The notes beneath the pieces were generated by a model that saw only the letters and a program-made list of their open reading frames with translations, was not told the origin of the DNA and did no database searches. A DNA stretch of 64,000 nt, from contig JAFKJB010000005.1 in the NCBI GenBank assembly GCA_017306155.1, forward strand, positions 124,001 through 188,000, given 5' to 3'. A program made the position numbers and the translations under genes. How positions within the stretch are numbered: position 1 is the stretch's first letter; each line of letters begins with the position of its first letter. Positions 1 through 64,000 of the stretch are shown here, piece after piece. The DNA comes from Nitrosospira multiformis (GTDB lineage: Bacteria; Pseudomonadota; Gammaproteobacteria; Burkholderiales; Nitrosomonadaceae).

Positions 1-1233
1 TACTTCAGCGCTATGCTGGCACTAAGTTTTCTGTTCTTGCTGCCTGAGGCATTCGCAATGAATGGTCATATTGCGGATGGTCCGAAGTGGATTATCGATG
101 ACACCAAGTGGTTCACTCTCGGCATCGGTTTCCGAGGTTCGGGCGTATGGGCTGAAAACAGGGGTACTGGCAATTTCCAGACCAGTTTCAGCATTGACAA
201 TGCCCGTGTCTATCTCAACGGGCAGATTCACAAGTATGTCAAATTCGAAAGCTACACCGAATGTACTTTCTGCAATAACACCCATCCCGGGGATAACCCC
301 AGGATGTCCTACAACATTCTCGCCGCAATCGGAAAGGTCGAGATTAACCGCTTTGTCAATTTCTGGGGTGGGCGCATGCTGGTGCCCACGGAACGGGGCG
401 AATTGAGTGCCCCTTTTTATCATGCGACACATGATGCCATCAAAACGCCGTTCTTTCCCCAGGGATTCAGTACTAAATTCGGCAGCTTCGGCGCAGGCCG
501 GTATGGACATGATGACGGAGGAACTTTTTGGGGCAATGTCGAGCCCGGCTTCATCAAAGGCACCCTGGGCTACGCGCTCGGCGTGTACAGAGGCTTGCAA
601 TCATCCACACCAGCACGCATGGGACCTAATCAGGGTGATAGTGTCGCATGGGCCGGGCGTCTTACCTACAATTTCCTGAACCCCGAGCCGAATCCGGGCT
701 ATTACACTCGCAATACCTACTTCGGCCAGGCTGGTGACATTCTGGCGCTAGCAGCCGGTACTTCATATCAAAAGGATGGCGCCGGATCGTTTGCGCATCC
801 CAGCGATTTCCTGGGTCTTGTCGGCGATGTCCTGTTTGAAAAGGTCCTGCCAAAAAATATGGGTGTAGTTACCGTCAACGGTGATTACAAGCAATTCTAT
901 GCCAATTACTCGCCGCTGGCCTTTGCTGATCCGGACTGCTTCTGCATATTCGATGGGAAAGCATGGGGCGTTACCGGCCTCTACCTGATTCCCGTCAAGG
1001 TAGGGATCGGACAATTTCAACCTTATGGAAGATTTACCAACGTTGAGCCTGATAACAGCAGCAAACGGAAAGAAATCGAGGCTGGGGTGAATTATGTCAT
1101 CAGTGGCTTCAACGCCCGTATTTCAGCGTACTACCAGCACGGTGATCTTCGTACTAAAGGCATCAATTACGCGCCGAATGTAACAGGTGAGAACGTCGAT
1201 GTTTTTAAACTGGCATTCCAGTTGCAAATGTGA
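1..1233 (+). CDS. Porin-like outer-membrane protein, 5' end outside window
   Basis: The reading frame is open from base 1, so the gene probably starts upstream of the window; the first ATG inside is at 13. The first visible residues form the second half of a signal peptide ending near AFA-MNG (residues about 15-18 of the visible frame). The mature part alternates short aromatic and glycine-rich stretches typical of beta-barrel strands. It ends in FKLAFQLQM, close to the terminal amphipathic strand of porins, though with Met instead of the usual Phe. The overall feel is of the phosphate-selective porin O/P family, about 400 residues, which would place it as an outer-membrane diffusion channel. 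That family assignment is from memory and tentative. It lies 168 bases before a Sco1-type gene whose signal peptide shares an identical stretch of DNA with this one. Confidence 0.6.
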   Translation, partial: YFSAMLALSFLFLLPEAFAMNGHIADGPKWIIDDTKWFTLGIGFRGSGVWAENRGTGNFQTSFSIDNARVYLNGQIHKYVKFESYTECTFCNNTHPGDNPRMSYNILAAIGKVEINRFVNFWGGRMLVPTERGELSAPFYHATHDAIKTPFFPQGFSTKFGSFGAGRYGHDDGGTFWGNVEPGFIKGTLGYALGVYRGLQSSTPARMGPNQGDSVAWAGRLTYNFLNPEPNPGYYTRNTYFGQAGDILALAAGTSYQKDGAGSFAHPSDFLGLVGDVLFEKVLPKNMGVVTVNGDYKQFYANYSPLAFADPDCFCIFDGKAWGVTGLYLIPVKVGIGQFQPYGRFTNVEPDNSSKRKEIEAGVNYVISGFNARISAYYQHGDLRTKGINYAPNVTGENVDVFKLAFQLQM

Positions 1234-1401
1234 ATTTAATTTCTCCGTCATGCATATCCGCCAATTGGCTGAATAAGCAACATTACCGCAGTCCTTTATG
1301 CCTTTGTATTCCGGCCCATCTTCTCCTCCGGGATTCTTCCCCAAAATTGAAGAGGGTGGGCCGTTTCCGGAAGCCAACCAGAAGAATTCATTGACTTGAC
1401 C

Positions 1402-2016
1402 ATGAAATACATCAGCAAAATCCGCTCGCGAATATACCGGCAATACTTCAGCGCTATGCTGGCAATCTTGCTTCTGGCAGTGAGTGCCGGAAGTGAGGCG
1501 GCTACAGTTCTCCTGCGCCGCCCGATACCCTTGCTTCCCGAGGCTGCCACCCAGTTGAATCAGGTACATACGGGCAAGGACCCCCGGATGTGGCAATTAG
1601 TCGTTTTTGGGTTCGCCCACTGCAAGGATGTCTGTCCGGCATCGCTTGCCAATCTATCCATGCTGGTCAAAGCTGCTGCGGCCGAAAAGATCAGGATCGG
1701 CGGAATCTTTGTAACAATAGACCCGGATCGGGACACCGACGCAGTGCTGTCACAGTACACCAAGGCCTTCGGAACCGACCTTGGCTATTTGCGGCTCGAG
1801 GGTGGGGAACTGGAGCGGTTCAAGGCTGCTTTCAGCGTGGAAACCGCGTTCTATACGAAAAATGCCGGGAACATGCTGAATTATCAGGTGGATCACAGCA
1901 CTACTGCGTTTCTGATCGATCCTGCGGGAAATATCAGAGTGATATTCGATGCATTGACGGACGCCACGGATATAGAAGATTTATTTCGCAGGAACAGGAC
2001 ATTGTTTGAATCATGA
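1402..2016 (+). CDS. Sco1/SenC-family copper-binding thioredoxin-fold protein
   Basis: Sco proteins hold copper through a CxxxC pair and a distant His, and deliver it to the CuA site of cytochrome oxidases and related enzymes in the periplasm. Here the pair is CKDVC (followed by P) in GFAHCKDVCP at about residue 72, and the downstream His lies in VDHSTTAF. DPDRDTD matches the family's conserved segment after the second strand. The N-terminus is a signal peptide or anchor with a basic start (MKYISKIRSRIYRQ) and hydrophobic core. I choose the ATG at 1402 over the TTG at 1396. The length, about 204 residues, is normal. The stop overlaps the start of the next gene by ATGA. In ammonia oxidisers senC-like genes often sit near NO- or oxidase-related genes; here the upstream neighbour is a porin-like gene. 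Confidence 0.85.
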   Translation: MKYISKIRSRIYRQYFSAMLAILLLAVSAGSEAATVLLRRPIPLLPEAATQLNQVHTGKDPRMWQLVVFGFAHCKDVCPASLANLSMLVKAAAAEKIRIGGIFVTIDPDRDTDAVLSQYTKAFGTDLGYLRLEGGELERFKAAFSVETAFYTKNAGNMLNYQVDHSTTAFLIDPAGNIRVIFDALTDATDIEDLFRRNRTLFES

Positions 2017-2642
2017 TTCGCCCTGGTGCGCTGCTCCCACTGCTGATGGTCTTCTCGCTCACTGTATCCGCCATGCAGATCGATGCCGATCCTCGTACGA
2101 TCGTCTCTTTCATGGACAAAGGATTGTCTCCGGAGCTCGATATTCTATCTGTGGCTACCGATATTTCTCCGGATAATCACCTGGTATTTCAAGTCAAGAC
2201 CAGGGGAGAAAGAGCGCGGGGGGAAGCTGCCGATCACTTGCTGCTGCGCATACTGCACGAGAAAGTGTACGTTCTTCTAGTTCCAATAAATAAGGGAGAT
2301 GGCGATAAGGTTCTGATGTATGAAACCACGCTTCAGTCCGATAACACTTTATTGCCCGACGCATGGAAAGCGCTACAAGAGAATAGCTTGCCTGCTGGCT
2401 TGAATGCCAGGCGTATAGTAAACGGAGCGGAGTTTATTCTACCTGTCGACTGGATCGACTTCGCCAAGGATTTCGGTTTCGATGCCTACACTGTAAGTGC
2501 GCAGGTACAGGGAGATACCCTGGAAATAAGCAGAGTCCATGATCAGGCAGGAAAAGGCCGCGGCGGAAGCAGCATGTTCTCTGCCATTACCCTGCTCAAT
2601 AAACTTTGTACGCCCCAGCGACTGCGATCACGCAGAGATTAA
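2013..2642 (+). CDS. Secreted protein of unknown function, coupled to Sco1 gene
   Basis: The start codon overlaps the stop of the Sco1-type gene (ATGA), so the two are likely translated together. Residues 1-20 form a signal peptide (MIRPGALLPLLMVFSLTVSAMQ) and the remaining 190 residues look soluble, with alternating polar and hydrophobic residues and no membrane segment. I do not recognise the family. The coupling to a copper chaperone suggests a periplasmic accessory role, but that is inference. The C-terminus is basic (QRLRSRRD). Confidence 0.65.
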   Translation: MIRPGALLPLLMVFSLTVSAMQIDADPRTIVSFMDKGLSPELDILSVATDISPDNHLVFQVKTRGERARGEAADHLLLRILHEKVYVLLVPINKGDGDKVLMYETTLQSDNTLLPDAWKALQENSLPAGLNARRIVNGAEFILPVDWIDFAKDFGFDAYTVSAQVQGDTLEISRVHDQAGKGRGGSSMFSAITLLNKLCTPQRLRSRRD

Positions 2643-2747
2643 TAGGAGCAGGCACAAGTTTTTTGAGCTAAAAGTTTTTGGCGGGTCAGAATCCACCTGA
2701 TCCGTACAATCCCTGCCACCTTTTTCTTCTGCTACTTTTCTCCTCTG

Positions 2748-3323
2748 TTACTTTACTGCCCATTCGCCTCTCAATATTTTCTCCGCCCAGAACAAGCCTG
2801 AAACCGATTTGTTGTCGGTAATTTTCCCTTCCTTTACCCATTCCAATGCGTCTGCCGGTGTCAGGGTAAACACCTCCAGATGTTCTCCATCATCGAGGCT
2901 GGCCCCCTCGAAGGTGAGTTCCTGCGCGAGATAGTAGATCAGCTTCTCGTTCGAGTAGCCGATGCAGGGATGCAGGGTAGCGAGATAACGCCAGCTTTTC
3001 GCTGTATAACCGGTTTCTTCCAGCAGTTCCCGTTGTGCGCACACGAGCGGTTCCTCCCCGGAGTCGATTTTTCCAGCGGGCAATTCGTAAAAATCCCGGT
3101 GCAGCGGATAGCGGAACTGGCGCTCCAGCACCAGTTCGCCATTGTCGAGCAGTGGGATAATGACCACTGCGCCAGGGTGCGCGATGTACTCGCGAATTTT
3201 CACTTTGCCGTCGGGGAGGCGTGCATGGTCCTGGTAGACATGCAGCAGGTCGCCATCAAAAACCTCCTGGCTGCTGACAGTGGTTTCGGTAAGGTCGGGA
3301 TGTTCAGGCCGGGTTCTGGACAT
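2748..3323 (-). CDS. nudF: ADP-ribose pyrophosphatase (NUDIX hydrolase)
   Basis: Hydrolyses ADP-ribose or related nucleoside-diphosphate sugars to AMP plus sugar phosphate in the cytoplasm. The Nudix box is complete, spanning GKIDSGEEP...REL.EETGY (G-x5-E-x7-REL-x-EE-x-G), at about residues 95-117. The upstream segment EYIAHPGAVVIIPLLDNGELVLERQFRYPL and the YELPAGKI loop match the NudF/TrgB branch. The frame stays open upstream to 3470, overlapping phoR, but that extension looks unlike the family. I therefore use the internal Met at 3323 (MSRTRPEHPDL); the Met at 3344 is an alternative. Resulting length is 191 residues against about 205 in E. coli NudF. It lies just downstream of phoBR on the same strand. 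Confidence 0.85.
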   Translation of the reverse strand: MSRTRPEHPDLTETTVSSQEVFDGDLLHVYQDHARLPDGKVKIREYIAHPGAVVIIPLLDNGELVLERQFRYPLHRDFYELPAGKIDSGEEPLVCAQRELLEETGYTAKSWRYLATLHPCIGYSNEKLIYYLAQELTFEGASLDDGEHLEVFTLTPADALEWVKEGKITDNKSVSGLFWAEKILRGEWAVK

Positions 3324-3462
3324 AGGAACGGTACGTCTCTTCATGCATGGATAGCGATATCCTGTCCGCGGCGATCGGTTGATTCCGCTGCTCGCTGCGT
3401 CCGATATCCGCCTTCCGGGGAAATGGTATGCAGCGATTATACCGCGCGCAGCAGGCCGCTCT

Positions 3463-4764
3463 TCACTCACCTGGCTGCATCAGAAGCCGGGTAACCGGAA
3501 ACACCGCACTGAAATGGCTGCCTTTGCCCGGTTCGCTGGTAATTTCCAGCTTCGCCTGATGACCGCTGAGGACGTGCTTGACAATGGCAAGACCAAGGCC
3601 CGTGCCTCCGGTTTCACGCGAACGGCCGCGGTCCACGCGATAGAAGCGCTCCGTCAGACGCGAGATATGCTCGGGTTCGATCCCTATCCCGGTGTCCTGC
3701 ACCGAAAATACACCTTGTTCGTCCTGAACGGCCCAGCGCAACGTTATATGCCCCCCATCCGGAGTATAGCGGATGGCATTGCTGATCAGGTTGATGAAGG
3801 CGCTGCGCAGGTCAAACAGGCTGCCCAGGAGTCTTGCGGTGGTATCGAGCTTGAGCGTGATGCGGTGGTGCCCTGCACTCAGGGACTTCGCTTCCTCATA
3901 CAGCGTTCGCAACATTTCCGGTATATGGACGTGCTCTTCGCGCACCTGGTTTTCCGTATCCTCGAGCCGCGACAGGGTCAACAGATCTTCCACCAGCCTC
4001 TGCATGCGTCGCGTCTGCTCGCTCATCAATTCCAGCGCCCATTTGCGTGTTTCAGGGTCTGGTTGATTATCGTCCGACAGTGTTTCGAGAAATCCACCGA
4101 TGACAGTCAAAGGCGTGCGCAGTTCATGCGAAACGTTGGCGACAAAATCGCGGCGCATGGTCTGGATTCTTTCAAGCTTGGTTATATCACGGCTGAGGAG
4201 CAGTTTCTGCTTGTCGCCATAAGGAACGAACTGCAGCGAGAGCATCAACTCGTGCTGCCGCGGCTGTTTGATTACCAGGGGTTCCTTGTAATTCCGCGAG
4301 GCGAGATATTCCGCGAACTGGGTCTGACGCACCAGATGCGTAATATGCTGCCCGGCATCGAGACCGGCATTGATGCGCAGGTGTTTTTCGGCCACTGGAT
4401 TGCACCATTCGATGCGGTCCATTTCATCGAGGATGACCACTCCCTCGGGCATGGCTGAGGTGGCGCGCCGCAGACGCTCCAAAGCGGAGCTGAGGTTTTG
4501 GTTGACTTGTTTTTGATCGCGCATGAGTCGGGCCAGGCGCGCGAATACATCTCCCCATCTGCCGGAGCCGTCGGGTAGCGCAGCTTCTTCACTGTGGAGC
4601 CATCGGTCCAGCCGCATCAGATTGCGCGAGTGGTGCAGAACCAGCAGGAATAGAACGATGACATAAAGTGCCAGCGCCGCGACTGCGCCGGACACGGTCA
4701 ACAGTACTCCGCTTACAACAGCAATCAGTACGAGATAGGCGAGGTGTACCCAGAAACCTGACAC
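3463..4764 (-). CDS. phoR: Phosphate regulon sensor histidine kinase PhoR
   Basis: Senses phosphate status and phosphorylates PhoB. Two membrane segments lie at about residues 7-22 and 26-45, followed by a linker, a PAS-type domain (about 100-195, starting SAMPEGVVILDEMDRIEWCNP) and the kinase core. The H-box is VSHELRTPLTVIGG with the phospho-His at about residue 213. The N-box (FINLISNAIRYTPDGG), G1 (DTGIGIEPE) and G2 (GGTGLGLAIVKH) are all present. The length of 433 residues is normal. It is transcribed 40 bases after phoB, consistent with a phoBR operon. Confidence 0.95.
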   Translation of the reverse strand: MSGFWVHLAYLVLIAVVSGVLLTVSGAVAALALYVIVLFLLVLHHSRNLMRLDRWLHSEEAALPDGSGRWGDVFARLARLMRDQKQVNQNLSSALERLRRATSAMPEGVVILDEMDRIEWCNPVAEKHLRINAGLDAGQHITHLVRQTQFAEYLASRNYKEPLVIKQPRQHELMLSLQFVPYGDKQKLLLSRDITKLERIQTMRRDFVANVSHELRTPLTVIGGFLETLSDDNQPDPETRKWALELMSEQTRRMQRLVEDLLTLSRLEDTENQVREEHVHIPEMLRTLYEEAKSLSAGHHRITLKLDTTARLLGSLFDLRSAFINLISNAIRYTPDGGHITLRWAVQDEQGVFSVQDTGIGIEPEHISRLTERFYRVDRGRSRETGGTGLGLAIVKHVLSGHQAKLEITSEPGKGSHFSAVFPVTRLLMQPGE

Positions 4765-4804
4765 GAACGTCAGCTGGAACGGTTACGGCAGATCATCCCA
4801 GCTT

Positions 4805-5509
4805 TCATCCCGCACTCACCGCTTGGCCTGCCGAGAGACGATAGCCGGAGCCCCGTACCGTCTGCACCAATCCATCCTTGTCGACATTTTCGAGGGCCTT
4901 GCGCAGGCGGCGGATATGCACATCGACAGTACGGTCCTCGACAAATACATGATCGCCCCATACCTGATCGAGCAATTGGGAACGGCTATGTACCCGCTCG
5001 GAATGGGTCATGAGATAGTGCAGCAAGCGGAATTCGGTGGGCCCGAGCACGACTTCGATCTCATTCGCAGTGACGCGATGGGTTGCCGAATCCAGTCGCA
5101 GTCCACCGATCTCCACCACGTCGTCAGCGGCTTCGGGGGCGCGCCGCCGCAGTACCGCCTTGATTCTCGCCAGCAACTCCCGGGGTGAAAAAGGCTTGGT
5201 AACATAATCATCGGCGCCGCTTTCCAGTCCGCTCACCTTGTCGCTCTCGTCCGCGCGAGCGGTGAGCATGATAATGGGAATATCCTTTGTGCGGGCCGCT
5301 CTTCGCAACATGCGGGCAAAATCCGCGCCGCTCATCCCGGGTAGCATCCAATCCAGGAGCACCAGGTCGGGCAGCGCCTCATTGATGATTTTCATGGCTT
5401 CCTCTGCGTTTTTCGTCGAGAAAACCGTATGCTTGGCCTGCCGGAGACTATATGAGATCAGTTCCTGGATCGCGGGCTCATCTTCCACCACCAGTATTGT
5501 TGCTGCCAT
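4805..5509 (-). CDS. phoB: Phosphate regulon response regulator PhoB
   Basis: OmpR-type transcription factor activated by PhoR under phosphate limitation. The receiver domain (1-120) has the acidic pocket VVEDE, the phospho-acceptor Asp in LVLLDWMLPGMSG at about residue 54, and the conserved Thr and Lys (LTAR, VTKPFSPREL). The winged-helix domain (about 130-228) contains LGPTEFRLLHYLMTHSERVHSR and the recognition segment VEDRTVDVHIRRLRKAL, which is very close to canonical PhoB. The ATG at 5509 is preceded by AAGGA at a good distance. Upstream lies an A/T-rich leader of about 190 bases. I looked for a clear Pho box there and found only a half-site-like TGTCAC. Confidence 0.96.
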   Translation of the reverse strand: MAATILVVEDEPAIQELISYSLRQAKHTVFSTKNAEEAMKIINEALPDLVLLDWMLPGMSGADFARMLRRAARTKDIPIIMLTARADESDKVSGLESGADDYVTKPFSPRELLARIKAVLRRRAPEAADDVVEIGGLRLDSATHRVTANEIEVVLGPTEFRLLHYLMTHSERVHSRSQLLDQVWGDHVFVEDRTVDVHIRRLRKALENVDKDGLVQTVRGSGYRLSAGQAVSAG

Positions 5510-5695
5510 CAGGTCGTTCCTTCTATCGTCAGGATCTTCTCCCTTTTTTTTGATTTTTTCTTATATTTCGATGATATGTAAACAGTATTGCGGTTTTGTG
5601 ACATTTGCAAGCAGCGAGAGATTCCGCGGCAGGCATCGTCCGGCCGGGCGGGGCCTCCGGCCGCATCGAGGGGATTCGAACCTCGTGTCGCAGAT

Positions 5696-7060
5696 TCACA
5701 GAATCAGTATGACACGGTAGTCGTTGACGTTGGTTCGGGTTGGACCCGTCATGACCAGATCGCCCAAGGCTTCGAAGAAGGCATAGGCATTATTACCGGT
5801 CAGCAAGGATGAGGGATGCATGCGCCGCTCAGCGGCGCGCCTGAGGGAGTCCGGCGTGATGAGTGCGCCTGCATTGTTTTCAGTGCCGTCTATGCCGTCG
5901 GTATCGCATGCGAGCGCGTGGATATTTGCCGCGCCATTCAGTTCGATGGCGAGCGACAGCAGGAACTCGGTATTGCGGCCGCCCCGTCCTCCCTGTCCGC
6001 TCCTCTTATATTCCTGTTCATTTTTCCGTAATGTGACTGTCGTCTCGCCTCCTGAAATCAGGGCTACCGGCAGCTTCCACGGCTGCCCATGTTGCCGCAC
6101 CTCTTTCGCCATTGCGGCGAAGACCTTGGCTACCTCGCGCGCTTCCCCGGTAACGGAATCCCCCAGCACTACAGCCGGAATTCCCTGTGTGCGAAAATAT
6201 TCTGCCGCTGCCGCAAGTGAAGCACGCGCCGTTGCAATCACGCGGTTTTCCACCCGATCGAAAACGGCATCCCCGGGTTTGGGCGTCTCCCTGATCCTGT
6301 CTTCCATTCCTACACGCAATAGCTGCGTCACGGCTGCCGGCGCATTGATTTTATAGTGTTCGAGTATGGCGACCGCATCGGAGAATGTCGTGGGATCAGG
6401 GGCGCACGGGCCGGAAGCAATATGGGTTGGATCGTCTCCCGTTACATCGGAAATAATCAGTGTCAGCACCGGAGCGCGGCTTGAAGCCGCCAGCCGTCCG
6501 CCCGCTGTCGCGGAGAGATGCTTTCGTACGGTATTGATTTCCTGGATGGTTGCGCCGCTGCGCAGCAGTTGGGTAGTGACATCGCGGAGATCATCGAGCG
6601 ATATGCCGGTTACCGGTACCGACAGAAGGCTGGAGCCGCCGCCACTTAGCAGGCACAGCAGGAAATCACCGGCTCCCAGTTTTTCTACTTCCGCCAGAAT
6701 GGCGTGGGCCCCTTTCTCCCCGCTTTCGTCGGGCAGGGGGTGGCCTGCTTCTATCAACCGGATTCGTTCGAGCGGCAGGCCATGACCATAGCGGGTGAGT
6801 ACGATTCCGCTCAAAGGCACTTCTTGCGGCCAATGGGTTTCCACAGCCTGCGCCATTGCTGCCGCGGCCTTGCCCGCACCTGCCACCAGGGTCCGTCCTT
6901 TAACACGATTCCTGATATGGCCTCTAATGTAGTTCTCATGCTGTCTGACTGCAAGCGCGAGAGATACCACGGAAGCAAGATGCGGCGGTACGACGCGCAG
7001 CGGATCGGCGGCGGCGAGCGCGGCGTTGAAACTATCGAGCAGGAGTGTTCGGGGATTCAT
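5696..7060 (-). CDS. ttuD: Glycerate 2-kinase / MOFRL family (TtuD-like)
   Basis: Phosphorylates D-glycerate, linking glyoxylate/hydroxypyruvate metabolism to glycolysis; older annotations call the family hydroxypyruvate reductase. The N-terminal DUF4147 domain shows VAGAGKAAAAMAQAVE (about 60-75) and the signature LCLLSGGGSSLLSVP (about 135). The C-terminal MOFRL domain shows VALISGGETTVTL, GGRGGRNTEFLLSLA and ACDTDGIDGTENNAGA. The end DLVMTGPTRTNVNDYRVILIL is the normal family terminus, so the gene is complete. I use Met at 7060 (MNPRTLLLDSF), preceded by GGAAGGTGA; the more upstream ATG at 7084 is less likely. In an autotroph this enzyme would fit photorespiratory-type glycolate salvage, and a phosphoglycolate phosphatase is present at 47222. 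Confidence 0.9.
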   Translation of the reverse strand: MNPRTLLLDSFNAALAAADPLRVVPPHLASVVSLALAVRQHENYIRGHIRNRVKGRTLVAGAGKAAAAMAQAVETHWPQEVPLSGIVLTRYGHGLPLERIRLIEAGHPLPDESGEKGAHAILAEVEKLGAGDFLLCLLSGGGSSLLSVPVTGISLDDLRDVTTQLLRSGATIQEINTVRKHLSATAGGRLAASSRAPVLTLIISDVTGDDPTHIASGPCAPDPTTFSDAVAILEHYKINAPAAVTQLLRVGMEDRIRETPKPGDAVFDRVENRVIATARASLAAAAEYFRTQGIPAVVLGDSVTGEAREVAKVFAAMAKEVRQHGQPWKLPVALISGGETTVTLRKNEQEYKRSGQGGRGGRNTEFLLSLAIELNGAANIHALACDTDGIDGTENNAGALITPDSLRRAAERRMHPSSLLTGNNAYAFFEALGDLVMTGPTRTNVNDYRVILIL

Positions 7061-7092
7061 GGTACTTTCACCTTCCAGCCTCACGCCGGTAT

Positions 7093-9927
7093 TCAGGTGA
7101 CCGAGTGAAAATTCTCCAGCATGTCCTTGAGGTGATGCCCGGTAAAACTCCTTTCATTTGCTGCTATTTCCTCCGGCGGTCCCTGTGCGATGATCTCGCC
7201 GCCGCCTTCGCCGCCTTCGGGACCGAGATCGATAATCCAGTCCGCAGTCTTGATCACATCCAGATTGTGTTCGATCACCACTACGGTATTGCCGTGGTCG
7301 CGCAATCGGTGCAGCACTTTGAGCAGGAGATCGATATCCTGGAAATGAAGCCCGGTGGTGGGCTCATCCAGAATATAGAGCGTACGCCCCGTGTCACGCT
7401 TGGAGAGTTCCAGCGACAGCTTCACCCGTTGCGCTTCGCCGCCTGAGAGCGTCGTCGCGGACTGGCCCAGGCTGATGTAACCCAGACCGACATCCAGCAA
7501 GGTCTGGAGCTTGCGCGCCACCACGGGTACGGGGCTGAAAAATTCATGCGCCTGCTCTACCGTCATCTGCAGGATTTCATGAATGTTCTTGCCCTTGTAT
7601 TGAATCTCCAGGGTTTCGCGGTTATAGCGCTTGCCGTGGCAGACATCGCATGACACGTAGATGTCGGGAAGAAAGTGCATTTCCACCTTGATCATGCCAT
7701 CCCCCTGACAGGCTTCGCAACGGCCCCCCTTCACATTGAACGAGAACCGCCCCGGCCCATAGCCGCGCTCCCGCGCCTGCGGCACACCGGCGAATAACTC
7801 CCGGATCGGAGTGAACAACCCGGTATAAGTGGCCGGATTCGAGCGCGGCGTGCGCCCGATCGGGCTTTGGTCCACGCTGATCACTTTGTCAAAAAACGCC
7901 AGTCCTTCCAGATTCTGATAGGGAGCGGGTTCGATTGCGCTGCCATAAAGATGCCGGGCAGCAGCCTGGTAGAGTGTTTCGTTGATGAGCGTGGATTTGC
8001 CCGAGCCGGATACACCGGTGACGCAAACGAACAGTCCCACCGGCAGGTTCAGGGTCACGTTTTTCAGATTGTTTCCCGAGGCGCCTTCAATCCGCAGCCA
8101 GCGGCCATTTTTAGCTTCGGTGCGTTTCTCGGGCACCCTTATGGTCAATTCGCCCGAGAGGTATTTTCCGGTAAGCGAACCGGCATCCCGCTGGATAGCT
8201 TCCGGCGTACCCTGCGCGATAATGGCGCCGCCATGCTCACCGGCTCCCGGACCCATGTCTACCACGTGATCGGCAGTCAGTATTGCATCCTGGTCGTGCT
8301 CCACCACGATCACGCTGTTGCCGAGATCGCGCAGGTTCTTGAGGGTTTTCAGCAGGCGGCTGTTGTCCCGCTGGTGCAGGCCGATGGAAGGCTCATCGAG
8401 CACATACATCACCCCGGTGAGACCTGACCCGATCTGGCTGGCAAGCCGGATGCGCTGGGATTCCCCCCCGGACAAAGTATCGGCGGACCGATCCAGCGAC
8501 AGGTAGTCCAGTCCGACATTGTTGAGGAATGATATACGGCTGGAGATCTCCTTGATGATCTTCTCTGCGATGGCAAGTTTATGACCGGTCAGTGTGATCT
8601 GGTCGAAAAAAACCTTCGCTTCTTTAAGCGGCAAGGCGTTGATCTCATATATTGCCATGCCGCCTACATGCACATGGCGCGCCTCCCGCCGCAAGCGCGT
8701 TCCAGTGCATTCGGGGCAGAGCTGCGAATTCAGATATTTCGCCAGTTCCTCCCGTACGGTAACTGAATCGGTTTCCTTGTAGCGCCGTTCCAGGTTGGGA
8801 ATGATTCCCTCGAACGTATGCTTGCGATAATTCCTCGACCCGTTTTCGTTCAGATACGAAAACATGATTTTTTCATTGCCGGATCCATTCAGGATGAGGT
8901 CCTGAATATGGCTGTTCAGTTGTTCGAAAGGCACTTCCAGATCAAAATCGTAATGGCTGGCCAGGCTCACCAGCAACTGATGATAAAACTGGTTGCGCCT
9001 GTCCCATCCCTTGATGGCGCCGGAAGCCAATGACAGATGCGGAAACGCGACGATCCGCCTGGGATCGAAGAAGGTGATCCTGCCCAGGCCATCGCATTTG
9101 GGGCAGGCGCCCATCGGGTTGTTGAACGAAAACAGACGCGGTTCCAGTTCGGGCAGCGAATAGCTGCATATCGGGCAACTGAACCTGGCTGAAAAAAGAT
9201 GCTCGGCGCCGGAGTCCATCTCTACCGCCAGGGCGCGCCCCTCGGCATGTCGCAGCGCTGTTTCGAATGATTCCGCCAGCCGCTGCTTCGAATCCGGCGA
9301 AACCTTGAGCCTGTCGATGACCACCTCGATCGTATGCTTCTGGTTTTTTTGCAGTTTGGGCAGGGCATCGATTTCGTATACGTTCCCGTCGACCCGCAAC
9401 CGGATGAAACCCTGGGCGCGCAGTTCATCGATCAAGTCCACCTGCTCGCCCTTGCGCCCCACTACCAGTGGCGCAAGTATCATCAGACGGGTATCCGGCG
9501 GCAGCCGCAGCACATGATCGACCATCTGGGAAACGCTCTGCACGGTCAGCGTGATGCCATGGTCGGGACACTGCGGATCCCCTGTCCGCGCGAAAAGCAG
9601 GCGCAGGTAATCATGTATTTCAGTGACAGTGCCGACAGTCGAGCGCGGGTTATGCGAAGTCGCCTTCTGCTCTATGGCGATGGCGGGCGATAATCCCTCG
9701 ATCAGGTCGACATCCGGCTTTTCCATCAATTGCAGGAACTGGCGGGCGTACGCCGAAAGCGATTCTACATAACGCCGCTGGCCCTCCGCATAAAGCGTGT
9801 CGAATGCCAGCGAAGACTTGCCCGATCCGGACAGACCCGTAATGACGACAAGCTTGTTGCGCGGCAGATCGAGATTGATATTTTTGAGATTGTGCGTGCG
9901 CGCACCGCGGATCTTGATGAGTTCCAT
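7093..9927 (-). CDS. uvrA: Excinuclease ABC subunit A
   Basis: Damage-recognition ATPase of nucleotide excision repair. It has two ABC modules: Walker [10 protein letters not shown] near residue 31 and GVSGSGKST near residue 640, with signature motifs [16 protein letters not shown] and [15 protein letters not shown]. The zinc modules [14 protein letters not shown]...CPKC and CEACQGDG...CDVCHGKRY are intact. The true start is the Met at 9927 ([16 protein letters not shown]) with AAAGGAG four bases upstream; the frame runs on to 10089 but that part is not conserved and would overlap the divergent gene. Length is 944 residues, as expected. A probable LexA box lies 83 bases upstream. Confidence 0.97.
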
Positions 9928-10009
9928 TGACTCCTTTCGCTGACGGTCCGGCGCCTGCTCATTGCCAGGTTCATCCACCGGGGCAACGCTACCTGAGAAC
10001 CGGCCAAAC

Positions 10010-10025
10010 CTGTTAATATACTCAA
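10010..10025 (-). promoter_or_regulatory. Putative LexA (SOS) box upstream of uvrA
   Basis: The sequence CTGTTAATATACTCAA has the CTG-N10-CAG layout of a LexA operator with one mismatch in the outer triplet and an A/T-rich centre. It sits in the 124-base divergent region between uvrA (minus) and the MFS gene (plus), 83 bases before the uvrA start. uvrA is a classical SOS gene, which supports the call. The site could also affect the MFS-ssb transcript. Confidence 0.5.
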
Positions 10026-10051
10026 GTTTCCGCGTTTTCCCAATCTGATTC

Positions 10052-11437
10052 ATGTCCCCCTCATCGTCTTCCGAGAAACTGTCATCCACAGAGATACGCG
10101 CGATCGCGGGCCTGGCGAGTATTTACGGCCTGCGCATGCTGGGGATGTTTATCATTCTCCCGGTATTCGCGTTTTACGCCGAACATCTGCCGGGAGGCGA
10201 CAACTACACGCTGGTCGGGATCGCCCTGGGGGCGTATGGGTTGACGCAGGCGATACTGCAGGTCCCGTTCGGCTGGCTGTCTGATCGCTTCGGCCGCAAG
10301 CCGGTGATTTATGGCGGCCTGCTCTTGTTCGCCCTGGGCAGTTTTGTCGCAGCCGCGGCAACGGACATTTACTGGGTAATCATTGGCCGTGTCATCCAGG
10401 GTGCAGGGGCAATTTCGGCGGCTGTGATGGCGCTTGCCGCGGATCTCACACGCGAAGAGCACCGCACCAAGGCAATGGCGGCGATCGGCATGACGATAGG
10501 GACTACCTTCGCGCTGTCGCTGGTCATTGCGCCGTCGCTTAACCGCATGATCGGCGTGCCCGGAATTTTTTTGATGACAGGCGTGCTGGTGCTGTTGGCA
10601 ATGGTCATAGTTTCGCGCGTGGTTCCCAACCCGACGGACAGCCGGTTTCATTCTGATACGGAAGCATCCGCCGGCCGATTTTCCAATGTTTTGCGAAATC
10701 CGGAACTGTTGCGGCTCGATTTTGGTGTCTTCGCACTGCACGCCGTACTGATGGCGCTGTGGCTGGTGGTGCCGCTATCGCTGCGGCAGGCAGGGCTCGC
10801 GGTGGATCATCACTGGCAAGTTTATTTTCCCGCGCTGGTCATTTCCATGCTGCTGATCATTCCAGTGATCATCTATAGCGAAAAGAAAGCAAAGCTCAAG
10901 CAGGTGTTTGTCATATCCGTGGCTGTGCTGCTGGCAAGCCAGATCCTGCTGGCTTATACATTCGATTCGATATGGGGCACCGCAGGGGCGCTGCTGGTAT
11001 TCTTCACTGCCTTCAACATGCTGGAAGCGACCCTGCCTTCACTCATTTCCAAGATCGCTCCCGTAGGGGCAAAAGGTACTGCCATCGGTGTCTATAGCAG
11101 CGTCCAGTTCCTGGGTACGTTTGTTGGCGCCAGCGCCGGGGGATACCTCTATCAGCATTACGGGAGTACCGCACTGTTTGCATTCTGTGGCGCGCTCCTC
11201 ATGTTCTGGCTGGTATTTGCCGTTACCATGAAGGCGCCCGCCGCTGTCCGCACCAGGATGTATCACGTGCAGGTAATGGATACCGGCGCTGCCCACGGGC
11301 TTTCGCGGCAACTGGCGGCACTGCCGGGCGTGCATGAGGCGCTTGTGCTTGCGGGCGAAGGGGTGGCTTACCTGAAAGTAGATATGCGCGGTTTTGATGA
11401 GCAGGGTGTGGCTCAATTACTTGGAGGGGAAGCATAA
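10052..11437 (+). CDS. MFS transporter, YajR-like with C-terminal YAM-type domain
   Basis: Twelve-helix major facilitator, probably a drug or metabolite proton antiporter of the inner membrane. The family loop motif A is [16 protein letters not shown] (about residues 72-87), and an [16 protein letters not shown] segment follows in helices 4-5. After the last helix (about residue 390) there is a soluble tail of about 70 residues. That tail ([21 protein letters not shown]...[15 protein letters not shown]) fits the small ferredoxin-like YAM domain known from E. coli YajR. Length is 461 residues against 454 in YajR. The stop codon abuts the ssb start, so the two are likely co-transcribed; uvrA / MFS / ssb is a common arrangement in betaproteobacteria. 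Confidence 0.85.
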
Positions 11438-11896
11438 ATGGCATCAGTCAACAAAGTCATACTCATCGGCAACCTCGGCAAGGATCCTGAGACGCGCTAT
11501 ATGCCGAACGGTGACGCGGTAACGAACATCACTGTGGCAACCACCGAAACCTGGAAAGACAAGAACGGCGAAAAGCAGGAAAAAACCGAATGGCATCGCG
11601 TCACCTTCTACCGCAAGCTGGCTGAGATCGCAGGCGAGTATCTCAAGAAAGGGCGCCCGGTCTACGTGGAAGGACGGCTGGAGACGCGCAAGTGGACCGA
11701 CAAGGCGGGCGTCGAGCGCTATACCACCGATATCATCGCCACCGATATGAAAATGCTCGGCAGCAAGCCCGGCGGCGCCAGCTATGAAGCGCCGGAGAGG
11801 GAAGAAGGGGGATTCGCACCGGGTTCATCCGGCAGCAGGGCGCCTGCCAGAAGCAGCACCGGGTTCGATGATATGGATGATGATATTCCGTTCTAA
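11438..11896 (+). CDS. ssb: Single-stranded DNA-binding protein
   Basis: The OB-fold covers about residues 1-110 ([58 protein letters not shown]). A flexible Gly/Ser/Ala-rich linker is followed by the acidic tip DDMDDDIPF, the docking site for replication and repair partners. Length 152 residues, normal. The ATG directly follows the stop of the MFS gene, with GGAGGGGAA inside that gene as ribosome binding site. Confidence 0.97.
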
Positions 11897-11911
11897 AGTA
11901 CACCTAAAAAT

Positions 11912-12208
11912 ATGACCAAACTGTTTCTTCTCCTAGTTACGCTCTTTGTGTTTTCCGGGGCAGCATTCGCGGCCATCAACATCAATACCGCCAGTCAGGC
12001 CGAACTGGAAAGTCTTCAGGGAATCGGCCCGGCCAAGGCCAAGGCGATCATCGACTATCGCAAGAAGAAGGGTTCTTTCAAATCCGTGGACGACTTGCAG
12101 AATGTGAGCGGCATTGGTCCCGCCACGGTTCAAAAGCTGCGCAAGGATATCACAGTCGGCGGTGGGGCGGCGGCCAGGAAGGAGCACAAGCCCGCGGCCA
12201 AGGAATAA
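11912..12208 (+). CDS. ComEA-like helix-hairpin-helix DNA-binding protein
   Basis: Signal peptide of about 20 residues (MTKLFLLLVTLFVFSGAAFA) followed by a ComEA-type double helix-hairpin-helix: INTASQAELESLQGIGPAKAKAIIDYRKKKG and FKSVDDLQNVSGIGPATVQKLR. Such proteins bind DNA in the periplasm and can take part in DNA uptake. The C-terminus is a short Lys/Ala-rich tail. It lies 15 bases after ssb on the same strand. Confidence 0.88.
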   Translation: MTKLFLLLVTLFVFSGAAFAAININTASQAELESLQGIGPAKAKAIIDYRKKKGSFKSVDDLQNVSGIGPATVQKLRKDITVGGGAAARKEHKPAAKE

Positions 12209-12374
12209 TCCTCGCATACCGGTTGGTATCGCAGGTGTTGCGGAATGGATGAAGGCTTGGCCAACCCATCCACTATCCATAAGTTACGCTTTCGCCTCAT
12301 CTCCTACGGTCACTACGCGTTACTCCAACACTACTGCGAGAATTCGTTGTGACGTTTCACAAGTCGGGCAGGTC

Positions 12375-13262
12375 ATGTTCAAAACCATAGAAGATTTTGT
12401 CGGCAATACGCCTCTGGTCAGGCTCAAGCGCCTGCCCGGAAACACTGCCAATGCCATTCTCCTGAAGCTGGAAGGCAACAATCCGGCGGGTTCGGTAAAA
12501 GACCGTCCCGCTTTGTCGATGATTACGCGTGCGCAGGAGCGGGGGGAAATCAAGCCCGGCGATACGCTGATAGAGGCCACCAGCGGCAACACCGGCATCG
12601 CGCTCGCCATGGCGGCGGCAATCATGGGTTACCGCATGGTGCTGGTGATGCCCGAGCATCTCAGCGTGGAGCGCCGGCAATCGATGAAGGCGTATGGGGC
12701 GGAAATCATACTGACTTCCAGGAAGGGCAGCATGGAAGAAGCGCGCGACGTGGCCGAGCGCATGCGCGACGAGGGGCGGGGAATCATCCTCGACCAGTTT
12801 TCCAGCCCCGACAACCCGCGCGCCCATTACGAAGGCACCGCTCCCGAAATCTGGCGGGATACCGAAGGAAAAATTACTCATCTCGTGAGCAGCATGGGCA
12901 CGACCGGAACCATCATGGGTTGCTCCCGCTATTTCAGGGAGAAGAAACCCGAGGTCCGGATCATCGGCGTGCAGCCGGAAGAAGGCGCTCAGATTCCCGG
13001 TATCCGCAAATGGCCTGAAGCCTATCTGCCAAAAATCTATGATTCGAGCCGGGTGGACCGCATCATGCTGGTTTCCCAGAATGAAGCCGAGGAAATGACG
13101 CGACGCCTCGCATGCGAGGAGGGGATTTTTGCAGGGATTTCATCGGGCGGCGCGCTCGCCGCGGCGCTCAAGGTTTCTGCGGAAGCAGAAAATGCGACGA
13201 TCGTCTCGATCGTTTGCGACCGGGGGGATCGTTACCTTTCCACGGGTGTCTTCCCTGCGTGA
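12375..13262 (+). CDS. cysM: Cysteine synthase B (O-acetylserine sulfhydrylase)
   Basis: PLP enzyme making cysteine from O-acetylserine and sulfide or thiosulfate. The PLP Lys is in NNPAGSVKDRPALSM (about residue 41), the substrate loop is EATSGNTGIALA (about 70), and the phosphate-binding glycine loop is SMGTTGTIMG (about 175). Length of 295 residues fits CysM rather than the longer CysK. The frame is open upstream to 12114, but the family start is the Met at 12375 (MFKTIEDFVGNTPLVRL), preceded by GGGCAGGT. Confidence 0.93.
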   Translation: MFKTIEDFVGNTPLVRLKRLPGNTANAILLKLEGNNPAGSVKDRPALSMITRAQERGEIKPGDTLIEATSGNTGIALAMAAAIMGYRMVLVMPEHLSVERRQSMKAYGAEIILTSRKGSMEEARDVAERMRDEGRGIILDQFSSPDNPRAHYEGTAPEIWRDTEGKITHLVSSMGTTGTIMGCSRYFREKKPEVRIIGVQPEEGAQIPGIRKWPEAYLPKIYDSSRVDRIMLVSQNEAEEMTRRLACEEGIFAGISSGGALAAALKVSAEAENATIVSIVCDRGDRYLSTGVFPA

Positions 13263-13325
13263 TGATCGGTTTCAGGGGGTAGACGGGATCTGATAGCCGC
13301 AGCAGGGCCGGCAATAGGACCCAGG

Positions 13326-15446
13326 ATGAACGAAAAATGGCTTCTCATGATGAAATTCCTCATCAGGATACTGGCAGCGTTCTTCCCCGCAGTGGTATCC
13401 GCGCAGGCTGCGTCCCTTGCCCTTTCTGCAGAGGATATCCGCGGTCCGCGTTTCAATATCAACGGAATCCGGATCACCCTCACTGGCGCTCCGCCGTCGC
13501 TCTCGCTGGGGATGAAGCTGACCGAGGTGGCGATTCAGGGAAAGACCTGGCATAACCTGCATTTTTCGTGCGATCGATTTCACGCGGCCAGGGACGCGAT
13601 CAGGTGTGATAAGGGCGCGCTAAGGTTGGCGGAATCCACTCCCCTGCCTGTGACATTTCGCTTGTCTGCTCCCGGCAGAACTTCCGACGTAAAAACCCTG
13701 GATGTGAGAATCAGAAACAGCGCAGGCAAGACAGGCGAAGGGTGGAAGCTGTTGCTTCGCACGGGAAGAGCCGGTTGGGAAGGTACGCTTACCGCGGCTA
13801 ACGGAGAGGTCGCCCGGATCGTGCAATTGCTGCCGGTCAGCGAGAATGCCATCCTGCCCTCGTCCACGAAAGGGAAAATCAGCGGTGCAGCGAAACTGCG
13901 GGCTGACCTTGACGGACCTGCTGACATCGATGCCCACCTGGCAGTGGAGGGCGTAGCCTTCAGCGATGCCAGCGGTTTGCATGCCGGCGAGAATATCAGT
14001 ATTACCGTCGATGCAGAGGCCAGGCGCACGCTTCGACGGATTCCCGGGCAGAAGGCCCATGGATGGGAGTGGCAGGCGGATGCGCACTGGCCGCAAGGGG
14101 AAGTGTTCTGGCAACCGCTGTATTTCGCTGCTCGGGGTGACCGTTTCAGTGCGCGTGGCGAACTCGATGACAATATCCTCCATCTCCGCACGGGAAAACT
14201 CTCTCTGGCAGAGATTGGCGAGATCGATCTGTCCGGCAGCATGGACTGGAGCGCCCGCACGCTGCACGATTTGGACCTCGACGCGCCTGATCTCCAGATG
14301 GCAGGGTTGTACAGCCAGATCGTAAAACCTTTTCTGGTCAACACTTCTTTTTCCGCATTGAAGACCGCCGGGCAGGCGGGAGTAAAGTGGCGATTCCGGA
14401 ATGGTGTGAGCGAAATGCTCGATGTCGATCTGCGTGGCATATCACTGGAGGACGAGGGCGGACGTTTTGCGCTGCACGATATCAATGCGCGCATACCTCT
14501 GCGAGCAACTGCGCTGACGCACGCGGCCATTACGATAAGGGGTGGTCACATAAGCCGGCTACCCGTGGGACCGGTCCATATCCCCCTGGAGATAACCGGA
14601 TTGAATGAACCGGGTTTTCGCATTCCCCGGATGGAAGCACCCTTGATGGACGGCAGGCTGACCCTGGAGAACTTCAGCGCCATCAGGCAAGGGCAAGCGC
14701 AGGGATCGCCCCCCGGCTGGCGCTGGCAGTTCAGCGGCGACCTCTCGCCCATATCCATGGAGCAGCTCACCCGCGCGCTCGGGATACAGCCGATGAACGG
14801 CACTCTCTCGGGAAAAATCCCCAGGGTTACATTCGACGGCTCCGCTATTGAAGTGCAGGGCGCCCTGCTTTTCAATGTGTTCGATGGCACGGTGCTGGTG
14901 TGGAATCTGAAAGCGCTGGAACCCTTCGGCTCCGCACCCTCCCTCATGGCGGATGTGGACATGCGCAATCTCGATCTTGACCTGCTCACCGGCGCATTCT
15001 CATTTGGCAATATGGAAGGCCGCATGGACGTGGTCGTGCGCGATCTCGAGCTTTTTGACTGGAAACCGGTGAAATTCAATGCCCGCCTCATGAGCAGCCG
15101 GGGCGATTACAGACGCCGCATCAGCCAGCGGGCGGTGCAAAGCATTTCGTCACTGGGTGGAGTCGGCGCTGCCGCTGCCATCCAGCGCAGTTTCCTGCGT
15201 GTCTTCGATGAATTCGGCTATTCGCAGATCGGGTGGAGCTGTAGATTGCGCAACGGTGTTTGCGATATGGGCGGGATAGAATCGGAACCCTTGCCGCACG
15301 GATATCTGATCGTCAAAGGCGGGGGAATCCCGGCGATCACCGTGATAGGTTATAATCGCAGGGTGGACTGGCAGGAATTGATAAGTCGCCTTCAACGGAT
15401 TACGGACGCCAATGCCAGGCCTGTCCTTCAACAGGATAGACAATGA
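13326..15446 (+). CDS. ydbH: YdbH-like AsmA-superfamily intermembrane lipid-transport protein
   Basis: An N-terminal signal or anchor segment (about residues 9-28, FLIRILAAFFPAVVSAQAA) is followed by about 670 residues of repeated short amphipathic strands. This is typical of the beta-taco/groove proteins TamB, YhdP and YdbH that bridge inner and outer membranes for phospholipid transport. The C-terminal part (LEPFGSAPSLMADVDMRNLDLDLLTGAFSFGNMEGRMDVVVRDLELF) matches the dicarboxylate-like end of YdbH as I remember it. Identification rests mainly on context: it is followed by a YnbE-like lipoprotein and a YdbL-like (DUF1318) protein in the same order as the E. coli operon. Its stop overlaps the ynbE start by ATGA. 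It is shorter (706) than E. coli YdbH (about 880). Confidence 0.8.
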   Translation: MNEKWLLMMKFLIRILAAFFPAVVSAQAASLALSAEDIRGPRFNINGIRITLTGAPPSLSLGMKLTEVAIQGKTWHNLHFSCDRFHAARDAIRCDKGALRLAESTPLPVTFRLSAPGRTSDVKTLDVRIRNSAGKTGEGWKLLLRTGRAGWEGTLTAANGEVARIVQLLPVSENAILPSSTKGKISGAAKLRADLDGPADIDAHLAVEGVAFSDASGLHAGENISITVDAEARRTLRRIPGQKAHGWEWQADAHWPQGEVFWQPLYFAARGDRFSARGELDDNILHLRTGKLSLAEIGEIDLSGSMDWSARTLHDLDLDAPDLQMAGLYSQIVKPFLVNTSFSALKTAGQAGVKWRFRNGVSEMLDVDLRGISLEDEGGRFALHDINARIPLRATALTHAAITIRGGHISRLPVGPVHIPLEITGLNEPGFRIPRMEAPLMDGRLTLENFSAIRQGQAQGSPPGWRWQFSGDLSPISMEQLTRALGIQPMNGTLSGKIPRVTFDGSAIEVQGALLFNVFDGTVLVWNLKALEPFGSAPSLMADVDMRNLDLDLLTGAFSFGNMEGRMDVVVRDLELFDWKPVKFNARLMSSRGDYRRRISQRAVQSISSLGGVGAAAAIQRSFLRVFDEFGYSQIGWSCRLRNGVCDMGGIESEPLPHGYLIVKGGGIPAITVIGYNRRVDWQELISRLQRITDANARPVLQQDRQ

Positions 15447-15673
15447 AGAATCTTTTGTTCCAGGCAGCTTTGCTGACCCTGGCCGGCGTGCTATCAACCG
15501 CCTGCGTTACCATCAATATTTATTTCCCTGCCGCCGCAGCCGAAAAAGCAGCAGACAAGATAATAGAAGAAGTGTGGCAACTCAAGAAACCTGAAACGGG
15601 TGAAAAGACGGAGCAGCCTGTTTCACCCCCATCTTCTTCCCAGCCTGCGGCAGAGCCGCAGCAGCAGCCATAA
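15443..15673 (+). CDS. ynbE: YnbE-family lipoprotein
   Basis: Small lipoprotein with lipobox at ACVT (Cys at about residue 21) directly followed by TINIYFPAAAAEKAADKIIEEVW, which is nearly the whole conserved core of YnbE. The rest is a Pro/Ser/Gln-rich tail of about 25 residues. In E. coli YnbE partners with YdbH to complete the periplasmic bridge at the outer membrane. Translation is coupled to ydbH (ATGA overlap). Confidence 0.88.
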   Translation: MKNLLFQAALLTLAGVLSTACVTINIYFPAAAAEKAADKIIEEVWQLKKPETGEKTEQPVSPPSSSQPAAEPQQQP

Positions 15674-15690
15674 CAGTAAAGGCAAACATC

Positions 15691-16113
15691 ATGGTCAGTT
15701 CGATTTTCCGGGCAGCGCTGCTGATGCTTTTGTCATTGGTGCCGCTTGCCGGGTATACCCAGGCCAATATCGAAATCGATACCCCCGCGATAGCAAGCAT
15801 CAAGCGGAGCATGCAGCAGCGTCATGGCCAGTTGGAGCCGTATTATTCCAGTGGAGCGATAGGCTTCACGCGGGACGGCCTCATTGCCATGCGGGACGCC
15901 AACGCGGTGCCCCTGGCGGGTCGACAGTCGGTGAATGGATTGATCGCAGCGGAAAACCAGGACAGGAATGCGCTTTATCGCGAGATTGCCCGCGCCAATA
16001 GTCACCCGGAATGGGAAGCCGATATTCGCTCCACCTTCGGCCAGCGCTGGATCGAACTGGCGCGGGGCGGCTGGTGGTATCAGGATGGGAACGGCGGATG
16101 GGCCAAGAAGTAA
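15691..16113 (+). CDS. ydbL: YdbL-family DUF1318 periplasmic protein
   Basis: Signal peptide of about 25 residues (ending LAGYTQA) and a DUF1318 body: IDTPAIASIKRSMQQRHGQLEPYYSSGAIGFTRDGLIAMRDA followed by AENQDRNALYREIARANSHPEWEADIRSTFGQRW. YdbL is thought to modulate the YdbH-YnbE complex in the periplasm. Its position 17 bases after ynbE completes the three-gene operon. The C-terminus WWYQDGNGGWAKK is usual for the family. Confidence 0.88.
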   Translation: MVSSIFRAALLMLLSLVPLAGYTQANIEIDTPAIASIKRSMQQRHGQLEPYYSSGAIGFTRDGLIAMRDANAVPLAGRQSVNGLIAAENQDRNALYREIARANSHPEWEADIRSTFGQRWIELARGGWWYQDGNGGWAKK

Positions 16114-16170
16114 AGGCGAGTGGCAGAGGGCCGGGCACGCTCAAGAACAGGATTTATTTGAATATCTAGC

Positions 16171-16974
16171 GTGACTCCCGTACTGGTTTTCGACATCGAG
16201 ACTGTTCCCGATACAGAGGGATTGCGCAGGCTCTATAATCTTCCCCATGAGCTTCCGGCCGCGGATATCGCCGAGATGGCGTTTCAGTCGCGCCGCCTGG
16301 CTGCCGGAAGCGATTTTCTTCCCCTGCACCTGCAGAAGGTGGTGGCGGTTTCCTGTGCGCTGCGCGACAAGGATGAATTCCGTGTATGGTCTTTGGGAGG
16401 TCCGGCGGATTCCGAAGCTGAACTCATACAGCGCTTCTTTGACGGCATAGAGAAATACAGCCCCCAACTGGTCTCCTGGAACGGGGGCGGGTTCGACCTG
16501 CCCGTGCTCCACTACCGCAGTCTCATCCACGGCCTGAAGGCCCGGCGCTACTGGGATATGGGCGATGACGACCGCGATTTCAAATGGAACAACTATCTCA
16601 GCCGCTACCATACGCGGCATCTCGACTTGATGGATATCCTGGCGTTGTATCAGCCGCGTGCCAATGTTCCGCTGGATGAACTCGCTAAGCTGATGGGTTT
16701 TCCGGGGAAATCCGGAATGGAGGGCTCCCAGGTCTGGAGCGCTTTCCAGAAAGACGAGGTTGCCGCCATTCGCAACTATTGCGAAACGGACGTGGTGAAT
16801 ACCTACCTTGTGTTCCTGCGCTTTCAACTTATGCGCGGAACCTTCAACAACGAACAGTATCAACGTGAATGCGAGCTCGTTCGCTTCACTTTGAGCAAAT
16901 CTTCCGAGCCGCATTGGCAGGAATTTCTCGAACAGTGGTTCTGTTTGAGCGAAGCTTCTTCATTTCTGGACTGA
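16171..16974 (+). CDS. Predicted 3'-5' exonuclease, PolB-like DEDDy family
   Basis: Exonuclease of the DnaQ/PolB fold (the DNA_pol_B_exo2 group). The motifs are Exo I FDIETVPD (Asp and Glu at about residues 8 and 10), Exo II WNGGGFDLPVL (about 108-118), and Exo III YCETDVVNTY with the catalytic Tyr four residues before Asp, making it DEDDy. The start is a GTG at 16171; no earlier in-frame start fits the family. Length 267 residues is normal. Substrate and role are unknown. Confidence 0.82.
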   Translation: MTPVLVFDIETVPDTEGLRRLYNLPHELPAADIAEMAFQSRRLAAGSDFLPLHLQKVVAVSCALRDKDEFRVWSLGGPADSEAELIQRFFDGIEKYSPQLVSWNGGGFDLPVLHYRSLIHGLKARRYWDMGDDDRDFKWNNYLSRYHTRHLDLMDILALYQPRANVPLDELAKLMGFPGKSGMEGSQVWSAFQKDEVAAIRNYCETDVVNTYLVFLRFQLMRGTFNNEQYQRECELVRFTLSKSSEPHWQEFLEQWFCLSEASSFLD

Positions 16975-17097
16975 TCGCCAGTTGCTGCGGCTGCTCATTT
17001 TCCGGCAGGGAGAGGCGGCAGATTCCGGATGGCATCCCGTGGATAGAATCTCCAGCCTTCCGAACCCGTTCCTGATTTTGGACCTGCCTGCTTGAAC

Positions 17098-18417
17098 ATG
17101 ACTGCCCCCGTTCTTATCGAATCCCTGGATCAGGAAGGCCGGGGCGTTGCACACGCTGAGGGCAAGGTCATTTTCATCGAGGGTGCCCTGCCGGGGGAGG
17201 TTATCACCTATAACGCCTATCGCAAAAAACCCAGCTTCGAGCTTGCCCAGGTCGCTCAGATTCTCAGGCCTGCGTTTTCGCGGGTAACGCCAGAATGCCG
17301 CCATTTCGGCATCTGCGGCGGTTGCAGCATGCAGCACATGGACGTTCGCACCCAGGTGGCAGCAAAACAGCGCGTGCTCGAAGATAATCTCAAGCACATC
17401 GGCAAGGTCGCACCCGAACTAATATTGCCGGCGGTTTGTGGATTACCCTGGGGTTACCGCTACCGGGCACGGCTGTCAGTCCGCTACGTAGCAAAAAAAG
17501 GTGGCGTACTGGTCGGTTTTCATGAAAAGCGCAGCAGCTTCATTGCCGACATGCAGACGTGCAGGATCATGCCGCCGCGTATTTCGGCGCTCCTCATGCC
17601 ATTGCGAAAGCTGGTGGAAAACCTGTCCATCCGCGAGCGTCTGCCGCAGATTGAAGTTTCACTGGGCGAGGACGTGGATGTACTGGTCCTGCGCATTCTT
17701 GAACCCCTGAGCGCGCAGGATGAAGCCTTGCTCAAGGTTTTTGCCGATCAGCACCACGTTCAGCTTTTTCTGCAACCCGGTGGTCCGCAAACGGCTTGTC
17801 CTTTCTATCCGAAAGACGCGCCGGAATTGAGTTATACGCTGCCGGAATTCGATGTAACCATTCCGTTTCATCCGACTGAATTCACCCAGGTGAATCCGGC
17901 GGTCAATCGCATACTGGTGCGGCGCGCGCTCAACCTGCTCGATCCCCGCGTGGGAGAACGCATTGCGGACCTGTTTTGCGGACTGGGTAATTTCACTCTT
18001 CCCATTGCGCGGCGCGGCGCGCAGGTAGCGGGCTATGAAGGCAGCGCGGCGCTCGTTTCCCGCGCCCGTCAAAATTCACAACGCAATGGGCTGGCGGACA
18101 GTACCCGTTTCATGGAAGCCAACCTGTTTGAAATCGATGAAAGCTGGGTGCGGGAGCAGGGGGATTTCGACAAGATGCTGATCGACCCTCCACGGGAGGG
18201 CGCCATCGCCGTGGTGACCGCTCTCGAAGAGCAGCAGCCCAAGCCGTGGCGCATCGTTTACGTCTCCTGCAATCCCGCTACACTCGCGCGCGATGCGGGC
18301 GTGCTGGTGCACAGGAATGGGTATGCGTTGAAGGCGGCAGGTGTGATCAACATGTTTCCGCATACCGCGCATGTCGAGTCCATCGCGCTGTTCGAGAAAG
18401 CCGGCGGGCAAGCTTGA
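17098..18417 (+). CDS. rlmD: 23S rRNA (uracil-1939-C5)-methyltransferase
   Basis: SAM-dependent methyltransferase of the RumA/TrmA family. An N-terminal TRAM RNA-binding domain (about 1-58) is followed by the iron-sulfur cluster cysteines [10 protein letters not shown] plus a later Cys (CRIMPP). The SAM-binding motif is [14 protein letters not shown] (about 300), the catalytic base region IDPPREG, and the nucleophile Cys lies in [12 protein letters not shown] (about 390). Length 439 residues is normal. A TTG at 17092 is an alternative start in the same frame. Confidence 0.93.
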
Positions 18418-18426
18418 AAAAGGCAT

Positions 18427-18454
18427 GAAAAAGGGCGACTGTTTCCAGTCGCCC
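18427..18454 (-). terminator. Rho-independent terminator after Bax-inhibitor gene
   Basis: Perfect 9-bp hairpin GGGCGACTG / CAGTCGCCC (18433-18454) with a 4-base loop. Read on the minus strand it is followed by TTTTTC, so it terminates transcription of the minus-strand gene ending at 18528, 74 bases away. On the plus strand there is no T-run. Confidence 0.85.
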
Positions 18455-18527
18455 CGGAGGTATTCCCGGATTCTCCTGGCTTGCTAGCCGGAGTTTATCC
18501 CGTATTTACCCTGTTGCACTCTGTGCG

Positions 18528-19223
18528 TCAGTCTTTCTCGCCCGACAAAGCCAGCAGCAGGTGCAGCAGGCTGGTGAAGAGGTTGTACAGGCTGAGGTAG
18601 ATGCCCATGGTCGCCATCACGTAGTTGGTTTCCCCGCCGTTCACGATGCGGCTTACATCAAACAGAATAAAGCCGGAGAACAGCAGTACCGCGACTGCCG
18701 AAATGGCGAGCGAGGCTGCCGGTATGGCAAAGAACAGGTTGGCGATCGACGCGATGATCAGGAGGATCAGCCCCACGAACAGGAAGTTCTGCATGAAGCT
18801 GAAATCCTTCTTCGTCACCGTGGCAATGGTGGCCAGAGTGAAGAAGATCGCTCCCGTTCCCGCCGCGGCGGTTACGATGATTTGCCCGCCATTCTTGAAA
18901 TGAAGCGCATACTGCAGCATCGGGCCCAGCCACCACCCGGCCACGAAAGTAAACAGAAACAGCAAGCCGATTCCCACCATGCTGTCACGGGTAGCGCTCA
19001 CGCCGAACAGCAATCCCATCATGATGGCCAGCATCACCAGCGGTCCCATGATAGGCGCTTGCGCGAGGAACGCGAAGTTGGTGCTCATTCCGATCATCGC
19101 GCCGATCACCGTTGGAATCATGGTCAGGCCAAGCATCCAATAGGTGTTGCGCAAGACCTTGTTGCGATCGACTGCAAGTCCGGTTTGCACAGTCGGGCTG
19201 GAATATCGAAGTTCAGGTTGCAT
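18528..19223 (-). CDS. Bax inhibitor-1 / YccA-family membrane protein
   Basis: Seven hydrophobic segments across about residues 27-228, with the family feature of a short cytoplasmic N-terminus and the TRDS and FDVSRIVNGGETNYVMATMGIYLSLYN region near the end. YccA interacts with the FtsH protease in E. coli; wider family members act as pH-sensitive calcium leak channels. Length 231 residues is normal. It stands alone on the minus strand with its own terminator. Confidence 0.88.
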   Translation of the reverse strand: MQPELRYSSPTVQTGLAVDRNKVLRNTYWMLGLTMIPTVIGAMIGMSTNFAFLAQAPIMGPLVMLAIMMGLLFGVSATRDSMVGIGLLFLFTFVAGWWLGPMLQYALHFKNGGQIIVTAAAGTGAIFFTLATIATVTKKDFSFMQNFLFVGLILLIIASIANLFFAIPAASLAISAVAVLLFSGFILFDVSRIVNGGETNYVMATMGIYLSLYNLFTSLLHLLLALSGEKD

Positions 19224-19356
19224 GACGTCTCCTTGGTTGACGAAACTTTACACGCATAAGACTACTCATCTTTATGGAAAGTTGCAATCCTGTCGTTATC
19301 GCAGGTGCGCTGCTGGAAAAACAGGTCCCGAACGAGTATGATTCGCAGGCAGTTTC

Positions 19357-19396
19357 GGGGGCGTGGCCAAGTGGTTTAGGCACCGGCCTTGAAAAC
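19357..19396 (+). pseudogene. 5' half of a tRNA-Ser, truncated
   Basis: These 40 bases match the 5' half of a class II tRNA: acceptor strand GGGGGCG, D arm GTGGCCAAGTGGTTTAGGC, anticodon-stem strand and loop CCTTGAAAA with anticodon UGA. After the loop the pairing strand is missing and the sequence runs within 8 bases into the complete tRNA-Ser(UGA) at 19404. No T arm or 3' end follows for this copy, so it cannot form a tRNA. Confidence 0.65.
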
Positions 19397-19403
19397 AGTT
19401 GCA

Positions 19404-19491
19404 GGAGGTGTGGCAGAGTGGTCGATTGCACCGGTCTTGAAAACCGGCAACGGGCAACCGTTCGTGAGTTCGAATCTCACCGCCTCCGCCA
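19404..19491 (+). tRNA. tRNA-Ser (anticodon UGA)
   Basis: 88 nucleotides including encoded CCA. The acceptor stem GGAGGTG pairs with CGCCTCC (one G-T pair). The D arm is GCAGAGTGGTCGATTGC, the anticodon stem CCGGT/ACCGG encloses CTTGAAA with anticodon TGA, a long variable arm ACGGGCAACCGT is present, and the T arm GTGAG-TTCGAAT-CTCAC is perfect. The long variable arm and anticodon identify tRNA-Ser(UGA). Confidence 0.97.
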
Positions 19492-19546
19492 CTCAATCCC
19501 TGAGTGGAAACAGCGTCTACGCCATTACCGCCATCAGCGTCGGGAG

Positions 19547-19620
19547 CAGGGGCTTCGATCCCATGATCCTGATTGCCCGTACAGACCTCTGCGTTATAGA
19601 AGCCCCTGAGGCAATGCCTC
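19547..19620. repeat. Inverted repeat downstream of tRNA-Ser
   Basis: Perfect 10-base arms CAGGGGCTTC (19547-19556) and GAAGCCCCTG (19599-19608) enclose 42 bases. They are immediately followed by a small hairpin GAGGC-AAT-GCCTC (19608-19620). There is no clear T-run. It may be an RNA structure at the end of the tRNA transcript or a scar of an inserted element. Confidence 0.5.
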
Positions 19621-19669
19621 CTTCTCAAATTGTGGTCCGTCCCGAAGCATCAGGACGTATGACCTGTGC

Positions 19670-19979
19670 TCAGGCTGTGTTCTGCACGCGCCGCGCGCGC
19701 TCGATTCGCTCACGCTCCCTGGGCGTATTCATCACCTCCCAAAGATCGTTGCGCTGCTGCACATTCAGCCAGAAATCCGGGCTGTTGCCCGAACACGCGC
19801 GCAAGAATCAGTGCCGTCGCCGCCGTCACATTCCTGCGATTTCTGCACAGTTCATTGACGTGTTTGCGCTGAACACCCATCGCCTCGGCGAGCGCGCTCT
19901 GGGTCGGGCTCATCGGCTGCATGAACTCTTCGGTGAGGATTTCGCCGACAGTCGCCGGCTTGCGCTTGGTGGTCAGCAT
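19670..19979 (-). pseudogene. higA-type antitoxin, frameshifted
   Basis: Begins MLTTKRKPATVGEILTEEFM with a clear helix-turn-helix (QSALAEAMGVQRKHVNELCRNRRNVTAATALILARVFG), typical of HigA/XRE antitoxins. After the FG the frame is wrong. One extra G in the GGG run (plus-strand CCC at 19788-19790) shifts it; removing that base restores the normal ending NSPDFWLNVQQRNDLWEVMNTPRERERIERARRV... with a stop at 19670. The uncorrected frame stops at 19710. The remnant toxin gene upstream is also broken, so the pair is dead or dying. Confidence 0.75.
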
Positions 19980-19992
19980 TTTTGCCTCGCTT

Positions 19993-20162
19993 TCATCGGT
20001 AGCTGTGATTATCCAGATAAATTCCGTCAGCCTCCCGCACTCGCCATCCCAGCGGAAGATCAACTGCCATTGCTGGTTGACATGGATCGAATGTAACCTC
20101 GCCAGATCCACGCAGTTTCTCGAAGTGATTGCTGGGCGGCACGCGTAAGTCCTGTATTGTTG
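19993..20162 (-). pseudogene. higB-type toxin remnant
   Basis: Pieces of a HigB/RelE-type toxin can be read in three different frames in the correct order: IQDLRVPPSNHFEKLRG, then LHSIHVNQQWQLIFRWDGE, then VREADGIYLDNHSYR-stop. About 40 N-terminal residues are missing. It ends 14 bases before the start of the frameshifted higA, the normal higBA spacing. Confidence 0.65.
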
Positions 20163-20193
20163 TAATGTGTGAGGCTACAGGCTACACTTGCTC

Positions 20194-20472
20194 ATGATCG
20201 AGAGTTTCCGTCACAAGGGCCTGAAAAGGTTATACGAAAAGGGCGACCGTAGTGGGATCGGGGCAAACATGGTTGCCAGAGTTGAGGAAATTCTCACGAT
20301 TCTGGAGGCTGCTGAGACTATCGAGGAAGCTGATATTCCCGGTTACAGGCTTCATCCTCTGACTGGTAACCTCAAGGGATTCTGGAGTGTTCGCGTTACC
20401 GGAAACTGGCGGGTTATTTTCCGCTTCGAGAACGGGACGGCGCAGGACCTGGATTTAACCGATTACCACTGA
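20194..20472 (+). CDS. higB: HigB-type (RelE superfamily) mRNA interferase toxin
   Basis: A 92-residue basic protein: MIESFRHKGLKRLYEKGDRSGIGA, central LHPLTGNLKGFWSVRVTGNWRVIFRFENG and end LDLTDYH match the HigB/plasmid-maintenance toxin family, which cleaves mRNA on the ribosome. The ATG at 20194 is preferred to the TTG at 20188. It is followed after 11 bases by its antitoxin and transcribed divergently from the decayed higBA relic. Confidence 0.9.
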   Translation: MIESFRHKGLKRLYEKGDRSGIGANMVARVEEILTILEAAETIEEADIPGYRLHPLTGNLKGFWSVRVTGNWRVIFRFENGTAQDLDLTDYH

Positions 20473-20483
20473 AGGAGCTGAAA

Positions 20484-20789
20484 ATGGGCATGAAGAATCC
20501 TGTTCATCCTGGCAGGATTGTGAAAAGCACAATCGAAGAGCTGGATTTAAGTGTCACCGAGGCTGCCAAGGCGTTAAACGTGTCACGACCTACCTTGTCC
20601 AGTCTCATCAACGAAAAGGCCGGCATATCGCCGGAGATGGCGGTAAGGCTGTCAAAATCCATGGGAAGCACTCCTGCTTTCTGGATGCGGCTGCAGATGA
20701 TTTTCGATCTTGCCCAAGTCGAGGCGCGGGCTGACACCATTATCGTCAACCAGGTCATCCAGCCCCATCCGGCCCTGGGAAGCCAGTGA
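20484..20789 (+). CDS. higA: HigA-type XRE-family antitoxin
   Basis: 101 residues; starts MGMKNPVHPGRIVKSTIEELDLSVTEAAKALNVSRPTLSSLINEKAGISPEMAVRLSKSMGSTPAFWMRLQ. The helix-turn-helix lies at about residues 24-60, and the SxPAFWMRLQ segment is typical of HigA. It neutralises HigB and represses the operon. The stop overlaps the GTG of the next gene by four bases (GTGA), so a third gene is translationally coupled. Confidence 0.92.
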   Translation: MGMKNPVHPGRIVKSTIEELDLSVTEAAKALNVSRPTLSSLINEKAGISPEMAVRLSKSMGSTPAFWMRLQMIFDLAQVEARADTIIVNQVIQPHPALGSQ

Positions 20790-21127
20790 AGACTTCGGGA
20801 AAGAATTGGGAAAATAAAATTGCCAAAGCCAATCTTCAAAGTAGTTCGGAAAGCAAGAAAGGAACAGGAAAGGACTCAGAAGTAGGGTTTTTGGCCACAG
20901 GTTTTATCCGTGCCCGTTGGGAAACGGCGCAGCGTTGGTATGAGGCTGAGCTTGTTCTTGATCTACTAGGCGATTGGGTCCTTATGCGCCGGTGGGGTAG
21001 CAAGGTCTCCAGGCGATACGGAGAACTGTCCCATCTGGTAGCGGGAGAGGCCGAGGGAAGGCAATTTATTGAACGGATCCATCTAGTGAGATTGCGGCGC
21101 AAGCCGGCTTACTGGCGGGTTTATTAG
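20786..21127 (+). CDS. Small WGR-like domain protein coupled to higBA
   Basis: 113 residues with a GTG start overlapping the higA stop. After a Lys/Ser-rich N-terminal 35 residues, the segment RWYEAELVLDLLGDWVLMRRWGSKVSRRYGELSHLVAGEAEGRQFIERIHLVRLRRKPAYW has the pattern of a WGR domain (W.l.R.WG...G, A..F....K...GY), with Ser in place of the Arg of the WGR triplet. WGR domains bind nucleic acid and occur in PARPs and polymerase-like proteins; solitary small versions are of unknown function. Its coupling to a toxin-antitoxin pair is noteworthy. The domain call is from pattern recognition only. Confidence 0.6.
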   Translation: MKTSGKNWENKIAKANLQSSSESKKGTGKDSEVGFLATGFIRARWETAQRWYEAELVLDLLGDWVLMRRWGSKVSRRYGELSHLVAGEAEGRQFIERIHLVRLRRKPAYWRVY

Positions 21128-21378
21128 ACTTTCCATGGGGTGATTGCTGCTTTCATGGCCCTTGTGACAGTTCCTACGGTCGTTGTTTCATAGAGATCGA
21201 CGGTGAAGCGTCAATATGCTAAATCCAACTCCTTCTTCACGATTCACGATGGAGCAATTTATCGATGTCCCACCCCGGTTGGCAATCACTTTTGATGCAG
21301 AAAAGGATGCAAGGATGCACCAAGGAGAGGATAAAAGGAGATAAAGTAGAGGTTGAGATATTTTACCTGGGGGAATAT

Positions 21379-21966
21379 ATGCAAAACCTGAACTCGAAGT
21401 TATGGGCAGTTGTTTTTTTTCTGCTTCCGCTTTCGTTTCTCGCCGGTTGCGCTGCGGTGGCGGTAACGGGCGCGGCCGCGGGCAGTGGATACGCGGTAGC
21501 CGAGGACAGGCGTACAAGCGGCACCATGATGCAGGATGAGAGCATCGAGTTCAAGAGCAACGGGAGGATCAAGGACAAATTTGGCCGCAAGGTCCATGTG
21601 GAGGTCACGAGCTTCAATGGTAAGGTACTGCTGACCGGCCAAGTGGCATCCACGAAGGTTAAGAATGAGGTTGGAGACATCGTGAAGGCGGTGGAAGGCG
21701 TGCGTGACGTTACCAATGAAATTGCGGTTGGTGAGGTCAAGCCGCTTACCGCGCGCACTTATGACGCCTGGGTTACATCCAAGGTCAAGGCGAAGTTCGT
21801 GAATGAGGGATTATTCCAGGCCAACCACGTCAAAGTCGTGACCGAGGATGGAGTGGTTTATCTGATGGGGATGGTGGACCGGGAGGAAGCGCAAAGCGCG
21901 GTGAAGATCGCGAGATCCACGGATGGTGTCCGCAAGGTTGTCGAAGTGTTCGAGTATTTGAATTAA
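21379..21966 (+). CDS. BON-domain outer-membrane lipoprotein (DolP/YraP-like)
   Basis: Lipoprotein signal with lipobox LAGC (Cys at about residue 23), then two BON domains: about 60-120 (KDKFGRKVHVEVTSFNGKVLLTGQVASTKVKNEVGDIVKAVEGVRDVTNEI) and about 130-193 (TSKVKAKFVNEGLFQANHVKVVTEDGVVYLMGMVDREEAQSAVKIARSTDGVRKVVEVFEYL). DolP supports outer-membrane integrity and binds anionic phospholipid. The real start is the ATG at 21379 after GGGGGAA; the frame continues upstream to 21265 without family similarity. Length 195 residues matches YraP. Confidence 0.88.
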   Translation: MQNLNSKLWAVVFFLLPLSFLAGCAAVAVTGAAAGSGYAVAEDRRTSGTMMQDESIEFKSNGRIKDKFGRKVHVEVTSFNGKVLLTGQVASTKVKNEVGDIVKAVEGVRDVTNEIAVGEVKPLTARTYDAWVTSKVKAKFVNEGLFQANHVKVVTEDGVVYLMGMVDREEAQSAVKIARSTDGVRKVVEVFEYLN

Positions 21967-22080
21967 TATTTGAATCGACCTGGAATACTGTCCGGTACGC
22001 TCCTTTGAGCGGGCGCTCAAAGGATCAAAGAAAGTATCAAAGCCATGGTTCACAGTTTCTGAACCGGGAAGTCGAAAAGA

Positions 22081-23238
22081 CTAACCGGACTTCCTGTCGA
22101 TCTTGTCTGTCCCGGCTTTCGCTTCGCGTGGACGGCGCGAAGCTGGTTTTTTCCCTTCCTTGATTCCTGATTTTTCAGGCACTGCTTGATCTGCCGGATT
22201 GCTGGCAGCTTGCCCGTGCGCGGTTTCTGTCTCAGGGACAGGAATTGCCGGCAGCAAATCTGCTTTCTTTTCCACGGTCTTTCGGCGATTTTTTCTTGGC
22301 TGATGCGTTTCATCCAGGGAGTTGATGCCGTTGAGCGGCGCTGAGGGTGCCGCAATCTCAGGCGAAACGGGAGCAGGCGGCGATGCTTCCACTGCTGCGT
22401 TGCTCTCGGCCGTCGCGCTGCTGCTGCGATAAACGTAGGTGCCCGATTTCTCGTCACGGCCCAATTCAAGCAGGCCTCGGGTTTGCGCCTCTTCAAGCAA
22501 ATTACCGAAAGCACGAAAGCCATAATAAGATTCGTTAAAGCCAGGCTTACGGCGCTTGATCGCCTGTTTGAGCGTGGATGCCCAGATTTTTCCGCTGTCG
22601 CCGCGCTCGGATACCAGGGCGTCGAAAGTTTCCACCGCCATGTTGATTGCCTGGCTCTTGCGGGCTTCGAGCTCCTCTCCCGGGCGTTTTCCCTCCGCAG
22701 GGGTATGCTTCACCGCAGGCTGCGCTTCTGGTATATCGCGTTTCACCGCAGTACGCTCGATTTCCCGTACCAGATCGTCATAAAAAATGAATTCGTCGCA
22801 GTTGGCTATCAACAGGTCGGAAGTTGATTTCTTGACTCCGACACCGATTACTTGCTTCGCGTTCTCGCGCAACTTGGAGACGAGTGGCGAGAAATCGGAG
22901 TCACCGCTGATAATGACGAACGTGTTCACATGCGATTTCGTATAACAAAGATCGAGCGCATCCACGACCAGGCGGATATCGGCTGAGTTTTTACCGGACT
23001 GACGGATGTGCGGGATCTCGATCAATTCGAAATTTGCTTCGTGCAGCGCAGCTTTAAAGGTCTTATAACGATCCCAGTCGCAATAAGCCTTTTTTATGAC
23101 AATGCTGCCCTTCAGCAACAATCGCTCCAGCACCGGCTTGATATCGAATTTCTCGTATTTCGCATCACGCACGCCAAGGGCGACATTTTCGAAGTCACAA
23201 AATACCGCCATGCTGACATTTTCCTGAAGTGTGGCCAT
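22081..23238 (-). CDS. NYN-domain (LabA/DUF88) protein with OST-HTH domain
   Basis: N-terminal NYN (PIN-like) nuclease fold at about residues 10-165, with the conserved acidic residues in FCDFENV, SADIRLVVDALDL and ISGDSDFSPLV. A C-terminal OST-HTH/LOTUS RNA-binding winged helix follows at about 208-270 (WASTLKQAIKRRKPGFNESYYGFRAFGNLLEEAQTRGLLEL). The tail of about 110 residues is low-complexity and ends Lys/Arg-rich. NYN proteins are predicted metal-dependent RNases. AAGGA precedes the ATG. It lies 53 bases after the DegT gene and may be the last gene of the same minus-strand transcript. Confidence 0.85.
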   Translation of the reverse strand: MATLQENVSMAVFCDFENVALGVRDAKYEKFDIKPVLERLLLKGSIVIKKAYCDWDRYKTFKAALHEANFELIEIPHIRQSGKNSADIRLVVDALDLCYTKSHVNTFVIISGDSDFSPLVSKLRENAKQVIGVGVKKSTSDLLIANCDEFIFYDDLVREIERTAVKRDIPEAQPAVKHTPAEGKRPGEELEARKSQAINMAVETFDALVSERGDSGKIWASTLKQAIKRRKPGFNESYYGFRAFGNLLEEAQTRGLLELGRDEKSGTYVYRSSSATAESNAAVEASPPAPVSPEIAAPSAPLNGINSLDETHQPRKNRRKTVEKKADLLPAIPVPETETAHGQAASNPADQAVPEKSGIKEGKKPASRRPREAKAGTDKIDRKSG

Positions 23239-23291
23239 AAGGTTTATTCCTTATCAATAATAGAGGTCAGGGTGATTTCCCCTTCCCGTGT

Positions 23292-24392
23292 TCAACGTTG
23301 TTCGAAATCCTGTATCAGTTCCCCGATATGCCTTATTGCTTCGGGAGGCAGGGCGGGGTAGATAGGCAGGGCCAGCACCTGATCGGCAAGACATTCGGCC
23401 AGCGGCAGCGAGATACCAGGGTGCGATTCCGAGAAGGCCGGCTGGCAATGGCAGGGAATGGGATAGAAAACGGCGGTTGAAATGTTGTGCTCCGCCAGAA
23501 ACAGCTGCAGCGCATTGCGTTGCGGATGGGTAACTACGAACTGATGGTGGACGGAAACAGTCCCTTCAAGGACTGCCGGCCAGTCGCATTCCGTATTTTG
23601 GAGAGCTTGCCGGTACAGCGCGGCGAGTTGACGGCGCTGCGCGTTCCAGCCATCCAGATACGGCAGCTTGACTCTCAGTATTGCTGCCTGGAGTTCATCG
23701 AGACGGCTGTTGAAGCCGATTTCGGAATGCTGGTAGCGACCTTGCCGCCCATGATTTCGAAGGCGCCGCAGTCGGGTGGCGAGATCGGGGTCGCTACAGG
23801 CAATCGCTCCGCCGTCACCAAAGGCACCCAGGTTTTTTGTGGGGTAGAAACTGAAGGCTCCCGTGATGCCGAAGGATCCGATACCACGATCGTGATAGCA
23901 GGCGCCGATTGCTTGCGCTGCATCTTCGATCAGCCACAGGTTGTGGCTCGCGCAGAACTCCTGTAACGGCAGGAGATCGACTGGCTGCCCGAAAAGATGG
24001 ACAGCGATGACGGCCTTTGTCCGCGGTGTCAGCGCCTGCCTTACACTGTCCGCATCGATATTGTATTGGCCGGGCGCGCAGTCGGCAAAACAGGGGCGTG
24101 CTCCTGCCAGGCTCACTGCCTCTGCCGTTGCAAAAAAAGTGAAGGCGGGCACGATTACGTCATCCCCCGCACTTATTTCCAACGCCTTGAGAGAGAGTAG
24201 CAGCGCATCGGTACCGGAATTGACACAGATGACTTCAGCAGCGCCGATGTATTCCGCAAGTTCGTATTCCAGCGCCGCGTTTTCTTCGTCGTCGATAAAT
24301 GCGCCTTTCAAAAACACCTGCTGCACAGCAGCGTCGATTTCCGCACGCAGTTGTTGATATTCCCCGGCGAGGTCGAGTTGCGGAATAATCAC
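23292..24392 (-). CDS. DegT/DnrJ/EryC1/StrS-family sugar aminotransferase
   Basis: PLP-dependent enzyme adding an amino group to a nucleotide-linked keto sugar. N-terminal IPQLDLAGEYQQLRAEIDAAVQQVF, cofactor-binding VNSGTDALLLSLKAL (about 58), the Asp and Gln of IEDAAQAIGA (about 156) and the PLP Lys in FSFYPTKNLGAFGDGG (about 185) are all present. Length 366 residues is normal. It overlaps the upstream dehydrogenase gene by four bases (ATGA), consistent with a dehydrogenase-aminotransferase pair making an amino sugar. Confidence 0.92.
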   Translation of the reverse strand: MIIPQLDLAGEYQQLRAEIDAAVQQVFLKGAFIDDEENAALEYELAEYIGAAEVICVNSGTDALLLSLKALEISAGDDVIVPAFTFFATAEAVSLAGARPCFADCAPGQYNIDADSVRQALTPRTKAVIAVHLFGQPVDLLPLQEFCASHNLWLIEDAAQAIGACYHDRGIGSFGITGAFSFYPTKNLGAFGDGGAIACSDPDLATRLRRLRNHGRQGRYQHSEIGFNSRLDELQAAILRVKLPYLDGWNAQRRQLAALYRQALQNTECDWPAVLEGTVSVHHQFVVTHPQRNALQLFLAEHNISTAVFYPIPCHCQPAFSESHPGISLPLAECLADQVLALPIYPALPPEAIRHIGELIQDFEQR

Positions 24393-25390
24393 GGGCAGGG
24401 CTTGAGTATCTGCTGCCGGATATGGTGCGCCAGCTCCAGGGCAGCATTGCCTTCCGCCGGCGTAACCTGGGGTAATGAACGGTTGCGACAGGCATCAAGG
24501 AAGGCTGCGAGTTGCAGGCTCAACGTATCTTCCTGTATCCGCTGCGGGGGGACCAGGAGCGTGCAGACGTCCGCAGGAAAAGCATCTGATGAGCTGCTGG
24601 ATGCTTTGCGACAGGTTGTCCGCTGCCTGAAATCGATGACCCAGGTTTCATGATTTTCCAGTTCAGCAACCATGCGGCGCTCTTCCTGCTCGGTACTTCC
24701 CCCCCAGTGCGCATCCAGGTAAGCCCGGCAACCATTGGAGAAAGTCAGTTCAACTTCTGCTTCATCTATAGCAGTCAAACCACGGCTTCTGCCGGAGGCG
24801 CGCAGTTCCGTTACGGAGGAATCCAGGCTATGCAGAATCAGATCAAGATCATGGATCATCAGGTCGATGACCACATCCAGTACGCTTGGTCGCGGAGGAT
24901 GTCGTGTGGTGCGCACTGACCGGATGGTACGGGCGAGCGGGAGCAGTAACCTTCCTGTAGTAAAAGCCGGATTGAAGCGCTCGATGTGCCCGATTTGCAG
25001 GATGCATTGATTCGCCTCCGCTACCCTTCGCAGTTCCATCGCCTGTGAAGCGGTTTCCGCGATCGGCTTTTCCAGCAGGACGTCCAGTCCTTGCCGGAGC
25101 AGGGATCTGGTCAGCCCGAAATGCGTGGCAACCGGTGTCGCAACCGATACCGCGCGGATTGTGGGCGGCAGTTCTGAAACACATGTGAACCAGGGAACGC
25201 CCAGGTATTCAGCCAGGGATTGCGTAATCGGATCGGGGTCGACCAATGCCTGGAGGCGGCTCCCCGGCAGGCGGAAGTAGCACAATGCATGCAAGCTGCC
25301 GAAATATCCGACGCCGACGACGGCGGTATCTACGGGCAATACTGGTTCGGAACCAGGGGATAACAGCACGGGTGCATTCATCAGATTCAT
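24389..25390 (-). CDS. Gfo/Idh/MocA-family oxidoreductase
   Basis: NAD(P)-dependent sugar dehydrogenase. Rossmann segment TAVVGVGYFGSLHALCY (about residues 20-36), the conserved EKPIAETASQAMELRRVAEA (about 107) and GHIERFNPAF (about 132) are typical. Length is 333 residues from the ATG at 25390, whose first base is shared with the stop of the glycosyltransferase gene (TGATG). The frame continues upstream to 25516, inside that gene, and I disregard that part. Together with the following DegT enzyme it probably oxidises then aminates a UDP-sugar. Confidence 0.88.
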   Translation of the reverse strand: MNLMNAPVLLSPGSEPVLPVDTAVVGVGYFGSLHALCYFRLPGSRLQALVDPDPITQSLAEYLGVPWFTCVSELPPTIRAVSVATPVATHFGLTRSLLRQGLDVLLEKPIAETASQAMELRRVAEANQCILQIGHIERFNPAFTTGRLLLPLARTIRSVRTTRHPPRPSVLDVVIDLMIHDLDLILHSLDSSVTELRASGRSRGLTAIDEAEVELTFSNGCRAYLDAHWGGSTEQEERRMVAELENHETWVIDFRQRTTCRKASSSSSDAFPADVCTLLVPPQRIQEDTLSLQLAAFLDACRNRSLPQVTPAEGNAALELAHHIRQQILKPCP

Positions 25391-27276
25391 CAGGAGAGCG
25401 GCACCTCGGCCAGCATCCATATGCCCAGTATCTTTCCGGTTTGCGGATTTTCGATGATGCGGTCCAGTGGAGTGGGAAGGTTGAAAGGCGCCAGCATCAG
25501 GTTCACGGAACGCCATCCGCCCGTAGTTATATCTGTGTTGACGCTGACCGTATCATGGCTGGTTGCCAGCAAGTACTTTGTCCCGGAGCGCCGGATATTG
25601 GAAAGTGTCCGCAGAATATCCGCCAGCGACAGATGAATCAGGGCGTCGCGGCAGAGCACTGCGTCACCACGCGGCAGGTCATCTTCTACCAGGTTGGCAA
25701 CCATGAATCTCCATTTGGGATGAGGAAAGCGCCTCCGGTTTTCCTCTATCAACGCAGGAACGATATCGATGCCGATATATGCATCAAGATCGATTGCCGT
25801 ATGCTGCCGCCAGTTGCAATCCCCGCAGGGCGCATCCACCAGCGTGCGAATGCCGAGTCGGCTAAGCATAGCGGGAAGTTCGCGCCGCAGTATCTCGGTT
25901 CGTTCCAGCGTGGAGCCCGGCCCCGAACGGGACTCAGAACTCTGCCAGGCGTTGCGGGCATGGATTTGTTCGAATACGTTGGCCTGATCGTTTGGATTAT
26001 TGTTTTCTTTAGCTTTGCCCTCGTCCTGGTTCTTTTGATTCTCCCGGTTTCGATTTTCCCGGCGTGCCCGCAGGGCAGCAATGGGACGATTCCATAGCCT
26101 GTACTTGAGCCGGTAGAGCGACATGACAAGTGACCAGAGACGCGAGTTGTGGATTTTCGCCAACTCGAACTCGGCCTGCTCAGCGCGTATGTGCTCTGCG
26201 GCTGCTTTAGCCAGAGCGAGATGTTTCTCCTGCTCCACCTGATGGCGCCTTTTGGTGAAATCGGCGATCTCGCGCAGATATCTGCTTGCCGACTGAAGGC
26301 GGGGATCAGAGCGGCTTTCCCGTCTTGGTTCTCTTCCCCTGGATTCACGGTGCGCTTCGATTGCCTCCCGGTAGACATGGAGAATCTGCTCGATTGCTGG
26401 ATCGAGACCGGCTTCTGATCGCACGCGCCGGGTAACCTCACGCGCTCCGGCTGCCTCATACCGGTCGAGTTCCCGCATAATGGTATCCAGGGTAATCGGA
26501 TTACGCAGACTTCGTATACCGAAATTGAGCGCGCGAAAGGTTTCATAGTTGTCCGGCGTGACCATGCCCGCGAGCCCGGCTGCGTCGCAGGCTATTACGG
26601 CCGTTCCGCTGGCAAGGGCCTCAAGCGCGCAACGTGCTTTTGCAAAGACAATATCATAGCGGCCAAGGATCTGTTCAGGCCGGTCCTCGCTGCGGCCCAC
26701 GGAAAGCCCGATGACATCGAGTTCGATGCCGCGGGCGGCACAGGCTTCGCGCAGGATTCCCAGGCAACCGTGCTCATTGATATAGTTGCTGAAAACCAGG
26801 GCTTTACGCGGTATGGCAGGTAAATCCGCGCGCACGCCAAATCGCCTCAGATCGACAAAATTGCGTATTACACAAATGCGCTCGGGGGGAATGCCATGGA
26901 GGCATTGCAGGCGTTCCTGGCAGAGATCGTCCACGGCAACATAGCGCTGGATCGTGGGAAAGCGCGGCGCCATTTCTTCCCACGGCAACCAGCCATGGCA
27001 GAAGTAGACCGCAGTCGTATCGGGAAAATGCAACATGGCCGTCATCGCATCGAGATGATGCTGGCCATGAATAATGTCGGGCGCGACCGTCAGCAGATCG
27101 AGATCGTCGATGACGGGAATAGTCGCCGAACGCAATTCCTCGGCAACTGCTCCAAGCCGGGTGCTATAGGCCACAGGGTTATGGCCGCGCCGCAGCAGCG
27201 CCAGAGCCAGATCGCGGACGTACAGTTCGGAGCCGGCGCGGGCATCGAGCGTGTTATTGGTTATGAGTACCCTCAT
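25390..27276 (-). CDS. Glycosyltransferase - coiled coil - SAM methyltransferase fusion
   Basis: 628 residues in three parts. About 1-315 is a GT-B glycosyltransferase of the family-4 type: MRVLITNNTLDARAGSELYVRDLALAL, HGWLPWEEMAPRF, ICVIRNFVDLRRF, and an acidic region around FAKARCALEALASGTAVIACDAAGL. About 330-400 is a Lys/Glu/Ala-rich coiled coil (VEQEKHLALAKAAAEHIRAEQAEFELAKI). About 430-628 is a class I methyltransferase with TLVDAPCGDCNWRQHT as SAM-binding motif and DAVLCRDALIHLSLADI. I use Met at 27276; the frame is open to 27333 but that overlaps the upstream gene. Such fusions occur in O-antigen or capsule loci, where the methylase can cap the chain. Substrates cannot be read from sequence. 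Confidence 0.85.
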   Translation of the reverse strand: MRVLITNNTLDARAGSELYVRDLALALLRRGHNPVAYSTRLGAVAEELRSATIPVIDDLDLLTVAPDIIHGQHHLDAMTAMLHFPDTTAVYFCHGWLPWEEMAPRFPTIQRYVAVDDLCQERLQCLHGIPPERICVIRNFVDLRRFGVRADLPAIPRKALVFSNYINEHGCLGILREACAARGIELDVIGLSVGRSEDRPEQILGRYDIVFAKARCALEALASGTAVIACDAAGLAGMVTPDNYETFRALNFGIRSLRNPITLDTIMRELDRYEAAGAREVTRRVRSEAGLDPAIEQILHVYREAIEAHRESRGREPRRESRSDPRLQSASRYLREIADFTKRRHQVEQEKHLALAKAAAEHIRAEQAEFELAKIHNSRLWSLVMSLYRLKYRLWNRPIAALRARRENRNRENQKNQDEGKAKENNNPNDQANVFEQIHARNAWQSSESRSGPGSTLERTEILRRELPAMLSRLGIRTLVDAPCGDCNWRQHTAIDLDAYIGIDIVPALIEENRRRFPHPKWRFMVANLVEDDLPRGDAVLCRDALIHLSLADILRTLSNIRRSGTKYLLATSHDTVSVNTDITTGGWRSVNLMLAPFNLPTPLDRIIENPQTGKILGIWMLAEVPLS

Positions 27277-27296
27277 CGCGCTTTTGTCTTTCCCTG

Positions 27297-28202
27297 CTAT
27301 ATCCGCGCAGCCGATGTTTTTGTACTCAGCCAATTCATGATGGGCAGAACATGCTCGTGAAACCGGATGACGTCGCGGTAGCGCCCATCCGCTACGCGCT
27401 GTTTCCCGTGGCTTTCATAAAAGGGTTTCTGTTGGAGGAAGCTTCGTTCCGGCTCTTTCCCCGGTGCGGCGGACGCAAACAGGTATTCACGGGCAAAAGC
27501 ATCTTCGCCATACGAGCGGAATGCATCCTCCACCTCCTGTTGAAGGATTCCACCCGCTTGACTGGCATACTCGCGCATGGTTTCCAGCTTGTGCGTCAAC
27601 TCACGCTCGTTCAATTCGATAATGCACTGTCCGTCCCCCCACTGAAAAGGAGGATTCGCAGGTTCTGCGCGACATGCAGCTGGCTGTGCAGTGGGTCGTG
27701 GATCACCCATGAGGGGAATAGTGTAATGCCGGACAAGGCATTCTTTCCCATCCTTAGTCCTGGTGGTGCTGGTGACGTTGTTGGTAATAGCCACCGCAGT
27801 CCGGACAAGTACTTCGCATAAATCATGCGTCGGGTTGTAGCCCTCGATGCCGTCGCTTACCACCGTGCGAATATCCTGTGCAGCAATAAGTGCAGCCAAC
27901 CGTTCGCAGAGGTCATCGAACATGTCGTATTCGCCATGCAGCATCTTCCGGTAGATTTGCCGGTCGCTGAGTTCACCGCACACCGGGCCGATTTCACTCC
28001 CCAGTTCCTGCAGGATGTTCAAGGTGGCCGCCAACCGGGGCTGATCATCGCTTCCCGAACCATCGGTAAGAATGCAAACCAGCGGTTTCGTTTGGGCGAT
28101 CCAGCCGTAGAGGCGCAATTCATGTCCGGGATGGGCAATGACCAGCAAGCTGCTCCTCCCGGAAAGGTTATCAGAAAGGTCTTTCCGCCGGGTGTTTCTC
28201 AT
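27297..28202 (-). CDS. PIG-L-like (LmbE family) deacetylase
   Basis: 301 residues. LLVIAHPGHELRLYGW resembles the HPxDDE metal motif of PIG-L/LmbE N-acetylglucosaminyl deacetylases, with His-Pro-Gly-His-Glu instead of His-Pro-Asp-Asp-Glu. The second motif is recognisable as DGIEGYNPTHDLCEVLV. The changed first motif means activity is uncertain. Operon position between a Wzt-type ATPase (overlap of four bases upstream) and a glycosyltransferase suggests a role in modifying a surface glycan. Confidence 0.7.
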   Translation of the reverse strand: MRNTRRKDLSDNLSGRSSLLVIAHPGHELRLYGWIAQTKPLVCILTDGSGSDDQPRLAATLNILQELGSEIGPVCGELSDRQIYRKMLHGEYDMFDDLCERLAALIAAQDIRTVVSDGIEGYNPTHDLCEVLVRTAVAITNNVTSTTRTKDGKECLVRHYTIPLMGDPRPTAQPAACRAEPANPPFQWGDGQCIIELNERELTHKLETMREYASQAGGILQQEVEDAFRSYGEDAFAREYLFASAAPGKEPERSFLQQKPFYESHGKQRVADGRYRDVIRFHEHVLPIMNWLSTKTSAARI

Positions 28203-29683
28203 TTCAAAACCCTTACATCGAGCGTATTCGGCAGATAAACCTGTGTCCAGAACTTTGCAGTCGGATTGGGCAGCACTTCGAATACGTAGGCGATCTCCAC
28301 AATATCGAAGAACAGTGCCTGTTGATGAGCGTTGACGGGGTGTGTAAGCGAAATTCTCAAGCTGTATCTGCCGTCAGTCAGCGGAAGTGATGTCCGGTAA
28401 AGCGCCTCGGCCTGCTGTGATGGCTCCAGGGTTAGCAGCGTCTGACTTTGCATGAGGAAGTCCGCTCCTATCACTGGTATCCGGTTTTTATCGCAAATTT
28501 TGTAGTTGACTGAAAAAGTACAGATGCGAGCAGCTTCAACGATGATACGTATGAGGATTGATTGTCCGAATTCTGCCGAGCGTACCGGCAGTCCTTTATC
28601 ATCTGTCATTTCCGCGTAAATTACACGCACATCGCCGGTCCCCGAGCGGCAGTGACTTGCATTTTCAGCAAAGCGTGCAAGATGCTCCTTCTCCACGCTT
28701 TGGAACCGGCCTGCTGCTACAAAGGCTCCTGATGCTGAATCAGACCCGGCGGAGGGATCAGTACAGCGGGTGGGGGTGATTCCGGTTTCAGAAGCATCGG
28801 GTATGCCGCCAGTCCTCAAGTCGTTTTTTTCAGAAATGGTTACGTTGATTTTCCGGTTGCTTGCTTCCTGTACTTCACGAATATAGCGTGCAACGACGTC
28901 CCGAGTGGGGCCGATTTCCAGTGCCCGACCATGCTTGAGGTAAAGGGTGCGCTCGCATAGGGCGCTGACCGCTCCTACATCGTGGCTGACAAACAGGATG
29001 GTGGTGCCCCGTTCCTGCATCTGCTTCAATGTCACCATGCACTTCGCCTGGAACTCCATGTCTCCCACCGCCAGTGCTTCATCTACGATCAGTACCTCCG
29101 GCTCAACCGAAATGGCGGCGGCGAACGCGAGGCGTACATACATTCCGCTCGAATACGTCTTTACCGGTTGGTCGAGGAAATCGCCAATGCCGGCATAAGC
29201 TGCGATGCGCTCGTAGCGCTGTCTGATCTCGCCGGTGTTCAGTCCCGCAATCGATGCCGCCATGTGGATATTCTCGCGGCCGGTAAATTCCCTGTTGAAG
29301 CCGGCTCCGAGCTCAAGCAAAGCCGACACCTTGCCTTTGATATATATTTCGCCCTGGGTGGGTGTGAGTGTTCCGGCGATCAGTTGCAGCAGCGTGCTTT
29401 TCCCGGATCCGTTCGGACCGATGATCCCGACAGTTTCTCCACGCCGGATCTCAAAGGAAATGCTGTCCAGCGCCCGGAACTCCCGATACAGTTGCTTCCG
29501 GTTACCCCACAAGCCTTGCAGCAGCCGATCGCGTGACCGGCCATAAATGCGATAGGTCTTTGACAGATTCAATACGCGAAGCGCAATATCTGCGCTATTG
29601 ATGTCATCGATAGCCGTTGGCGGAGAGGGGGCCATGGAGGAGTCGCGTCCTGTTTCGGCTGTGAGGTCGCTCAGGGCTGTCAT
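28199..29683 (-). CDS. ABC transporter ATP-binding protein, Wzt-type polysaccharide export
   Basis: Walker A GIIGPNGSGKSTLLQL (about residue 88), signature YSSGMYVRLAFAAA and Walker B EVLIVDEALAVGDMEFQ match the KpsT/Wzt (TagH) subfamily that energises export of O-antigen or teichoic-type polymers. From about residue 300 a C-terminal beta-rich domain (SAEFGQSILIRIIVEAARICTFSVNYKICDKNRIPVIG...) resembles the Wzt carbohydrate-binding domain that recognises the finished chain. I choose the ATG at 29683 with AGGGGA upstream; starts at 29743 or GTG 29752 are possible. No matching permease (Wzm) is present in the window. Confidence 0.87.
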   Translation of the reverse strand: MTALSDLTAETGRDSSMAPSPPTAIDDINSADIALRVLNLSKTYRIYGRSRDRLLQGLWGNRKQLYREFRALDSISFEIRRGETVGIIGPNGSGKSTLLQLIAGTLTPTQGEIYIKGKVSALLELGAGFNREFTGRENIHMAASIAGLNTGEIRQRYERIAAYAGIGDFLDQPVKTYSSGMYVRLAFAAAISVEPEVLIVDEALAVGDMEFQAKCMVTLKQMQERGTTILFVSHDVGAVSALCERTLYLKHGRALEIGPTRDVVARYIREVQEASNRKINVTISEKNDLRTGGIPDASETGITPTRCTDPSAGSDSASGAFVAAGRFQSVEKEHLARFAENASHCRSGTGDVRVIYAEMTDDKGLPVRSAEFGQSILIRIIVEAARICTFSVNYKICDKNRIPVIGADFLMQSQTLLTLEPSQQAEALYRTSLPLTDGRYSLRISLTHPVNAHQQALFFDIVEIAYVFEVLPNPTAKFWTQVYLPNTLDVRVLK

Positions 29684-29875
29684 TACAGGGTCCCCTGCTG
29701 GCACGATCGAACGCTTCGGATGGGTTGATAAATTTTTTGGCATGTAAGGCACGTGGGTATGCCCAAAACTATCTTAGCCCAGAACCGGGGTTCCTGCCAC
29801 TGAGGTTGGAGTGTCTAAAGTATCCGGAGTATCAGCGATCGCAAAGGTTCAGGTTTTTTAAAGCAGGACTGATTC

Positions 29876-30658
29876 ATGAAGGAAGCCGTTATCCACCCAA
29901 CAGCCATTGTCCATCCCGGAGCACAACTTGGCTCCGGCGTCACCATCGGAGCTTATTCCATCGTGGAAGAGCATGTCGCGGTTGGCGACAATACCTGGAT
30001 TGGGCCTCACGTGGTCATAAAGGGGCATACGTGCATCGGTTGCAGTAACCGGATTTTCCAGTTCTGCTCGCTTGGGGATGAGCCGCAGGACAAGAAATAC
30101 AAGGGCGAGCCTACCCGACTGGAAATAGGCGATCGAAACACTCTTCGCGAGTTTTGCACTTTCAACCGGGGCACCGCCCAAGGGGCAGGCGTTACCCGCC
30201 TCGGGAATGACAACTTCATGATGGCTTATGTTCATCTGGCGCATGATTGCCAGGTAGACAACTTTACGACCTTTACCAACAACGCTTCCCTGGCTGGCCA
30301 TGTCCAGGTGGGCGATTACGCCGGACTTGGCGGATTCACCTCGGTTCATCAGTTCGTTCGTGTGGGTGCCTACAGCTTTACCGGTTTAGGCACCGTGCTG
30401 ACTCAGGATTTGCCGCCTTATATCCTGGCGGCAGGGAATCCAGCCATGCCTTACGGCCTCAATTGGAGGGAGCTCAAGCGCCGGGGATTTTCTGAATCCA
30501 CTATTCGCGCACTGAAAAGTGCTTACAAGCTGGTATACCGATCCGGCCTCTCTTTGAAAGAAGCGGAAGTGCAGCTCATGCAGCTTGCTAGCGATACACC
30601 GTCTGTCCAGCGCTTTCTTGATTTCATTTCCGTGCAAGGACGTGGAATTATCAGGTGA
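29876..30658 (+). CDS. lpxA: UDP-N-acetylglucosamine acyltransferase
   Basis: First enzyme of lipid A synthesis: transfers a 3-hydroxyacyl group from ACP to UDP-GlcNAc. The N-terminal 190 residues form left-handed beta-helix hexapeptide repeats (VIHPTAIVHPGAQLGSGVTIGAY...). The catalytic His lies in YVHLAHDCQV (about residue 124), followed by NNASLAGHVQVGDYAGLGG, and the C-terminal helical domain is intact (AYKLVYRSGLSLKEAE). Length 260 residues is normal. It lies outside the usual lpxD-fabZ-lpxA-lpxB cluster, so it may be a second copy or a relocated gene. It is divergent from the polysaccharide operon. Confidence 0.93.
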   Translation: MKEAVIHPTAIVHPGAQLGSGVTIGAYSIVEEHVAVGDNTWIGPHVVIKGHTCIGCSNRIFQFCSLGDEPQDKKYKGEPTRLEIGDRNTLREFCTFNRGTAQGAGVTRLGNDNFMMAYVHLAHDCQVDNFTTFTNNASLAGHVQVGDYAGLGGFTSVHQFVRVGAYSFTGLGTVLTQDLPPYILAAGNPAMPYGLNWRELKRRGFSESTIRALKSAYKLVYRSGLSLKEAEVQLMQLASDTPSVQRFLDFISVQGRGIIR

Positions 30659-30769
30659 CAGAGAGACCTGGCGGTGTCGGTTTCTGTAAATTCTTTTGCA
30701 GCGGCGCCCTGATTCTGACAAGATTAAGCTGTGTTTTAGTCTGGTTTAACTTGGTCCACAAGATTTGCT

Positions 30770-30994
30770 ATGAAAATAGTTAATATCCATGAAGCGAAGA
30801 CGCATTTATCGCGATTAGTTGAGGAAGCAGCTGCAGGTGAGGCAATAATCATTGCCAAGGCGGGAAGGCTCGTTGCCCGTGTGGCGCCGCTTTCAGCCGC
30901 GCCGTAGCGACAGCTTGGCATATTCAGGAGACGGCTCAATGTTCCAGCCAATTTTGACGCACCATTGACGGATGATATTCTTGTATTATTTTGA
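30770..30994 (+). pseudogene. Phd/YefM-type antitoxin interrupted by an in-frame stop
   Basis: MKIVNIHEAKTHLSRLVEEAAAGEAIIIAKAGRLVARVAPL is a textbook start of a Phd/VapB-like antitoxin. A TAG at 30905-30907 stops it after 45 residues. The same frame then continues with RQLGIFRRRLNVPANFDAPLTDDILVLF and a stop at 30992-30994, which is the expected C-terminal toxin-binding part. So a single nonsense change splits the gene. The 45-residue fragment could still bind DNA. Confidence 0.75.
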
Positions 30995-30998
30995 GTAT

Positions 30999-31160
30999 GT
31001 TAAACGGTGTATTTTACTGGATACTCGCCTTCTGATATCCCTCGATACACCTGATCGCTTTCCTGCGGAGGTTTTACAAGATATCGAAATGCAGGATAAT
31101 CAGGTTTATTCCAGCGCGAGGTCTTGTTTTTTATTACTGAGGCGGAACGCGATTTACTGA
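30999..31160 (+). pseudogene. PIN-domain (VapC) toxin remnant
   Basis: Directly downstream of the broken antitoxin the residues RCILLDTRLLISLDTPDRFPAEVLQDIEMQDNQVYSSA match the first 40 residues of a PIN toxin (LLLDTH.LLW.L...RLP..V...I), although the conserved His and Trp are replaced. There is no Met at the expected place and the frame changes after SSA; the rest of the toxin (about 90 residues) is gone. The metalloprotease gene starts 26 bases later. Confidence 0.6.
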
Positions 31161-31186
31161 ATCACAATCTGCGGGAGAGTCGTCAT

Positions 31187-32230
31187 ATGAAGAATCGAAA
31201 TATGAAGAATCAAAAACAGAAAGCGATTGCCCAGGCAACGCGGGTGGCAGTTAACGTAGGGTTGTTTGCTGGCTCCCTGTCGTTCAGTTTTGCTGCATAT
31301 GCGGGCATCAACTTTCAATTTGTATACAAGGATGCGCAGGGTACGGGGTTTCTTGATCCCGTAAATGGTCCTGCTCGACAAGCTGCGCTTAACACCGCTG
31401 CCACCGAGTTCTCTAAAATGTTTGGCAGCCACTTCACCAACTCAGGCACTATCGTACTGGAAGCGACGGCGACTAATAATCCTCAGGGTGATACCCTGGC
31501 CTCGGCCGGAAGTGAATATGTCGATCGTGGAGTACCAGGCTTCAATCTTGACGAAGTCGTGCGCGAGAAACTTCAGACAGGCATTGATCCCAACGGAAGC
31601 AAGCCCGATGGTTCCCTGGACATCAACTTTGGGAATCAGTGGCAGCTGGGTTTCAACGCGCCGGTTTCGAATCAGCAGTATGACTTCTACTCCACGATGT
31701 ACCATGAATTTACCCATACGCTTGGTTTCTCTTCATCCATAGGGCAATTCGGCGATCCGCTTCTCGGTACACGGCACGCTGGAAGCTGGAGCGCCTTCGA
31801 TAGCCATATAGTGGACAAGAACGGCACTCCGGTCATCGATCCCACAACTTTCGCGATCAACGAAACGGTCTGGGATGCGAGCAGCGTGGGGGAGGGAAGT
31901 CCCGCAGGAGGTTTGTTCTTCGATGGACCCAACGCCATGGCGGCAAACGGAGGTAATCCAGCAGGTTTGTATACCCCCTCCCCGTGGGAGGAGGGGAGCA
32001 GCGTTTCCCACCTGGATGATAATAACAGCGCTTATGCAGGAATGCTGATGCTGGCCGCCTCTGATACGGGGCCTTATACCCGCGACTACAGCGCGGTCGA
32101 GATCGGCATTCTCCATGATATTGGATATACGGTAACAGCTGTGCCAGAACCGGAGACCTACGCGATGATGCTGGCCGGACTGGGATTGCTGGGCTGGGTA
32201 ACACGGCGCAAAAAGCGCCATGACCAGTGA
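31187..32230 (+). CDS. Secreted PEP-CTERM zinc metalloprotease-like protein
   Basis: 347 residues. A signal peptide (about 12-38, ending AAYA) is followed by an exported domain with the zinc motif HEFTHTLGFSS (HExxHxxG, about residue 170). This is a metzincin-like arrangement, with the third ligand expected a few residues on. The C-terminus is a PEP-CTERM sorting signal: VPEPETYAMML, a hydrophobic helix and the basic tail TRRKKRHDQ. Proteins with this tail are processed by exosortase and usually attached to an extracellular matrix. The ATG at 31187 follows GGGAGAG; the longer frame from 31124 lacks a signal peptide at its start. Confidence 0.82.
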   Translation: MKNRNMKNQKQKAIAQATRVAVNVGLFAGSLSFSFAAYAGINFQFVYKDAQGTGFLDPVNGPARQAALNTAATEFSKMFGSHFTNSGTIVLEATATNNPQGDTLASAGSEYVDRGVPGFNLDEVVREKLQTGIDPNGSKPDGSLDINFGNQWQLGFNAPVSNQQYDFYSTMYHEFTHTLGFSSSIGQFGDPLLGTRHAGSWSAFDSHIVDKNGTPVIDPTTFAINETVWDASSVGEGSPAGGLFFDGPNAMAANGGNPAGLYTPSPWEEGSSVSHLDDNNSAYAGMLMLAASDTGPYTRDYSAVEIGILHDIGYTVTAVPEPETYAMMLAGLGLLGWVTRRKKRHDQ

Positions 32231-32837
32231 TTCTGCCGGAATAATTTTTCGTGCCGCTGTCCTGCGGCGATTCCGCAGCCTGGTTTTCCTGGTTTATCGA
32301 GTGCGGCCATTACCGCACTGGATTTTCCCTGTCAGGCTGCTCCCTGTTTTTATATTGTTTTTTGCCGGGTCAGCGTCCATGGCAGGCGAACGCGCCTTGG
32401 GACCTGATGGTCCTCCACTCGCTTATCCTATCCAGGAGGTCAATCTCCATCTGACCCGCCAGCCTGGCAATGCGGCTTTTTCAGTTCGGCGGGTCAGCCT
32501 GTCGGGCAGGGGAAGCGCTACCTTCGAACGGGGCGACGAACTTCTGCAAATTGCCTACCCCACCACCGAACTGGTTGCCCTCCTGAACGAGCTTTACAGG
32601 ATTCGTTTCTTTGAACTTCCTTCGCAATATACTGCGCGCTATTCCGTCTTTCTCAAGGACGATGGAATGATTGCGACTTCCGTCTTGCGCATGATGGATG
32701 CAGGGAGCACGCGTATCTGCTTTGCGGCGACCGGCTATGAAAAATGTGTTACGTATGGACGTGATGGTCCGAGCGACCTGGAGAATATTGTCAACGGCGT
32801 TTTTGACGATCTGGAGAAGCGCGCAGCCGGGAAATAG
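32220..32837 (+). CDS. Exported protein of unknown function
   Basis: 205 residues, overlapping the end of the metalloprotease gene by 11 bases. A basic N-terminus and one hydrophobic stretch (about 35-52, FPVRLLPVFILFFAGSASMA) suggest a signal peptide or anchor; the remainder is soluble. I do not recognise the domain. VSLSGRGSATFERG and TRICFAATGYEKCVTYGRDGPSDLENIVNGVFDDLEK resemble small periplasmic proteins of the DUF6438 type, but I would not insist. Confidence 0.55.
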   Translation: MTSDSAGIIFRAAVLRRFRSLVFLVYRVRPLPHWIFPVRLLPVFILFFAGSASMAGERALGPDGPPLAYPIQEVNLHLTRQPGNAAFSVRRVSLSGRGSATFERGDELLQIAYPTTELVALLNELYRIRFFELPSQYTARYSVFLKDDGMIATSVLRMMDAGSTRICFAATGYEKCVTYGRDGPSDLENIVNGVFDDLEKRAAGK

Positions 32838-32951
32838 AGAAATAGAAGGTAGTCATAAACTGTTTTTGAAAACGGAATCCTGAAAATTCTGTGCAGCAGG
32901 TTATGCTACGATAAATACAAGCATTGTCTTTCCCGGAACCTGGAAATCTTC

Positions 32952-34076
32952 ATGCCCCAATATCCCGATACACTCGACGCGCTCAATCGCTCCGCGCCAC
33001 TTTCGGATAAGCTGAAGAGTCTGCACGAAACCCTTCACAGCAGGTTTCCATTCATAGACCGCATCTCGGTAGTGCTCTACGATTCCAAAACGGACGACCT
33101 GAAGACATTCATTCATAGCAGCGGCGGATCGTCTCCACTCGTGTTGTATGAGGCCAAGCTAAGCAATGCCAGATCATTACGTCAAATCCTGAAGACTGGC
33201 GCGCCCCGGGTCGTCAATGACCTGTCGATTTTCAGGAATGGGACGCAAGAACATACCAGGCGGATCGCCGCGCAGGGATATGGAGCGAGCTATACCCTGC
33301 CGATGTACCTGAACGGGGAGTTTTTCGGGTTTGTATTCTTCAACTCCTATCAGAAAAATGTATTTAATGCAGAGACTCTGCATTTCCTGCATGTATTCGC
33401 TCACCTGATCTCGCTGGTCGTAATCAATGAATTCTCGGCTGTTCGCACCATGATTGCCACTGTCCAGGCTGCCCGCGAGATCGCGAATCTGCGCGATACT
33501 GAAACGGGCGCGCACCTCGACCGCATGTCGCGCTATGCCAGAATAGTGGCCAGGGAACTGGCCCCGAAGTACGCCTTCAACGACGAATATGTCGAATATG
33601 TGTTCCTGTTTTCGCCATTGCATGATATCGGCAAGATCGGAATTCCCGACAGTATCCTGCTCAAACCCGGGCTTCTTGACATGAATGAGCGGGAGATCAT
33701 GAAAACGCATACCGGCAAGGGCCGCCAGGTCATTGACCGGATGCTGGTCGACTTCGGGATCGAATCCGAATATGTTTCCATCCTGCGCAACATTGCCGAA
33801 CATCATCATGAAACGCTGGATGGTAAAGGCTACCCCCAGGGGCTGAGGGGTGACCGGATTCCCATGGAATCACGTATCGTTGCGGTAGCGGATGTATTCG
33901 ACGCACTCACCAGCCGCCGTCCTTATAAAGAAGCATGGAGCATTGACGATGCCATTGGAGAATTGCGGAAACTGGCGGGGGACAAACTGGACCCGGATTG
34001 TGTTGAAGCGCTCATCGGGAACCGGTCGCAACTGGAACAGATCAGAAATCAATTCAAGGAAGATTTTTATGGGTAG
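32952..34076 (+). CDS. GAF + HD-GYP domain c-di-GMP phosphodiesterase
   Basis: GAF-type sensor domain at about 1-160 (FPFIDRISVVLYDSKTDDLKTF ... LPMYLNGEFFGFVFFNSYQ), then an HD-GYP domain at about 175-360. The metal-binding pair is SPLHDIGKIGIPD, followed by HTGKGRQVID, HHHETLDGKGYPQGLRGDRIP and VADVFDALTSRRPYKEAW. The GYP triplet is intact, predicting hydrolysis of cyclic di-GMP. There is no membrane segment, so it is cytoplasmic. It lies close to the secreted PEP-CTERM protein, consistent with surface or biofilm control. Confidence 0.92.
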   Translation: MPQYPDTLDALNRSAPLSDKLKSLHETLHSRFPFIDRISVVLYDSKTDDLKTFIHSSGGSSPLVLYEAKLSNARSLRQILKTGAPRVVNDLSIFRNGTQEHTRRIAAQGYGASYTLPMYLNGEFFGFVFFNSYQKNVFNAETLHFLHVFAHLISLVVINEFSAVRTMIATVQAAREIANLRDTETGAHLDRMSRYARIVARELAPKYAFNDEYVEYVFLFSPLHDIGKIGIPDSILLKPGLLDMNEREIMKTHTGKGRQVIDRMLVDFGIESEYVSILRNIAEHHHETLDGKGYPQGLRGDRIPMESRIVAVADVFDALTSRRPYKEAWSIDDAIGELRKLAGDKLDPDCVEALIGNRSQLEQIRNQFKEDFYG

Positions 34077-34165
34077 CATGTAACTCGCGGATTGCAGCGC
34101 TGCCAGCCACCGGCTCCAGCAATCTGGTACAGGCAGAATTTTACTGATCAAGTCGAGGAGGTAGA

Positions 34166-34456
34166 ATGGCAAACGAGAGCTATCACGAACCCATTGAAGA
34201 GTTGACCGACGAAACGAGGGACATGCACAAGGCGATCGTTTCGCTGATGGAAGAACTGGAAGCGATAGACTGGTATAACCAGCGTATGGATTCCTGCAAG
34301 GAGGAGGAACTCAAGGCAATCCTCGCGCATAACCGTGATGAGGAAAAGGAGCACGCGGCGATGCTGCTCGAATGGATTCGCCGTAAGGACCCGATCTTTT
34401 CGATGGAAATGAGAGACTATCTGTTCACTGACAAGCCCATTGCCCGCAAATCATGA
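34166..34456 (+). CDS. Encapsulated-ferritin-like protein, no encapsulin nearby
   Basis: 96 residues: YHEPIEELTDETRDMHKAIVSLMEELEAIDWYNQR and LKAILAHNRDEEKEHAAMLLEWIRRKDP are the two helices of the EncFtn family, with the ferroxidase Glu residues and the EEKEH motif intact. EncFtn proteins oxidise and mineralise iron, normally inside an encapsulin shell they enter through a C-terminal peptide. Here the protein ends at DKPIARKS just after the YLFT motif, with no loading peptide visible, and no encapsulin gene is in the window. A good GAGGAGG precedes the ATG. Confidence 0.85.
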   Translation: MANESYHEPIEELTDETRDMHKAIVSLMEELEAIDWYNQRMDSCKEEELKAILAHNRDEEKEHAAMLLEWIRRKDPIFSMEMRDYLFTDKPIARKS

Positions 34457-34487
34457 TCAATGGGTGACCCATCGATTTATCCGGGCA
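34441..34487. terminator. Possible bidirectional terminator between EncFtn and tyrA
   Basis: Two convergent genes end within 20 bases. Nested inverted repeats TGCCCG (34441-34446) / CGGGCA (34482-34487) and ATGGGT / ACCCAT (34460-34472) cover the junction, overlapping both stop codons. A short TTTT follows on the plus strand. Confidence 0.4.
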
Positions 34488-35367
34488 GGCTTTTCAGCCA
34501 GCATTCCCTTGCGCTGCGCGCATTCGCGAAAAATCTTTCGAGTGCATCACCATCGCCATGCGCCAGCATTTCGCGCACGGTTGTCAATTCCTTCTGGTAT
34601 GCATCGATCTGGTCGAGTAGCGCCCCCCGGTTGCCAAGACATATGTCGCGCCACATCTCGGGAGAGCTGCCGGCGATACGGGTGGAATCTCGGAAACCAC
34701 TGCCGGCAAAGCGCAGCAGCTCGTTGTCATGCGCATCATCGCTTCCATCGGCTCCGGCAGGGACGACATGATTCATCAGCGCAAAGGCAAGGACATGGGG
34801 GAGATGGCTGACAGCAGCCAATATCTCGTCGTGCCGGTTCGCACTCATCCGGGAAACCCGCGCACCGCAGGCCTCCCATAATTCCGTTACCTTTTGCGTT
34901 GCCTCCCGCCGGGTTTCCTCAAGGGGAGTCAGCACAACATTTTTGCCGCGAAACAGATCTGCGCTGGCTGCGCCTGCTCCGCTTTTTTCAGCACCGGCTA
35001 CGGGGTGTCCGGGAACAAAATTTTTCAGATGAGGGGCAAGATGGGAACGTGCTGCCGCTACCACATCCTGCTTGGTGCTGCCCGCATCTGTCACGATGGT
35101 GGAGGACGCAAGATATACGGATATTTGCGCCATGATTTCAATGGTTTGTCCGACGGGCACAGCGAGGAACACCAGATCCGCATCCTTCAAGGCTGATTCA
35201 ATGTCGCTGGCAATCTCGTCTATCTCGCCCAGCGCAACGGCCCGTCGCATGTTTTCCCTGCTGCGGCCAATGCCGGTGATATGCCTGACCACACCTGCCT
35301 TGCGCAATGCAAGCGCGAATGAACCACCGATCAGGCCCACGCCGATAACCACCAGTTTGTGGATCAC
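34477..35367 (-). CDS. tyrA: Prephenate dehydrogenase
   Basis: NAD-binding start MIHKLVVIGVGLIGGSFALALR, TDAGSTKQDVV (about 93), the active-site loop FVPGHPVAGAEKSG (about 115-129) with the catalytic His, and SHLPHVLAFAL (about 188). It converts prephenate to 4-hydroxyphenylpyruvate for tyrosine. Length 296 residues, a single-domain TyrA without chorismate mutase. It is the last gene of the aromatic block in transcription order. Confidence 0.94.
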   Translation of the reverse strand: MIHKLVVIGVGLIGGSFALALRKAGVVRHITGIGRSRENMRRAVALGEIDEIASDIESALKDADLVFLAVPVGQTIEIMAQISVYLASSTIVTDAGSTKQDVVAAARSHLAPHLKNFVPGHPVAGAEKSGAGAASADLFRGKNVVLTPLEETRREATQKVTELWEACGARVSRMSANRHDEILAAVSHLPHVLAFALMNHVVPAGADGSDDAHDNELLRFAGSGFRDSTRIAGSSPEMWRDICLGNRGALLDQIDAYQKELTTVREMLAHGDGDALERFFANARSARECWLKSLPG

Positions 35368-35454
35368 GGTAAGGTCAGCGGAATCAATCGGTTTACATGA
35401 GCGGCTGGTATCACGGAGAGCCTTGCATGGCTGCTGCCTGCATCCAGTTATTCA

Positions 35455-36471
35455 TCAAAGACTCCGTCCGATTACTGCCGCTATTCCTTTCAGCGATCCC
35501 ATCAGATCACGGAATTCTTCGGGATTCAATGCCTGGTCTGCGTCGCACCAGGCATCGCATGGGCTGGGATGCATCTCCACCAGCAGGCCATCCGCCCCTG
35601 CCGCGACTGCCGCGCGCGCCAGGGCGGGTACCATCCATGCCTTTCCCCCCGCATGGGAGGGATCGACGATTACCGGCAAGTGCGTTTCTTTTTTCAGCAC
35701 GGGGATGCAGGTTACATCCATTACATTGCGATAAGCGGTTTCAAAGGTGCGTATGCCGCGTTCGCAGAAAATGATGTTATGGTTGCCTCCTGCAGCGATG
35801 TATTCTGCCGCCATGAGCCATTCGGAAACGGTTGCGGACATGCCGCGCTTCAGTATCACGGGCTTGTTGATGCGCCCCACTTCTTTCAAAAGTTCGAAGT
35901 TCTGCATGCTGCGCGTACCGATCTGGATCACATCCACGTCATACTCAAGGAACGTTTCCAGCATGCGGGCGTCCATCAATTCCGTGACGATCCGGAGGTC
36001 GTGCTTATCCGCAGCCCTGCGGAACATTTTCAACCCTTCTTCGCCATTGCCCTGGAAGGTATAGGGACTGGTGCGGGGCTTGAAGGCGCCGCCACGCATC
36101 AGCCGGCAGCCCGCATCCGCGACATCTTGCGCCGCCGAATCCATCTGCGCCTGCGTTTCCACCGAACAGGGGCCTCCGATCACCTGCACCTGATCGCCAC
36201 CAATCGGCACGCCTCCCACATTGATTATCGAATTTTCCTTGTGCCATTCGCGCGACACAATCTTGTACTGCTTGACGATATGCATCGAATATTCGACACC
36301 GCTCAGCGTATCGAATATTTCAGGGCTGAGCTTGCGCTCATCGCCAATTGCGCCGATTACGGTGCGCTCGGTGCCGCGCGAAACGTTCGCGTCGAGATCG
36401 AAGCTTCGAATTTTTGCAACCACCGTGTCGATCTGCTCTTCGGTGGCGCCGTTATTCATGACAATAATCAC
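35455..36471 (-). CDS. aroF: 3-deoxy-7-phosphoheptulonate synthase (AroF-type, with N-terminal regulatory domain)
   Basis: First enzyme of the shikimate pathway: condenses phosphoenolpyruvate and erythrose 4-phosphate. Residues 1-68 form a ferredoxin-like regulatory domain ([21 protein letters not shown]). The barrel carries [11 protein letters not shown] (about 98), [50 protein letters not shown], and [11 protein letters not shown] with metal ligands. This makes it the type I-beta class, like Thermotoga DAHP synthase. It overlaps hisC by four bases (ATGA). Confidence 0.94.
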
Positions 36472-37646
36472 ACTGATCCCTCCGATGCAACCTGGGGAAC
36501 TCTCACCGTCACCCCCGGTATTGTGTCTGTTGCTGCTCCTCCCTCCCTCTCCAGCGCTATTGCCAGCGATTTCAGGAATTTTTCATTTTCAGGCTCCAGC
36601 CCGACAGTTACCCGGAGATGCTCCGGCATTTCATAGATGCTGATGGGACGGACAATCACACCCTGCCTCAACAGGCTCTCATTTACTGCTTTCACATCGC
36701 CTGGCACCCGAAAGCTCAGGAAATTTCCATAGGATGGAATGTACTCGATTCCCATCTGGCGCAGTCCGGTGACAATCTGCAGCATGCCTGCCTGATTGAG
36801 CGCATAAGAACGCTTTACGAATTCCTCATCCTGCAGCGCAGCCACTGCGCCGGCGAGACCGATATTGTTGACGTTGAATGGCTGGCGCACACGGTTCATG
36901 AGACCGGCAACTTGAGGACATGCAAGGCCGAAACCGACGCGCACCCCTGCCATGCCGTAAGCTTTGGAGAAAGTGCGGGTAATGAGGAGATTGGGAAACT
37001 GCTTCAGCCATGCAATGCTATCTCCCTTGAGGGCGGGCGGCAGGTACTCGTTATAGGCTTCATCGAGTACGACCAGCACATCCGGGGACACACGCTCGAG
37101 GAAGCGCAGTACATCATTGGCGGGCAGCAGGGTGCCGGTGGGATTGTTGGGGTTGGCAATAAATACAACCCGTGTTTCAGGCGCGACAGCATCCAGCATG
37201 GCATCAAGATCATGCCCATAGTCCCTGGCGGGAACGGAAATACCGATTCCACCCACCGCTTTCGTCACCAGTGGATAAACCGCAAAGGCATGCTGCGAAT
37301 AAACGGTCGAGACTCCCGGTTTCAGGAATACGCGGGCGGCCAGTTCCAGAACGTCGTTGGAACCATTGCCCAGCACGATCTGCTCGCTGGTCACGCCATA
37401 GCGCTCGGATAAAGCTGCTTTCAGTTCAAAACCACTCCCGTCCGGATACAAGGAAACCTCGCCGAGCGCCTTGCTCATTGCTTTCAGAGCCATTGGACTG
37501 GTCCCCAGAGGGTTTTCATTGGATGCGAGCTTGATGATGGATTGTTCATCCATCCCCATCTCCCGGGCCAGTTCAGAAATAGGCTTGCCGGGCTGATAGG
37601 GACTGATGCCACGGATATACGCGGGAGCGAGATCACAAATATTCAT
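36468..37646 (-). CDS. hisC: Histidinol-phosphate / aromatic aminotransferase
   Basis: PLP class I/II aminotransferase: [12 protein letters not shown] (about 42), [15 protein letters not shown] (about 93), [10 protein letters not shown] (about 165), and the PLP Lys in [18 protein letters not shown] (about 233). HisC acts in histidine synthesis. Copies within pheA-tyrA clusters may also transaminate prephenate or phenylpyruvate, which the position here suggests. Length 392 residues, with a C-terminal tail of about 20 residues after the usual end. Confidence 0.92.
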
Positions 37647-37939
37647 AAGATGGTATCGTGAATTGCAGAGGGAAGAAAAAGCGGAAAATAATGACCGTCA
37701 ACGAGACAGGCAATCGCACAAAAAGCATGGATTCATGTTTGTAATAACCCGTTTCGCGGCCATAGGCAAATCTTCGTCATGGCTGCGCTCTCAGGGATAC
37801 CAGGGATTCCGGGATTCGGAGCCGCAATGATATGACGTTGAATTTTTCGCTGGGTGACAGGATCATCGCACGGGTTCACTTTACGGGTGGGGGATTTCGT
37901 GATGGCGCATGAAGCTTGTGAGAAAGCGGAAGAGGAGGG

Positions 37940-39007
37940 TCAGGCTGCGGGATATGAGCCGAGCACTTTGAGAAACGCTGCTTTTTCCACCAGTTCGCGC
38001 AGCGCCTGGGAGACTCTCGGCTCCTGCTGGTGGCCTTCGACATCCACGAAAAACACGTATTCCCATAAACCCGTCCGAGACGGACGCGATTCAAGCCGGG
38101 TCATGCTGACTCCATGATGGGCGAAAGGGGCCAGCAGCTCATGTATGGCGCCCGGCCGATTCCTGACCGACGTTACCAGCGATGTCTTATCCCTGCCGGA
38201 AGGTGCAACTTCCTGCCCGCCTATTACCAGGAAGCGCGTCGTATTGTTGGGGTCATCCTCGATGTTCTCGGCGCAGACAGTGAGGCCATATACTTCTCCT
38301 GCCTTTTTTCCCGCCACTGCCGCGGCACTCTCATCTTCCGCCGCCAGTCTCGCGGCATCCGCATTGCTTGCGGCGTTGATTCTTGCTGACGCGGGTAAAT
38401 GGGGCAGATTGGCATTGAGCCACTCATGGCACTGGGAAAACGATTGAGGATGGGAGTAAATCCTGCGAATGCGTGCAAGGTCGGCATGATGCGCCAGCAG
38501 AAGCTGATGTATGGCCAGCGCCACCTCGCCGCACACCTTCAACCGGGTTTGCAGCAACAGATCAAGCGATCTGCCCACAGCACCTTCGGTCGAATTTTCT
38601 ACCGGTATAACCCCATAATTTGCCTTGCCGGCTTCCACCTTGCTAAATACATCATCTATCGAATTGCAGGGCAGGGAAGTCACGACGCTACCGAAGCGCT
38701 TGAGCGCGGCTTCTTCGGAAAACGTGCCTCTCGGCCCAAGATATGCGATCGTCAGAGGTTCTTCCATGGATCGACAGAGAGACATGATCTCCGTAAATAA
38801 CCGCGCAACCTGTTCATTCTCCAGGGGCCCCGGATTCAGTTCGCGCATCCGCGCCAGCACCTGAGCTTCACGTTCGGGCCTGTACGCAGTGCCATTCTTG
38901 ATTTCTCCGATTTCGCGCGCGAGATCGGCCCGCGCGCTCACCAGTTTCAGAAGTTCGCTGTCGATTGCATCTATCTTGTCGCGGAACTGTTTGAGTTGAG
39001 CGGTCAT
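37940..39007 (-). CDS. pheA: Bifunctional chorismate mutase / prephenate dehydratase
   Basis: Phenylalanine branch enzyme. An AroQ chorismate mutase domain lies at about 1-85 (LKQFRDKIDAIDSELLKLVSARADLAREIGEIK). Prephenate dehydratase follows at about 86-265, with AYLGPRGTFSEEAALKRFG, GVIPVENSTEGAVG and NNTTRFLVIG. The C-terminal ACT domain has the feedback motif RLESRPSRTGLWEYVFFVD. I use the Met at 39007 (MTAQLKQFRDK); the frame is open to 39049. About 290 bases without a gene separate it from hisC downstream, so the two may not share a transcript. Confidence 0.95.
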   Translation of the reverse strand: MTAQLKQFRDKIDAIDSELLKLVSARADLAREIGEIKNGTAYRPEREAQVLARMRELNPGPLENEQVARLFTEIMSLCRSMEEPLTIAYLGPRGTFSEEAALKRFGSVVTSLPCNSIDDVFSKVEAGKANYGVIPVENSTEGAVGRSLDLLLQTRLKVCGEVALAIHQLLLAHHADLARIRRIYSHPQSFSQCHEWLNANLPHLPASARINAASNADAARLAAEDESAAAVAGKKAGEVYGLTVCAENIEDDPNNTTRFLVIGGQEVAPSGRDKTSLVTSVRNRPGAIHELLAPFAHHGVSMTRLESRPSRTGLWEYVFFVDVEGHQQEPRVSQALRELVEKAAFLKVLGSYPAA

Positions 39008-39064
39008 CGCGAGATAATTCTTGTCTTGAACCTTACATGCCAAAGCCATAGCCTTGGAAGGCGG

Positions 39065-40264
39065 CTATTTGGCCGGTATGGGCAGGTAGCGCACATTCAG
39101 CACATCCTTTATCGCCGCAATCTCGTCAATGGTTTCCTGGGGTACCGGACTATCGACATCCACCAGGGTATAGGCCATTTCGCCGCGGGACTTGTTGCCC
39201 ATGGTGTGAATATTGAGACCGGCTTTCGCCATGGCTGTGGAAATTTGCCCCACCATGTTCGGTACGTTGGCATTCGCAACGGCCAGTCGATAGGGGGATT
39301 CCCTCTCCATTGCTATATTGGGGAAGTTGACTGCATTGGTAATACCGCCATTCTCCAGATAATCGATTACCTGCCTCGTCACCATTACCGCGCAATTCTC
39401 TTCCGCTTCCTGCGTGGATGCGCCCAGGTGCGGCAAAGTAATCACTCTTGCATGATGTTGAAGTTTTTCGCTGGGGAAATCGCTTACGTAATATTTTATC
39501 TTCCCCATCTCGATTCCTTCGAGCACGGCATTTTCATCCACGATGCCATCACGCGAAAAGTTGAGCAGAATTGTACTGTTTCTCATGCTTTGCACAACCT
39601 GCCGGTTGACGAGGTGCCGCGTCGAGTCCACCAGGGGTACGTGCAGCGTTACAAACTCGCTGTTGCGCAGCAGGGCTTCGATGCTTTCCGCTCGCCTGAC
39701 TTCTGAAGACAGGTTCCAGGCTGCATCCACGGTGATATTGGGGTCGTATCCCATCACCTTCATGCCAAGCCGAAGCGCTGCATCAGCCACCAGGCGTCCT
39801 ATGGCGCCCAGGCCGACAATGCCCAGGGTGCGACCCGGCAATTCGGTTCCCGCGAACTGTTTCTTGCCGTTTTCGGCCAGCTTGTTCAGGGTCTCGTTAT
39901 CGCCTTCCAGTTTCTCGGTAAAATGAATCGCCGGAATCAGGTTGCGGGAGGCGATCAGCAGGCCCGCCAGCACCAGTTCCTTGACTGCGTTGGCATTCGC
40001 CCCCGGAGCGTTGAAAACAGGCACGCCGCGCAGATTCATGGCGCTGACCGGTACGTTGTTCGTGCCCGCCCCAGCCCGGCCTATTGCTTTCACACTGGAA
40101 GGAATATCCATGTCCAGCATGTTATGGGAGCGCACCAGAATCGCATCGGGATCGGTTGTATCGCTGCCCACCTTATAATGGCCGGGATCAAAAAGCTTGA
40201 GGCCCAGCGGCGAAATCTGGTTGAGCGTCAGTATCCGGAAAATTTTATGTGCACGTTCAGGCAT
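39065..40264 (-). CDS. serA: D-3-phosphoglycerate dehydrogenase
   Basis: First step of serine synthesis. Substrate and NAD domains contain AIGRAGAGTNNVPV (about 60), GIVGLGAIGRLVAD (about 145), the NFSRDGIVDE segment with the active Arg, and the catalytic His in LPHLGASTQEAEENCA. A C-terminal ACT domain (about 320-399) includes ANVPNMVGQISTAMAKAGLNI, where serine may bind. The start at 40264 follows GAGGG; it overlaps the serC stop by eight bases. Length 399 residues, the short form. Confidence 0.94.
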   Translation of the reverse strand: MPERAHKIFRILTLNQISPLGLKLFDPGHYKVGSDTTDPDAILVRSHNMLDMDIPSSVKAIGRAGAGTNNVPVSAMNLRGVPVFNAPGANANAVKELVLAGLLIASRNLIPAIHFTEKLEGDNETLNKLAENGKKQFAGTELPGRTLGIVGLGAIGRLVADAALRLGMKVMGYDPNITVDAAWNLSSEVRRAESIEALLRNSEFVTLHVPLVDSTRHLVNRQVVQSMRNSTILLNFSRDGIVDENAVLEGIEMGKIKYYVSDFPSEKLQHHARVITLPHLGASTQEAEENCAVMVTRQVIDYLENGGITNAVNFPNIAMERESPYRLAVANANVPNMVGQISTAMAKAGLNIHTMGNKSRGEMAYTLVDVDSPVPQETIDEIAAIKDVLNVRYLPIPAK

Positions 40265-41345
40265 GATTGCCCTCAAATTCTTTCATGAATTCCACCAGGA
40301 CCTTTACCCCTTCAAGCGGCATTGCGTTGTATATCGAAGCGCGCATTCCGCCGACGGAACGATGGCCTTTCAACTGGATGAGGCCGCGGGTTCGCGCCTG
40401 TTTCAGAAACTCTTCATCGAGCGCCGGATCTTTTAAAGTGAACGGCACATTCATGCGCGACCGGTCTGGTTTTGACACGGGGCAATGATAAAAATCCGTA
40501 GTGTCCAGGAAATCGTACAGCAGGCGCGCCTTGGCAAGGTTGATTTTCTCCATTGCCTGAAGCCCGCCCTTCTGTTTCAGCCATTCCACCACCAGCCCGG
40601 TAATATACATGGCATAAGTCGGCGGCGTGTTGTACATGGAATCGTTATCGGCGTGAATCCTGTAATCGAACATGGTCGGTGTGCCCGGCACGGTTGTTCC
40701 TATCAAATCCTCGCGCACGATGACGATGCACAAGCCTGCGGGACCTACGTTTTTCTGCGTGCCGGCATAAATCAGCCCAAACCTGCTTATATCCAGGGGG
40801 CGTGACATAAAGGCGGAAGAAATGTCCGCCACCAGGGGCATACCGGTAACCGGCAAGTCCGGAACCCAGTTGAACTCCACTCCGCCAATCGTCTCATTGG
40901 GCGTGTAATGCAGATAGGCTCCATCCGGATCGATATTCCATTTATCCTGGGTGGGAGCATACGTAAAATTCGCATCTTCCGAGGAAGCTGCAACGTGGAC
41001 GGTGCAATATTTTTTCGCTTCCTTGATCGCTTTCGCGGACCACTGGCCAGTATTGATATAGTTGGCGCTTTTTTTGCCGCGCAGCAGGTTCATTGGCACC
41101 ATCGCGAACTGGCTGGAGGCGCCGCCGGACAAAAAGAGCACCTTGTAGTTGGCAGGGATGCCGGCCAATTCCCGCAAATCCGCCTCGAGCCTGGCCGCGA
41201 TCGACATGAATTCCTTGCCGCGGTGGCTCATCTCCATCACCGACATGCCGCTGCCGTGCCAGTCGAGCATTTCGTCGCGCGCCTGCTGCAAAACTTCCTT
41301 CGGTAGTACTGCTGGACCTGCGCTGAAGTTATAGATGGGTTCCAT
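40257..41345 (-). CDS. serC: Phosphoserine aminotransferase
   Basis: MEPIYNFSAGPAVLPKEVLQQA is the classical SerC start. The PLP Lys lies in FGLIYAGTQKNVGPAG (about 200), with SGGASSQFAMVPMN (about 74) in the phosphate region and SIYNAMPLEGVKVLVEFM at the end. It makes phosphoserine, and by analogy 4-phosphohydroxythreonine for vitamin B6. Length 362 residues. It is 51 bases after gyrA on the same strand and overlaps serA. Confidence 0.96.
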   Translation of the reverse strand: MEPIYNFSAGPAVLPKEVLQQARDEMLDWHGSGMSVMEMSHRGKEFMSIAARLEADLRELAGIPANYKVLFLSGGASSQFAMVPMNLLRGKKSANYINTGQWSAKAIKEAKKYCTVHVAASSEDANFTYAPTQDKWNIDPDGAYLHYTPNETIGGVEFNWVPDLPVTGMPLVADISSAFMSRPLDISRFGLIYAGTQKNVGPAGLCIVIVREDLIGTTVPGTPTMFDYRIHADNDSMYNTPPTYAMYITGLVVEWLKQKGGLQAMEKINLAKARLLYDFLDTTDFYHCPVSKPDRSRMNVPFTLKDPALDEEFLKQARTRGLIQLKGHRSVGGMRASIYNAMPLEGVKVLVEFMKEFEGNHA

Positions 41346-41396
41346 CGGAGTTCCTTATGAATTCCTTATCCTTACGCGTTCCTTGCCCTGGCTGTT

Positions 41397-43982
41397 TCAC
41401 GGCTGATCCGTGGCCAAGCCTTCCCCTAATCCTGGCGCTTCGTCAGTTTCCACGACCCGTTCCAGCCCGGCAAGCTTCTCACCCTCGTCCGGGTTGATCA
41501 GTATCACGCCCTGCGTTGCCCGGCTCATCTCGCGAACCTCTTTCACGCGTGTGCGGATCAGCACGCCCCCAGTCGTGATGAGCATGATTTCGTCATCCTC
41601 GCGCACGAGCCGCGCCGCCACGACCCTGCCGTTTCGCTCGGTCGTCTTGATCGCAATCATGCCCTGAGAGCCGCGGCCGTGACGAGTGAATTCGCTGATA
41701 GGGGTGCGCTTGCCATAGCCATTCTCGGTCGCGGTCAGCACTGCCTGCTCCTCGCTCTCGGCTACCACCAGCGAGATCACTTTTTGCCCCTTGCCCAGCG
41801 TCATTCCGCGCACGCCCCGTGCGCCCCGTCCCATCGGACGCACGTCATTCTCGTCGAAACGCACGGCTTTCCCGCCATCGGAGAAGAGCATTACATCATG
41901 CTTGCCCTCGGTCAGCGCTACGCCGATCAGGAAATCATCCTCGTCGAGCCCTACCGCTATGATGCCACTCGCGCGCGGCCGCGAGAACTCCGACAGGGGT
42001 GTTTTTTTCACCGTGCCCAGGGAAGTTGCCATGAATACATAACGGTTGTCATCGAATGTTTTTACCGGAAGAACGGCGTTGATCTTCTCGCCATATTCCA
42101 GTTGCATCAGGTTGACGATAGGCTTGCCGCGGGAAGCGCGTCCCCCCTGCGGCACGGAGTATACCTTGATCCAGTAGACCCTTCCCCGGCTGGAAAAGCA
42201 AAGAATGTAGTCGTGCGTATTGGCGATGAACAGGTTGTCGATGAAATCATCATCTTTGGTACCCGTGGCCTGCTTCCCGCGGCCTCCCCGTTTCTGCGCC
42301 CGGTAGTCGTCGAGCGGCTGGGACTTGATGTACCCGTTGTGCGATAGCGTCACGACCACATCCTCGGGTGCGATCAGGTCCTCCATGCTCAGATCCTGGG
42401 TATTGATGACGATCTCGCTGCGGCGTTCATCGCCGAACTGTTGCTTCATGGCAACGAGTTCCTGAGTGATGATGGCCGTGATGCGCTTTGGCCGGGCAAG
42501 AATGTCAAGAAGATCGGCTATTCTTTCCATTACATCCTTATATTCGCTGACGATCTTGTCCTGCTCGAGCCCCGTCAGGCGTTGCAGGCGCAGCTCCAGT
42601 ATAGCCTGCGCCTGCGCGTCAGAAAGGTGATAACCGTTATCAAATAGCCCGTATTCGGGCGCCAGGCCCTCTGGGCGGAATTGTTTCGCATCCCCTGCGG
42701 CGCGCGCCAGCATTTGCTCCACCAGTTGCGAGCGCCACGCCCGCGACATCAATGCTTCCTTGGCTGCCGCGGGCGTCTGCGCCGCCTTGATCAGGGCAAT
42801 CACTTCATCCACATTGGATAATGCGACGGCGAGTCCCTCCAGCACGTGGCCGCGTTCACGCGCCTTTTTCAGCTCGAACACGCTGCGCCGCGTAACAACC
42901 TCGCGCCGGTGGCGCAGGAATGCCTCCAGCATCTGCTTCAAATTCAGCAGGCGCGGCTGCCCGTCAAGCAGGGCCACCATGTTCATGCCGAAGGTGTCCT
43001 GCATTTGTGTTTCTTTATAGAGATTGTTCAGCACCACGTCGGGTACTTCGCCGCGGCGCAGCTCGATAACCACGCGCATCCCCGACTTATCCGATTCGTC
43101 GCGCAAATCGGAAATGCCTTCGATTTTCTTCTCCCGCACCAGTTCTCCGATACGGACAAGCAGATTGGCCTTGTTTACCTGGTAGGGCAGCTCGTCGACA
43201 ATGATGCTCTGGCGTCCGCCCCCTTTTTCCATATCCTCGAAGTGAGTGCGCGCGCGCATGACCACGCGCCCGCGGCCCGTGCGGTAGCCTTCTTTTACGC
43301 CAGTCACGCCGTAGATCAGGGCGGCGGTGGGAAAGTCCGGGCCCGGTATCAGGTCGATCAGATCGTCAAGGCCGATTTCGGGGTCCTTCAGCAGGGCGAG
43401 GCAGGCATTCGTCACTTCATTCAGGTTATGCGGCGGAATATTGGTTGCCATGCCCACCGCAATGCCGGACGAACCATTGATAAGCAGGTTCGGGATTTTG
43501 GTCGGCAGGATCAGCGGTTCCTTCTCGGTCCCGTCGTAGTTAGGGCCGAAGTCAACCGTTTCCTTGTCCAGGTCGGTCAGCATTTCATGCGCGATGCGCG
43601 ACATGCGGATCTCGGTATAACGCATTGCCGCCGGATTGTCGCCGTCCACGGAACCGAAGTTGCCCTGTCCATCCACGAGCATGTAGCGCAGCGAGAAATG
43701 CTGCGCCATTCTTACTATAGTGTCATATACGGCGGTATCGCCGTGCGGGTGGTATTTACCGATGACATCACCCACGATGCGCGCTGATTTTTTATAGGGG
43801 CGGTTCCAGTCGTTGGAGAGTTCATGCATGGCGAATAACACCCGGCGGTGCACCGGTTTCAGGCCGTCGCGCACATCAGGTAATGCGCGTCCCACGATGA
43901 CGCTCATGGCGTAGTCGAGATAGGAGCGGCGCATCTCCTCTTCGAGGCTGATCTGCAGGGTTTCTTTCGCGAATTGATCCAT
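41397..43982 (-). CDS. gyrA: DNA gyrase subunit A
   Basis: Type II topoisomerase breakage-reunion subunit. [47 protein letters not shown] is followed by the quinolone region [20 protein letters not shown]. Position 83 (E. coli numbering, coinciding here) is Thr and 87 is Asp. The catalytic Tyr lies in [10 protein letters not shown] (about 122). Six beta-pinwheel repeats follow, with the GyrA box [11 protein letters not shown] use the Met at 43982; the frame is open upstream to 44072. Length 861 residues, normal. Confidence 0.97.
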
Positions 43983-44132
43983 CACTTTTGAAGGGGGGCA
44001 GGAACTTGCGGGAACATATCGAGGATATATTTCTTTCCTGATATCGGCATGTAAAGCTCCCCATTTTAGCATGTCACCCGTATGGGAGTCATCCGGAAAG
44101 CCCCGTTTTCATGCTGATTGCAACACCCCTAT

Positions 44133-44162
44133 TTGACAAGGACAAATATATGAATACATAAT
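44133..44162 (+). promoter_or_regulatory. Sigma-70-type promoter before the OmpA-family gene
   Basis: A perfect TTGACA (-35) at 44133-44138 is followed by TACATA at 16 bases or CATAAT at 18 bases. It lies in the 298-base divergent region between gyrA and the OmpA-family gene and would give a leader of about 110 bases before the ATG at 44281. The leader ends with AAAAAGGGGC as ribosome binding site. I see nothing else in this gap. Confidence 0.6.
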
Positions 44163-44280
44163 CGAAGCGCGATTATGCGATGATGGGCTTGCCATAATAA
44201 AGTGGCTTAGTCTTTCATTTGCATGACTTACAGGGATGATCTGATCTTGAATCTTAGTTTTTCTAAAAAAGGGGCATAGC

Positions 44281-44964
44281 ATGAAAAATACGGTAACGAA
44301 AAAATTCTTGCTTGGAGCGGCTGTTTTGCCAATGCTGTTTTCAGGCGCCGCTATGGCTCAGGAGATACCTGAGGCCTACGCGGTCGATAGCGTTGGCGAG
44401 GTAGTCAGAGATTCTTCCGGAGACTGTTGGCGTACCGGTTACTGGACACCTGCAATGGCGATCTACGAGTGCGATCCTGACTTGCTGCCAAAACCCGAGA
44501 AAAAAGTCGAAGCCCCCGCTCCAGCGCCCGCTCCTGCCCCTGTTCCTGTTTACACTGAGCCTGAAAAAATCTCGCTCTCCGCCGATCAACTGTTCGATTT
44601 CGACAAGGCCAACCTGCGGCCCGAAGGCAAACAGACCCTGGATGATCTCGTGACCAAGCTCGGCGGCGTCCAGTACGACACCATCGTTGCCATCGGATAT
44701 GCCGACCGCCTCGGCAGCGACGCGTATAACAAGAAACTTTCCATGCGCCGCGCTGAATCCGTCAAGGCTTACCTGGTCAACGAAAAAGGCATTCCGGCTG
44801 ACCGCATCTTCATCGACGGCAAGGGCGAAGCCAATCCTGTAACGGGCGATACCTGCAAGGGTAACAAGAGGACCAAGGCCCTGATCGCATGCCTGCAACC
44901 CGACCGCCGCGTCGAAGTTGAAGTCGCCGGCACCAAGGAAACGATGAAGGAAACGATACAATAA
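44281..44964 (+). CDS. OmpA-family outer-membrane/peptidoglycan-binding protein
   Basis: Signal peptide of 26 residues (ending AAMA-QE), a short domain with two Cys (DCWRTGYWTPAMAIYECDPDLLP), a Pro/Ala hinge (APAPAPAPAPVPVY), and a C-terminal OmpA domain at about 98-220. That domain contains LFDFDKANLRPEGKQTLDDL and the peptidoglycan-binding NKKLSMRRAESVKAYLV...DRRVEVEV. There is no eight-stranded barrel: 227 residues is typical of the short betaproteobacterial OmpA-like proteins. It has its own strong promoter and terminator, suggesting an abundant envelope protein. Confidence 0.9.
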   Translation: MKNTVTKKFLLGAAVLPMLFSGAAMAQEIPEAYAVDSVGEVVRDSSGDCWRTGYWTPAMAIYECDPDLLPKPEKKVEAPAPAPAPAPVPVYTEPEKISLSADQLFDFDKANLRPEGKQTLDDLVTKLGGVQYDTIVAIGYADRLGSDAYNKKLSMRRAESVKAYLVNEKGIPADRIFIDGKGEANPVTGDTCKGNKRTKALIACLQPDRRVEVEVAGTKETMKETIQ

Positions 44965-44999
44965 TTCGATTCACATACAAAAAATACAAAAAAATCAGA

Positions 45000-45027
45000 C
45001 CCTGCCGTCGCGGCAGGGTTTTTTTTT
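45000..45027 (+). terminator. Rho-independent terminator after the OmpA-family gene
   Basis: Perfect 8-bp stem CCCTGCCG / CGGCAGGG with a 3-base loop (45000-45018) followed by nine T residues. It lies 36 bases after the stop codon of the OmpA-family gene and just before the deaminase gene. Confidence 0.95.
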
Positions 45028-45041
45028 GCTAAGCTTCGGCG

Positions 45042-46391
45042 ATGAGGATGTATCCGGTAAAAATCGATACCCTGCTGGAGGCGCGCTGGGTAATCCCCGT
45101 TGAGCCCGCAGGTGCAGTGTTTCACGATCATGCCGTTGCAATTGACCGGGGCATGATTCGCGCAATCCTCCCCCGCGGCGAGGCACACGCACAATTCGAG
45201 CCGCGCGAACGCGTCGTGCTGAACAGGCACGCGCTCATTCCCGGCTTGATAAATCTCCATACACATGCGGCCATGTCGCTGATGCGAGGCATGGGAGATG
45301 GCCTGCCTTTGATGGAGTGGCTGACCAATCATATCTGGCCGGCGGAAGCGAAGCACGTGGACGCAGGTTTTGTTTTCGATGGCACCCGCCTGGCATGCGC
45401 CGAGATGCTGCAGGGCGGAGTCACCTGTTTCAATGACATGTACCTGTTTCCGGAAGCGGCGGCTCGCGCCGCCCTGGCCTCGGGCATGCGCGCCGGCATC
45501 GGCATGCTCGCAATCGACTTTCCCACTGCCTACGCAAGCGATCCCGACGACTATCTGACCAAGGGCCTGGCACTGCGCGACGATTACAACCTGCATCCCC
45601 TCCTGTCATTCTGTTTTGCCCCGCATGCGCCTTACACCGTGGGCGATAAAAATCTGTCCCGGCTTCTCACCTATGCAGAGCAGCTGGATGTGCCCATTCA
45701 CATTCATCTGCACGAAACCGGGGATGAAATCAGCAACAGCCTGAAGAGCCACGGAATGCGTCCGCTTGAGCGCATGCACAAGCTCGGGCTGCTCGGTCCC
45801 AATCTGATTGCGGTGCACATGGTGCATCTTACCGAGGGGGAAATCGAACTGCTGGCGCAGCAAGGCTGCTCCGTAGCCCATTGCCCTTCTTCCAACCTGA
45901 AACATGCCAGCGGGTTCGCACCCGTTGCCGCTCTTGCCGAAGCAGGGGTCAACGTGGGACTGGGAACGGATAGCGCCGCAAGTAACAGCCGCCTCAAGAT
46001 GTTCGAGGAAATGCGGCTTGCGGCACTGCTGGCAAAAGGACAAAGCGGCAGGGCGGAAGTATTGCCTGCGTGGCAGGTGCTGCAAATGGCCACCCTCAAC
46101 GGGGCCAGGGCTTTAGGGCTGGGGGATCGTATCGGTTCCCTTGCCCCAGGCAAGGCCGCGGACATTACCGCAGTGGATTTCTCCAGTCTTGATCTGGCGC
46201 CCTGCTATGATCCTGTTTCCCATCTTGTCTATGCTGCCGGACGTGAACATGTGAGTCATGTGTGGGTAAATGGTAAAATGCTGCTGCGTGACGGGGAATT
46301 GATGACGCTGGACCGGGAAGAATTGCTGCACCGGGCCGAATTCTGGCGGGAGCGAATGACAACGGGCGTGACGGCAGTTCACGAAAAATAA
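45042..46391 (+). CDS. mtaD: Amidohydrolase, MTA/SAH deaminase family (TRZ/ATZ group)
   Basis: Metal-dependent deaminase of 5-methylthioadenosine or S-adenosylhomocysteine, or a relative. Metal ligands: HTH in [16 protein letters not shown] (about 70), His in [21 protein letters not shown] (about 225), VHMVHL, and the Asp in [12 protein letters not shown] (about 308). Length 449 residues. It shares one base with ubiG (TAATG), and the mtaD-ubiG-gph order is frequent in betaproteobacteria. The exact substrate is inferred from family and context. Confidence 0.85.
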
Positions 46392-47107
46392 TGGATAAAG
46401 AAATCGAAAATAGCAGCGTCAATGTCGATCTGCTGGAACTGGAAAAATTCAACCAGCTCGCGCATCGCTGGTGGGACCCCAACAGCGAGTTCAAGCCGCT
46501 GCATGAGATCAATCCGCTGCGGCTGGGCTACATAGACCGTCATGCCCGCTTGGCGGGCAAAGCCGTCCTGGATGTCGGCTGTGGCGGGGGCATCCTCTCT
46601 GAAAGCATGGCGGAGAGCGGTGCGCTTGTGACCGGCATCGATCTGGGCGACAAGGCGCTGAGGGTGGCAAAACTGCACCTGCTGGAAAGCGGGAATAAAG
46701 TCAATTACCGTAAAATCGCAGTGGAAGCGCTCGCCGCTGAGGAGCCCCATCATTACGATGTGGTCACCTGCATGGAAATGCTGGAGCATGTGCCGGATCC
46801 GGTCAGCACCGTAAGGGCCTGCGCCAAGCTCGTCAAGCCCGGCGGATGGGTGTTCTTCTCGACCATCAATCGCAACCCCAAATCGTACCTGTTTGCCGTG
46901 ATCGGCGCGGAATACGTGTTGAATCTGCTGCCGCGCGGGACGCACGATTATGCCAAATTCATCAAACCTTCGGAGCTTGGGCGCATGGCCCGCGAAGCAG
47001 GGCTGGATGTGCAGGAAGTAATCGGGATGAGCTACAATCCCCTCACCAAAGTGTACTCCCTGGGACAGGATACCGACGTCAACTACATCATGGCACTGCG
47101 CGCCTGA
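46391..47107 (+). CDS. ubiG: Ubiquinone biosynthesis O-methyltransferase
   Basis: Carries out both O-methylations of ubiquinone synthesis. [29 protein letters not shown] is the family's N-terminal hallmark. SAM motif: [20 protein letters not shown] (about 57), with [13 protein letters not shown] (about 125) and [12 protein letters not shown]. Length 238 residues, normal. Confidence 0.96.
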
Positions 47108-47221
47108 AATCCTCACGCCCAGGGCAAGACTCAAACGAGCATTTTGCCGGCCCATCATCGATTGCATCTCAACCTGGATGGGTGTGCCCTCTTTATTCCC
47201 CGGTTCGTGTCCCTCTCTTTC

Positions 47222-47869
47222 ATGATTAACGCCATTCTTTTCGATCTCGACGGAACGCTTGCCGATACCGCACCCGATCTCGGGTACGCCCTGAATCGGC
47301 AGCGCATTGCCCGCGGGCTGCCGCCCCTGCCATTGCAGCTCATCCGCACCGAAGCTTCAGCAGGCGCGCGCGGCCTCTTGGGCCTGGGATTCAACATCAA
47401 GCCGGGGGATGCCGGATATGACGCCCTGCGCGCCGAATTCCTCGATTTCTATGCGGAACACCTCTGCCGCGAGACATCCTTGTTCGCAGGTGTCGCGGAT
47501 CTCCTCGATCAGCTTGATGAGCAGGGCATGACCTGGGGCATCGTCACCAACAAACCCGCCCGTTTTTCCGTGCCGCTCATGCAGGCGCTGGGTTTGGGCA
47601 ACCGTGCCGCCTGCATCATCAGCGGTGGCGATACCACGCACTCCAAGCCTCATCCCGAGCCCCTGCTGACGGCAAGCGGAGCAATCGCGGTTGCGCCGGA
47701 ACAATGCATCTACCTGGGCGACGACCTGCGCGACGTCCAGGCCAGCCTCGCCGCGGGCATGGAACCCATCATCGCCAGGTACGGCTATCTCGGCAACGTA
47801 GGCGCCCCAGAAACCTGGGGCGCCAGATACCTCATAGACCACCCGGAAGAACTGCTGGGCTATTTGTAG
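47222..47869 (+). CDS. gph: Phosphoglycolate phosphatase (HAD family)
   Basis: HAD hydrolase: motif I FDLDGTLADTAPDLG (nucleophile Asp about residue 8), motif II GIVTNKPARF (Thr), a Lys in TTHSKPHPEP, and motif IV YLGDDLRDVQASLAAGM. It removes phosphate from 2-phosphoglycolate, formed by RuBisCO oxygenation in an autotroph or from DNA damage. The Met at 47222 matches family starts; the frame is open to 47144. Length 215 residues. Confidence 0.92.
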   Translation: MINAILFDLDGTLADTAPDLGYALNRQRIARGLPPLPLQLIRTEASAGARGLLGLGFNIKPGDAGYDALRAEFLDFYAEHLCRETSLFAGVADLLDQLDEQGMTWGIVTNKPARFSVPLMQALGLGNRAACIISGGDTTHSKPHPEPLLTASGAIAVAPEQCIYLGDDLRDVQASLAAGMEPIIARYGYLGNVGAPETWGARYLIDHPEELLGYL

Positions 47870-48255
47870 AAACCGTTCGCAGAAAGAAACTTCCTCCCGA
47901 AATGCTCTCTCTCCCTTGCAGGGAGAGAGATGGAGAGAAGGTCATGTCACCTCCTGACCGCTGCCGCTTCATCCCTTCATACCGCTCGCACTGACCCTGG
48001 TTTGACGAAGAGCCGAAGGGGGACGGTGCAAAGGCCCGCATCAGATGCGTTCCTGAAGACGTGATTATTCGGTAACGGCAAAATCAGGGAATGGGTTTGA
48101 GTTCTCTCTCCCTGCACAATATTGGGTATAATCCCGGCCCTGGTGTTGCTGCGAATCAAGAAAATCTTTGAGGCGTGCCACGGGATTAATACGTAACACT
48201 CTCCATTGAACTCTTCCGGTTCGCAGTCATCTAATCAGCAGTAATACAGAATGCC
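47870..48255. other. Intergenic leader before ssrA with strong hairpin
   Basis: 386 bases without a recognisable gene. A perfect 10-bp hairpin TCTCTCTCCC / GGGAGAGAGA with loop TTGCA sits at 47906-47930, 36 bases after gph, without a T-run. A partial copy (TCTCTCTCCCTGCA) recurs near 48103-48117, which suggests a dispersed intergenic repeat. TATAAT at 48127-48132 is a good -10 element but has no clear -35 at 17 bases; it may drive ssrA, 124 bases downstream. Confidence 0.5.
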
Positions 48256-48617
48256 GGGGGCGACCTGGCTTCGACGTGGGTTGCAAAGCAGAGCAGGGCA
48301 TACCGAGGACCAGTTACCTCGTAAATACATCTGGAAACCAATAGTCGCAAACGACGAAAACTACGCTCTAGCCGCTTAAATCCGGCTGGACTCCGCACCG
48401 GTGGGCCTCAACGCCGGGTCTGGCAACAGGCAGCGGAGCCATTAACGAGGATCGCGTCCGGTAGGGTTACTTTACAGGGCGTTAAACAATAGGTAACTCG
48501 CCTGTCATCAGTTCGCCGGTTGACGGATGCCAGGTTAAATTAAAAAACATGGCTAAGTATGTAGAACTGCCTGTAGAGGACTTGCGGACGCGGGTTCAAT
48601 TCCCGCCGCCTCCACCA
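48256..48617 (+). ncRNA. ssrA: tmRNA
   Basis: Begins GGGGGCGACCTGGCTTCGACG and ends with a T arm (GCGGG-TTCAATT-CCCGC) and CGCCTCC-A-CCA, whose acceptor strand pairs with the 5' GGGGGCG. The tag reading frame at 48347-48379 encodes ANDENYALAA followed by TAA (the resume Ala is supplied by the tRNA-like part), a typical betaproteobacterial tag. It rescues stalled ribosomes. The gene is complete, and an integrase gene begins 164 bases beyond its 3' end. Confidence 0.97.
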
Positions 48618-48651
48618 TTTAACAATCCAATAAAATCCAACGCCATCTAAA

Positions 48652-48676
48652 AACCCGCCTAAGTGCGGGTTTTTTA
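48652..48676 (+). terminator. Rho-independent terminator after ssrA
   Basis: Stem AACCCGC / GCGGGTT with a 6-base loop, the second arm running into a run of T residues then ATT. It lies 35 bases after the tmRNA 3' end. Confidence 0.88.
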
Positions 48677-48731
48677 TTGCCTTCTTTGTCCAGCAAGGGG
48701 TAAGATTGTCCAACAGCATCCAGCTCTAAGC

Positions 48732-48780
48732 AGGGGTAACTCTTCGGGGTAACCCCAATTTCTAAAATTGAGTTACCCCT
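48732..48780. promoter_or_regulatory. Inverted repeats of GGGGTAAC abutting the integrase start
   Basis: Perfect 11-base arms AGGGGTAACTC (48732-48742) and GAGTTACCCCT (48770-48780); the second arm ends at the base before the integrase ATG. Between them lies a further palindrome GGGGT-A-ACCCC (48746-48756). A related AGGGGTAAG occurs at about 48698. No Shine-Dalgarno sequence precedes the ATG. The group may be an operator, integrase arm-type binding sites, or a structured leader controlling integrase translation. Confidence 0.55.
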
Positions 48781-50043
48781 ATGCCCTTAACTGACACTGC
48801 AATACGCAATGCAAAGCCTGGCGCCAAGCCTGTCAAACTGTTTGATGAACGCGGCCTGTTCCTGATTGTTACCCCTTCAGGGGGTAAGTGGTGGCGCTTC
48901 CGTTATAAATTCGACGGCAAGGAAAAGCTGTTATCCCTGGGCGTCTACCCTGACGTACCCCTCGCCAGTCGCGTCGTGAAAGATGAAGAAATAGGCAAGA
49001 CCCGAAAGATTAAAGGTGCTCGTGAGCTTCGGGATGAAGCACGCGAGTTACTGGCTCAAGGCATTGACCCAGGAGAGAATCGCAAAGCGCAAAAAGCCAC
49101 TAAACAGAACCGGGCAGCAAACAGCTTCGAGGTCGTGGCGCGAGAATGGTATTCCAAATATGCCTCGTCCTGGTCGGAGGCTCATGGGGAACGCATTATC
49201 CGCCGTTTCGAGCGTGATGTTTTTCCTTGGATTGGTGGACGCCCGATCGCCGACATGGCTGCACCTGAATTGCTGTCTGTTGCGCGACGAATTGAGAGTC
49301 GTGGTGCATTGGAAACTGCTCACCGGGCGCTCGCAAATTGTGGGCAGGTATTCCGATACGCAGTGGCAACAGGGCGAGCGGATCGTGACCCATCTGGCGA
49401 TTTGCGCGGTGCACTCCCCCCAGTAAAAGGCGAACACTTCGCCGCTGTTACGGAGCCCAAGCAGGTAGGACAATTGCTGAGAACACTGGATGGCTACGAA
49501 GGCACCTTCATAGTTGCCTGCGCACTGCGTCTTGCACCACTGGTGTTTGTGCGTCCTGGCGAACTTCGTAAGGCCGAATGGAAGGATATTAATCTTGATG
49601 CGTGCGAATGGCGTTACACGGTAACGAAGACGGGCACGCCACATATCGTTCCCCTATCAACACAAGCGGTGTCGATCCTGCGGGAGCTTCACGCCCTGAC
49701 AGGAACCGGCCGCTTTGTCTTTCCCGGTGCACGCAGCTACGCGAGACCGATGAGTGATAACGCGATTCTTGCGGCAATGCGACGTATGGGCATATCGAAA
49801 GATGAAATGAGCGGGCATGGGTTTCGAGCGATGGCCCGAACAATCCTAGATGAAGTGCTGGGAGTGCGTCCTGATCTCATCGAACACCAGCTAGCCCATG
49901 CCGTGAGAGACCCGAACGGCCGGGCCTACAACAGAACCGCTCACCTTCCAGAACGACGGAAGATGATGCAGCAATGGGCGGATTATCTGGACAAGTTGAA
50001 AGCCGGGGCGGAAGTGGTTCGACTCCGAGGAAACATAGCATAA
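48781..50043 (+). CDS. int: Tyrosine-type site-specific integrase (P4-like)
   Basis: 420 residues. The N-terminal DUF4102 arm-binding domain (MPLTDTAIRNAKPGAKPVKLFDERGLFLIVTPSGGKWWRFRYKFDGK) is followed by a core-binding domain (about 110-200) and a catalytic domain. The catalytic residues are Arg in FVRPGELRKAEW (about 261), HGFR (about 349-352), the second His in EHQLAHAV and the Tyr in AYNRTAH (about 381). All are intact, so it should be active. Adjacent ssrA is the expected attachment gene; this family commonly integrates at the 3' end of tRNA or tmRNA genes. Confidence 0.95.
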   Translation: MPLTDTAIRNAKPGAKPVKLFDERGLFLIVTPSGGKWWRFRYKFDGKEKLLSLGVYPDVPLASRVVKDEEIGKTRKIKGARELRDEARELLAQGIDPGENRKAQKATKQNRAANSFEVVAREWYSKYASSWSEAHGERIIRRFERDVFPWIGGRPIADMAAPELLSVARRIESRGALETAHRALANCGQVFRYAVATGRADRDPSGDLRGALPPVKGEHFAAVTEPKQVGQLLRTLDGYEGTFIVACALRLAPLVFVRPGELRKAEWKDINLDACEWRYTVTKTGTPHIVPLSTQAVSILRELHALTGTGRFVFPGARSYARPMSDNAILAAMRRMGISKDEMSGHGFRAMARTILDEVLGVRPDLIEHQLAHAVRDPNGRAYNRTAHLPERRKMMQQWADYLDKLKAGAEVVRLRGNIA

Positions 50044-50129
50044 CTGTCCACATTCTGCGCTTGGATCATTGTTCGAGGCGTATCCAAGCCGCTTTAGTTT
50101 TTTAAGAGATAACAGTTAAAGGAACCCAC

Positions 50130-51212
50130 ATGCAGTTTCCTGCTTATGTTCCTGCGGCAGTCAGAGATTTCATTACGCTTCAGATCGAGGGTAAAGAAGG
50201 CTGGTGGGAGGGATTGGCAGCTCGTGCAGCAGAGGCTGAGCAAGAGCTATCTGAAATCAAGCAAGCCATTGAAGTGCGAATATTGCGTAATGAAAATGAA
50301 TATGTAGTCGGTTTGCGACGGAAAGAAGCTGAGACCCAAAAAATCTACTCATCCCTTATTGAAGAACTGGAATGTCTGCGACGCCTAATTCATGATGCCA
50401 GGATGCGGGATGCATATGCCCTGCTGACTTTAGAAATCTCTGATGATGAACAATGGCGTTGCTTTATTAATGCTGCTTACGTTGCTCAGGACAATTATGC
50501 AGAATGGCGAAACCATCTAAAGCAAGCTGAAGAGGAAAAAGAGAAAATTGCTGACGCTGCAGATAAACTGGCATATTTAATAGAAAATTTTTCGAAAAAT
50601 GGAGTGCAGGGTCCTCCCGAGTTTTACTCGGTTCGGGATTTACTGCGTATAACAGAGTGTGACGACCCTTCGGAAAGTAACCGCTATATTTGGCGAGCTG
50701 TGCGCAAGGACGTGTTGGGAGAAAGACGAAAAGAACTGGAACCAGATAAACAACGGCAGCTTGACTCGCTATCACCTGAAGTTGGCGAACGATCAAGGCG
50801 ATCCAATTCTCGTATCCCGCGTATTCGTATTCAATTTGTCTCATCTGAGGACGTGGTAGAGCATGACCCATTAGCACCCTTGCGATATGGATGGGAAAAA
50901 GCGCCGCGACTTTCTGCACTACTGAGAACGGTAGCAAAAGTAGCGAGGGATTTTGAACCTCATGAGGATGGCATGATCGGAGCGGCCGTGAATACTCGAC
51001 AGGGAAGCACAAAAACTGCATATATCCGCGCTTTGGCCTATCTTTTATGCAATGCACGCAAGTTTGCTCTAACAAATCGTCTTATGCGTGCAATGGCAAT
51101 CATTGCAAACGTAGTAATCAATTCACCGGACGTAGATATAACCTATGATGACGTCCGCAAGGCTGTGGCAAGCCCTGCAACAAGCGGCTGGAAAAGTCAG
51201 GATAAAAAATAG
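50130..51212 (+). CDS. Unknown island protein, coiled-coil N-terminal half
   Basis: 360 residues, not recognised. Residues about 20-80 and 130-160 are rich in Glu, Lys and Ala and likely form coiled coils (AARAAEAEQELSEIKQAIEV; HLKQAEEEKEKIADAADKLAYLIENF). The C-terminal half is more globular and ends in helical sequence (AYIRALAYLLCNARKFALTNRLMRAMAIIANVVINS). It is more A+T-rich than the core genes, consistent with transfer. It starts after AAAGGAACC and is followed directly by a strong hairpin. Confidence 0.6.
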   Translation: MQFPAYVPAAVRDFITLQIEGKEGWWEGLAARAAEAEQELSEIKQAIEVRILRNENEYVVGLRRKEAETQKIYSSLIEELECLRRLIHDARMRDAYALLTLEISDDEQWRCFINAAYVAQDNYAEWRNHLKQAEEEKEKIADAADKLAYLIENFSKNGVQGPPEFYSVRDLLRITECDDPSESNRYIWRAVRKDVLGERRKELEPDKQRQLDSLSPEVGERSRRSNSRIPRIRIQFVSSEDVVEHDPLAPLRYGWEKAPRLSALLRTVAKVARDFEPHEDGMIGAAVNTRQGSTKTAYIRALAYLLCNARKFALTNRLMRAMAIIANVVINSPDVDITYDDVRKAVASPATSGWKSQDKK

Positions 51213-51215
51213 GGT

Positions 51216-51244
51216 CGAGTTTTCCAGGTTTCTTGGAAAACTCG
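51216..51244. terminator. Strong inverted repeat after the 360-residue gene
   Basis: Perfect 11-bp arms CGAGTTTTCCA / TGGAAAACTCG with a 7-base loop, four bases after the stop codon. There is no T-run, so it may be a weak or Rho-assisted terminator, or a structural element such as a replication or attachment site of the satellite. Confidence 0.45.
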
Positions 51245-51388
51245 TAGCTAAACAATCTTTCCAGTTTCTTTGTCTCTAAAAAACCTCTTCAGTATCGTGC
51301 TTACCATGCAATCCCGGGTGGTCCGGGAAGCGTTTAAACAGTGCAAATCCCGTATAAACCGGAAAGCACCTAAACAGGAGTTTCACGC

Positions 51389-51790
51389 ATGGTACAGCAA
51401 CTCCAAACAGCGCTAGTCATTCTGCGCCTTAAACAAATCCTCGCCCGAACAGGGCTTTCCCGTTCCTTCATATATCAGAAAATGGCCGAGGGCCTGTTCC
51501 CCGAAAGTGTGCGCCTGGGTGCACGGACGGTGGGTTGGATCGAGAGCGAAATAGAAGCATGGATTGCCGCCCAAGTCGAAAAAAGTCGCAAAGGCTCGAC
51601 GGTGGCAACCAAGAACGCAACTGCTGTTGAGGCGCCGGAAGCTGTAGGGTCCGCTATATCAGGAGCGCACGATCTAGACATAGCCTCTTCCATACCGCGA
51701 CCTCAATCGTCTATACCGCGTGCTGGACCGCCATCTCCGTCTAGAAGAGTCCCTGGTCCATCAAAACGGCGAGGGCAAAGCGATGCTTAG
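51389..51790 (+). CDS. AlpA-family transcriptional regulator
   Basis: MerR-like winged HTH of the AlpA (phage/satellite) family: LRLKQILARTGLSRSFIYQKMAEGLFPESVRLGARTVGWIESEIEAWIAAQVEKSR at about 10-68. The remaining 65 residues are low-complexity, rich in Ser, Pro and Ala. AlpA-type proteins control excision and replication of P4-like satellites. AGGAG precedes the ATG, and it overlaps the start of the primase-helicase gene by eight bases. Confidence 0.88.
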   Translation: MVQQLQTALVILRLKQILARTGLSRSFIYQKMAEGLFPESVRLGARTVGWIESEIEAWIAAQVEKSRKGSTVATKNATAVEAPEAVGSAISGAHDLDIASSIPRPQSSIPRAGPPSPSRRVPGPSKRRGQSDA

Positions 51791-54623
51791 TCCCGTCGAG
51801 CAATTTAGTAATGCCATTCAAGCTGCAGGGCTTACCCCTCCCCAAATGATAGAAATGGATGGGAAGCTTCATCGTTTTTCCACCAACGGCAAGCCCGATG
51901 ATGATGCCGGCTGGTATGTACTTTACAACGACGGCATACCGGCGGGCGCCTTTGGAGACTGGCGGCTCGGGGTCGACTATAAATGGCAAGCCGATATAGA
52001 TCGCCCCCTCACCCGCGTCGAGGAAGAAGAACACCGCGCCAAACTGGAAGCAATGAAGCATTTGCGCGAGGTGGAGCAAAACAGGCGTAGAGAAGAGGCG
52101 CGGGAGCAGGCAAATCTTATTTGGGACGAAGCGGTGCCGTGCGCAAGCCACTCCTACCTCGCCGCTAAGGAGGTTGGAGCGAACGGAGTCCGATTGTTCC
52201 GAGGTGAGCTTGTAATCCCGCTCAGAGGGAGGGGCAAACTTCATTCCCTCCAATTCATCAGCTCCAACGGCGACAAAAGGTTCTTGCCAGGGGGACGTGT
52301 TTCAGCCTGCTATTTCAGTATTGGAAGCCCAAACGGCAAGGATGCATTATGCATTGCCGAAGGATTTGCTACCGGCGCCAGCATTCATGAAGCAACAGGT
52401 CTTCCAGTAGCGGTGGCCTTTAACGCCGGGAACCTTAAAGCAGTAGCAATAGCAATACGGGGATCCTTCCCTAAGCTATCCTTGATCCTGTGTGCAGACG
52501 ATGACCATGCTACACCCGGCAATCCCGGACTAGCCAAGGCGAGAGAAGCGGCAAAGGCGGTGAACGGGCAAGTGGCGGTGCCTGACTTTGAATCGAACAG
52601 GCCAAGCTGGGCAACGGATTTCAATGACATGGCAAAACTGCGAGGGAAGGAAGCTGTCAAGCTGGCAATAATGAGTGTGGCAGCTTCCATAGCCGACCAA
52701 GGAGGTGGTGACGAGCAAGGAGATAATGAGCAAAAGGCGACAGCGGATTTCCAGAGTTTGAGTCTTTCTTCTGCGTCATCAGATATCGGGGTATCACAGG
52801 TAGCAGAGGTGCAAGCCAATGGTGGCGCGCTTTGCGTTGTTACCCCTGCCAGTAGTGCTGAGGTAGCACAGGTAGCAGATAGCACAGTCAGTACAGCCAA
52901 CCCCATTCCAGACATTGCTGATCGACCCACCTTCCGCGTCTTTGATGAGGGGTTGGAGCATGGCGGCGAGAAATTGCGGCCAGGCGTGTGGCATTTTGGC
53001 ACCGACAAGGAGGGAAACCCACTTCAAACCTGGATTTGTTCTCCGCTCCATGTTGAGGCCGTCACCTATGACGGGCAGGACAACCACTTCGGGCGGATGT
53101 TGCGCTTCAAAAACACGAATGGTGGATGGCGCGAGTGGGCGATGCCCATGCAAATGCTCGCCGGTACTGGGGATGAGTTGCGGGGTGAGTTGCTGTCGAT
53201 GGGCGTGGAAATCGACCCTTCCCCCAACGCACGCCGTCTGCTCTCTGCCTATCTGCAAGCCAAACCACCGAAACGACGTATCCACTGTGCCCTCCAGGTT
53301 GGCTGGTGCGAGGATTCCTTCGTGTTGCCCGATACGGTCATCGGACCGAAGGCATCAGGGTTGATCTTCCAAAGTGGGGAGTGTATTCACGATGAACATA
53401 CGACAGGGGGAATGCTTGCTGGCTGGCAAAGCGAAATAGCTGCTCGGGCAGGAGGTAACCCCCTATTGCTGCTTGCCCTGTCAACTGCATTTTCCGGGCC
53501 GCTGCTCGCCAAATGCAATGCGGAAGGCGGTGGATTGCATTTTGTCGGTGACTCCTCCACAGGCAAGACAACGCTCCTTGAAGCTGCATGTTCTGTTTGG
53601 GGTGGTGCGAATTACCGCAGAAGCTGGCGAGCAACTGCCAACGGCATGGAAGGCGCGGCGGCCCTATTCAATGACTGCCTTCTCGCGCTGGATGAAATCA
53701 GCGAGTGTAATCCCAACGAGGTCGGGAACATTGTCTATGCCTTGGGTAATGGGCGCGGCAAGCAGCGCGCCAGTCGTACTGGAAGCCCTCGAGCATTGAC
53801 GCGATGGCGCTGCATGGTCTTATCAAGCGGTGAGCGCACCATTGAAACCACCATGCAGGAAGGCGGGAACAAGGCCAAGGCTGGGCAGGCCGTTCGGATG
53901 CTCGACCTCCAAGTGGCACGTACTTTTGGCGCGTGGGATAACCTCCATGGTCTACCAAGTGGTACGGCCTTTTCTGATGCAATCAAGCGGGCAGCGGCCA
54001 CACATCATGGACATGCAGGTCGTGCCTTCCTTGAAAAGCTCACCCGCGACGGTCGCGACTTCTGCGCTCTTCTCGAACGCATCAAGGGGCTGCGGGAATT
54101 CTCTGTCCAGGGAAGCGAAGGACAGGAAAAAAGGGCTGCGGCACGCTTTGCCCTCATTGCGCTTGCTGGTGAAATAGCAACCGAATACGGCATAACCGGC
54201 TGGCCCCCAGGGGATGCAATCCAAGCGGCAGCGTTGGCTTTCAATGCATGGAGAGCTTCTCGGGGGCGAGGCAACAGTGAGCGAATACAAGTTCTCGAAC
54301 GGCTTCGTGAATTCATAGACCGGCACGGGGATTCGCGGTTTTCCGACAAGGATGCCAAAGGCGATATTCCGGTCCGTGATCGAGCCGGATGGTGGCAGGA
54401 CACTCCAGATGGCCGTATCTATCTTTTTTCCGCAGGTGGGTTACACGAAGCGGTCAAGGGATTTGACTATGACCGGGCGCAAGACCTCCTGGCGGAAGTC
54501 GGGGTATTACCACCTCGTGACGCGGAGGGGAAGCACTCCAGGACTTCCCGTATCAATGGGAAATCGACAAGATCGTATCCAATAGACCTGAGCAAACTGG
54601 GAGACGATTATGGAACGGCTTGA
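51783..54623 (+). CDS. Satellite replication protein: Toprim primase + DUF927 helicase-like ATPase
   Basis: 946 residues. The N-terminal part resembles the D5/phage primase accessory region. A Toprim domain lies at about 185-300 (DALCIAEGFATGASIHEATGLPVAVAFNAGNL ... LILCADDDHATPGNPGLAKAREAA), the metal-binding core of DnaG-type primases. After a Ser/Val/Ala-rich linker (about 315-375), a DUF927 P-loop ATPase spans about 400-760 with Walker A GDSSTGKTT (about 589-597) and Walker B CLLALDEIS (about 633). Such fusions initiate replication of P4-like elements. The start is Met 51783; the frame is open to 51720. Confidence 0.88.
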   Translation: MLSPVEQFSNAIQAAGLTPPQMIEMDGKLHRFSTNGKPDDDAGWYVLYNDGIPAGAFGDWRLGVDYKWQADIDRPLTRVEEEEHRAKLEAMKHLREVEQNRRREEAREQANLIWDEAVPCASHSYLAAKEVGANGVRLFRGELVIPLRGRGKLHSLQFISSNGDKRFLPGGRVSACYFSIGSPNGKDALCIAEGFATGASIHEATGLPVAVAFNAGNLKAVAIAIRGSFPKLSLILCADDDHATPGNPGLAKAREAAKAVNGQVAVPDFESNRPSWATDFNDMAKLRGKEAVKLAIMSVAASIADQGGGDEQGDNEQKATADFQSLSLSSASSDIGVSQVAEVQANGGALCVVTPASSAEVAQVADSTVSTANPIPDIADRPTFRVFDEGLEHGGEKLRPGVWHFGTDKEGNPLQTWICSPLHVEAVTYDGQDNHFGRMLRFKNTNGGWREWAMPMQMLAGTGDELRGELLSMGVEIDPSPNARRLLSAYLQAKPPKRRIHCALQVGWCEDSFVLPDTVIGPKASGLIFQSGECIHDEHTTGGMLAGWQSEIAARAGGNPLLLLALSTAFSGPLLAKCNAEGGGLHFVGDSSTGKTTLLEAACSVWGGANYRRSWRATANGMEGAAALFNDCLLALDEISECNPNEVGNIVYALGNGRGKQRASRTGSPRALTRWRCMVLSSGERTIETTMQEGGNKAKAGQAVRMLDLQVARTFGAWDNLHGLPSGTAFSDAIKRAAATHHGHAGRAFLEKLTRDGRDFCALLERIKGLREFSVQGSEGQEKRAAARFALIALAGEIATEYGITGWPPGDAIQAAALAFNAWRASRGRGNSERIQVLERLREFIDRHGDSRFSDKDAKGDIPVRDRAGWWQDTPDGRIYLFSAGGLHEAVKGFDYDRAQDLLAEVGVLPPRDAEGKHSRTSRINGKSTRSYPIDLSKLGDDYGTA

Positions 54624-55119
54624 TGATCTCCTAGCGGCACTGGAAAGCAGGGAAAGTGCTACCTCTGCTACCTCCATTGAGCCAACAGAGGTATCAGCGA
54701 AACTCGCGTCAATAAAGGCTTGCACCCCTGCCACCTCTGTTACCTCAGAAAACAATGATGATGCAAATGATGAAAGAGACACCAGCCAGAGAGCATCAGT
54801 CACCTCTCGCTGGTGGCGGATTCACTACCGTGACCGAGAGCCTGTGGAAGTGGTTTATAGCCCTCTTGCCACGCAGGCCCAGATTCTCGAATGGGAACCG
54901 GAAGCGGTAAAGGTCGAGCCTTTTGAACCGGTCCGGCAGAAACCGGATGAACCGCTGACGGTGGAGCAAGAAGTCCTGGTTCGAGCATGGTTGCGACACA
55001 TCCGGGAAACTGACGAGGACATGATTCGTGACGCGCTCGACCAATGCAATACCGATGCGACAGCGAGGCGTTCCTACTTGGAAGCGACAGACAAGCTTGG
55101 GACCATGGGGGGATATTGA
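54610..55119 (+). CDS. Small island protein of unknown function
   Basis: 169 residues, overlapping the end of the primase-helicase gene by 14 bases and ending one base before the terminase start; GGGAG precedes its ATG. The first 60 residues are Ser/Thr/Ala/Glu-rich with TSATS- and TPATS-like repeats. The rest (WWRIHYRDREPVEVVYSPLATQAQILEWEPEAVKVEPF) is compact and acidic, followed by a helical end. I do not recognise the family. Confidence 0.6.
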   Translation: MERLDDLLAALESRESATSATSIEPTEVSAKLASIKACTPATSVTSENNDDANDERDTSQRASVTSRWWRIHYRDREPVEVVYSPLATQAQILEWEPEAVKVEPFEPVRQKPDEPLTVEQEVLVRAWLRHIRETDEDMIRDALDQCNTDATARRSYLEATDKLGTMGGY

Positions 55120-55120
55120 A

Positions 55121-55690
55121 ATGAGCAAGCGCGAAAGATCGGAATTAACCTCAAAGCAACGGAGATTCACGGAAGAGTACGTTATCGACCTGAATGCCAC
55201 CGCCGCTTATCTTCGTGCTGGCTATACCGCTCGTGGTAATTCGGCTGAAGCGGCCGCCTCTCGATTGTTAAGTAATGTTAAGGTTCAGGAAGCCATCGAG
55301 CAGAAGCAAAACGAGGTTGCCAAGCGCTGTGAATTAACCACCGAGAATATCGTCCGGGAGGCCGCAGCAGTCGCGTTCTCCGACATACGCAGGTTGTTCA
55401 ACCCTGATGGATCACCGAAACCCATTCATGAAATCGATGATGCAACGGCGGCCGCCATCTCATCGATCGAAGTCGGCCAGATGGTCACTGACGGCAAGGT
55501 GACAGGGAGGACGTGCAGGATAAAGTTCTGGGACAAGAACAGCGCTCAGGAGCGGCTGTTCAGGCACATGGGGCTGTTTCGCAAGGAGCATTCGTCTCAA
55601 CGATCACCCCGCAAGATAGCAGTCGCCTTTGTCTCGCCGGATGGCGAGGTGGTGCCGTTCTCCGGTCACAGAAAAGCTGGAGAAACCTGA
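55121..55690 (+). CDS. terS: Phage-type terminase small subunit
   Basis: 189 residues. LTSKQRRFTEEYVIDLNATAAYLRAGYTARGNSAEAAASRLLSNVKVQEAIEQKQNEVAKRCELTTENIVREAAAVAFSDIRRLF is the standard Terminase_2 small-subunit pattern (DNA-recognising N-terminal HTH plus oligomerisation helices). The ATG at 55121 matches family starts; the frame is open to 55028. No large terminase follows. In phage satellites an orphan TerS redirects the helper phage packaging motor to satellite DNA. Confidence 0.9.
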   Translation: MSKRERSELTSKQRRFTEEYVIDLNATAAYLRAGYTARGNSAEAAASRLLSNVKVQEAIEQKQNEVAKRCELTTENIVREAAAVAFSDIRRLFNPDGSPKPIHEIDDATAAAISSIEVGQMVTDGKVTGRTCRIKFWDKNSAQERLFRHMGLFRKEHSSQRSPRKIAVAFVSPDGEVVPFSGHRKAGET

Positions 55691-55848
55691 CCGGTTTTTT
55701 ACCCGCTGGGATAACTGAGGGTTACGAGGCAGGCTAGAACACTGACCTGTGCTGCTATCACAAATAGGGCCTGGAACCAATGAAATCGTGATGGCATACA
55801 AAGAGAGTATCTCGTCTGAACCTGGAGAGTTGAATGACAAAATAGGTG

Positions 55849-56448
55849 ATGACGGTTACTCTAGGCGTATTATTAAACAGCCCTGTCTACGCAATGCAAT
55901 TCGAAACCCACGTGGTAGTGTCACCATTCGGTGACGGCGATAATTGGCGGCTCATAAAAGTCGAGCTACATTATCGAATTTATCAAACTAAAGGCCTAAT
56001 AATCCTGAAACCTGGATTTGTTACTGACTTCGTGAGCATACCCAGACCATTCTGGAGCCTTTTGCCAACGTGGGGTCAATATGGGCCAGCATCCATTGTT
56101 CATGATTTTCTCTACTGGGATCAGCAATGCACGCGCGAGCAAGCGGACGCTATCTTCCTAGCTGCAATGAAGGAATCGCAGGTTAGGGAGCCTTGGAGGT
56201 CAATTATTCATTTTGCGGTCAGGGTAGGGGGATACTTTTCATGGAAATCCAACCAGATTTTACGTCAATCTGGAAAAACTCGAGAAATACCAGACGACTT
56301 CCCGGAACCGGAGATTGGTGAAACTTGGGATAGTTACCAAAACCGTATCTACGAGAGTGGTCACCGCCCTAAACCACGGCCATCCTCCGATCCAAAGCCT
56401 CGATATTGCTCCGAATTAGAAAACCTTATCAAGTCGCGCGACAGATAA
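55849..56448 (+). CDS. DUF1353 phage-associated protein
   Basis: 199 residues. GLIILKPGFVTDFVSIPRPFWSLLPTWGQYGPASIVHDFLYWDQQCTREQADAIFLAAMKES is the DUF1353 core, with FVTDFxSIP and HDFLY motifs, found in phages and mobile elements; its function is unknown. The first 16 residues (MTVTLGVLLNSPVYA) look like a weak signal peptide, but the family usually starts at the MQFET position (55894). The start is therefore uncertain between GTG 55846, ATG 55849 and ATG 55894. Confidence 0.75.
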   Translation: MTVTLGVLLNSPVYAMQFETHVVVSPFGDGDNWRLIKVELHYRIYQTKGLIILKPGFVTDFVSIPRPFWSLLPTWGQYGPASIVHDFLYWDQQCTREQADAIFLAAMKESQVREPWRSIIHFAVRVGGYFSWKSNQILRQSGKTREIPDDFPEPEIGETWDSYQNRIYESGHRPKPRPSSDPKPRYCSELENLIKSRDR

Positions 56449-56644
56449 TCAACGGCTTCCGCTATTAAACATGAGAGATTTTAGTGCCCCTTCCTCAAAG
56501 TATTAGTAAGCTTTTCCGTATACAACGAATAACCCTTCTGATCCTAACGTATAAGTTCGCCTGCGATGCTATCTGCTCTCTTCCTCGCGAGGGGGTCGGT
56601 ATTCAGTGACGGCGACACGCTAACTGTAAGGGCTCGTGTGAGTA

Positions 56645-57580
56645 ATGGCATCGATCATCCCTGAGAACTCTGACACATTGATGCGTATGGCGGCGTTCAA
56701 CCATGTCCGCAGGCTTGGAGAAATCCACGCTCACCTCACAGCGGCCGAGTTGAACCCAGGTTTTGTCTTCCAAGGAGAGCGATTTCCGCTCATTAATCCG
56801 CAACGCGGCATTTTCAAGCCTCAACAGATGCGGTATCTGCTGTCGATCAAGACTGTATTTCCCAAGCCGGGAGCAAAGGTCTGGTACGACGACCAGCGCG
56901 ACGTGCATCGCCAGATTTTCGAGGGTGATGAGACAGTGGATTATGCTTTTATGGGCCAGAATCCGGACGCCGCCGACAACCATTGGCTTCGGGAGGCATT
57001 TGAAAACCACATACCGATCATTTACTTTCTCGGTATTGCGCCCGGGCGCTATCAAGCCGTGTTGCCGGTCTTCATTTCTGGGTGGGATGCCAAGGCCTTA
57101 AAGGCACGCGTCGCATTCGGCGTTACCGATCAGGCGGTGCTTGCACCGCCGGAGAATGCCCTCGAACGACGCTATGCCCTGCGTGCGGTCAAACAACGCC
57201 TCCATCAGGCTTCTTTTCGCGAGGCGGTCATCACGGCCTACAACGGTCGGTGCGCTCTGTCTGGATTACCGGGGGCGTTGTTGCTGGATGCCGCGCACAT
57301 CATCCAAGACAAAGACGAGAAGTTCGGCCAGCCAGTCGTGCCGAATGGCATCCCGTTATCCAAAATTCATCACGCCGCATTTGACGCGCATCTGATTGGT
57401 ATTGACCCGGACTATCGATTGCACGTCTCGGAACGTCTGCTAGTGCAGAAAGATGGTCCCATGCTCGAAGCCCTGAAGCGACTGGACGGTGGGATGCTTC
57501 ATCTGCCTGTGCGCAGCAAAGACCGGCCGGATCGCGATCGGCTGGCACAACGGTACGAGCGATTCGTGGCGGCGACTTGA
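56645..57580 (+). CDS. Standalone HNH restriction-type endonuclease
   Basis: 311 residues. The C-terminal HNH domain at about 200-265 reads FREAVITAYNGRCALSGLPGALLLDAAHIIQDKDEKFGQPVVPNGIPLSKIHHAAFDAHLIGIDP: AHI, PNGIPL and HHAAFD supply the H-N-H residues, though the zinc cysteines common in the fold are mostly absent. The N-terminal 180 residues (RLGEIHAHLTAAELNPGFVFQGERFPLINPQRGIFKPQQMRYLLSIKTVF) form a separate domain that I read as a specificity or modified-base reader module. The layout is as in COG3440-type predicted restriction enzymes. No methyltransferase is adjacent, fitting modification-dependent defence. Confidence 0.78.
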   Translation: MASIIPENSDTLMRMAAFNHVRRLGEIHAHLTAAELNPGFVFQGERFPLINPQRGIFKPQQMRYLLSIKTVFPKPGAKVWYDDQRDVHRQIFEGDETVDYAFMGQNPDAADNHWLREAFENHIPIIYFLGIAPGRYQAVLPVFISGWDAKALKARVAFGVTDQAVLAPPENALERRYALRAVKQRLHQASFREAVITAYNGRCALSGLPGALLLDAAHIIQDKDEKFGQPVVPNGIPLSKIHHAAFDAHLIGIDPDYRLHVSERLLVQKDGPMLEALKRLDGGMLHLPVRSKDRPDRDRLAQRYERFVAAT

Positions 57581-57665
57581 GATAGCTGCATCATATGTTC
57601 AGCATCGGCTATTCCATGATGGCTGTTCAAAGGGCTGACCGAGGACGGGTCCCATGGTGGTTGGA

Positions 57666-57806
57666 TCAATCACGGATTCCCACTCCCTTTTTCCAACACT
57701 GAAACTTCTCAAATATGCTCAAGTCCCCAAGTCGGGCGTAACTTCCCACTGACGCAATGCCGCCTGTAAAGCCCCATCTTGTGGACTTGCTCGTAAACTT
57801 TGTCAT
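57666..57806 (-). CDS. Possible 46-residue small protein
   Basis: ATG at 57806 is preceded by GGGGGAAAG at ideal distance. The predicted peptide begins MTKFTSKSTRWGFTGGIASVG and ends CWKKGVGIRD, with a Gly-rich middle. The frame is open further upstream to 57938, but that part has no ribosome site and overlaps the neighbour. I know no family, and it may not be real. It is 103 bases downstream of the 339-residue gene. Confidence 0.4.
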   Translation of the reverse strand: MTKFTSKSTRWGFTGGIASVGSYARLGDLSIFEKFQCWKKGVGIRD

Positions 57807-57909
57807 CTGCTTTCCCCCAGAGATACTCTTCGTAGATTCATCTGGATTACGGCCTATCGGATATTTATAAACGGTAGGCACAGTTGTCCTGTTCGCATGC
57901 GATCTGGCT

Positions 57910-58929
57910 TCAAACTGCTTCCAAGGAAGAATGAGCATTTACACCTGCGGTAACGGTGTAGTCGATGTTTCCGGTTGTGCCTTTTCTTATCAATGCCGGC
58001 CCTTGCTGAAAGGCCCATATTCCCATGTTGTCATGACGCAGATTTCGGCTGCTGTTGAAAAATGCCCGAACCATAATGGGACCTGTTGTCGGGCCTGTGA
58101 TTGAATTTATCCTGATCCTGTAGCTCGGCGTATTCCCATTGGGCCGTCCAGCATCATCTGAATGAATGGAGTCGAACACCGGCATTGCGGGACTCAGTGA
58201 GCGAGGCGTGACTGGCAGCAGCAGATTCGTCAATGAGGAATCGTAGGATAATGTCACGACATCGTTTTCTACGTGCAGACGAAGTGCGTCAACATCATGC
58301 CGGACATTGTCAATAAACATGGTGGAAATCTGGAGGAGCCGCACTGACTCGAACGTTCTTGCCTGCATGGGATCCGGTATCACGTCCTCTGTGAATTCAA
58401 ACGTACCTGCCACGTGGAGTATGGTAGCGAGGTCATGCGGCTCTTCCAGGGTCAAGAGCCAGGTGAGCGCCATGATCTGATTGGTCGTGCCGCTTTTGAG
58501 TAAACGATTTGCGCGAGAGGCCGTAATCCTGATCAGCAATCTGCCCGTGCCATTCTGATTGAGCTGGGAGGTGTCAATGGCAACGCGCTCCAACTGGGGA
58601 TGAAAGAATAGGGTCTTTTTTGGACATGAAGTCGATGTGCCGGAGATTGCCGGGCCGAGGACCAGGCTCTGACCGAACGGCAGCGGCGGGGTGGGATCAG
58701 CTCCGGGCTTAAGCCGCAGATAACCGGAAGAGTAGAGAACAAAAACCTGGGGGAAACGGCTTGGATTGGATACGCGCTTCGCAAGGGATAAAAGCCTGGC
58801 CCTCCCCATGGGCCTGCCGTTGACCAGGACTTCGAATGGATCTTCGGGAATGAACGCCCGCAGCTTTTTTATCACCCACACTCCGTCATTAAACACCCCT
58901 GACTTATTCAAAGCGTTCTCGTCTTCCAA
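57910..58929 (-). CDS. Unknown 339-residue island protein
   Basis: No family recognised. The sequence is rich in short beta-type stretches (VFVLYSSGYLRLKPGADPTPPLPFG; GRLLIRITASRANRLL; VVTLSYDSSLTNLLLPV; IMVRAFFNSSRNLRH), with few helices and no signal peptide or membrane segment. Pro and Gly are frequent. This suggests a mostly-beta fold, such as a surface, lectin-like or phage-structural protein. It ends with a variable Gly/Ala/Ser segment. Confidence 0.6.
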   Translation of the reverse strand: MEDENALNKSGVFNDGVWVIKKLRAFIPEDPFEVLVNGRPMGRARLLSLAKRVSNPSRFPQVFVLYSSGYLRLKPGADPTPPLPFGQSLVLGPAISGTSTSCPKKTLFFHPQLERVAIDTSQLNQNGTGRLLIRITASRANRLLKSGTTNQIMALTWLLTLEEPHDLATILHVAGTFEFTEDVIPDPMQARTFESVRLLQISTMFIDNVRHDVDALRLHVENDVVTLSYDSSLTNLLLPVTPRSLSPAMPVFDSIHSDDAGRPNGNTPSYRIRINSITGPTTGPIMVRAFFNSSRNLRHDNMGIWAFQQGPALIRKGTTGNIDYTVTAGVNAHSSLEAV

Positions 58930-58976
58930 GACTTGGTTACAGAAGTCCCATTAAGGGCGACTGCATAAGTTCGCCC

Positions 58977-59237
58977 CTAAGATTTGCGTGGACTCTTTAT
59001 CGTGCGAATGGCTTTATCCAGTAGAAAACGTGTTTTTTTGTCGGCTCGCTCGTCTCTCCTCGTCAACTCTTTCTGCACCATCTCTGCGAAAGCGATCAAC
59101 TCCTGGCGGGGATAAGCGTCCTGCACACCACAATCCTGAAAGAATTCAGCAATCCAATGAGCATTCAGTTCGGTGTTTCCCGTTTCTTCTAAATACGTCT
59201 CTGCTGCTATCTTTACGTAATCCGTCAGTTTGGGCAT
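58977..59237 (-). CDS. Small unknown protein
   Basis: 86 residues: MPKLTDYVKIAAETYLEETGNTELNAHWIAEFFQDCG ... FAEMVQKELTRRDERADKKTRFLLDKAIRTIKSPRKS. All-helical, charged and basic at the end. GGAGA precedes the ATG. It is 48 bases upstream of the 339-residue gene on the same strand, so they may form a pair. Function unknown. Confidence 0.55.
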   Translation of the reverse strand: MPKLTDYVKIAAETYLEETGNTELNAHWIAEFFQDCGVQDAYPRQELIAFAEMVQKELTRRDERADKKTRFLLDKAIRTIKSPRKS

Positions 59238-59337
59238 CGTGTCTCCTCATAGATCTGTAGATGCTCGCAAGTCGCAAACCCGGACTCAGGCCTAGCGTAC
59301 GATTTTTTCCGTTTCGTTAGGTGACCCTTGTAGCACG

Positions 59338-59363
59338 GCATGCGGCAAAACTCAGCCGCATGC
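59338..59363. repeat. Perfect hairpin downstream of the toxin gene
   Basis: Arms GCATGCGGC and GCCGCATGC (9 bp) with an 8-base loop, between the RelE/ParE toxin gene and the 86-residue gene. No T-run on either strand. It could be a terminator assisted by Rho or a protein-binding site. Confidence 0.45.
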
Positions 59364-59410
59364 AAAGTAAGAGCGCGTCTGCTCGTGCCGCCACATGATA
59401 GAAGATAGGA

Positions 59411-59725
59411 TTAAGGGGCGCGACTTTTTATCAAAGCCGGATTTCTGCGATGGTGCAGACAGGCAATGACAACAGGCTCCTCTTCTACCTTGAACCATAT
59501 TCCGTAGGGGAATCGCTTCATATTTGCCCGCCGTGCATCTTTAACTAATACCGGATAGAGCTGGGAATTGCTTTCAATCATGGCCAAGGTTTCCCCGACT
59601 TTGGCGACAAAATCAGCCCCTAATCCCAGACGCTGCTTTTCGTACCAGTCTCTTGCTTGAGCAATATCATTAAATGCTTGAAGGGTGACGATCAAGGCGT
59701 AAGCCGACGCAGTGCGTCCCTCCAC
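59411..59725 (-). CDS. RelE/ParE-family toxin
   Basis: 104 residues. Pattern: FNDIAQARDWYEKQRLGLGADFVAKVGETLAMIESNSQLYPVLVKDARRANMKRFPYGIWFKVEEEPVVIACLHHRRNP, with the typical ParE/RelE helix hairpin and the final beta-strand HHRRNP. The start is a GTG at 59725, inside the antitoxin gene (34-base overlap). Target (ribosome-bound mRNA or gyrase) cannot be decided from sequence. Confidence 0.87.
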   Translation of the reverse strand: MEGRTASAYALIVTLQAFNDIAQARDWYEKQRLGLGADFVAKVGETLAMIESNSQLYPVLVKDARRANMKRFPYGIWFKVEEEPVVIACLHHRRNPALIKSRAP

Positions 59726-59901
59726 GGCGTAGCAGTTTTCTTGTCTTCATCGTATGTCTTCAAACGGGACTCCACTTCATTCCTTACCTCTGGAGAAACC
59801 GGAATCTGTTCCTCCTCAAGACTTTCCGATAGTAGGTCCATCAGCTCAAGTTTTTGGTCGGCTGTAAGTGCCTTTACGTCATCCCTGGTTAACATTCTCA
59901 T
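59692..59901 (-). CDS. Antitoxin of RelE/ParE pair (addiction module, CHP02574-like)
   Basis: 69 residues: LTADQKLELMDLLSESLEEEQIPVSPEVRNEVESRLKTYDEDKKTATPWRDALRRL. This matches the short all-helical antitoxins that pair with ParE/RelE toxins (LS.eErleL...LW.S...). It precedes and overlaps the toxin, the usual order. It starts immediately at the end of the decayed resolvase gene, overlapping by four bases. Confidence 0.82.
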   Translation of the reverse strand: MRMLTRDDVKALTADQKLELMDLLSESLEEEQIPVSPEVRNEVESRLKTYDEDKKTATPWRDALRRLTP

Positions 59902-60480
59902 GAATTTGCCCCTCCTTCTAAGCTGGCACTCCGGGCATGTGGAATATGGCGATATAACGTTGAGGGCGCAACCCTTAACCGGCCTGCAACCGCAGCAACA
60001 GAAATATTGGGGTCCTTCAGCATAGCTTTGGCCGCTTGTAGATCCTCAGCCGAGCTGTAGGCCTGCCGCCGATGCGACCCCGTTCCCAAGCGGACTTCAA
60101 GCCTGCCTTGGTCTGATCCCGGATGACCCCTCGTTCAAACTCGGCCAGTGCTGCAAAAATATGGAAGACTAGCTTTCCACTTGCCGAACTGGTGTCAATT
60201 GAGTCTTGCAAGGATTTCAGGCCGATCCTCCGTCCTTCAAAATCCTCGACCGTCTCAATCAGTTGTTTCATGGACCGGGCAAGACGATCAAGTTTCCAGA
60301 CTATAAGAATATCCCCTTCACGCATGTATGACAGCGCGGCCTTCAGTTCCGGCCTGTCCCGTTGTTGCGCACCGGAAGCTTTTTCCTGAAGATTTTCTCG
60401 CACCCTTCTTTAGTTAGAACATCGAGCTGTAAAGCCAAATCCTGATCCTGGTACTTACCCATGCGTATCCGATTTTTATT
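59898..60480 (-). pseudogene. Serine resolvase/invertase, multiply frameshifted
   Basis: All parts of a Pin-type serine recombinase can be read in order but in different frames. KIGYAWVST at 60454-60480 has the start codon reading ATA and Arg replaced by Trp next to the catalytic Ser. DQDLALQLDVLTKEGCEKIF follows after a one-base loss. QEKASGAQQRDRPELKAALSYMREGDILIVWKLDRLARSMKQLIE...SAWERGRIGGRPTA follows in the frame of 60017-60403. The HTH tail SSAEDLQAAKAMLKDPNISVAAVAGRLRVAPSTLYRHIP is in the frame of 59898-60089. Three frameshifts plus loss of the start codon make it inactive. Confidence 0.85.
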
Positions 60481-60826
60481 TTACTTTCCTTTCTCTCTTG
60501 AAACTCAATTTAACTATAGCTTTTAGGAGAGTGGGCTTTCGAGAGATAGCTTTCGGAGATATTCTCAGCCTCAAACGGGACAAATTCGTGCTGGCCATCC
60601 CTATCTCTGAAAAACCACCGTTTTCTAGAGAATACTTGTTTCAAGGCACGACCGAAAAACCACACTCAAAATTAGGTGTACCTTCGTCCAATTGTTTGCT
60701 CAACCATAAAGCCTAACAATACAGTACCGATGATTTTGTCCCCCGATCCTTAAGACTGAACGGCAGAGTCAAATCGCGGCGACAGAAAAACATCGTTATC
60801 GACAAATAATAAAAGAGGAAACGCAC
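60481..60826. other. Gap before the dynamin-like gene
   Basis: 346 A/T-rich bases between the resolvase relic and the GTPase gene. An open frame of 72 codons at 60498-60716 has no Shine-Dalgarno sequence and no recognisable similarity, so I do not call it. The promoter of the GTPase gene is presumably here; AGAGGAAAC at 60817-60825 is its ribosome binding site. Confidence 0.5.
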
Positions 60827-63709
60827 ATGCAAGGAAAAACACCTAAGCGCTTTCGTGAAGCCATCGAAAGGGCACACGGGCAAGTCGAAACAGTAATGGG
60901 AATTCTCGATCGCCACTCCAATGAAAGAGACTGGAACCTTGGTCCAGAATTCACAAAAGCATCGGCGGATTTAAAGGCATTGCTTGAAAGAAATGCTGTA
61001 CCGGCAGAATACAAAGTGGCGGTAGTGGGTCGTTTCAAAGTGGGCAAGTCCGCCTTCGTAAACGAGTTACTCGGGCAGCGCCTAGCCGGGGAAGACACAA
61101 ATCCTGAAACTGCAGCTGTAACTACATTCACCCACGGATCGCCAGTCAAGGCGACAGTTCGATTTGTCTCCAAGGCGAACTGGGTAGAGTTAAAGAAACT
61201 ATATGAAAGTAATTCCGCCGATCCAGATGCTCAACGAGTAAAAACATGGTTCGGGCTCGAAGGAAAGGACTCCAAGACGACGCCAGCAGGTGAGCAACAA
61301 CGTTTTGATCTGAAGGAATTGGAACAGCAGTTCGTGCGGGAAAGCGGCTACGCCATTGATATTGTCCTGAACGCTGCGTTAGGGAAGAAAGGGGAGGCCG
61401 ATTTCCGTCGAAAAGTAAAGGAATTCACCACAGGAACAAAGCCGCACCATTGTCTTGTTGAGACCATAGAGGTAATTGCACCATCGGCAATATTGAACGA
61501 GGGTGTCGTCATTATCGACACACCAGGTATCGACGACACCGAGAGGTTTCGCGTTGCCCGCACGGAGAAAGCGGTAGAGAACGTTGATGCGATTCTTTTT
61601 CTGACCAAGTCGGGAGCGTCTTACAGTCAGTCGGAGAAAGACTTCCTACTTTCTTTACTGCGCAAAGGCACTGTCAAGCAATTGATCTTTGTTATTACGC
61701 AGGTGGACCAGACGTACGACCAGCATATGCGGCAGAGCCGAGATCAGGATGAAGACCCTGAATCGATCGCGAAACGAATCGACAGGGAGAAGACTAGAAT
61801 CCTTGCAGAAATCGATGGGACCCTGAATGACTTATCGCGGGACGCCGACGACGCTTCGATGATTCGTTATCGCGAGCAGTTCGCCAATGCCTTGATTGAG
61901 TTCACCTCCGCTGCAAACCACCGAGATGCCCAGCAAGGTGAGACGGTGAAATATCCGTTGGTGGACGGGGATCCAGGAGGTATTAATCGAGTGCAGCGGG
62001 CTCTATTCGAAACACTATCCACGGAATCGCGGTTGGCCGCAACCGCTCGAAGCATCGAGGCCGGGGTCCGCACGATCCTTGACGCTCAACTGCGTCTCTT
62101 GGAGAGCCGCCGCAGTGCAATTAAGCGCTTGAAAAATAGGGAGGTGGCTGAGAAAGGGCTTGCGACCTTTCGCGATCAATTTGGAAAGGCTGGCGAAGAG
62201 TTTTCGAAAGCGGTAGCGGCAGACATCAAATTCCTAACGGCGGCTTTCACCCAGCGAGACAAGTTGGCTACCATGGCGATCGAAAACCTTTCATTGAACG
62301 CAGAAATAGTGCTCGCGGAATATGAGACTAACGACGCTGGGCGACATTGGCGAAGCCGACGTTCAGGCTATTGGGGTTACATGCACGATTTGCAATCGCG
62401 CGTGGCAAACAAAATATTTCCCGCAGTTGCAACCTTGCTTGGCGGCTATACGGATGAATTGAACGGCTATGTAGCCAAGTTCAAAGTACATCTTAGCGCC
62501 CTTTCCTCGGCGAGCACGCGCATTGCGGATGATCTCGATCTGGAGGCAGAGATTTCCTTCGAGCTAGAGGCGAGACTCGAAGGGGCTCTTACTGAAATGC
62601 TTGAGAGCACTCAGTTGCTGATTGAAGGCGAAGAGCAGCAAATTTCGAAGCTGCTGGACGAGTTTGTGACGGAAGACGTAGAAGAACGTATCTCCGCGGC
62701 ACGAGAAAAGGTTTCATCCGTATGGGGGCGTGGCACAACCGGTGGACAAACCAGTGAAGTTCGTCGATTCTACATGGAGGTCAAGTCCATTCTCAGAGAA
62801 GCGCTAAAAGAATATATTGAAGCGCGCCGCAAGGATTTTGTCGAAACGCTCTCAGATGCGGCAAGTGGCCTACCAGATCGTGCATTAAGCGAAGCGCGCG
62901 CAGAATTGACATTGGCACAGGAGAGCATCCGCGCCGCCGCGGAAGCTGCGCTGCACGGACGTAAAGAAGCATTTGAGCGCTTGGCCAAGGAGGTGGAGGA
63001 GTCGATTGTGGTCACGCTCCAAGAGGCTGGAAAGATATTTGCAGATGAAGGGACCCGGTCGGCCGAGGCGATTGATGGCCCGACGACTAGCATCACATCC
63101 TTTGCTACCGCGAGCCCGAGCGCCGCTCCGATTGCGATTGGCGCCATTCCATCAGTGGAGATTGACAGCGAATCAGGATTGGGCATCAAGGCACCATGGG
63201 CTAAGTCTGTGAAGGAAGCAGCAACGCAACTTGTTGCGCGTTTCGTACTGGAGGACGGCGAGAATAAATGGCCTTGGAGAAAAGTATTTGAGGCACGCTT
63301 TGTAGAGGGCAGTGAGAAGGCGTTGGTCGTTGATCCCTATCTTTCAAAACCTCATCAGATGAGGAATCTTCGTGAGTTCATATTGCGAATCTCGGAAACT
63401 GGCACCCTAAAGCAACTATGCATTATCACGGGTTCCGAATTCCAAGATTCGGTTGGAGATGACTCTCGCTTGCGAGAACTGGCGCATCATCTCATGCAGG
63501 AAAATAACATTGATCTGAATTGGGATAGAGACAAGACGAATCACGATCGATTTGCAATTTTTGATACCGGTGCCGTTTTCAAGCTAGGGCGAGGCCTGGA
63601 CATCTATAAGCCCTCGACTGGTCTCGCGAGAAATGATCCTGCTCTGCGAAAGGTCCGAAAATGTGAGATCGACGTGTTTGGCCCGCAAGGCAAATGGGAA
63701 TCGAAATGA
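60827..63709 (+). CDS. Dynamin-like GTPase with C-terminal MITD1-like (PLD-type) domain
   Basis: 960 residues. The GTPase domain of the bacterial dynamin superfamily spans about 60-400: P-loop GRFKVGKS (68-75), switch Thr in ETAAVTTFTHG, DTPG (231-234) followed by IDD, and TQVD (291-294). A long helical stalk-like region follows (about 410-770) with no obvious transmembrane helix. At about 825-957 is a separate domain: ALVVDPYLSKPHQMRNLREFILRI, QLCIITGSE, NHDRFAIFDTGAVFKLGRGLDIYK and the ending VRKCEIDVF. HDR, GRGLD and the final RxCxxxVF-like motif are what I know from the C-terminal domain of human MITD1, a phospholipase-D-like fold that binds membranes. The protein is predicted to act on membranes. 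A stop-start overlap (ATGA) with a very short following frame suggests that a partner gene was lost or truncated. Confidence 0.85.
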   Translation: MQGKTPKRFREAIERAHGQVETVMGILDRHSNERDWNLGPEFTKASADLKALLERNAVPAEYKVAVVGRFKVGKSAFVNELLGQRLAGEDTNPETAAVTTFTHGSPVKATVRFVSKANWVELKKLYESNSADPDAQRVKTWFGLEGKDSKTTPAGEQQRFDLKELEQQFVRESGYAIDIVLNAALGKKGEADFRRKVKEFTTGTKPHHCLVETIEVIAPSAILNEGVVIIDTPGIDDTERFRVARTEKAVENVDAILFLTKSGASYSQSEKDFLLSLLRKGTVKQLIFVITQVDQTYDQHMRQSRDQDEDPESIAKRIDREKTRILAEIDGTLNDLSRDADDASMIRYREQFANALIEFTSAANHRDAQQGETVKYPLVDGDPGGINRVQRALFETLSTESRLAATARSIEAGVRTILDAQLRLLESRRSAIKRLKNREVAEKGLATFRDQFGKAGEEFSKAVAADIKFLTAAFTQRDKLATMAIENLSLNAEIVLAEYETNDAGRHWRSRRSGYWGYMHDLQSRVANKIFPAVATLLGGYTDELNGYVAKFKVHLSALSSASTRIADDLDLEAEISFELEARLEGALTEMLESTQLLIEGEEQQISKLLDEFVTEDVEERISAAREKVSSVWGRGTTGGQTSEVRRFYMEVKSILREALKEYIEARRKDFVETLSDAASGLPDRALSEARAELTLAQESIRAAAEAALHGRKEAFERLAKEVEESIVVTLQEAGKIFADEGTRSAEAIDGPTTSITSFATASPSAAPIAIGAIPSVEIDSESGLGIKAPWAKSVKEAATQLVARFVLEDGENKWPWRKVFEARFVEGSEKALVVDPYLSKPHQMRNLREFILRISETGTLKQLCIITGSEFQDSVGDDSRLRELAHHLMQENNIDLNWDRDKTNHDRFAIFDTGAVFKLGRGLDIYKPSTGLARNDPALRKVRKCEIDVFGPQGKWESK

Positions 63710-63789
63710 TTCATGGAACTGGAGGTTACAAGTCGCCCCTTCTCCGTGAAACATTACTTGGCCTGATGAAGTCATCCACGGGGGCATAG
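63706..63789 (+). CDS. 27-residue frame coupled to the dynamin-like gene, probably truncated
   Basis: ATG overlaps the GTPase stop (ATGA), the usual sign of a second operon gene. It encodes a peptide starting MIHGTGGYKSPLLRETLLGL and stops after 27 residues. A short second start (63792, MSSPISEM-stop) follows. It may be the remains of a partner protein or chance. Confidence 0.3.
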   Translation: MIHGTGGYKSPLLRETLLGLMKSSTGA

Positions 63790-63870
63790 AATGAGTTCGC
63801 CGATTTCGGAAATGTGATGGAAAGTGAATAAGTACACATTCTTCATGAACTCATCACTAATACACTTTTC

Positions 63871-64000
63871 ATGGTTAAGTCTGTTTCAAGTCCCGTTAAG
63901 AACTGTGCGCAGGGCGGGGAACAGGGGTTTGATGCGCTGATGAACATCAAGGCAGTCCACAAGTTCGATATGCCCATGTCCTTTAATAGTATCCGTTTTT
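63871..64000 (+). CDS. Partial open frame at the right edge
   Basis: An ATG at 63871 opens a frame that stays open to the end of the window (43 codons, starting MVKSVSSPVKNCAQGGEQGF and continuing DALMNIKAVHKFDMPMSFNSIRF). There is no convincing ribosome site and no recognised family. It is listed because it is cut by the window end. Confidence 0.25.
   Translation, partial: MVKSVSSPVKNCAQGGEQGFDALMNIKAVHKFDMPMSFNSIRF

What the first reader, a model, noticed from the sequence alone, without database searches (positions are those of the whole stretch)
60827..63709. Dynamin-like GTPase fused to a MITD1-C-like phospholipase-D-type domain
Seen: a complete dynamin-type GTPase core (GRFKVGKS, DTPG, TQVD), a long helical middle, and a distinct C-terminal 130 residues with VDPYLS, NHDR, GRGLD and a terminal RKCEIDVF motif. 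Known: human MITD1's C-terminal domain has HDR, GRGLD and RPC...VDIF motifs, adopts a PLD-like fold, binds membranes and works with ESCRT-III in abscission. Inference: in one bacterial polypeptide, a membrane-remodelling motor is joined to a eukaryote-like membrane-binding module and carried on a mobile satellite island. Bacterial dynamins have been linked to membrane protection and phage resistance, so this could be a one-gene (or once two-gene) defence or membrane-repair system.
Basis: partly seen in the sequence, partly recalled or inferred. Interest (0 to 1): 0.88.

Follow-up and report, generated by a model that had tools for sequence, protein, structure and literature searches.

The report
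Dynamin carrying a BREX BrxL-type tail
A bacterial membrane-type motor protein (a dynamin) carries at its end a domain known from a human cell-division protein and from an anti-phage protein called BrxL, and most of its known relatives sit inside or beside anti-phage gene clusters, so it looks like an undescribed, possibly membrane-acting helper of DNA-modification-based phage defence.

Summary
60827-63709 (+) is an intact 960-aa gene: dynamin GTPase (Pfam E 6e-23), helical stalk and a C-terminal MIT_C/PLD-like domain (E 1.7e-22). A medium-confidence AlphaFold model matches bacterial dynamins and MITD1. The 'eukaryote-like' label needs turning round: all 17 other full-length MIT_C matches above cut-off in the two genome samples were BrxL of the BREX anti-phage system, and MITD1 is closer to the one BrxL tested (138.8 bits) than to this protein (34.6 bits). 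Ten relatives were found (41-47% identity). Eight of 11 loci, own included, lie beside modification-dependent defence genes: BREX genes in three, DUF499/Hma-type in four, type I RM here. In two the dynamin is inside or at the end of a BREX operon. Partners differ: zinc-finger/coiled-coil/Hsp70 (4), GHKL ATPase (2), ResIII helicase (2), none recognised (3). Best reading: a rare auxiliary effector of BREX-like and RM defence that acts at the membrane, with MIT_C for recognition or docking. The defence link is well supported; the mechanism is inferred. A 2026 BREX survey does not mention dynamins in its main text.

The parts
60827..63709 (+). dynamin-MIT_C gene, 960 aa, intact
61016..61702 (+). 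Dynamin_N GTPase domain, residues 64-292
   Evidence: E 6e-23; motifs
61742..63034 (+). helical stalk, residues 306-736, long helices in the model
   Evidence: fold match to BDLP, the 5oxf/5owv dynamin pair and SynDLP
62336..62431 (+). conserved basic-aromatic segment, residues 504-535 (HWRSRRSGYWGYMHD core), around the loop between two long helices; candidate membrane-contact tip (inference)
63278..63679 (+). MIT_C PLD-like domain, residues 818-951
   Evidence: E 1.7e-22; MITD1 E 2e-6; MITD1 TMt 0.78
63542..63601 (+). H906-x-R908 and R922-G-L-D925, invariant in 10 dynamin MIT_C rows and nearly so in 19 BrxL rows
48256..48617 (+). tmRNA gene at the left border of the island
48781..50043 (+). 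tyrosine integrase next to the tmRNA
51720..54623 (+). DUF927/Toprim primase-type protein of the mobile element
56645..57580 (+). HNH endonuclease (HNH_2), PADLOC HNH, same island

Best explanation
The protein is an auxiliary effector of DNA-modification-dependent anti-phage defence (BREX, DUF499-centred BREX-related/Hma systems, type I RM). Shown: domain make-up, fold match, purifying selection, and recurrent linkage to such systems, with partner genes that largely follow the dynamin tree. Inferred: MIT_C, the module that caps one class of BrxL, recognises a signal of infection (DNA, phospholipid or a partner protein at the injection or replication site) through its conserved H-x-R / R-G-L-D site. 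The GTPase then assembles at the inner membrane, perhaps through the basic-aromatic tip at residues 504-535, and holds or remodels it, so that DNA entry, phage replication at the membrane or lysis is blocked or delayed. In relatives a chaperone-like ATPase partner (Hsp70 or GHKL) may load or reset the assembly. The window copy has no recognised partner and would work alone or with the type I RM genes 320 bp downstream.
For: Pfam, PDB and fold matches. Own locus: HsdM, HsdS, GmrSD, HsdR directly downstream on the same strand. L026: brxA-brxB-brxC-DYN-pglX-GmrSD-ZnF-X-Hsp70-pglZ-brxL, all co-directional. L027: brxA-brxB-brxC-pglX-pglZ-brxL-DYN-ZnF-X-Hsp70, small ORFs left out. L023: DUF499-DUF1156 MTase-PLD helicase-DYN-ZnF-X-Hsp70. 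BREX/BR/RM genes in 8 of 11 dynamin loci against 1 of 30 control stretches (limits in Tried and rejected). MIT_C shared with BrxL: 11 of 11 full-length MIT_C frames in relatives other than the own gene and all 6 others above cut-off in the phylum sample. Hsp70 and ResIII partner types each form a supported clade. Selection. B. subtilis DynA gives phage protection by delaying lysis (PMC8844932, abstract).
Against: No experiment. Three of 11 loci (L017, L024, L025) have no BREX/BR/RM hit, though L024/L025 carry a ResIII helicase gene, the L024 one PADLOC REase_III-like. In L021, L022 and L028 the defence genes are on the opposite strand, so only proximity is shown; in L020 no DUF499 ATPase was seen, and L028 shows DUF499 alone at a contig end. 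The own genome has no PglZ or DUF499 match, so BREX is not required. L025 lacks MIT_C yet keeps its helicase partner, so MIT_C is not always needed. No strongly hydrophobic segment: the highest 19-residue mean is 1.32 in this protein and 1.58 in any member. Model confidence is modest (pLDDT 70, pTM 0.43). Defence islands gather unrelated genes.
Confidence: 0.5

Rival explanations
1. A GTP-regulated nuclease effector: MIT_C is an active HKD-type (H-R-D) DNase as proposed for BrxL, and the dynamin part is a self-assembling switch that brings nucleases together on invading DNA; the membrane is not involved.
For: PMC12839542 (section 19 read) reports 1030 instances among 2913 type 1 BREX taxa with BrxL in which the Lon domain is replaced by an HKD-endoDNase with a K-to-R change, and predicts activity. 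That this is the MIT_C domain is my inference from position and motif. H and R are kept in 10 of 10 dynamin MIT_C rows, and D925 of RGLD in 10 of 10 dynamin and 19 of 19 BrxL rows. No hydrophobic paddle. Neighbours are DNA-defence systems.
Against: The motif Asp (913) is Asp in only 5 of 10 dynamin rows (N in 2, G in 3), against 16 of 19 BrxL rows. MITD1, whose PLD fold 'binds membranes' by the title of a 2012 paper seen in a reference list (paper not held), also has N at this place (alignment). L025 lacks MIT_C.
Confidence: 0.2
2. A stand-alone abortive-infection dynamin: the protein disrupts the inner membrane on infection, and the DNA-modification systems are only island neighbours.
For: The window copy, L017 and L028 have no recognised partner gene; L017 has no BREX/BR/RM hit. 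The neighbouring defence type changes within one dynamin clade (BREX genes in L021, L026, L027; DUF499 type in L023).
Against: In L026 the dynamin lies between brxC and pglX and its ZnF-X-Hsp70 partners between GmrSD and pglZ, which is hard to explain by loose proximity. MIT_C is shared with BrxL.
Confidence: 0.2
3. A membrane-stress or repair dynamin of the island, not an immune gene; defence neighbours reflect the hotspot.
For: B. subtilis DynA has a membrane surveillance role besides phage protection (abstract). L024 and L026 both have a tRNA-Ser(GCT) near a gene that looks by eye like lysC.
Against: 8 of 11 loci against 1 of 30 controls; gene order inside BREX operons.
Confidence: 0.08

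Closest known systems
BrxL of type 1 BREX with C-terminal PLD-like domain (MIT_C; by inference the 'HKD-endoDNase' of PMC12839542)
   Same: Same C-terminal domain with conserved DP, Q, N, T, HxR and RGLD; both occur in BREX settings
   Different: BrxL is an AAA+ DNA-binding protein; here the module is on a dynamin GTPase. The 10 dynamin MIT_C rows form one side of a branch (100/99) apart from 19 BrxL rows. In the two BREX loci where brxL was seen (L026, L027) it is the Lon type
MITD1 (human)
   Same: MIT_C domain, fold match TMt 0.78, 21% identity
   Different: No MIT domain in the Pfam scan here; no ESCRT-III link known; MITD1 is closer to the BrxL tail tested
Bacterial dynamin-like proteins (BDLP, the 5oxf/5owv pair, SynDLP)
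   Same: GTPase motifs and helical stalk; top fold matches
   Different: MIT_C tail, no strongly hydrophobic segment, defence-operon context
B. subtilis DynA (anti-phage dynamin)
   Same: Dynamin linked to phage resistance (PMC8844932, abstract)
   Different: NCBIfam DynA model 40.9 bits against a cut-off of 1600
Eleos (LeoA/LeoBC)
   Same: Defence-linked dynamin GTPase (recalled)
   Different: PADLOC LeoBC matches only over the GTPase, 40.7 bits; no Leo partner among the neighbours scanned

Membership tests
Dynamin superfamily | GTPase motifs G1, G3, G4 and dynamin profile | tested here: met
   Dynamin_N in 11 of 11 members
Dynamin superfamily | helical stalk/neck like solved dynamins | tested here: met
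   Foldseek BDLP E 3e-17, 5oxf/5owv pair, SynDLP; but whole-chain TM-scores are only 0.2-0.36 and model pTM 0.43
Dynamin superfamily | membrane binding and nucleotide-dependent assembly | not testable with these tools
   no hydrophobic paddle found; conserved basic-aromatic tip only suggestive
MIT_C (PF16565) domain family | profile match above curated cut-off and PLD-like fold | tested here: met
   80.3 bits against 25; MITD1 TMt 0.78
MITD1 | N-terminal MIT domain that binds ESCRT-III | tested here: not met
   no MIT domain in the Pfam scan
HKD/PLD nuclease | HxK(R)x4D motif | tested here: inconclusive
   H 10/10, R 10/10, Asp 5/10 in dynamin rows; RGLD Asp 10/10
BREX core component | present with PglZ/BrxC/PglX as a constant part of the system | tested here: not met
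   BREX genes at 3 of 11 dynamin loci; own genome without a PglZ match
Eleos (LeoA/LeoBC) | full-length Leo proteins encoded as a pair | tested here: not met
   GTPase-only match; no partner in the PADLOC/Pfam scans of the neighbours chosen
DynA (NCBIfam NF052648) | equivalog cut-off | tested here: not met
   40.9 bits against 1600

The most novel reading that the evidence does not exclude
MIT_C is a transferable 'infection-site' module of BREX-type immunity. Carried on BrxL it directs a DNA motor; carried on this dynamin it directs a membrane motor, giving modification-dependent defence a membrane-remodelling arm with its own Hsp70 or GHKL chaperone. The eukaryotic ESCRT cofactor MITD1 inherited the same module from a bacterial anti-phage protein.
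Probability: 0.22. Interest if true: 0.88.

Novelty: new variant of a known kind. Interest (0 to 1): 0.68.

Why it matters
BREX and its relatives are widespread, yet how they stop phages is unsettled; the parts that I read of a 2026 catalogue of their auxiliary effectors name nucleases only. A dynamin in the same operons, bearing a domain that caps BrxL, would add a membrane step and give a direct test of what that domain recognises. It also links a human cell-division cofactor to a bacterial immune protein.

Tried and rejected
Eukaryotic origin of the domain: not supported as the default, because MITD1 is closer to a BrxL tail than to this protein (one BrxL tested). Eleos or DynA membership: rejected. 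Phage-borne gene: no match in phages and none confirmed in three viral-contig scans, which look only at places with a pattern hit. BREX in the own genome: no match. Right attachment site: not found. Fold of the coiled-coil partner (gene X): model too poor to use (pLDDT 58.7). Gene X in plasmids: none. A plasmid search with the GHKL protein gave 29 records, whereas full-length dynamin was found in one plasmid record, so GHKL proteins also occur without this dynamin. Viral fold library: dynamins of giant viruses only at low TM-score, no MIT_C lead. Promoters and terminators: no excess over shuffles.

Limits. The genome-contig scan used only two peptide patterns, so nine loci are an undercount. 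Profile searches at E 1e-30 found 1 of 369 genomes in the class sample (the own one) and 3 of 399 in the family sample of G202, all already known. Of the 14 genomes with a match, two were dropped: L015 (73-aa frame) and L016 (below cut-off). In one search four of 11 genomes were below the cut-off and dropped. Of the 19 BrxL rows, 18 match BrxL outside the tail too; L019 is a 220-aa unannotated frame in a BREX locus that matches BrxL only over the tail. L053 (an ABC-type ATPase by eye) was dropped from the rows before that count.

Control: the reference proteins come partly from the test loci themselves (their identity rests on PADLOC, Pfam and one annotated record). Of 40 control stretches requested, 6 did not exist and 4 shorter than 2.9 kb were dropped, leaving 30 (452 kb against 243 kb of test loci; recounted). 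They were chosen by contig number, not at random, and several are short. Four (L079, L080, L081, L091) lie on the same contigs as a dynamin locus; the one control with a hit (L079, HsdM and HsdR) is one of these. One search stopped at a malformed entry, so its last references were not searched. Residue strings and charges printed were shifted by a gapped copy of the sequence; one search gives the right ones. coordinates beyond 64000 are one base too high. 'C. jejuni', 'Nostoc' and 'human' for PDB entries are recalled.
Full report
What is there. The gene at 60827-63709 (+) encodes 960 residues without interruption. Pfam finds Dynamin_N at 64-292 (E 6e-23) and MIT_C at 818-951 (E 1.7e-22), both above curated cut-offs. 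PDB sequence search gives bacterial dynamins (5owv, 2j68) for the GTPase and MITD1 (4a5z, 2ymb) for 808-951. An AlphaFold2 model from nine sequences has mean pLDDT 70 and pTM 0.43, so domain placement is uncertain. Foldseek ranks BDLP, the 5oxf/5owv dynamin pair, SynDLP, IniA and truncated mitofusins first, and matches the tail to MITD1 (4a5z) with target TM-score 0.78 and rmsd 3.7-3.8.

Surroundings. The window is 124001-188000 of a 197593-base contig of an unnamed 3.0-Mb genome. To the left lie tmRNA, an integrase and a DUF927/Toprim primase-type protein, then an HNH nuclease and a resolvase that matches only positions 37-144 of its Pfam model. To the right, outside the window and on the same strand, are HsdM, HsdS, a GmrSD-type protein and HsdR, starting 320 bp after the dynamin stop. 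MIT_C occurs once in this genome. In the MIT_C search of 199 genomes, own included, 14 had a match: the own gene, the only one with a dynamin-length frame; 11 with a BrxL-length frame; one 73-aa fragment; one below cut-off. The own genome has no PglZ and no DUF499 match at E 0.001.

Relatives. One plasmid record (Thiodictyon pTs485, 44% identity, annotated 'MIT C-terminal domain-containing protein') and nine genome loci L020-L028 encode full-length or nearly full-length relatives, 41-47% identical to the query. None was found in phage records or in three viral-contig scans. MIT_C is in 10 of 11 members; L025 ends before it, 16 bp ahead of the next gene. In the nine genomes of these loci MIT_C above cut-off is seen once in eight, in the dynamin, and not at all in the ninth (L025's); one more match in L027's genome is below cut-off. 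GTPase, stalk and MIT_C are under purifying selection and the linker much less so, in the pairs where synonymous change was not saturated.

Gene order. L026 reads brxA-brxB-brxC-DYN-pglX-GmrSD-ZnF-X-Hsp70-pglZ-brxL, all on one strand. L027 reads brxA-brxB-brxC (L039, L027), pglX-pglZ-brxL-DYN-ZnF-X-Hsp70, small ORFs left out. In both the BrxL is of the Lon type. L023 reads DUF499, DUF1156 methylase, PLD helicase, DYN-ZnF-X-Hsp70. L021 has BrxC and a PsyrT-like helicase on the other strand, a BrxH-like helicase further off (L040), and DYN-ZnF-X-Hsp70. L020 has an HmaB-like methylase and a BrxHI/HmaA-like helicase upstream and a GHKL ATPase 2 bp downstream. L022 has the same kind of GHKL gene 1 bp downstream, with HmaC/DUF499 and DUF1156-like genes divergent. 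L024 and L025 have a ResIII helicase directly after the dynamin. L028 has DUF499 divergent. L017 has none of these. So 8 of 11 loci carry BREX, DUF499/Hma-type or type I RM genes, against 1 of 30 control stretches from the same genomes (limits in Tried and rejected). In the dynamin tree the four Hsp70 loci form a clade (98/94) and the two ResIII loci another (100/100); the two GHKL loci lie with partnerless L017 in a supported but unresolved group of three; the own row is a long branch. The defence type changes inside the Hsp70 clade. Gene X was found in 1 of 399 genomes of one family, the one that has it beside the dynamin.

The tail domain. All 11 full-length MIT_C frames in relatives other than the own gene are BrxL by phmmer against an annotated BrxL. 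In the phylum sample 7 of 398 genomes pass the cut-off: the own one and six BrxL. On plasmids, five records matched only over the tail, four of them annotated brxL. Dynamin MIT_C rows form one side of a branch with support 100/99. Conserved in the 10 dynamin and 19 BrxL rows: D836 (9/10, 19/19), P837, Q844, T868, H906, R922, G923, L924, D925 (10/10, 19/19) and R908 (10/10, 18/19). The Asp of the proposed H-R-D motif is kept in 5 of 10 dynamin rows and 16 of 19 BrxL rows. MITD1 scores 138.8 bits against the BrxL tail of Thioflavicoccus and 34.6 bits against this protein.

How it may work. Shown: a dynamin GTPase, a PLD-like tail shared with BrxL, recurrent defence loci, selection on both domains. 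Inferred: membrane action, from the family and from a segment (504-535) whose core is as conserved as some GTPase motifs, basic and aromatic, and placed around the loop between two long helices; and recognition by MIT_C. No strongly hydrophobic insertion segment is seen, so binding would be peripheral. The partners suggest an ATPase that loads or resets an assembly (inference). The nuclease reading of the tail stays open.

What is known. Read in PMC12839542: abstract, outline, sections 19, 28, 40 and part 1 of 2 of section 35, plus term hits; its supplements were not seen. It reports 1030 instances of BrxL with a C-terminal HKD-endoDNase among 2913 type 1 taxa, and auxiliary nucleases; 'dynamin', 'GTPase', 'Hsp70' and 'GHKL' occur 0 times in its main text. 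PMC12715929 (passage) repeats from an earlier study that PF16565 belongs to BREX systems, so that link is known. PMC12629846 (passages) lists other 'Dynamins' and Hma in one Pseudomonas hotspot. PMC8844932 (abstract and outline) shows DynA delaying lysis. PMC11090510 (passages) shows Hsp70-like units in McrBC-type systems. PMC10164562 (passages) gave nothing on a PLD-like BrxL tail. No paper describing a dynamin with MIT_C, or a dynamin inside BREX, appeared in the listings of searches; several of these showed only the top of long lists, and the library lacks most subscription papers.

Verdict. Real and unusual domain fusion; defence association well supported; mechanism open. New variant of a known kind (an auxiliary gene of BREX-like and RM defence), interest 0.68.

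Noticed in passing
L018:14935-15414: MITD1's C-terminal domain is very close to the BrxL tail of a bacterial BREX plasmid (138.8 bits, E 1.4e-39), which suggests that a eukaryotic ESCRT cofactor shares descent with an anti-phage protein.
   Followed up: partly
window 60017-60403: Resolvase on the minus strand matches only Pfam positions 37-144 of 145, so its start seems to be missing; it lies just upstream of the dynamin.
   Followed up: no
window 59411-59901: A small minus-strand pair that looks by eye like a RelE/ParE toxin with its antitoxin.
   Followed up: no
window 57910-58929: 339-aa minus-strand ORF with no Pfam or PADLOC match, in the island.
   Followed up: no
L024:13861-13953 and L026:3280-3372: Both dynamin islands lie near a tRNA-Ser(GCT) next to a gene that looks by eye like lysC, perhaps one integration hotspot.
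   Followed up: partly
L023:14057-15346, L021, L026, L027: Conserved partner (gene X, coiled coil, no clear family) between a C2H2-like zinc-finger protein and an Hsp70-like protein; in the family sample searched it occurs only in the genome that has it beside this dynamin.
   Followed up: partly
L003:7890-8939 and 9240-10344: Genes after the type I RM operon without Pfam match; a transposase-like frame, by eye, ends the contig.
   Followed up: no
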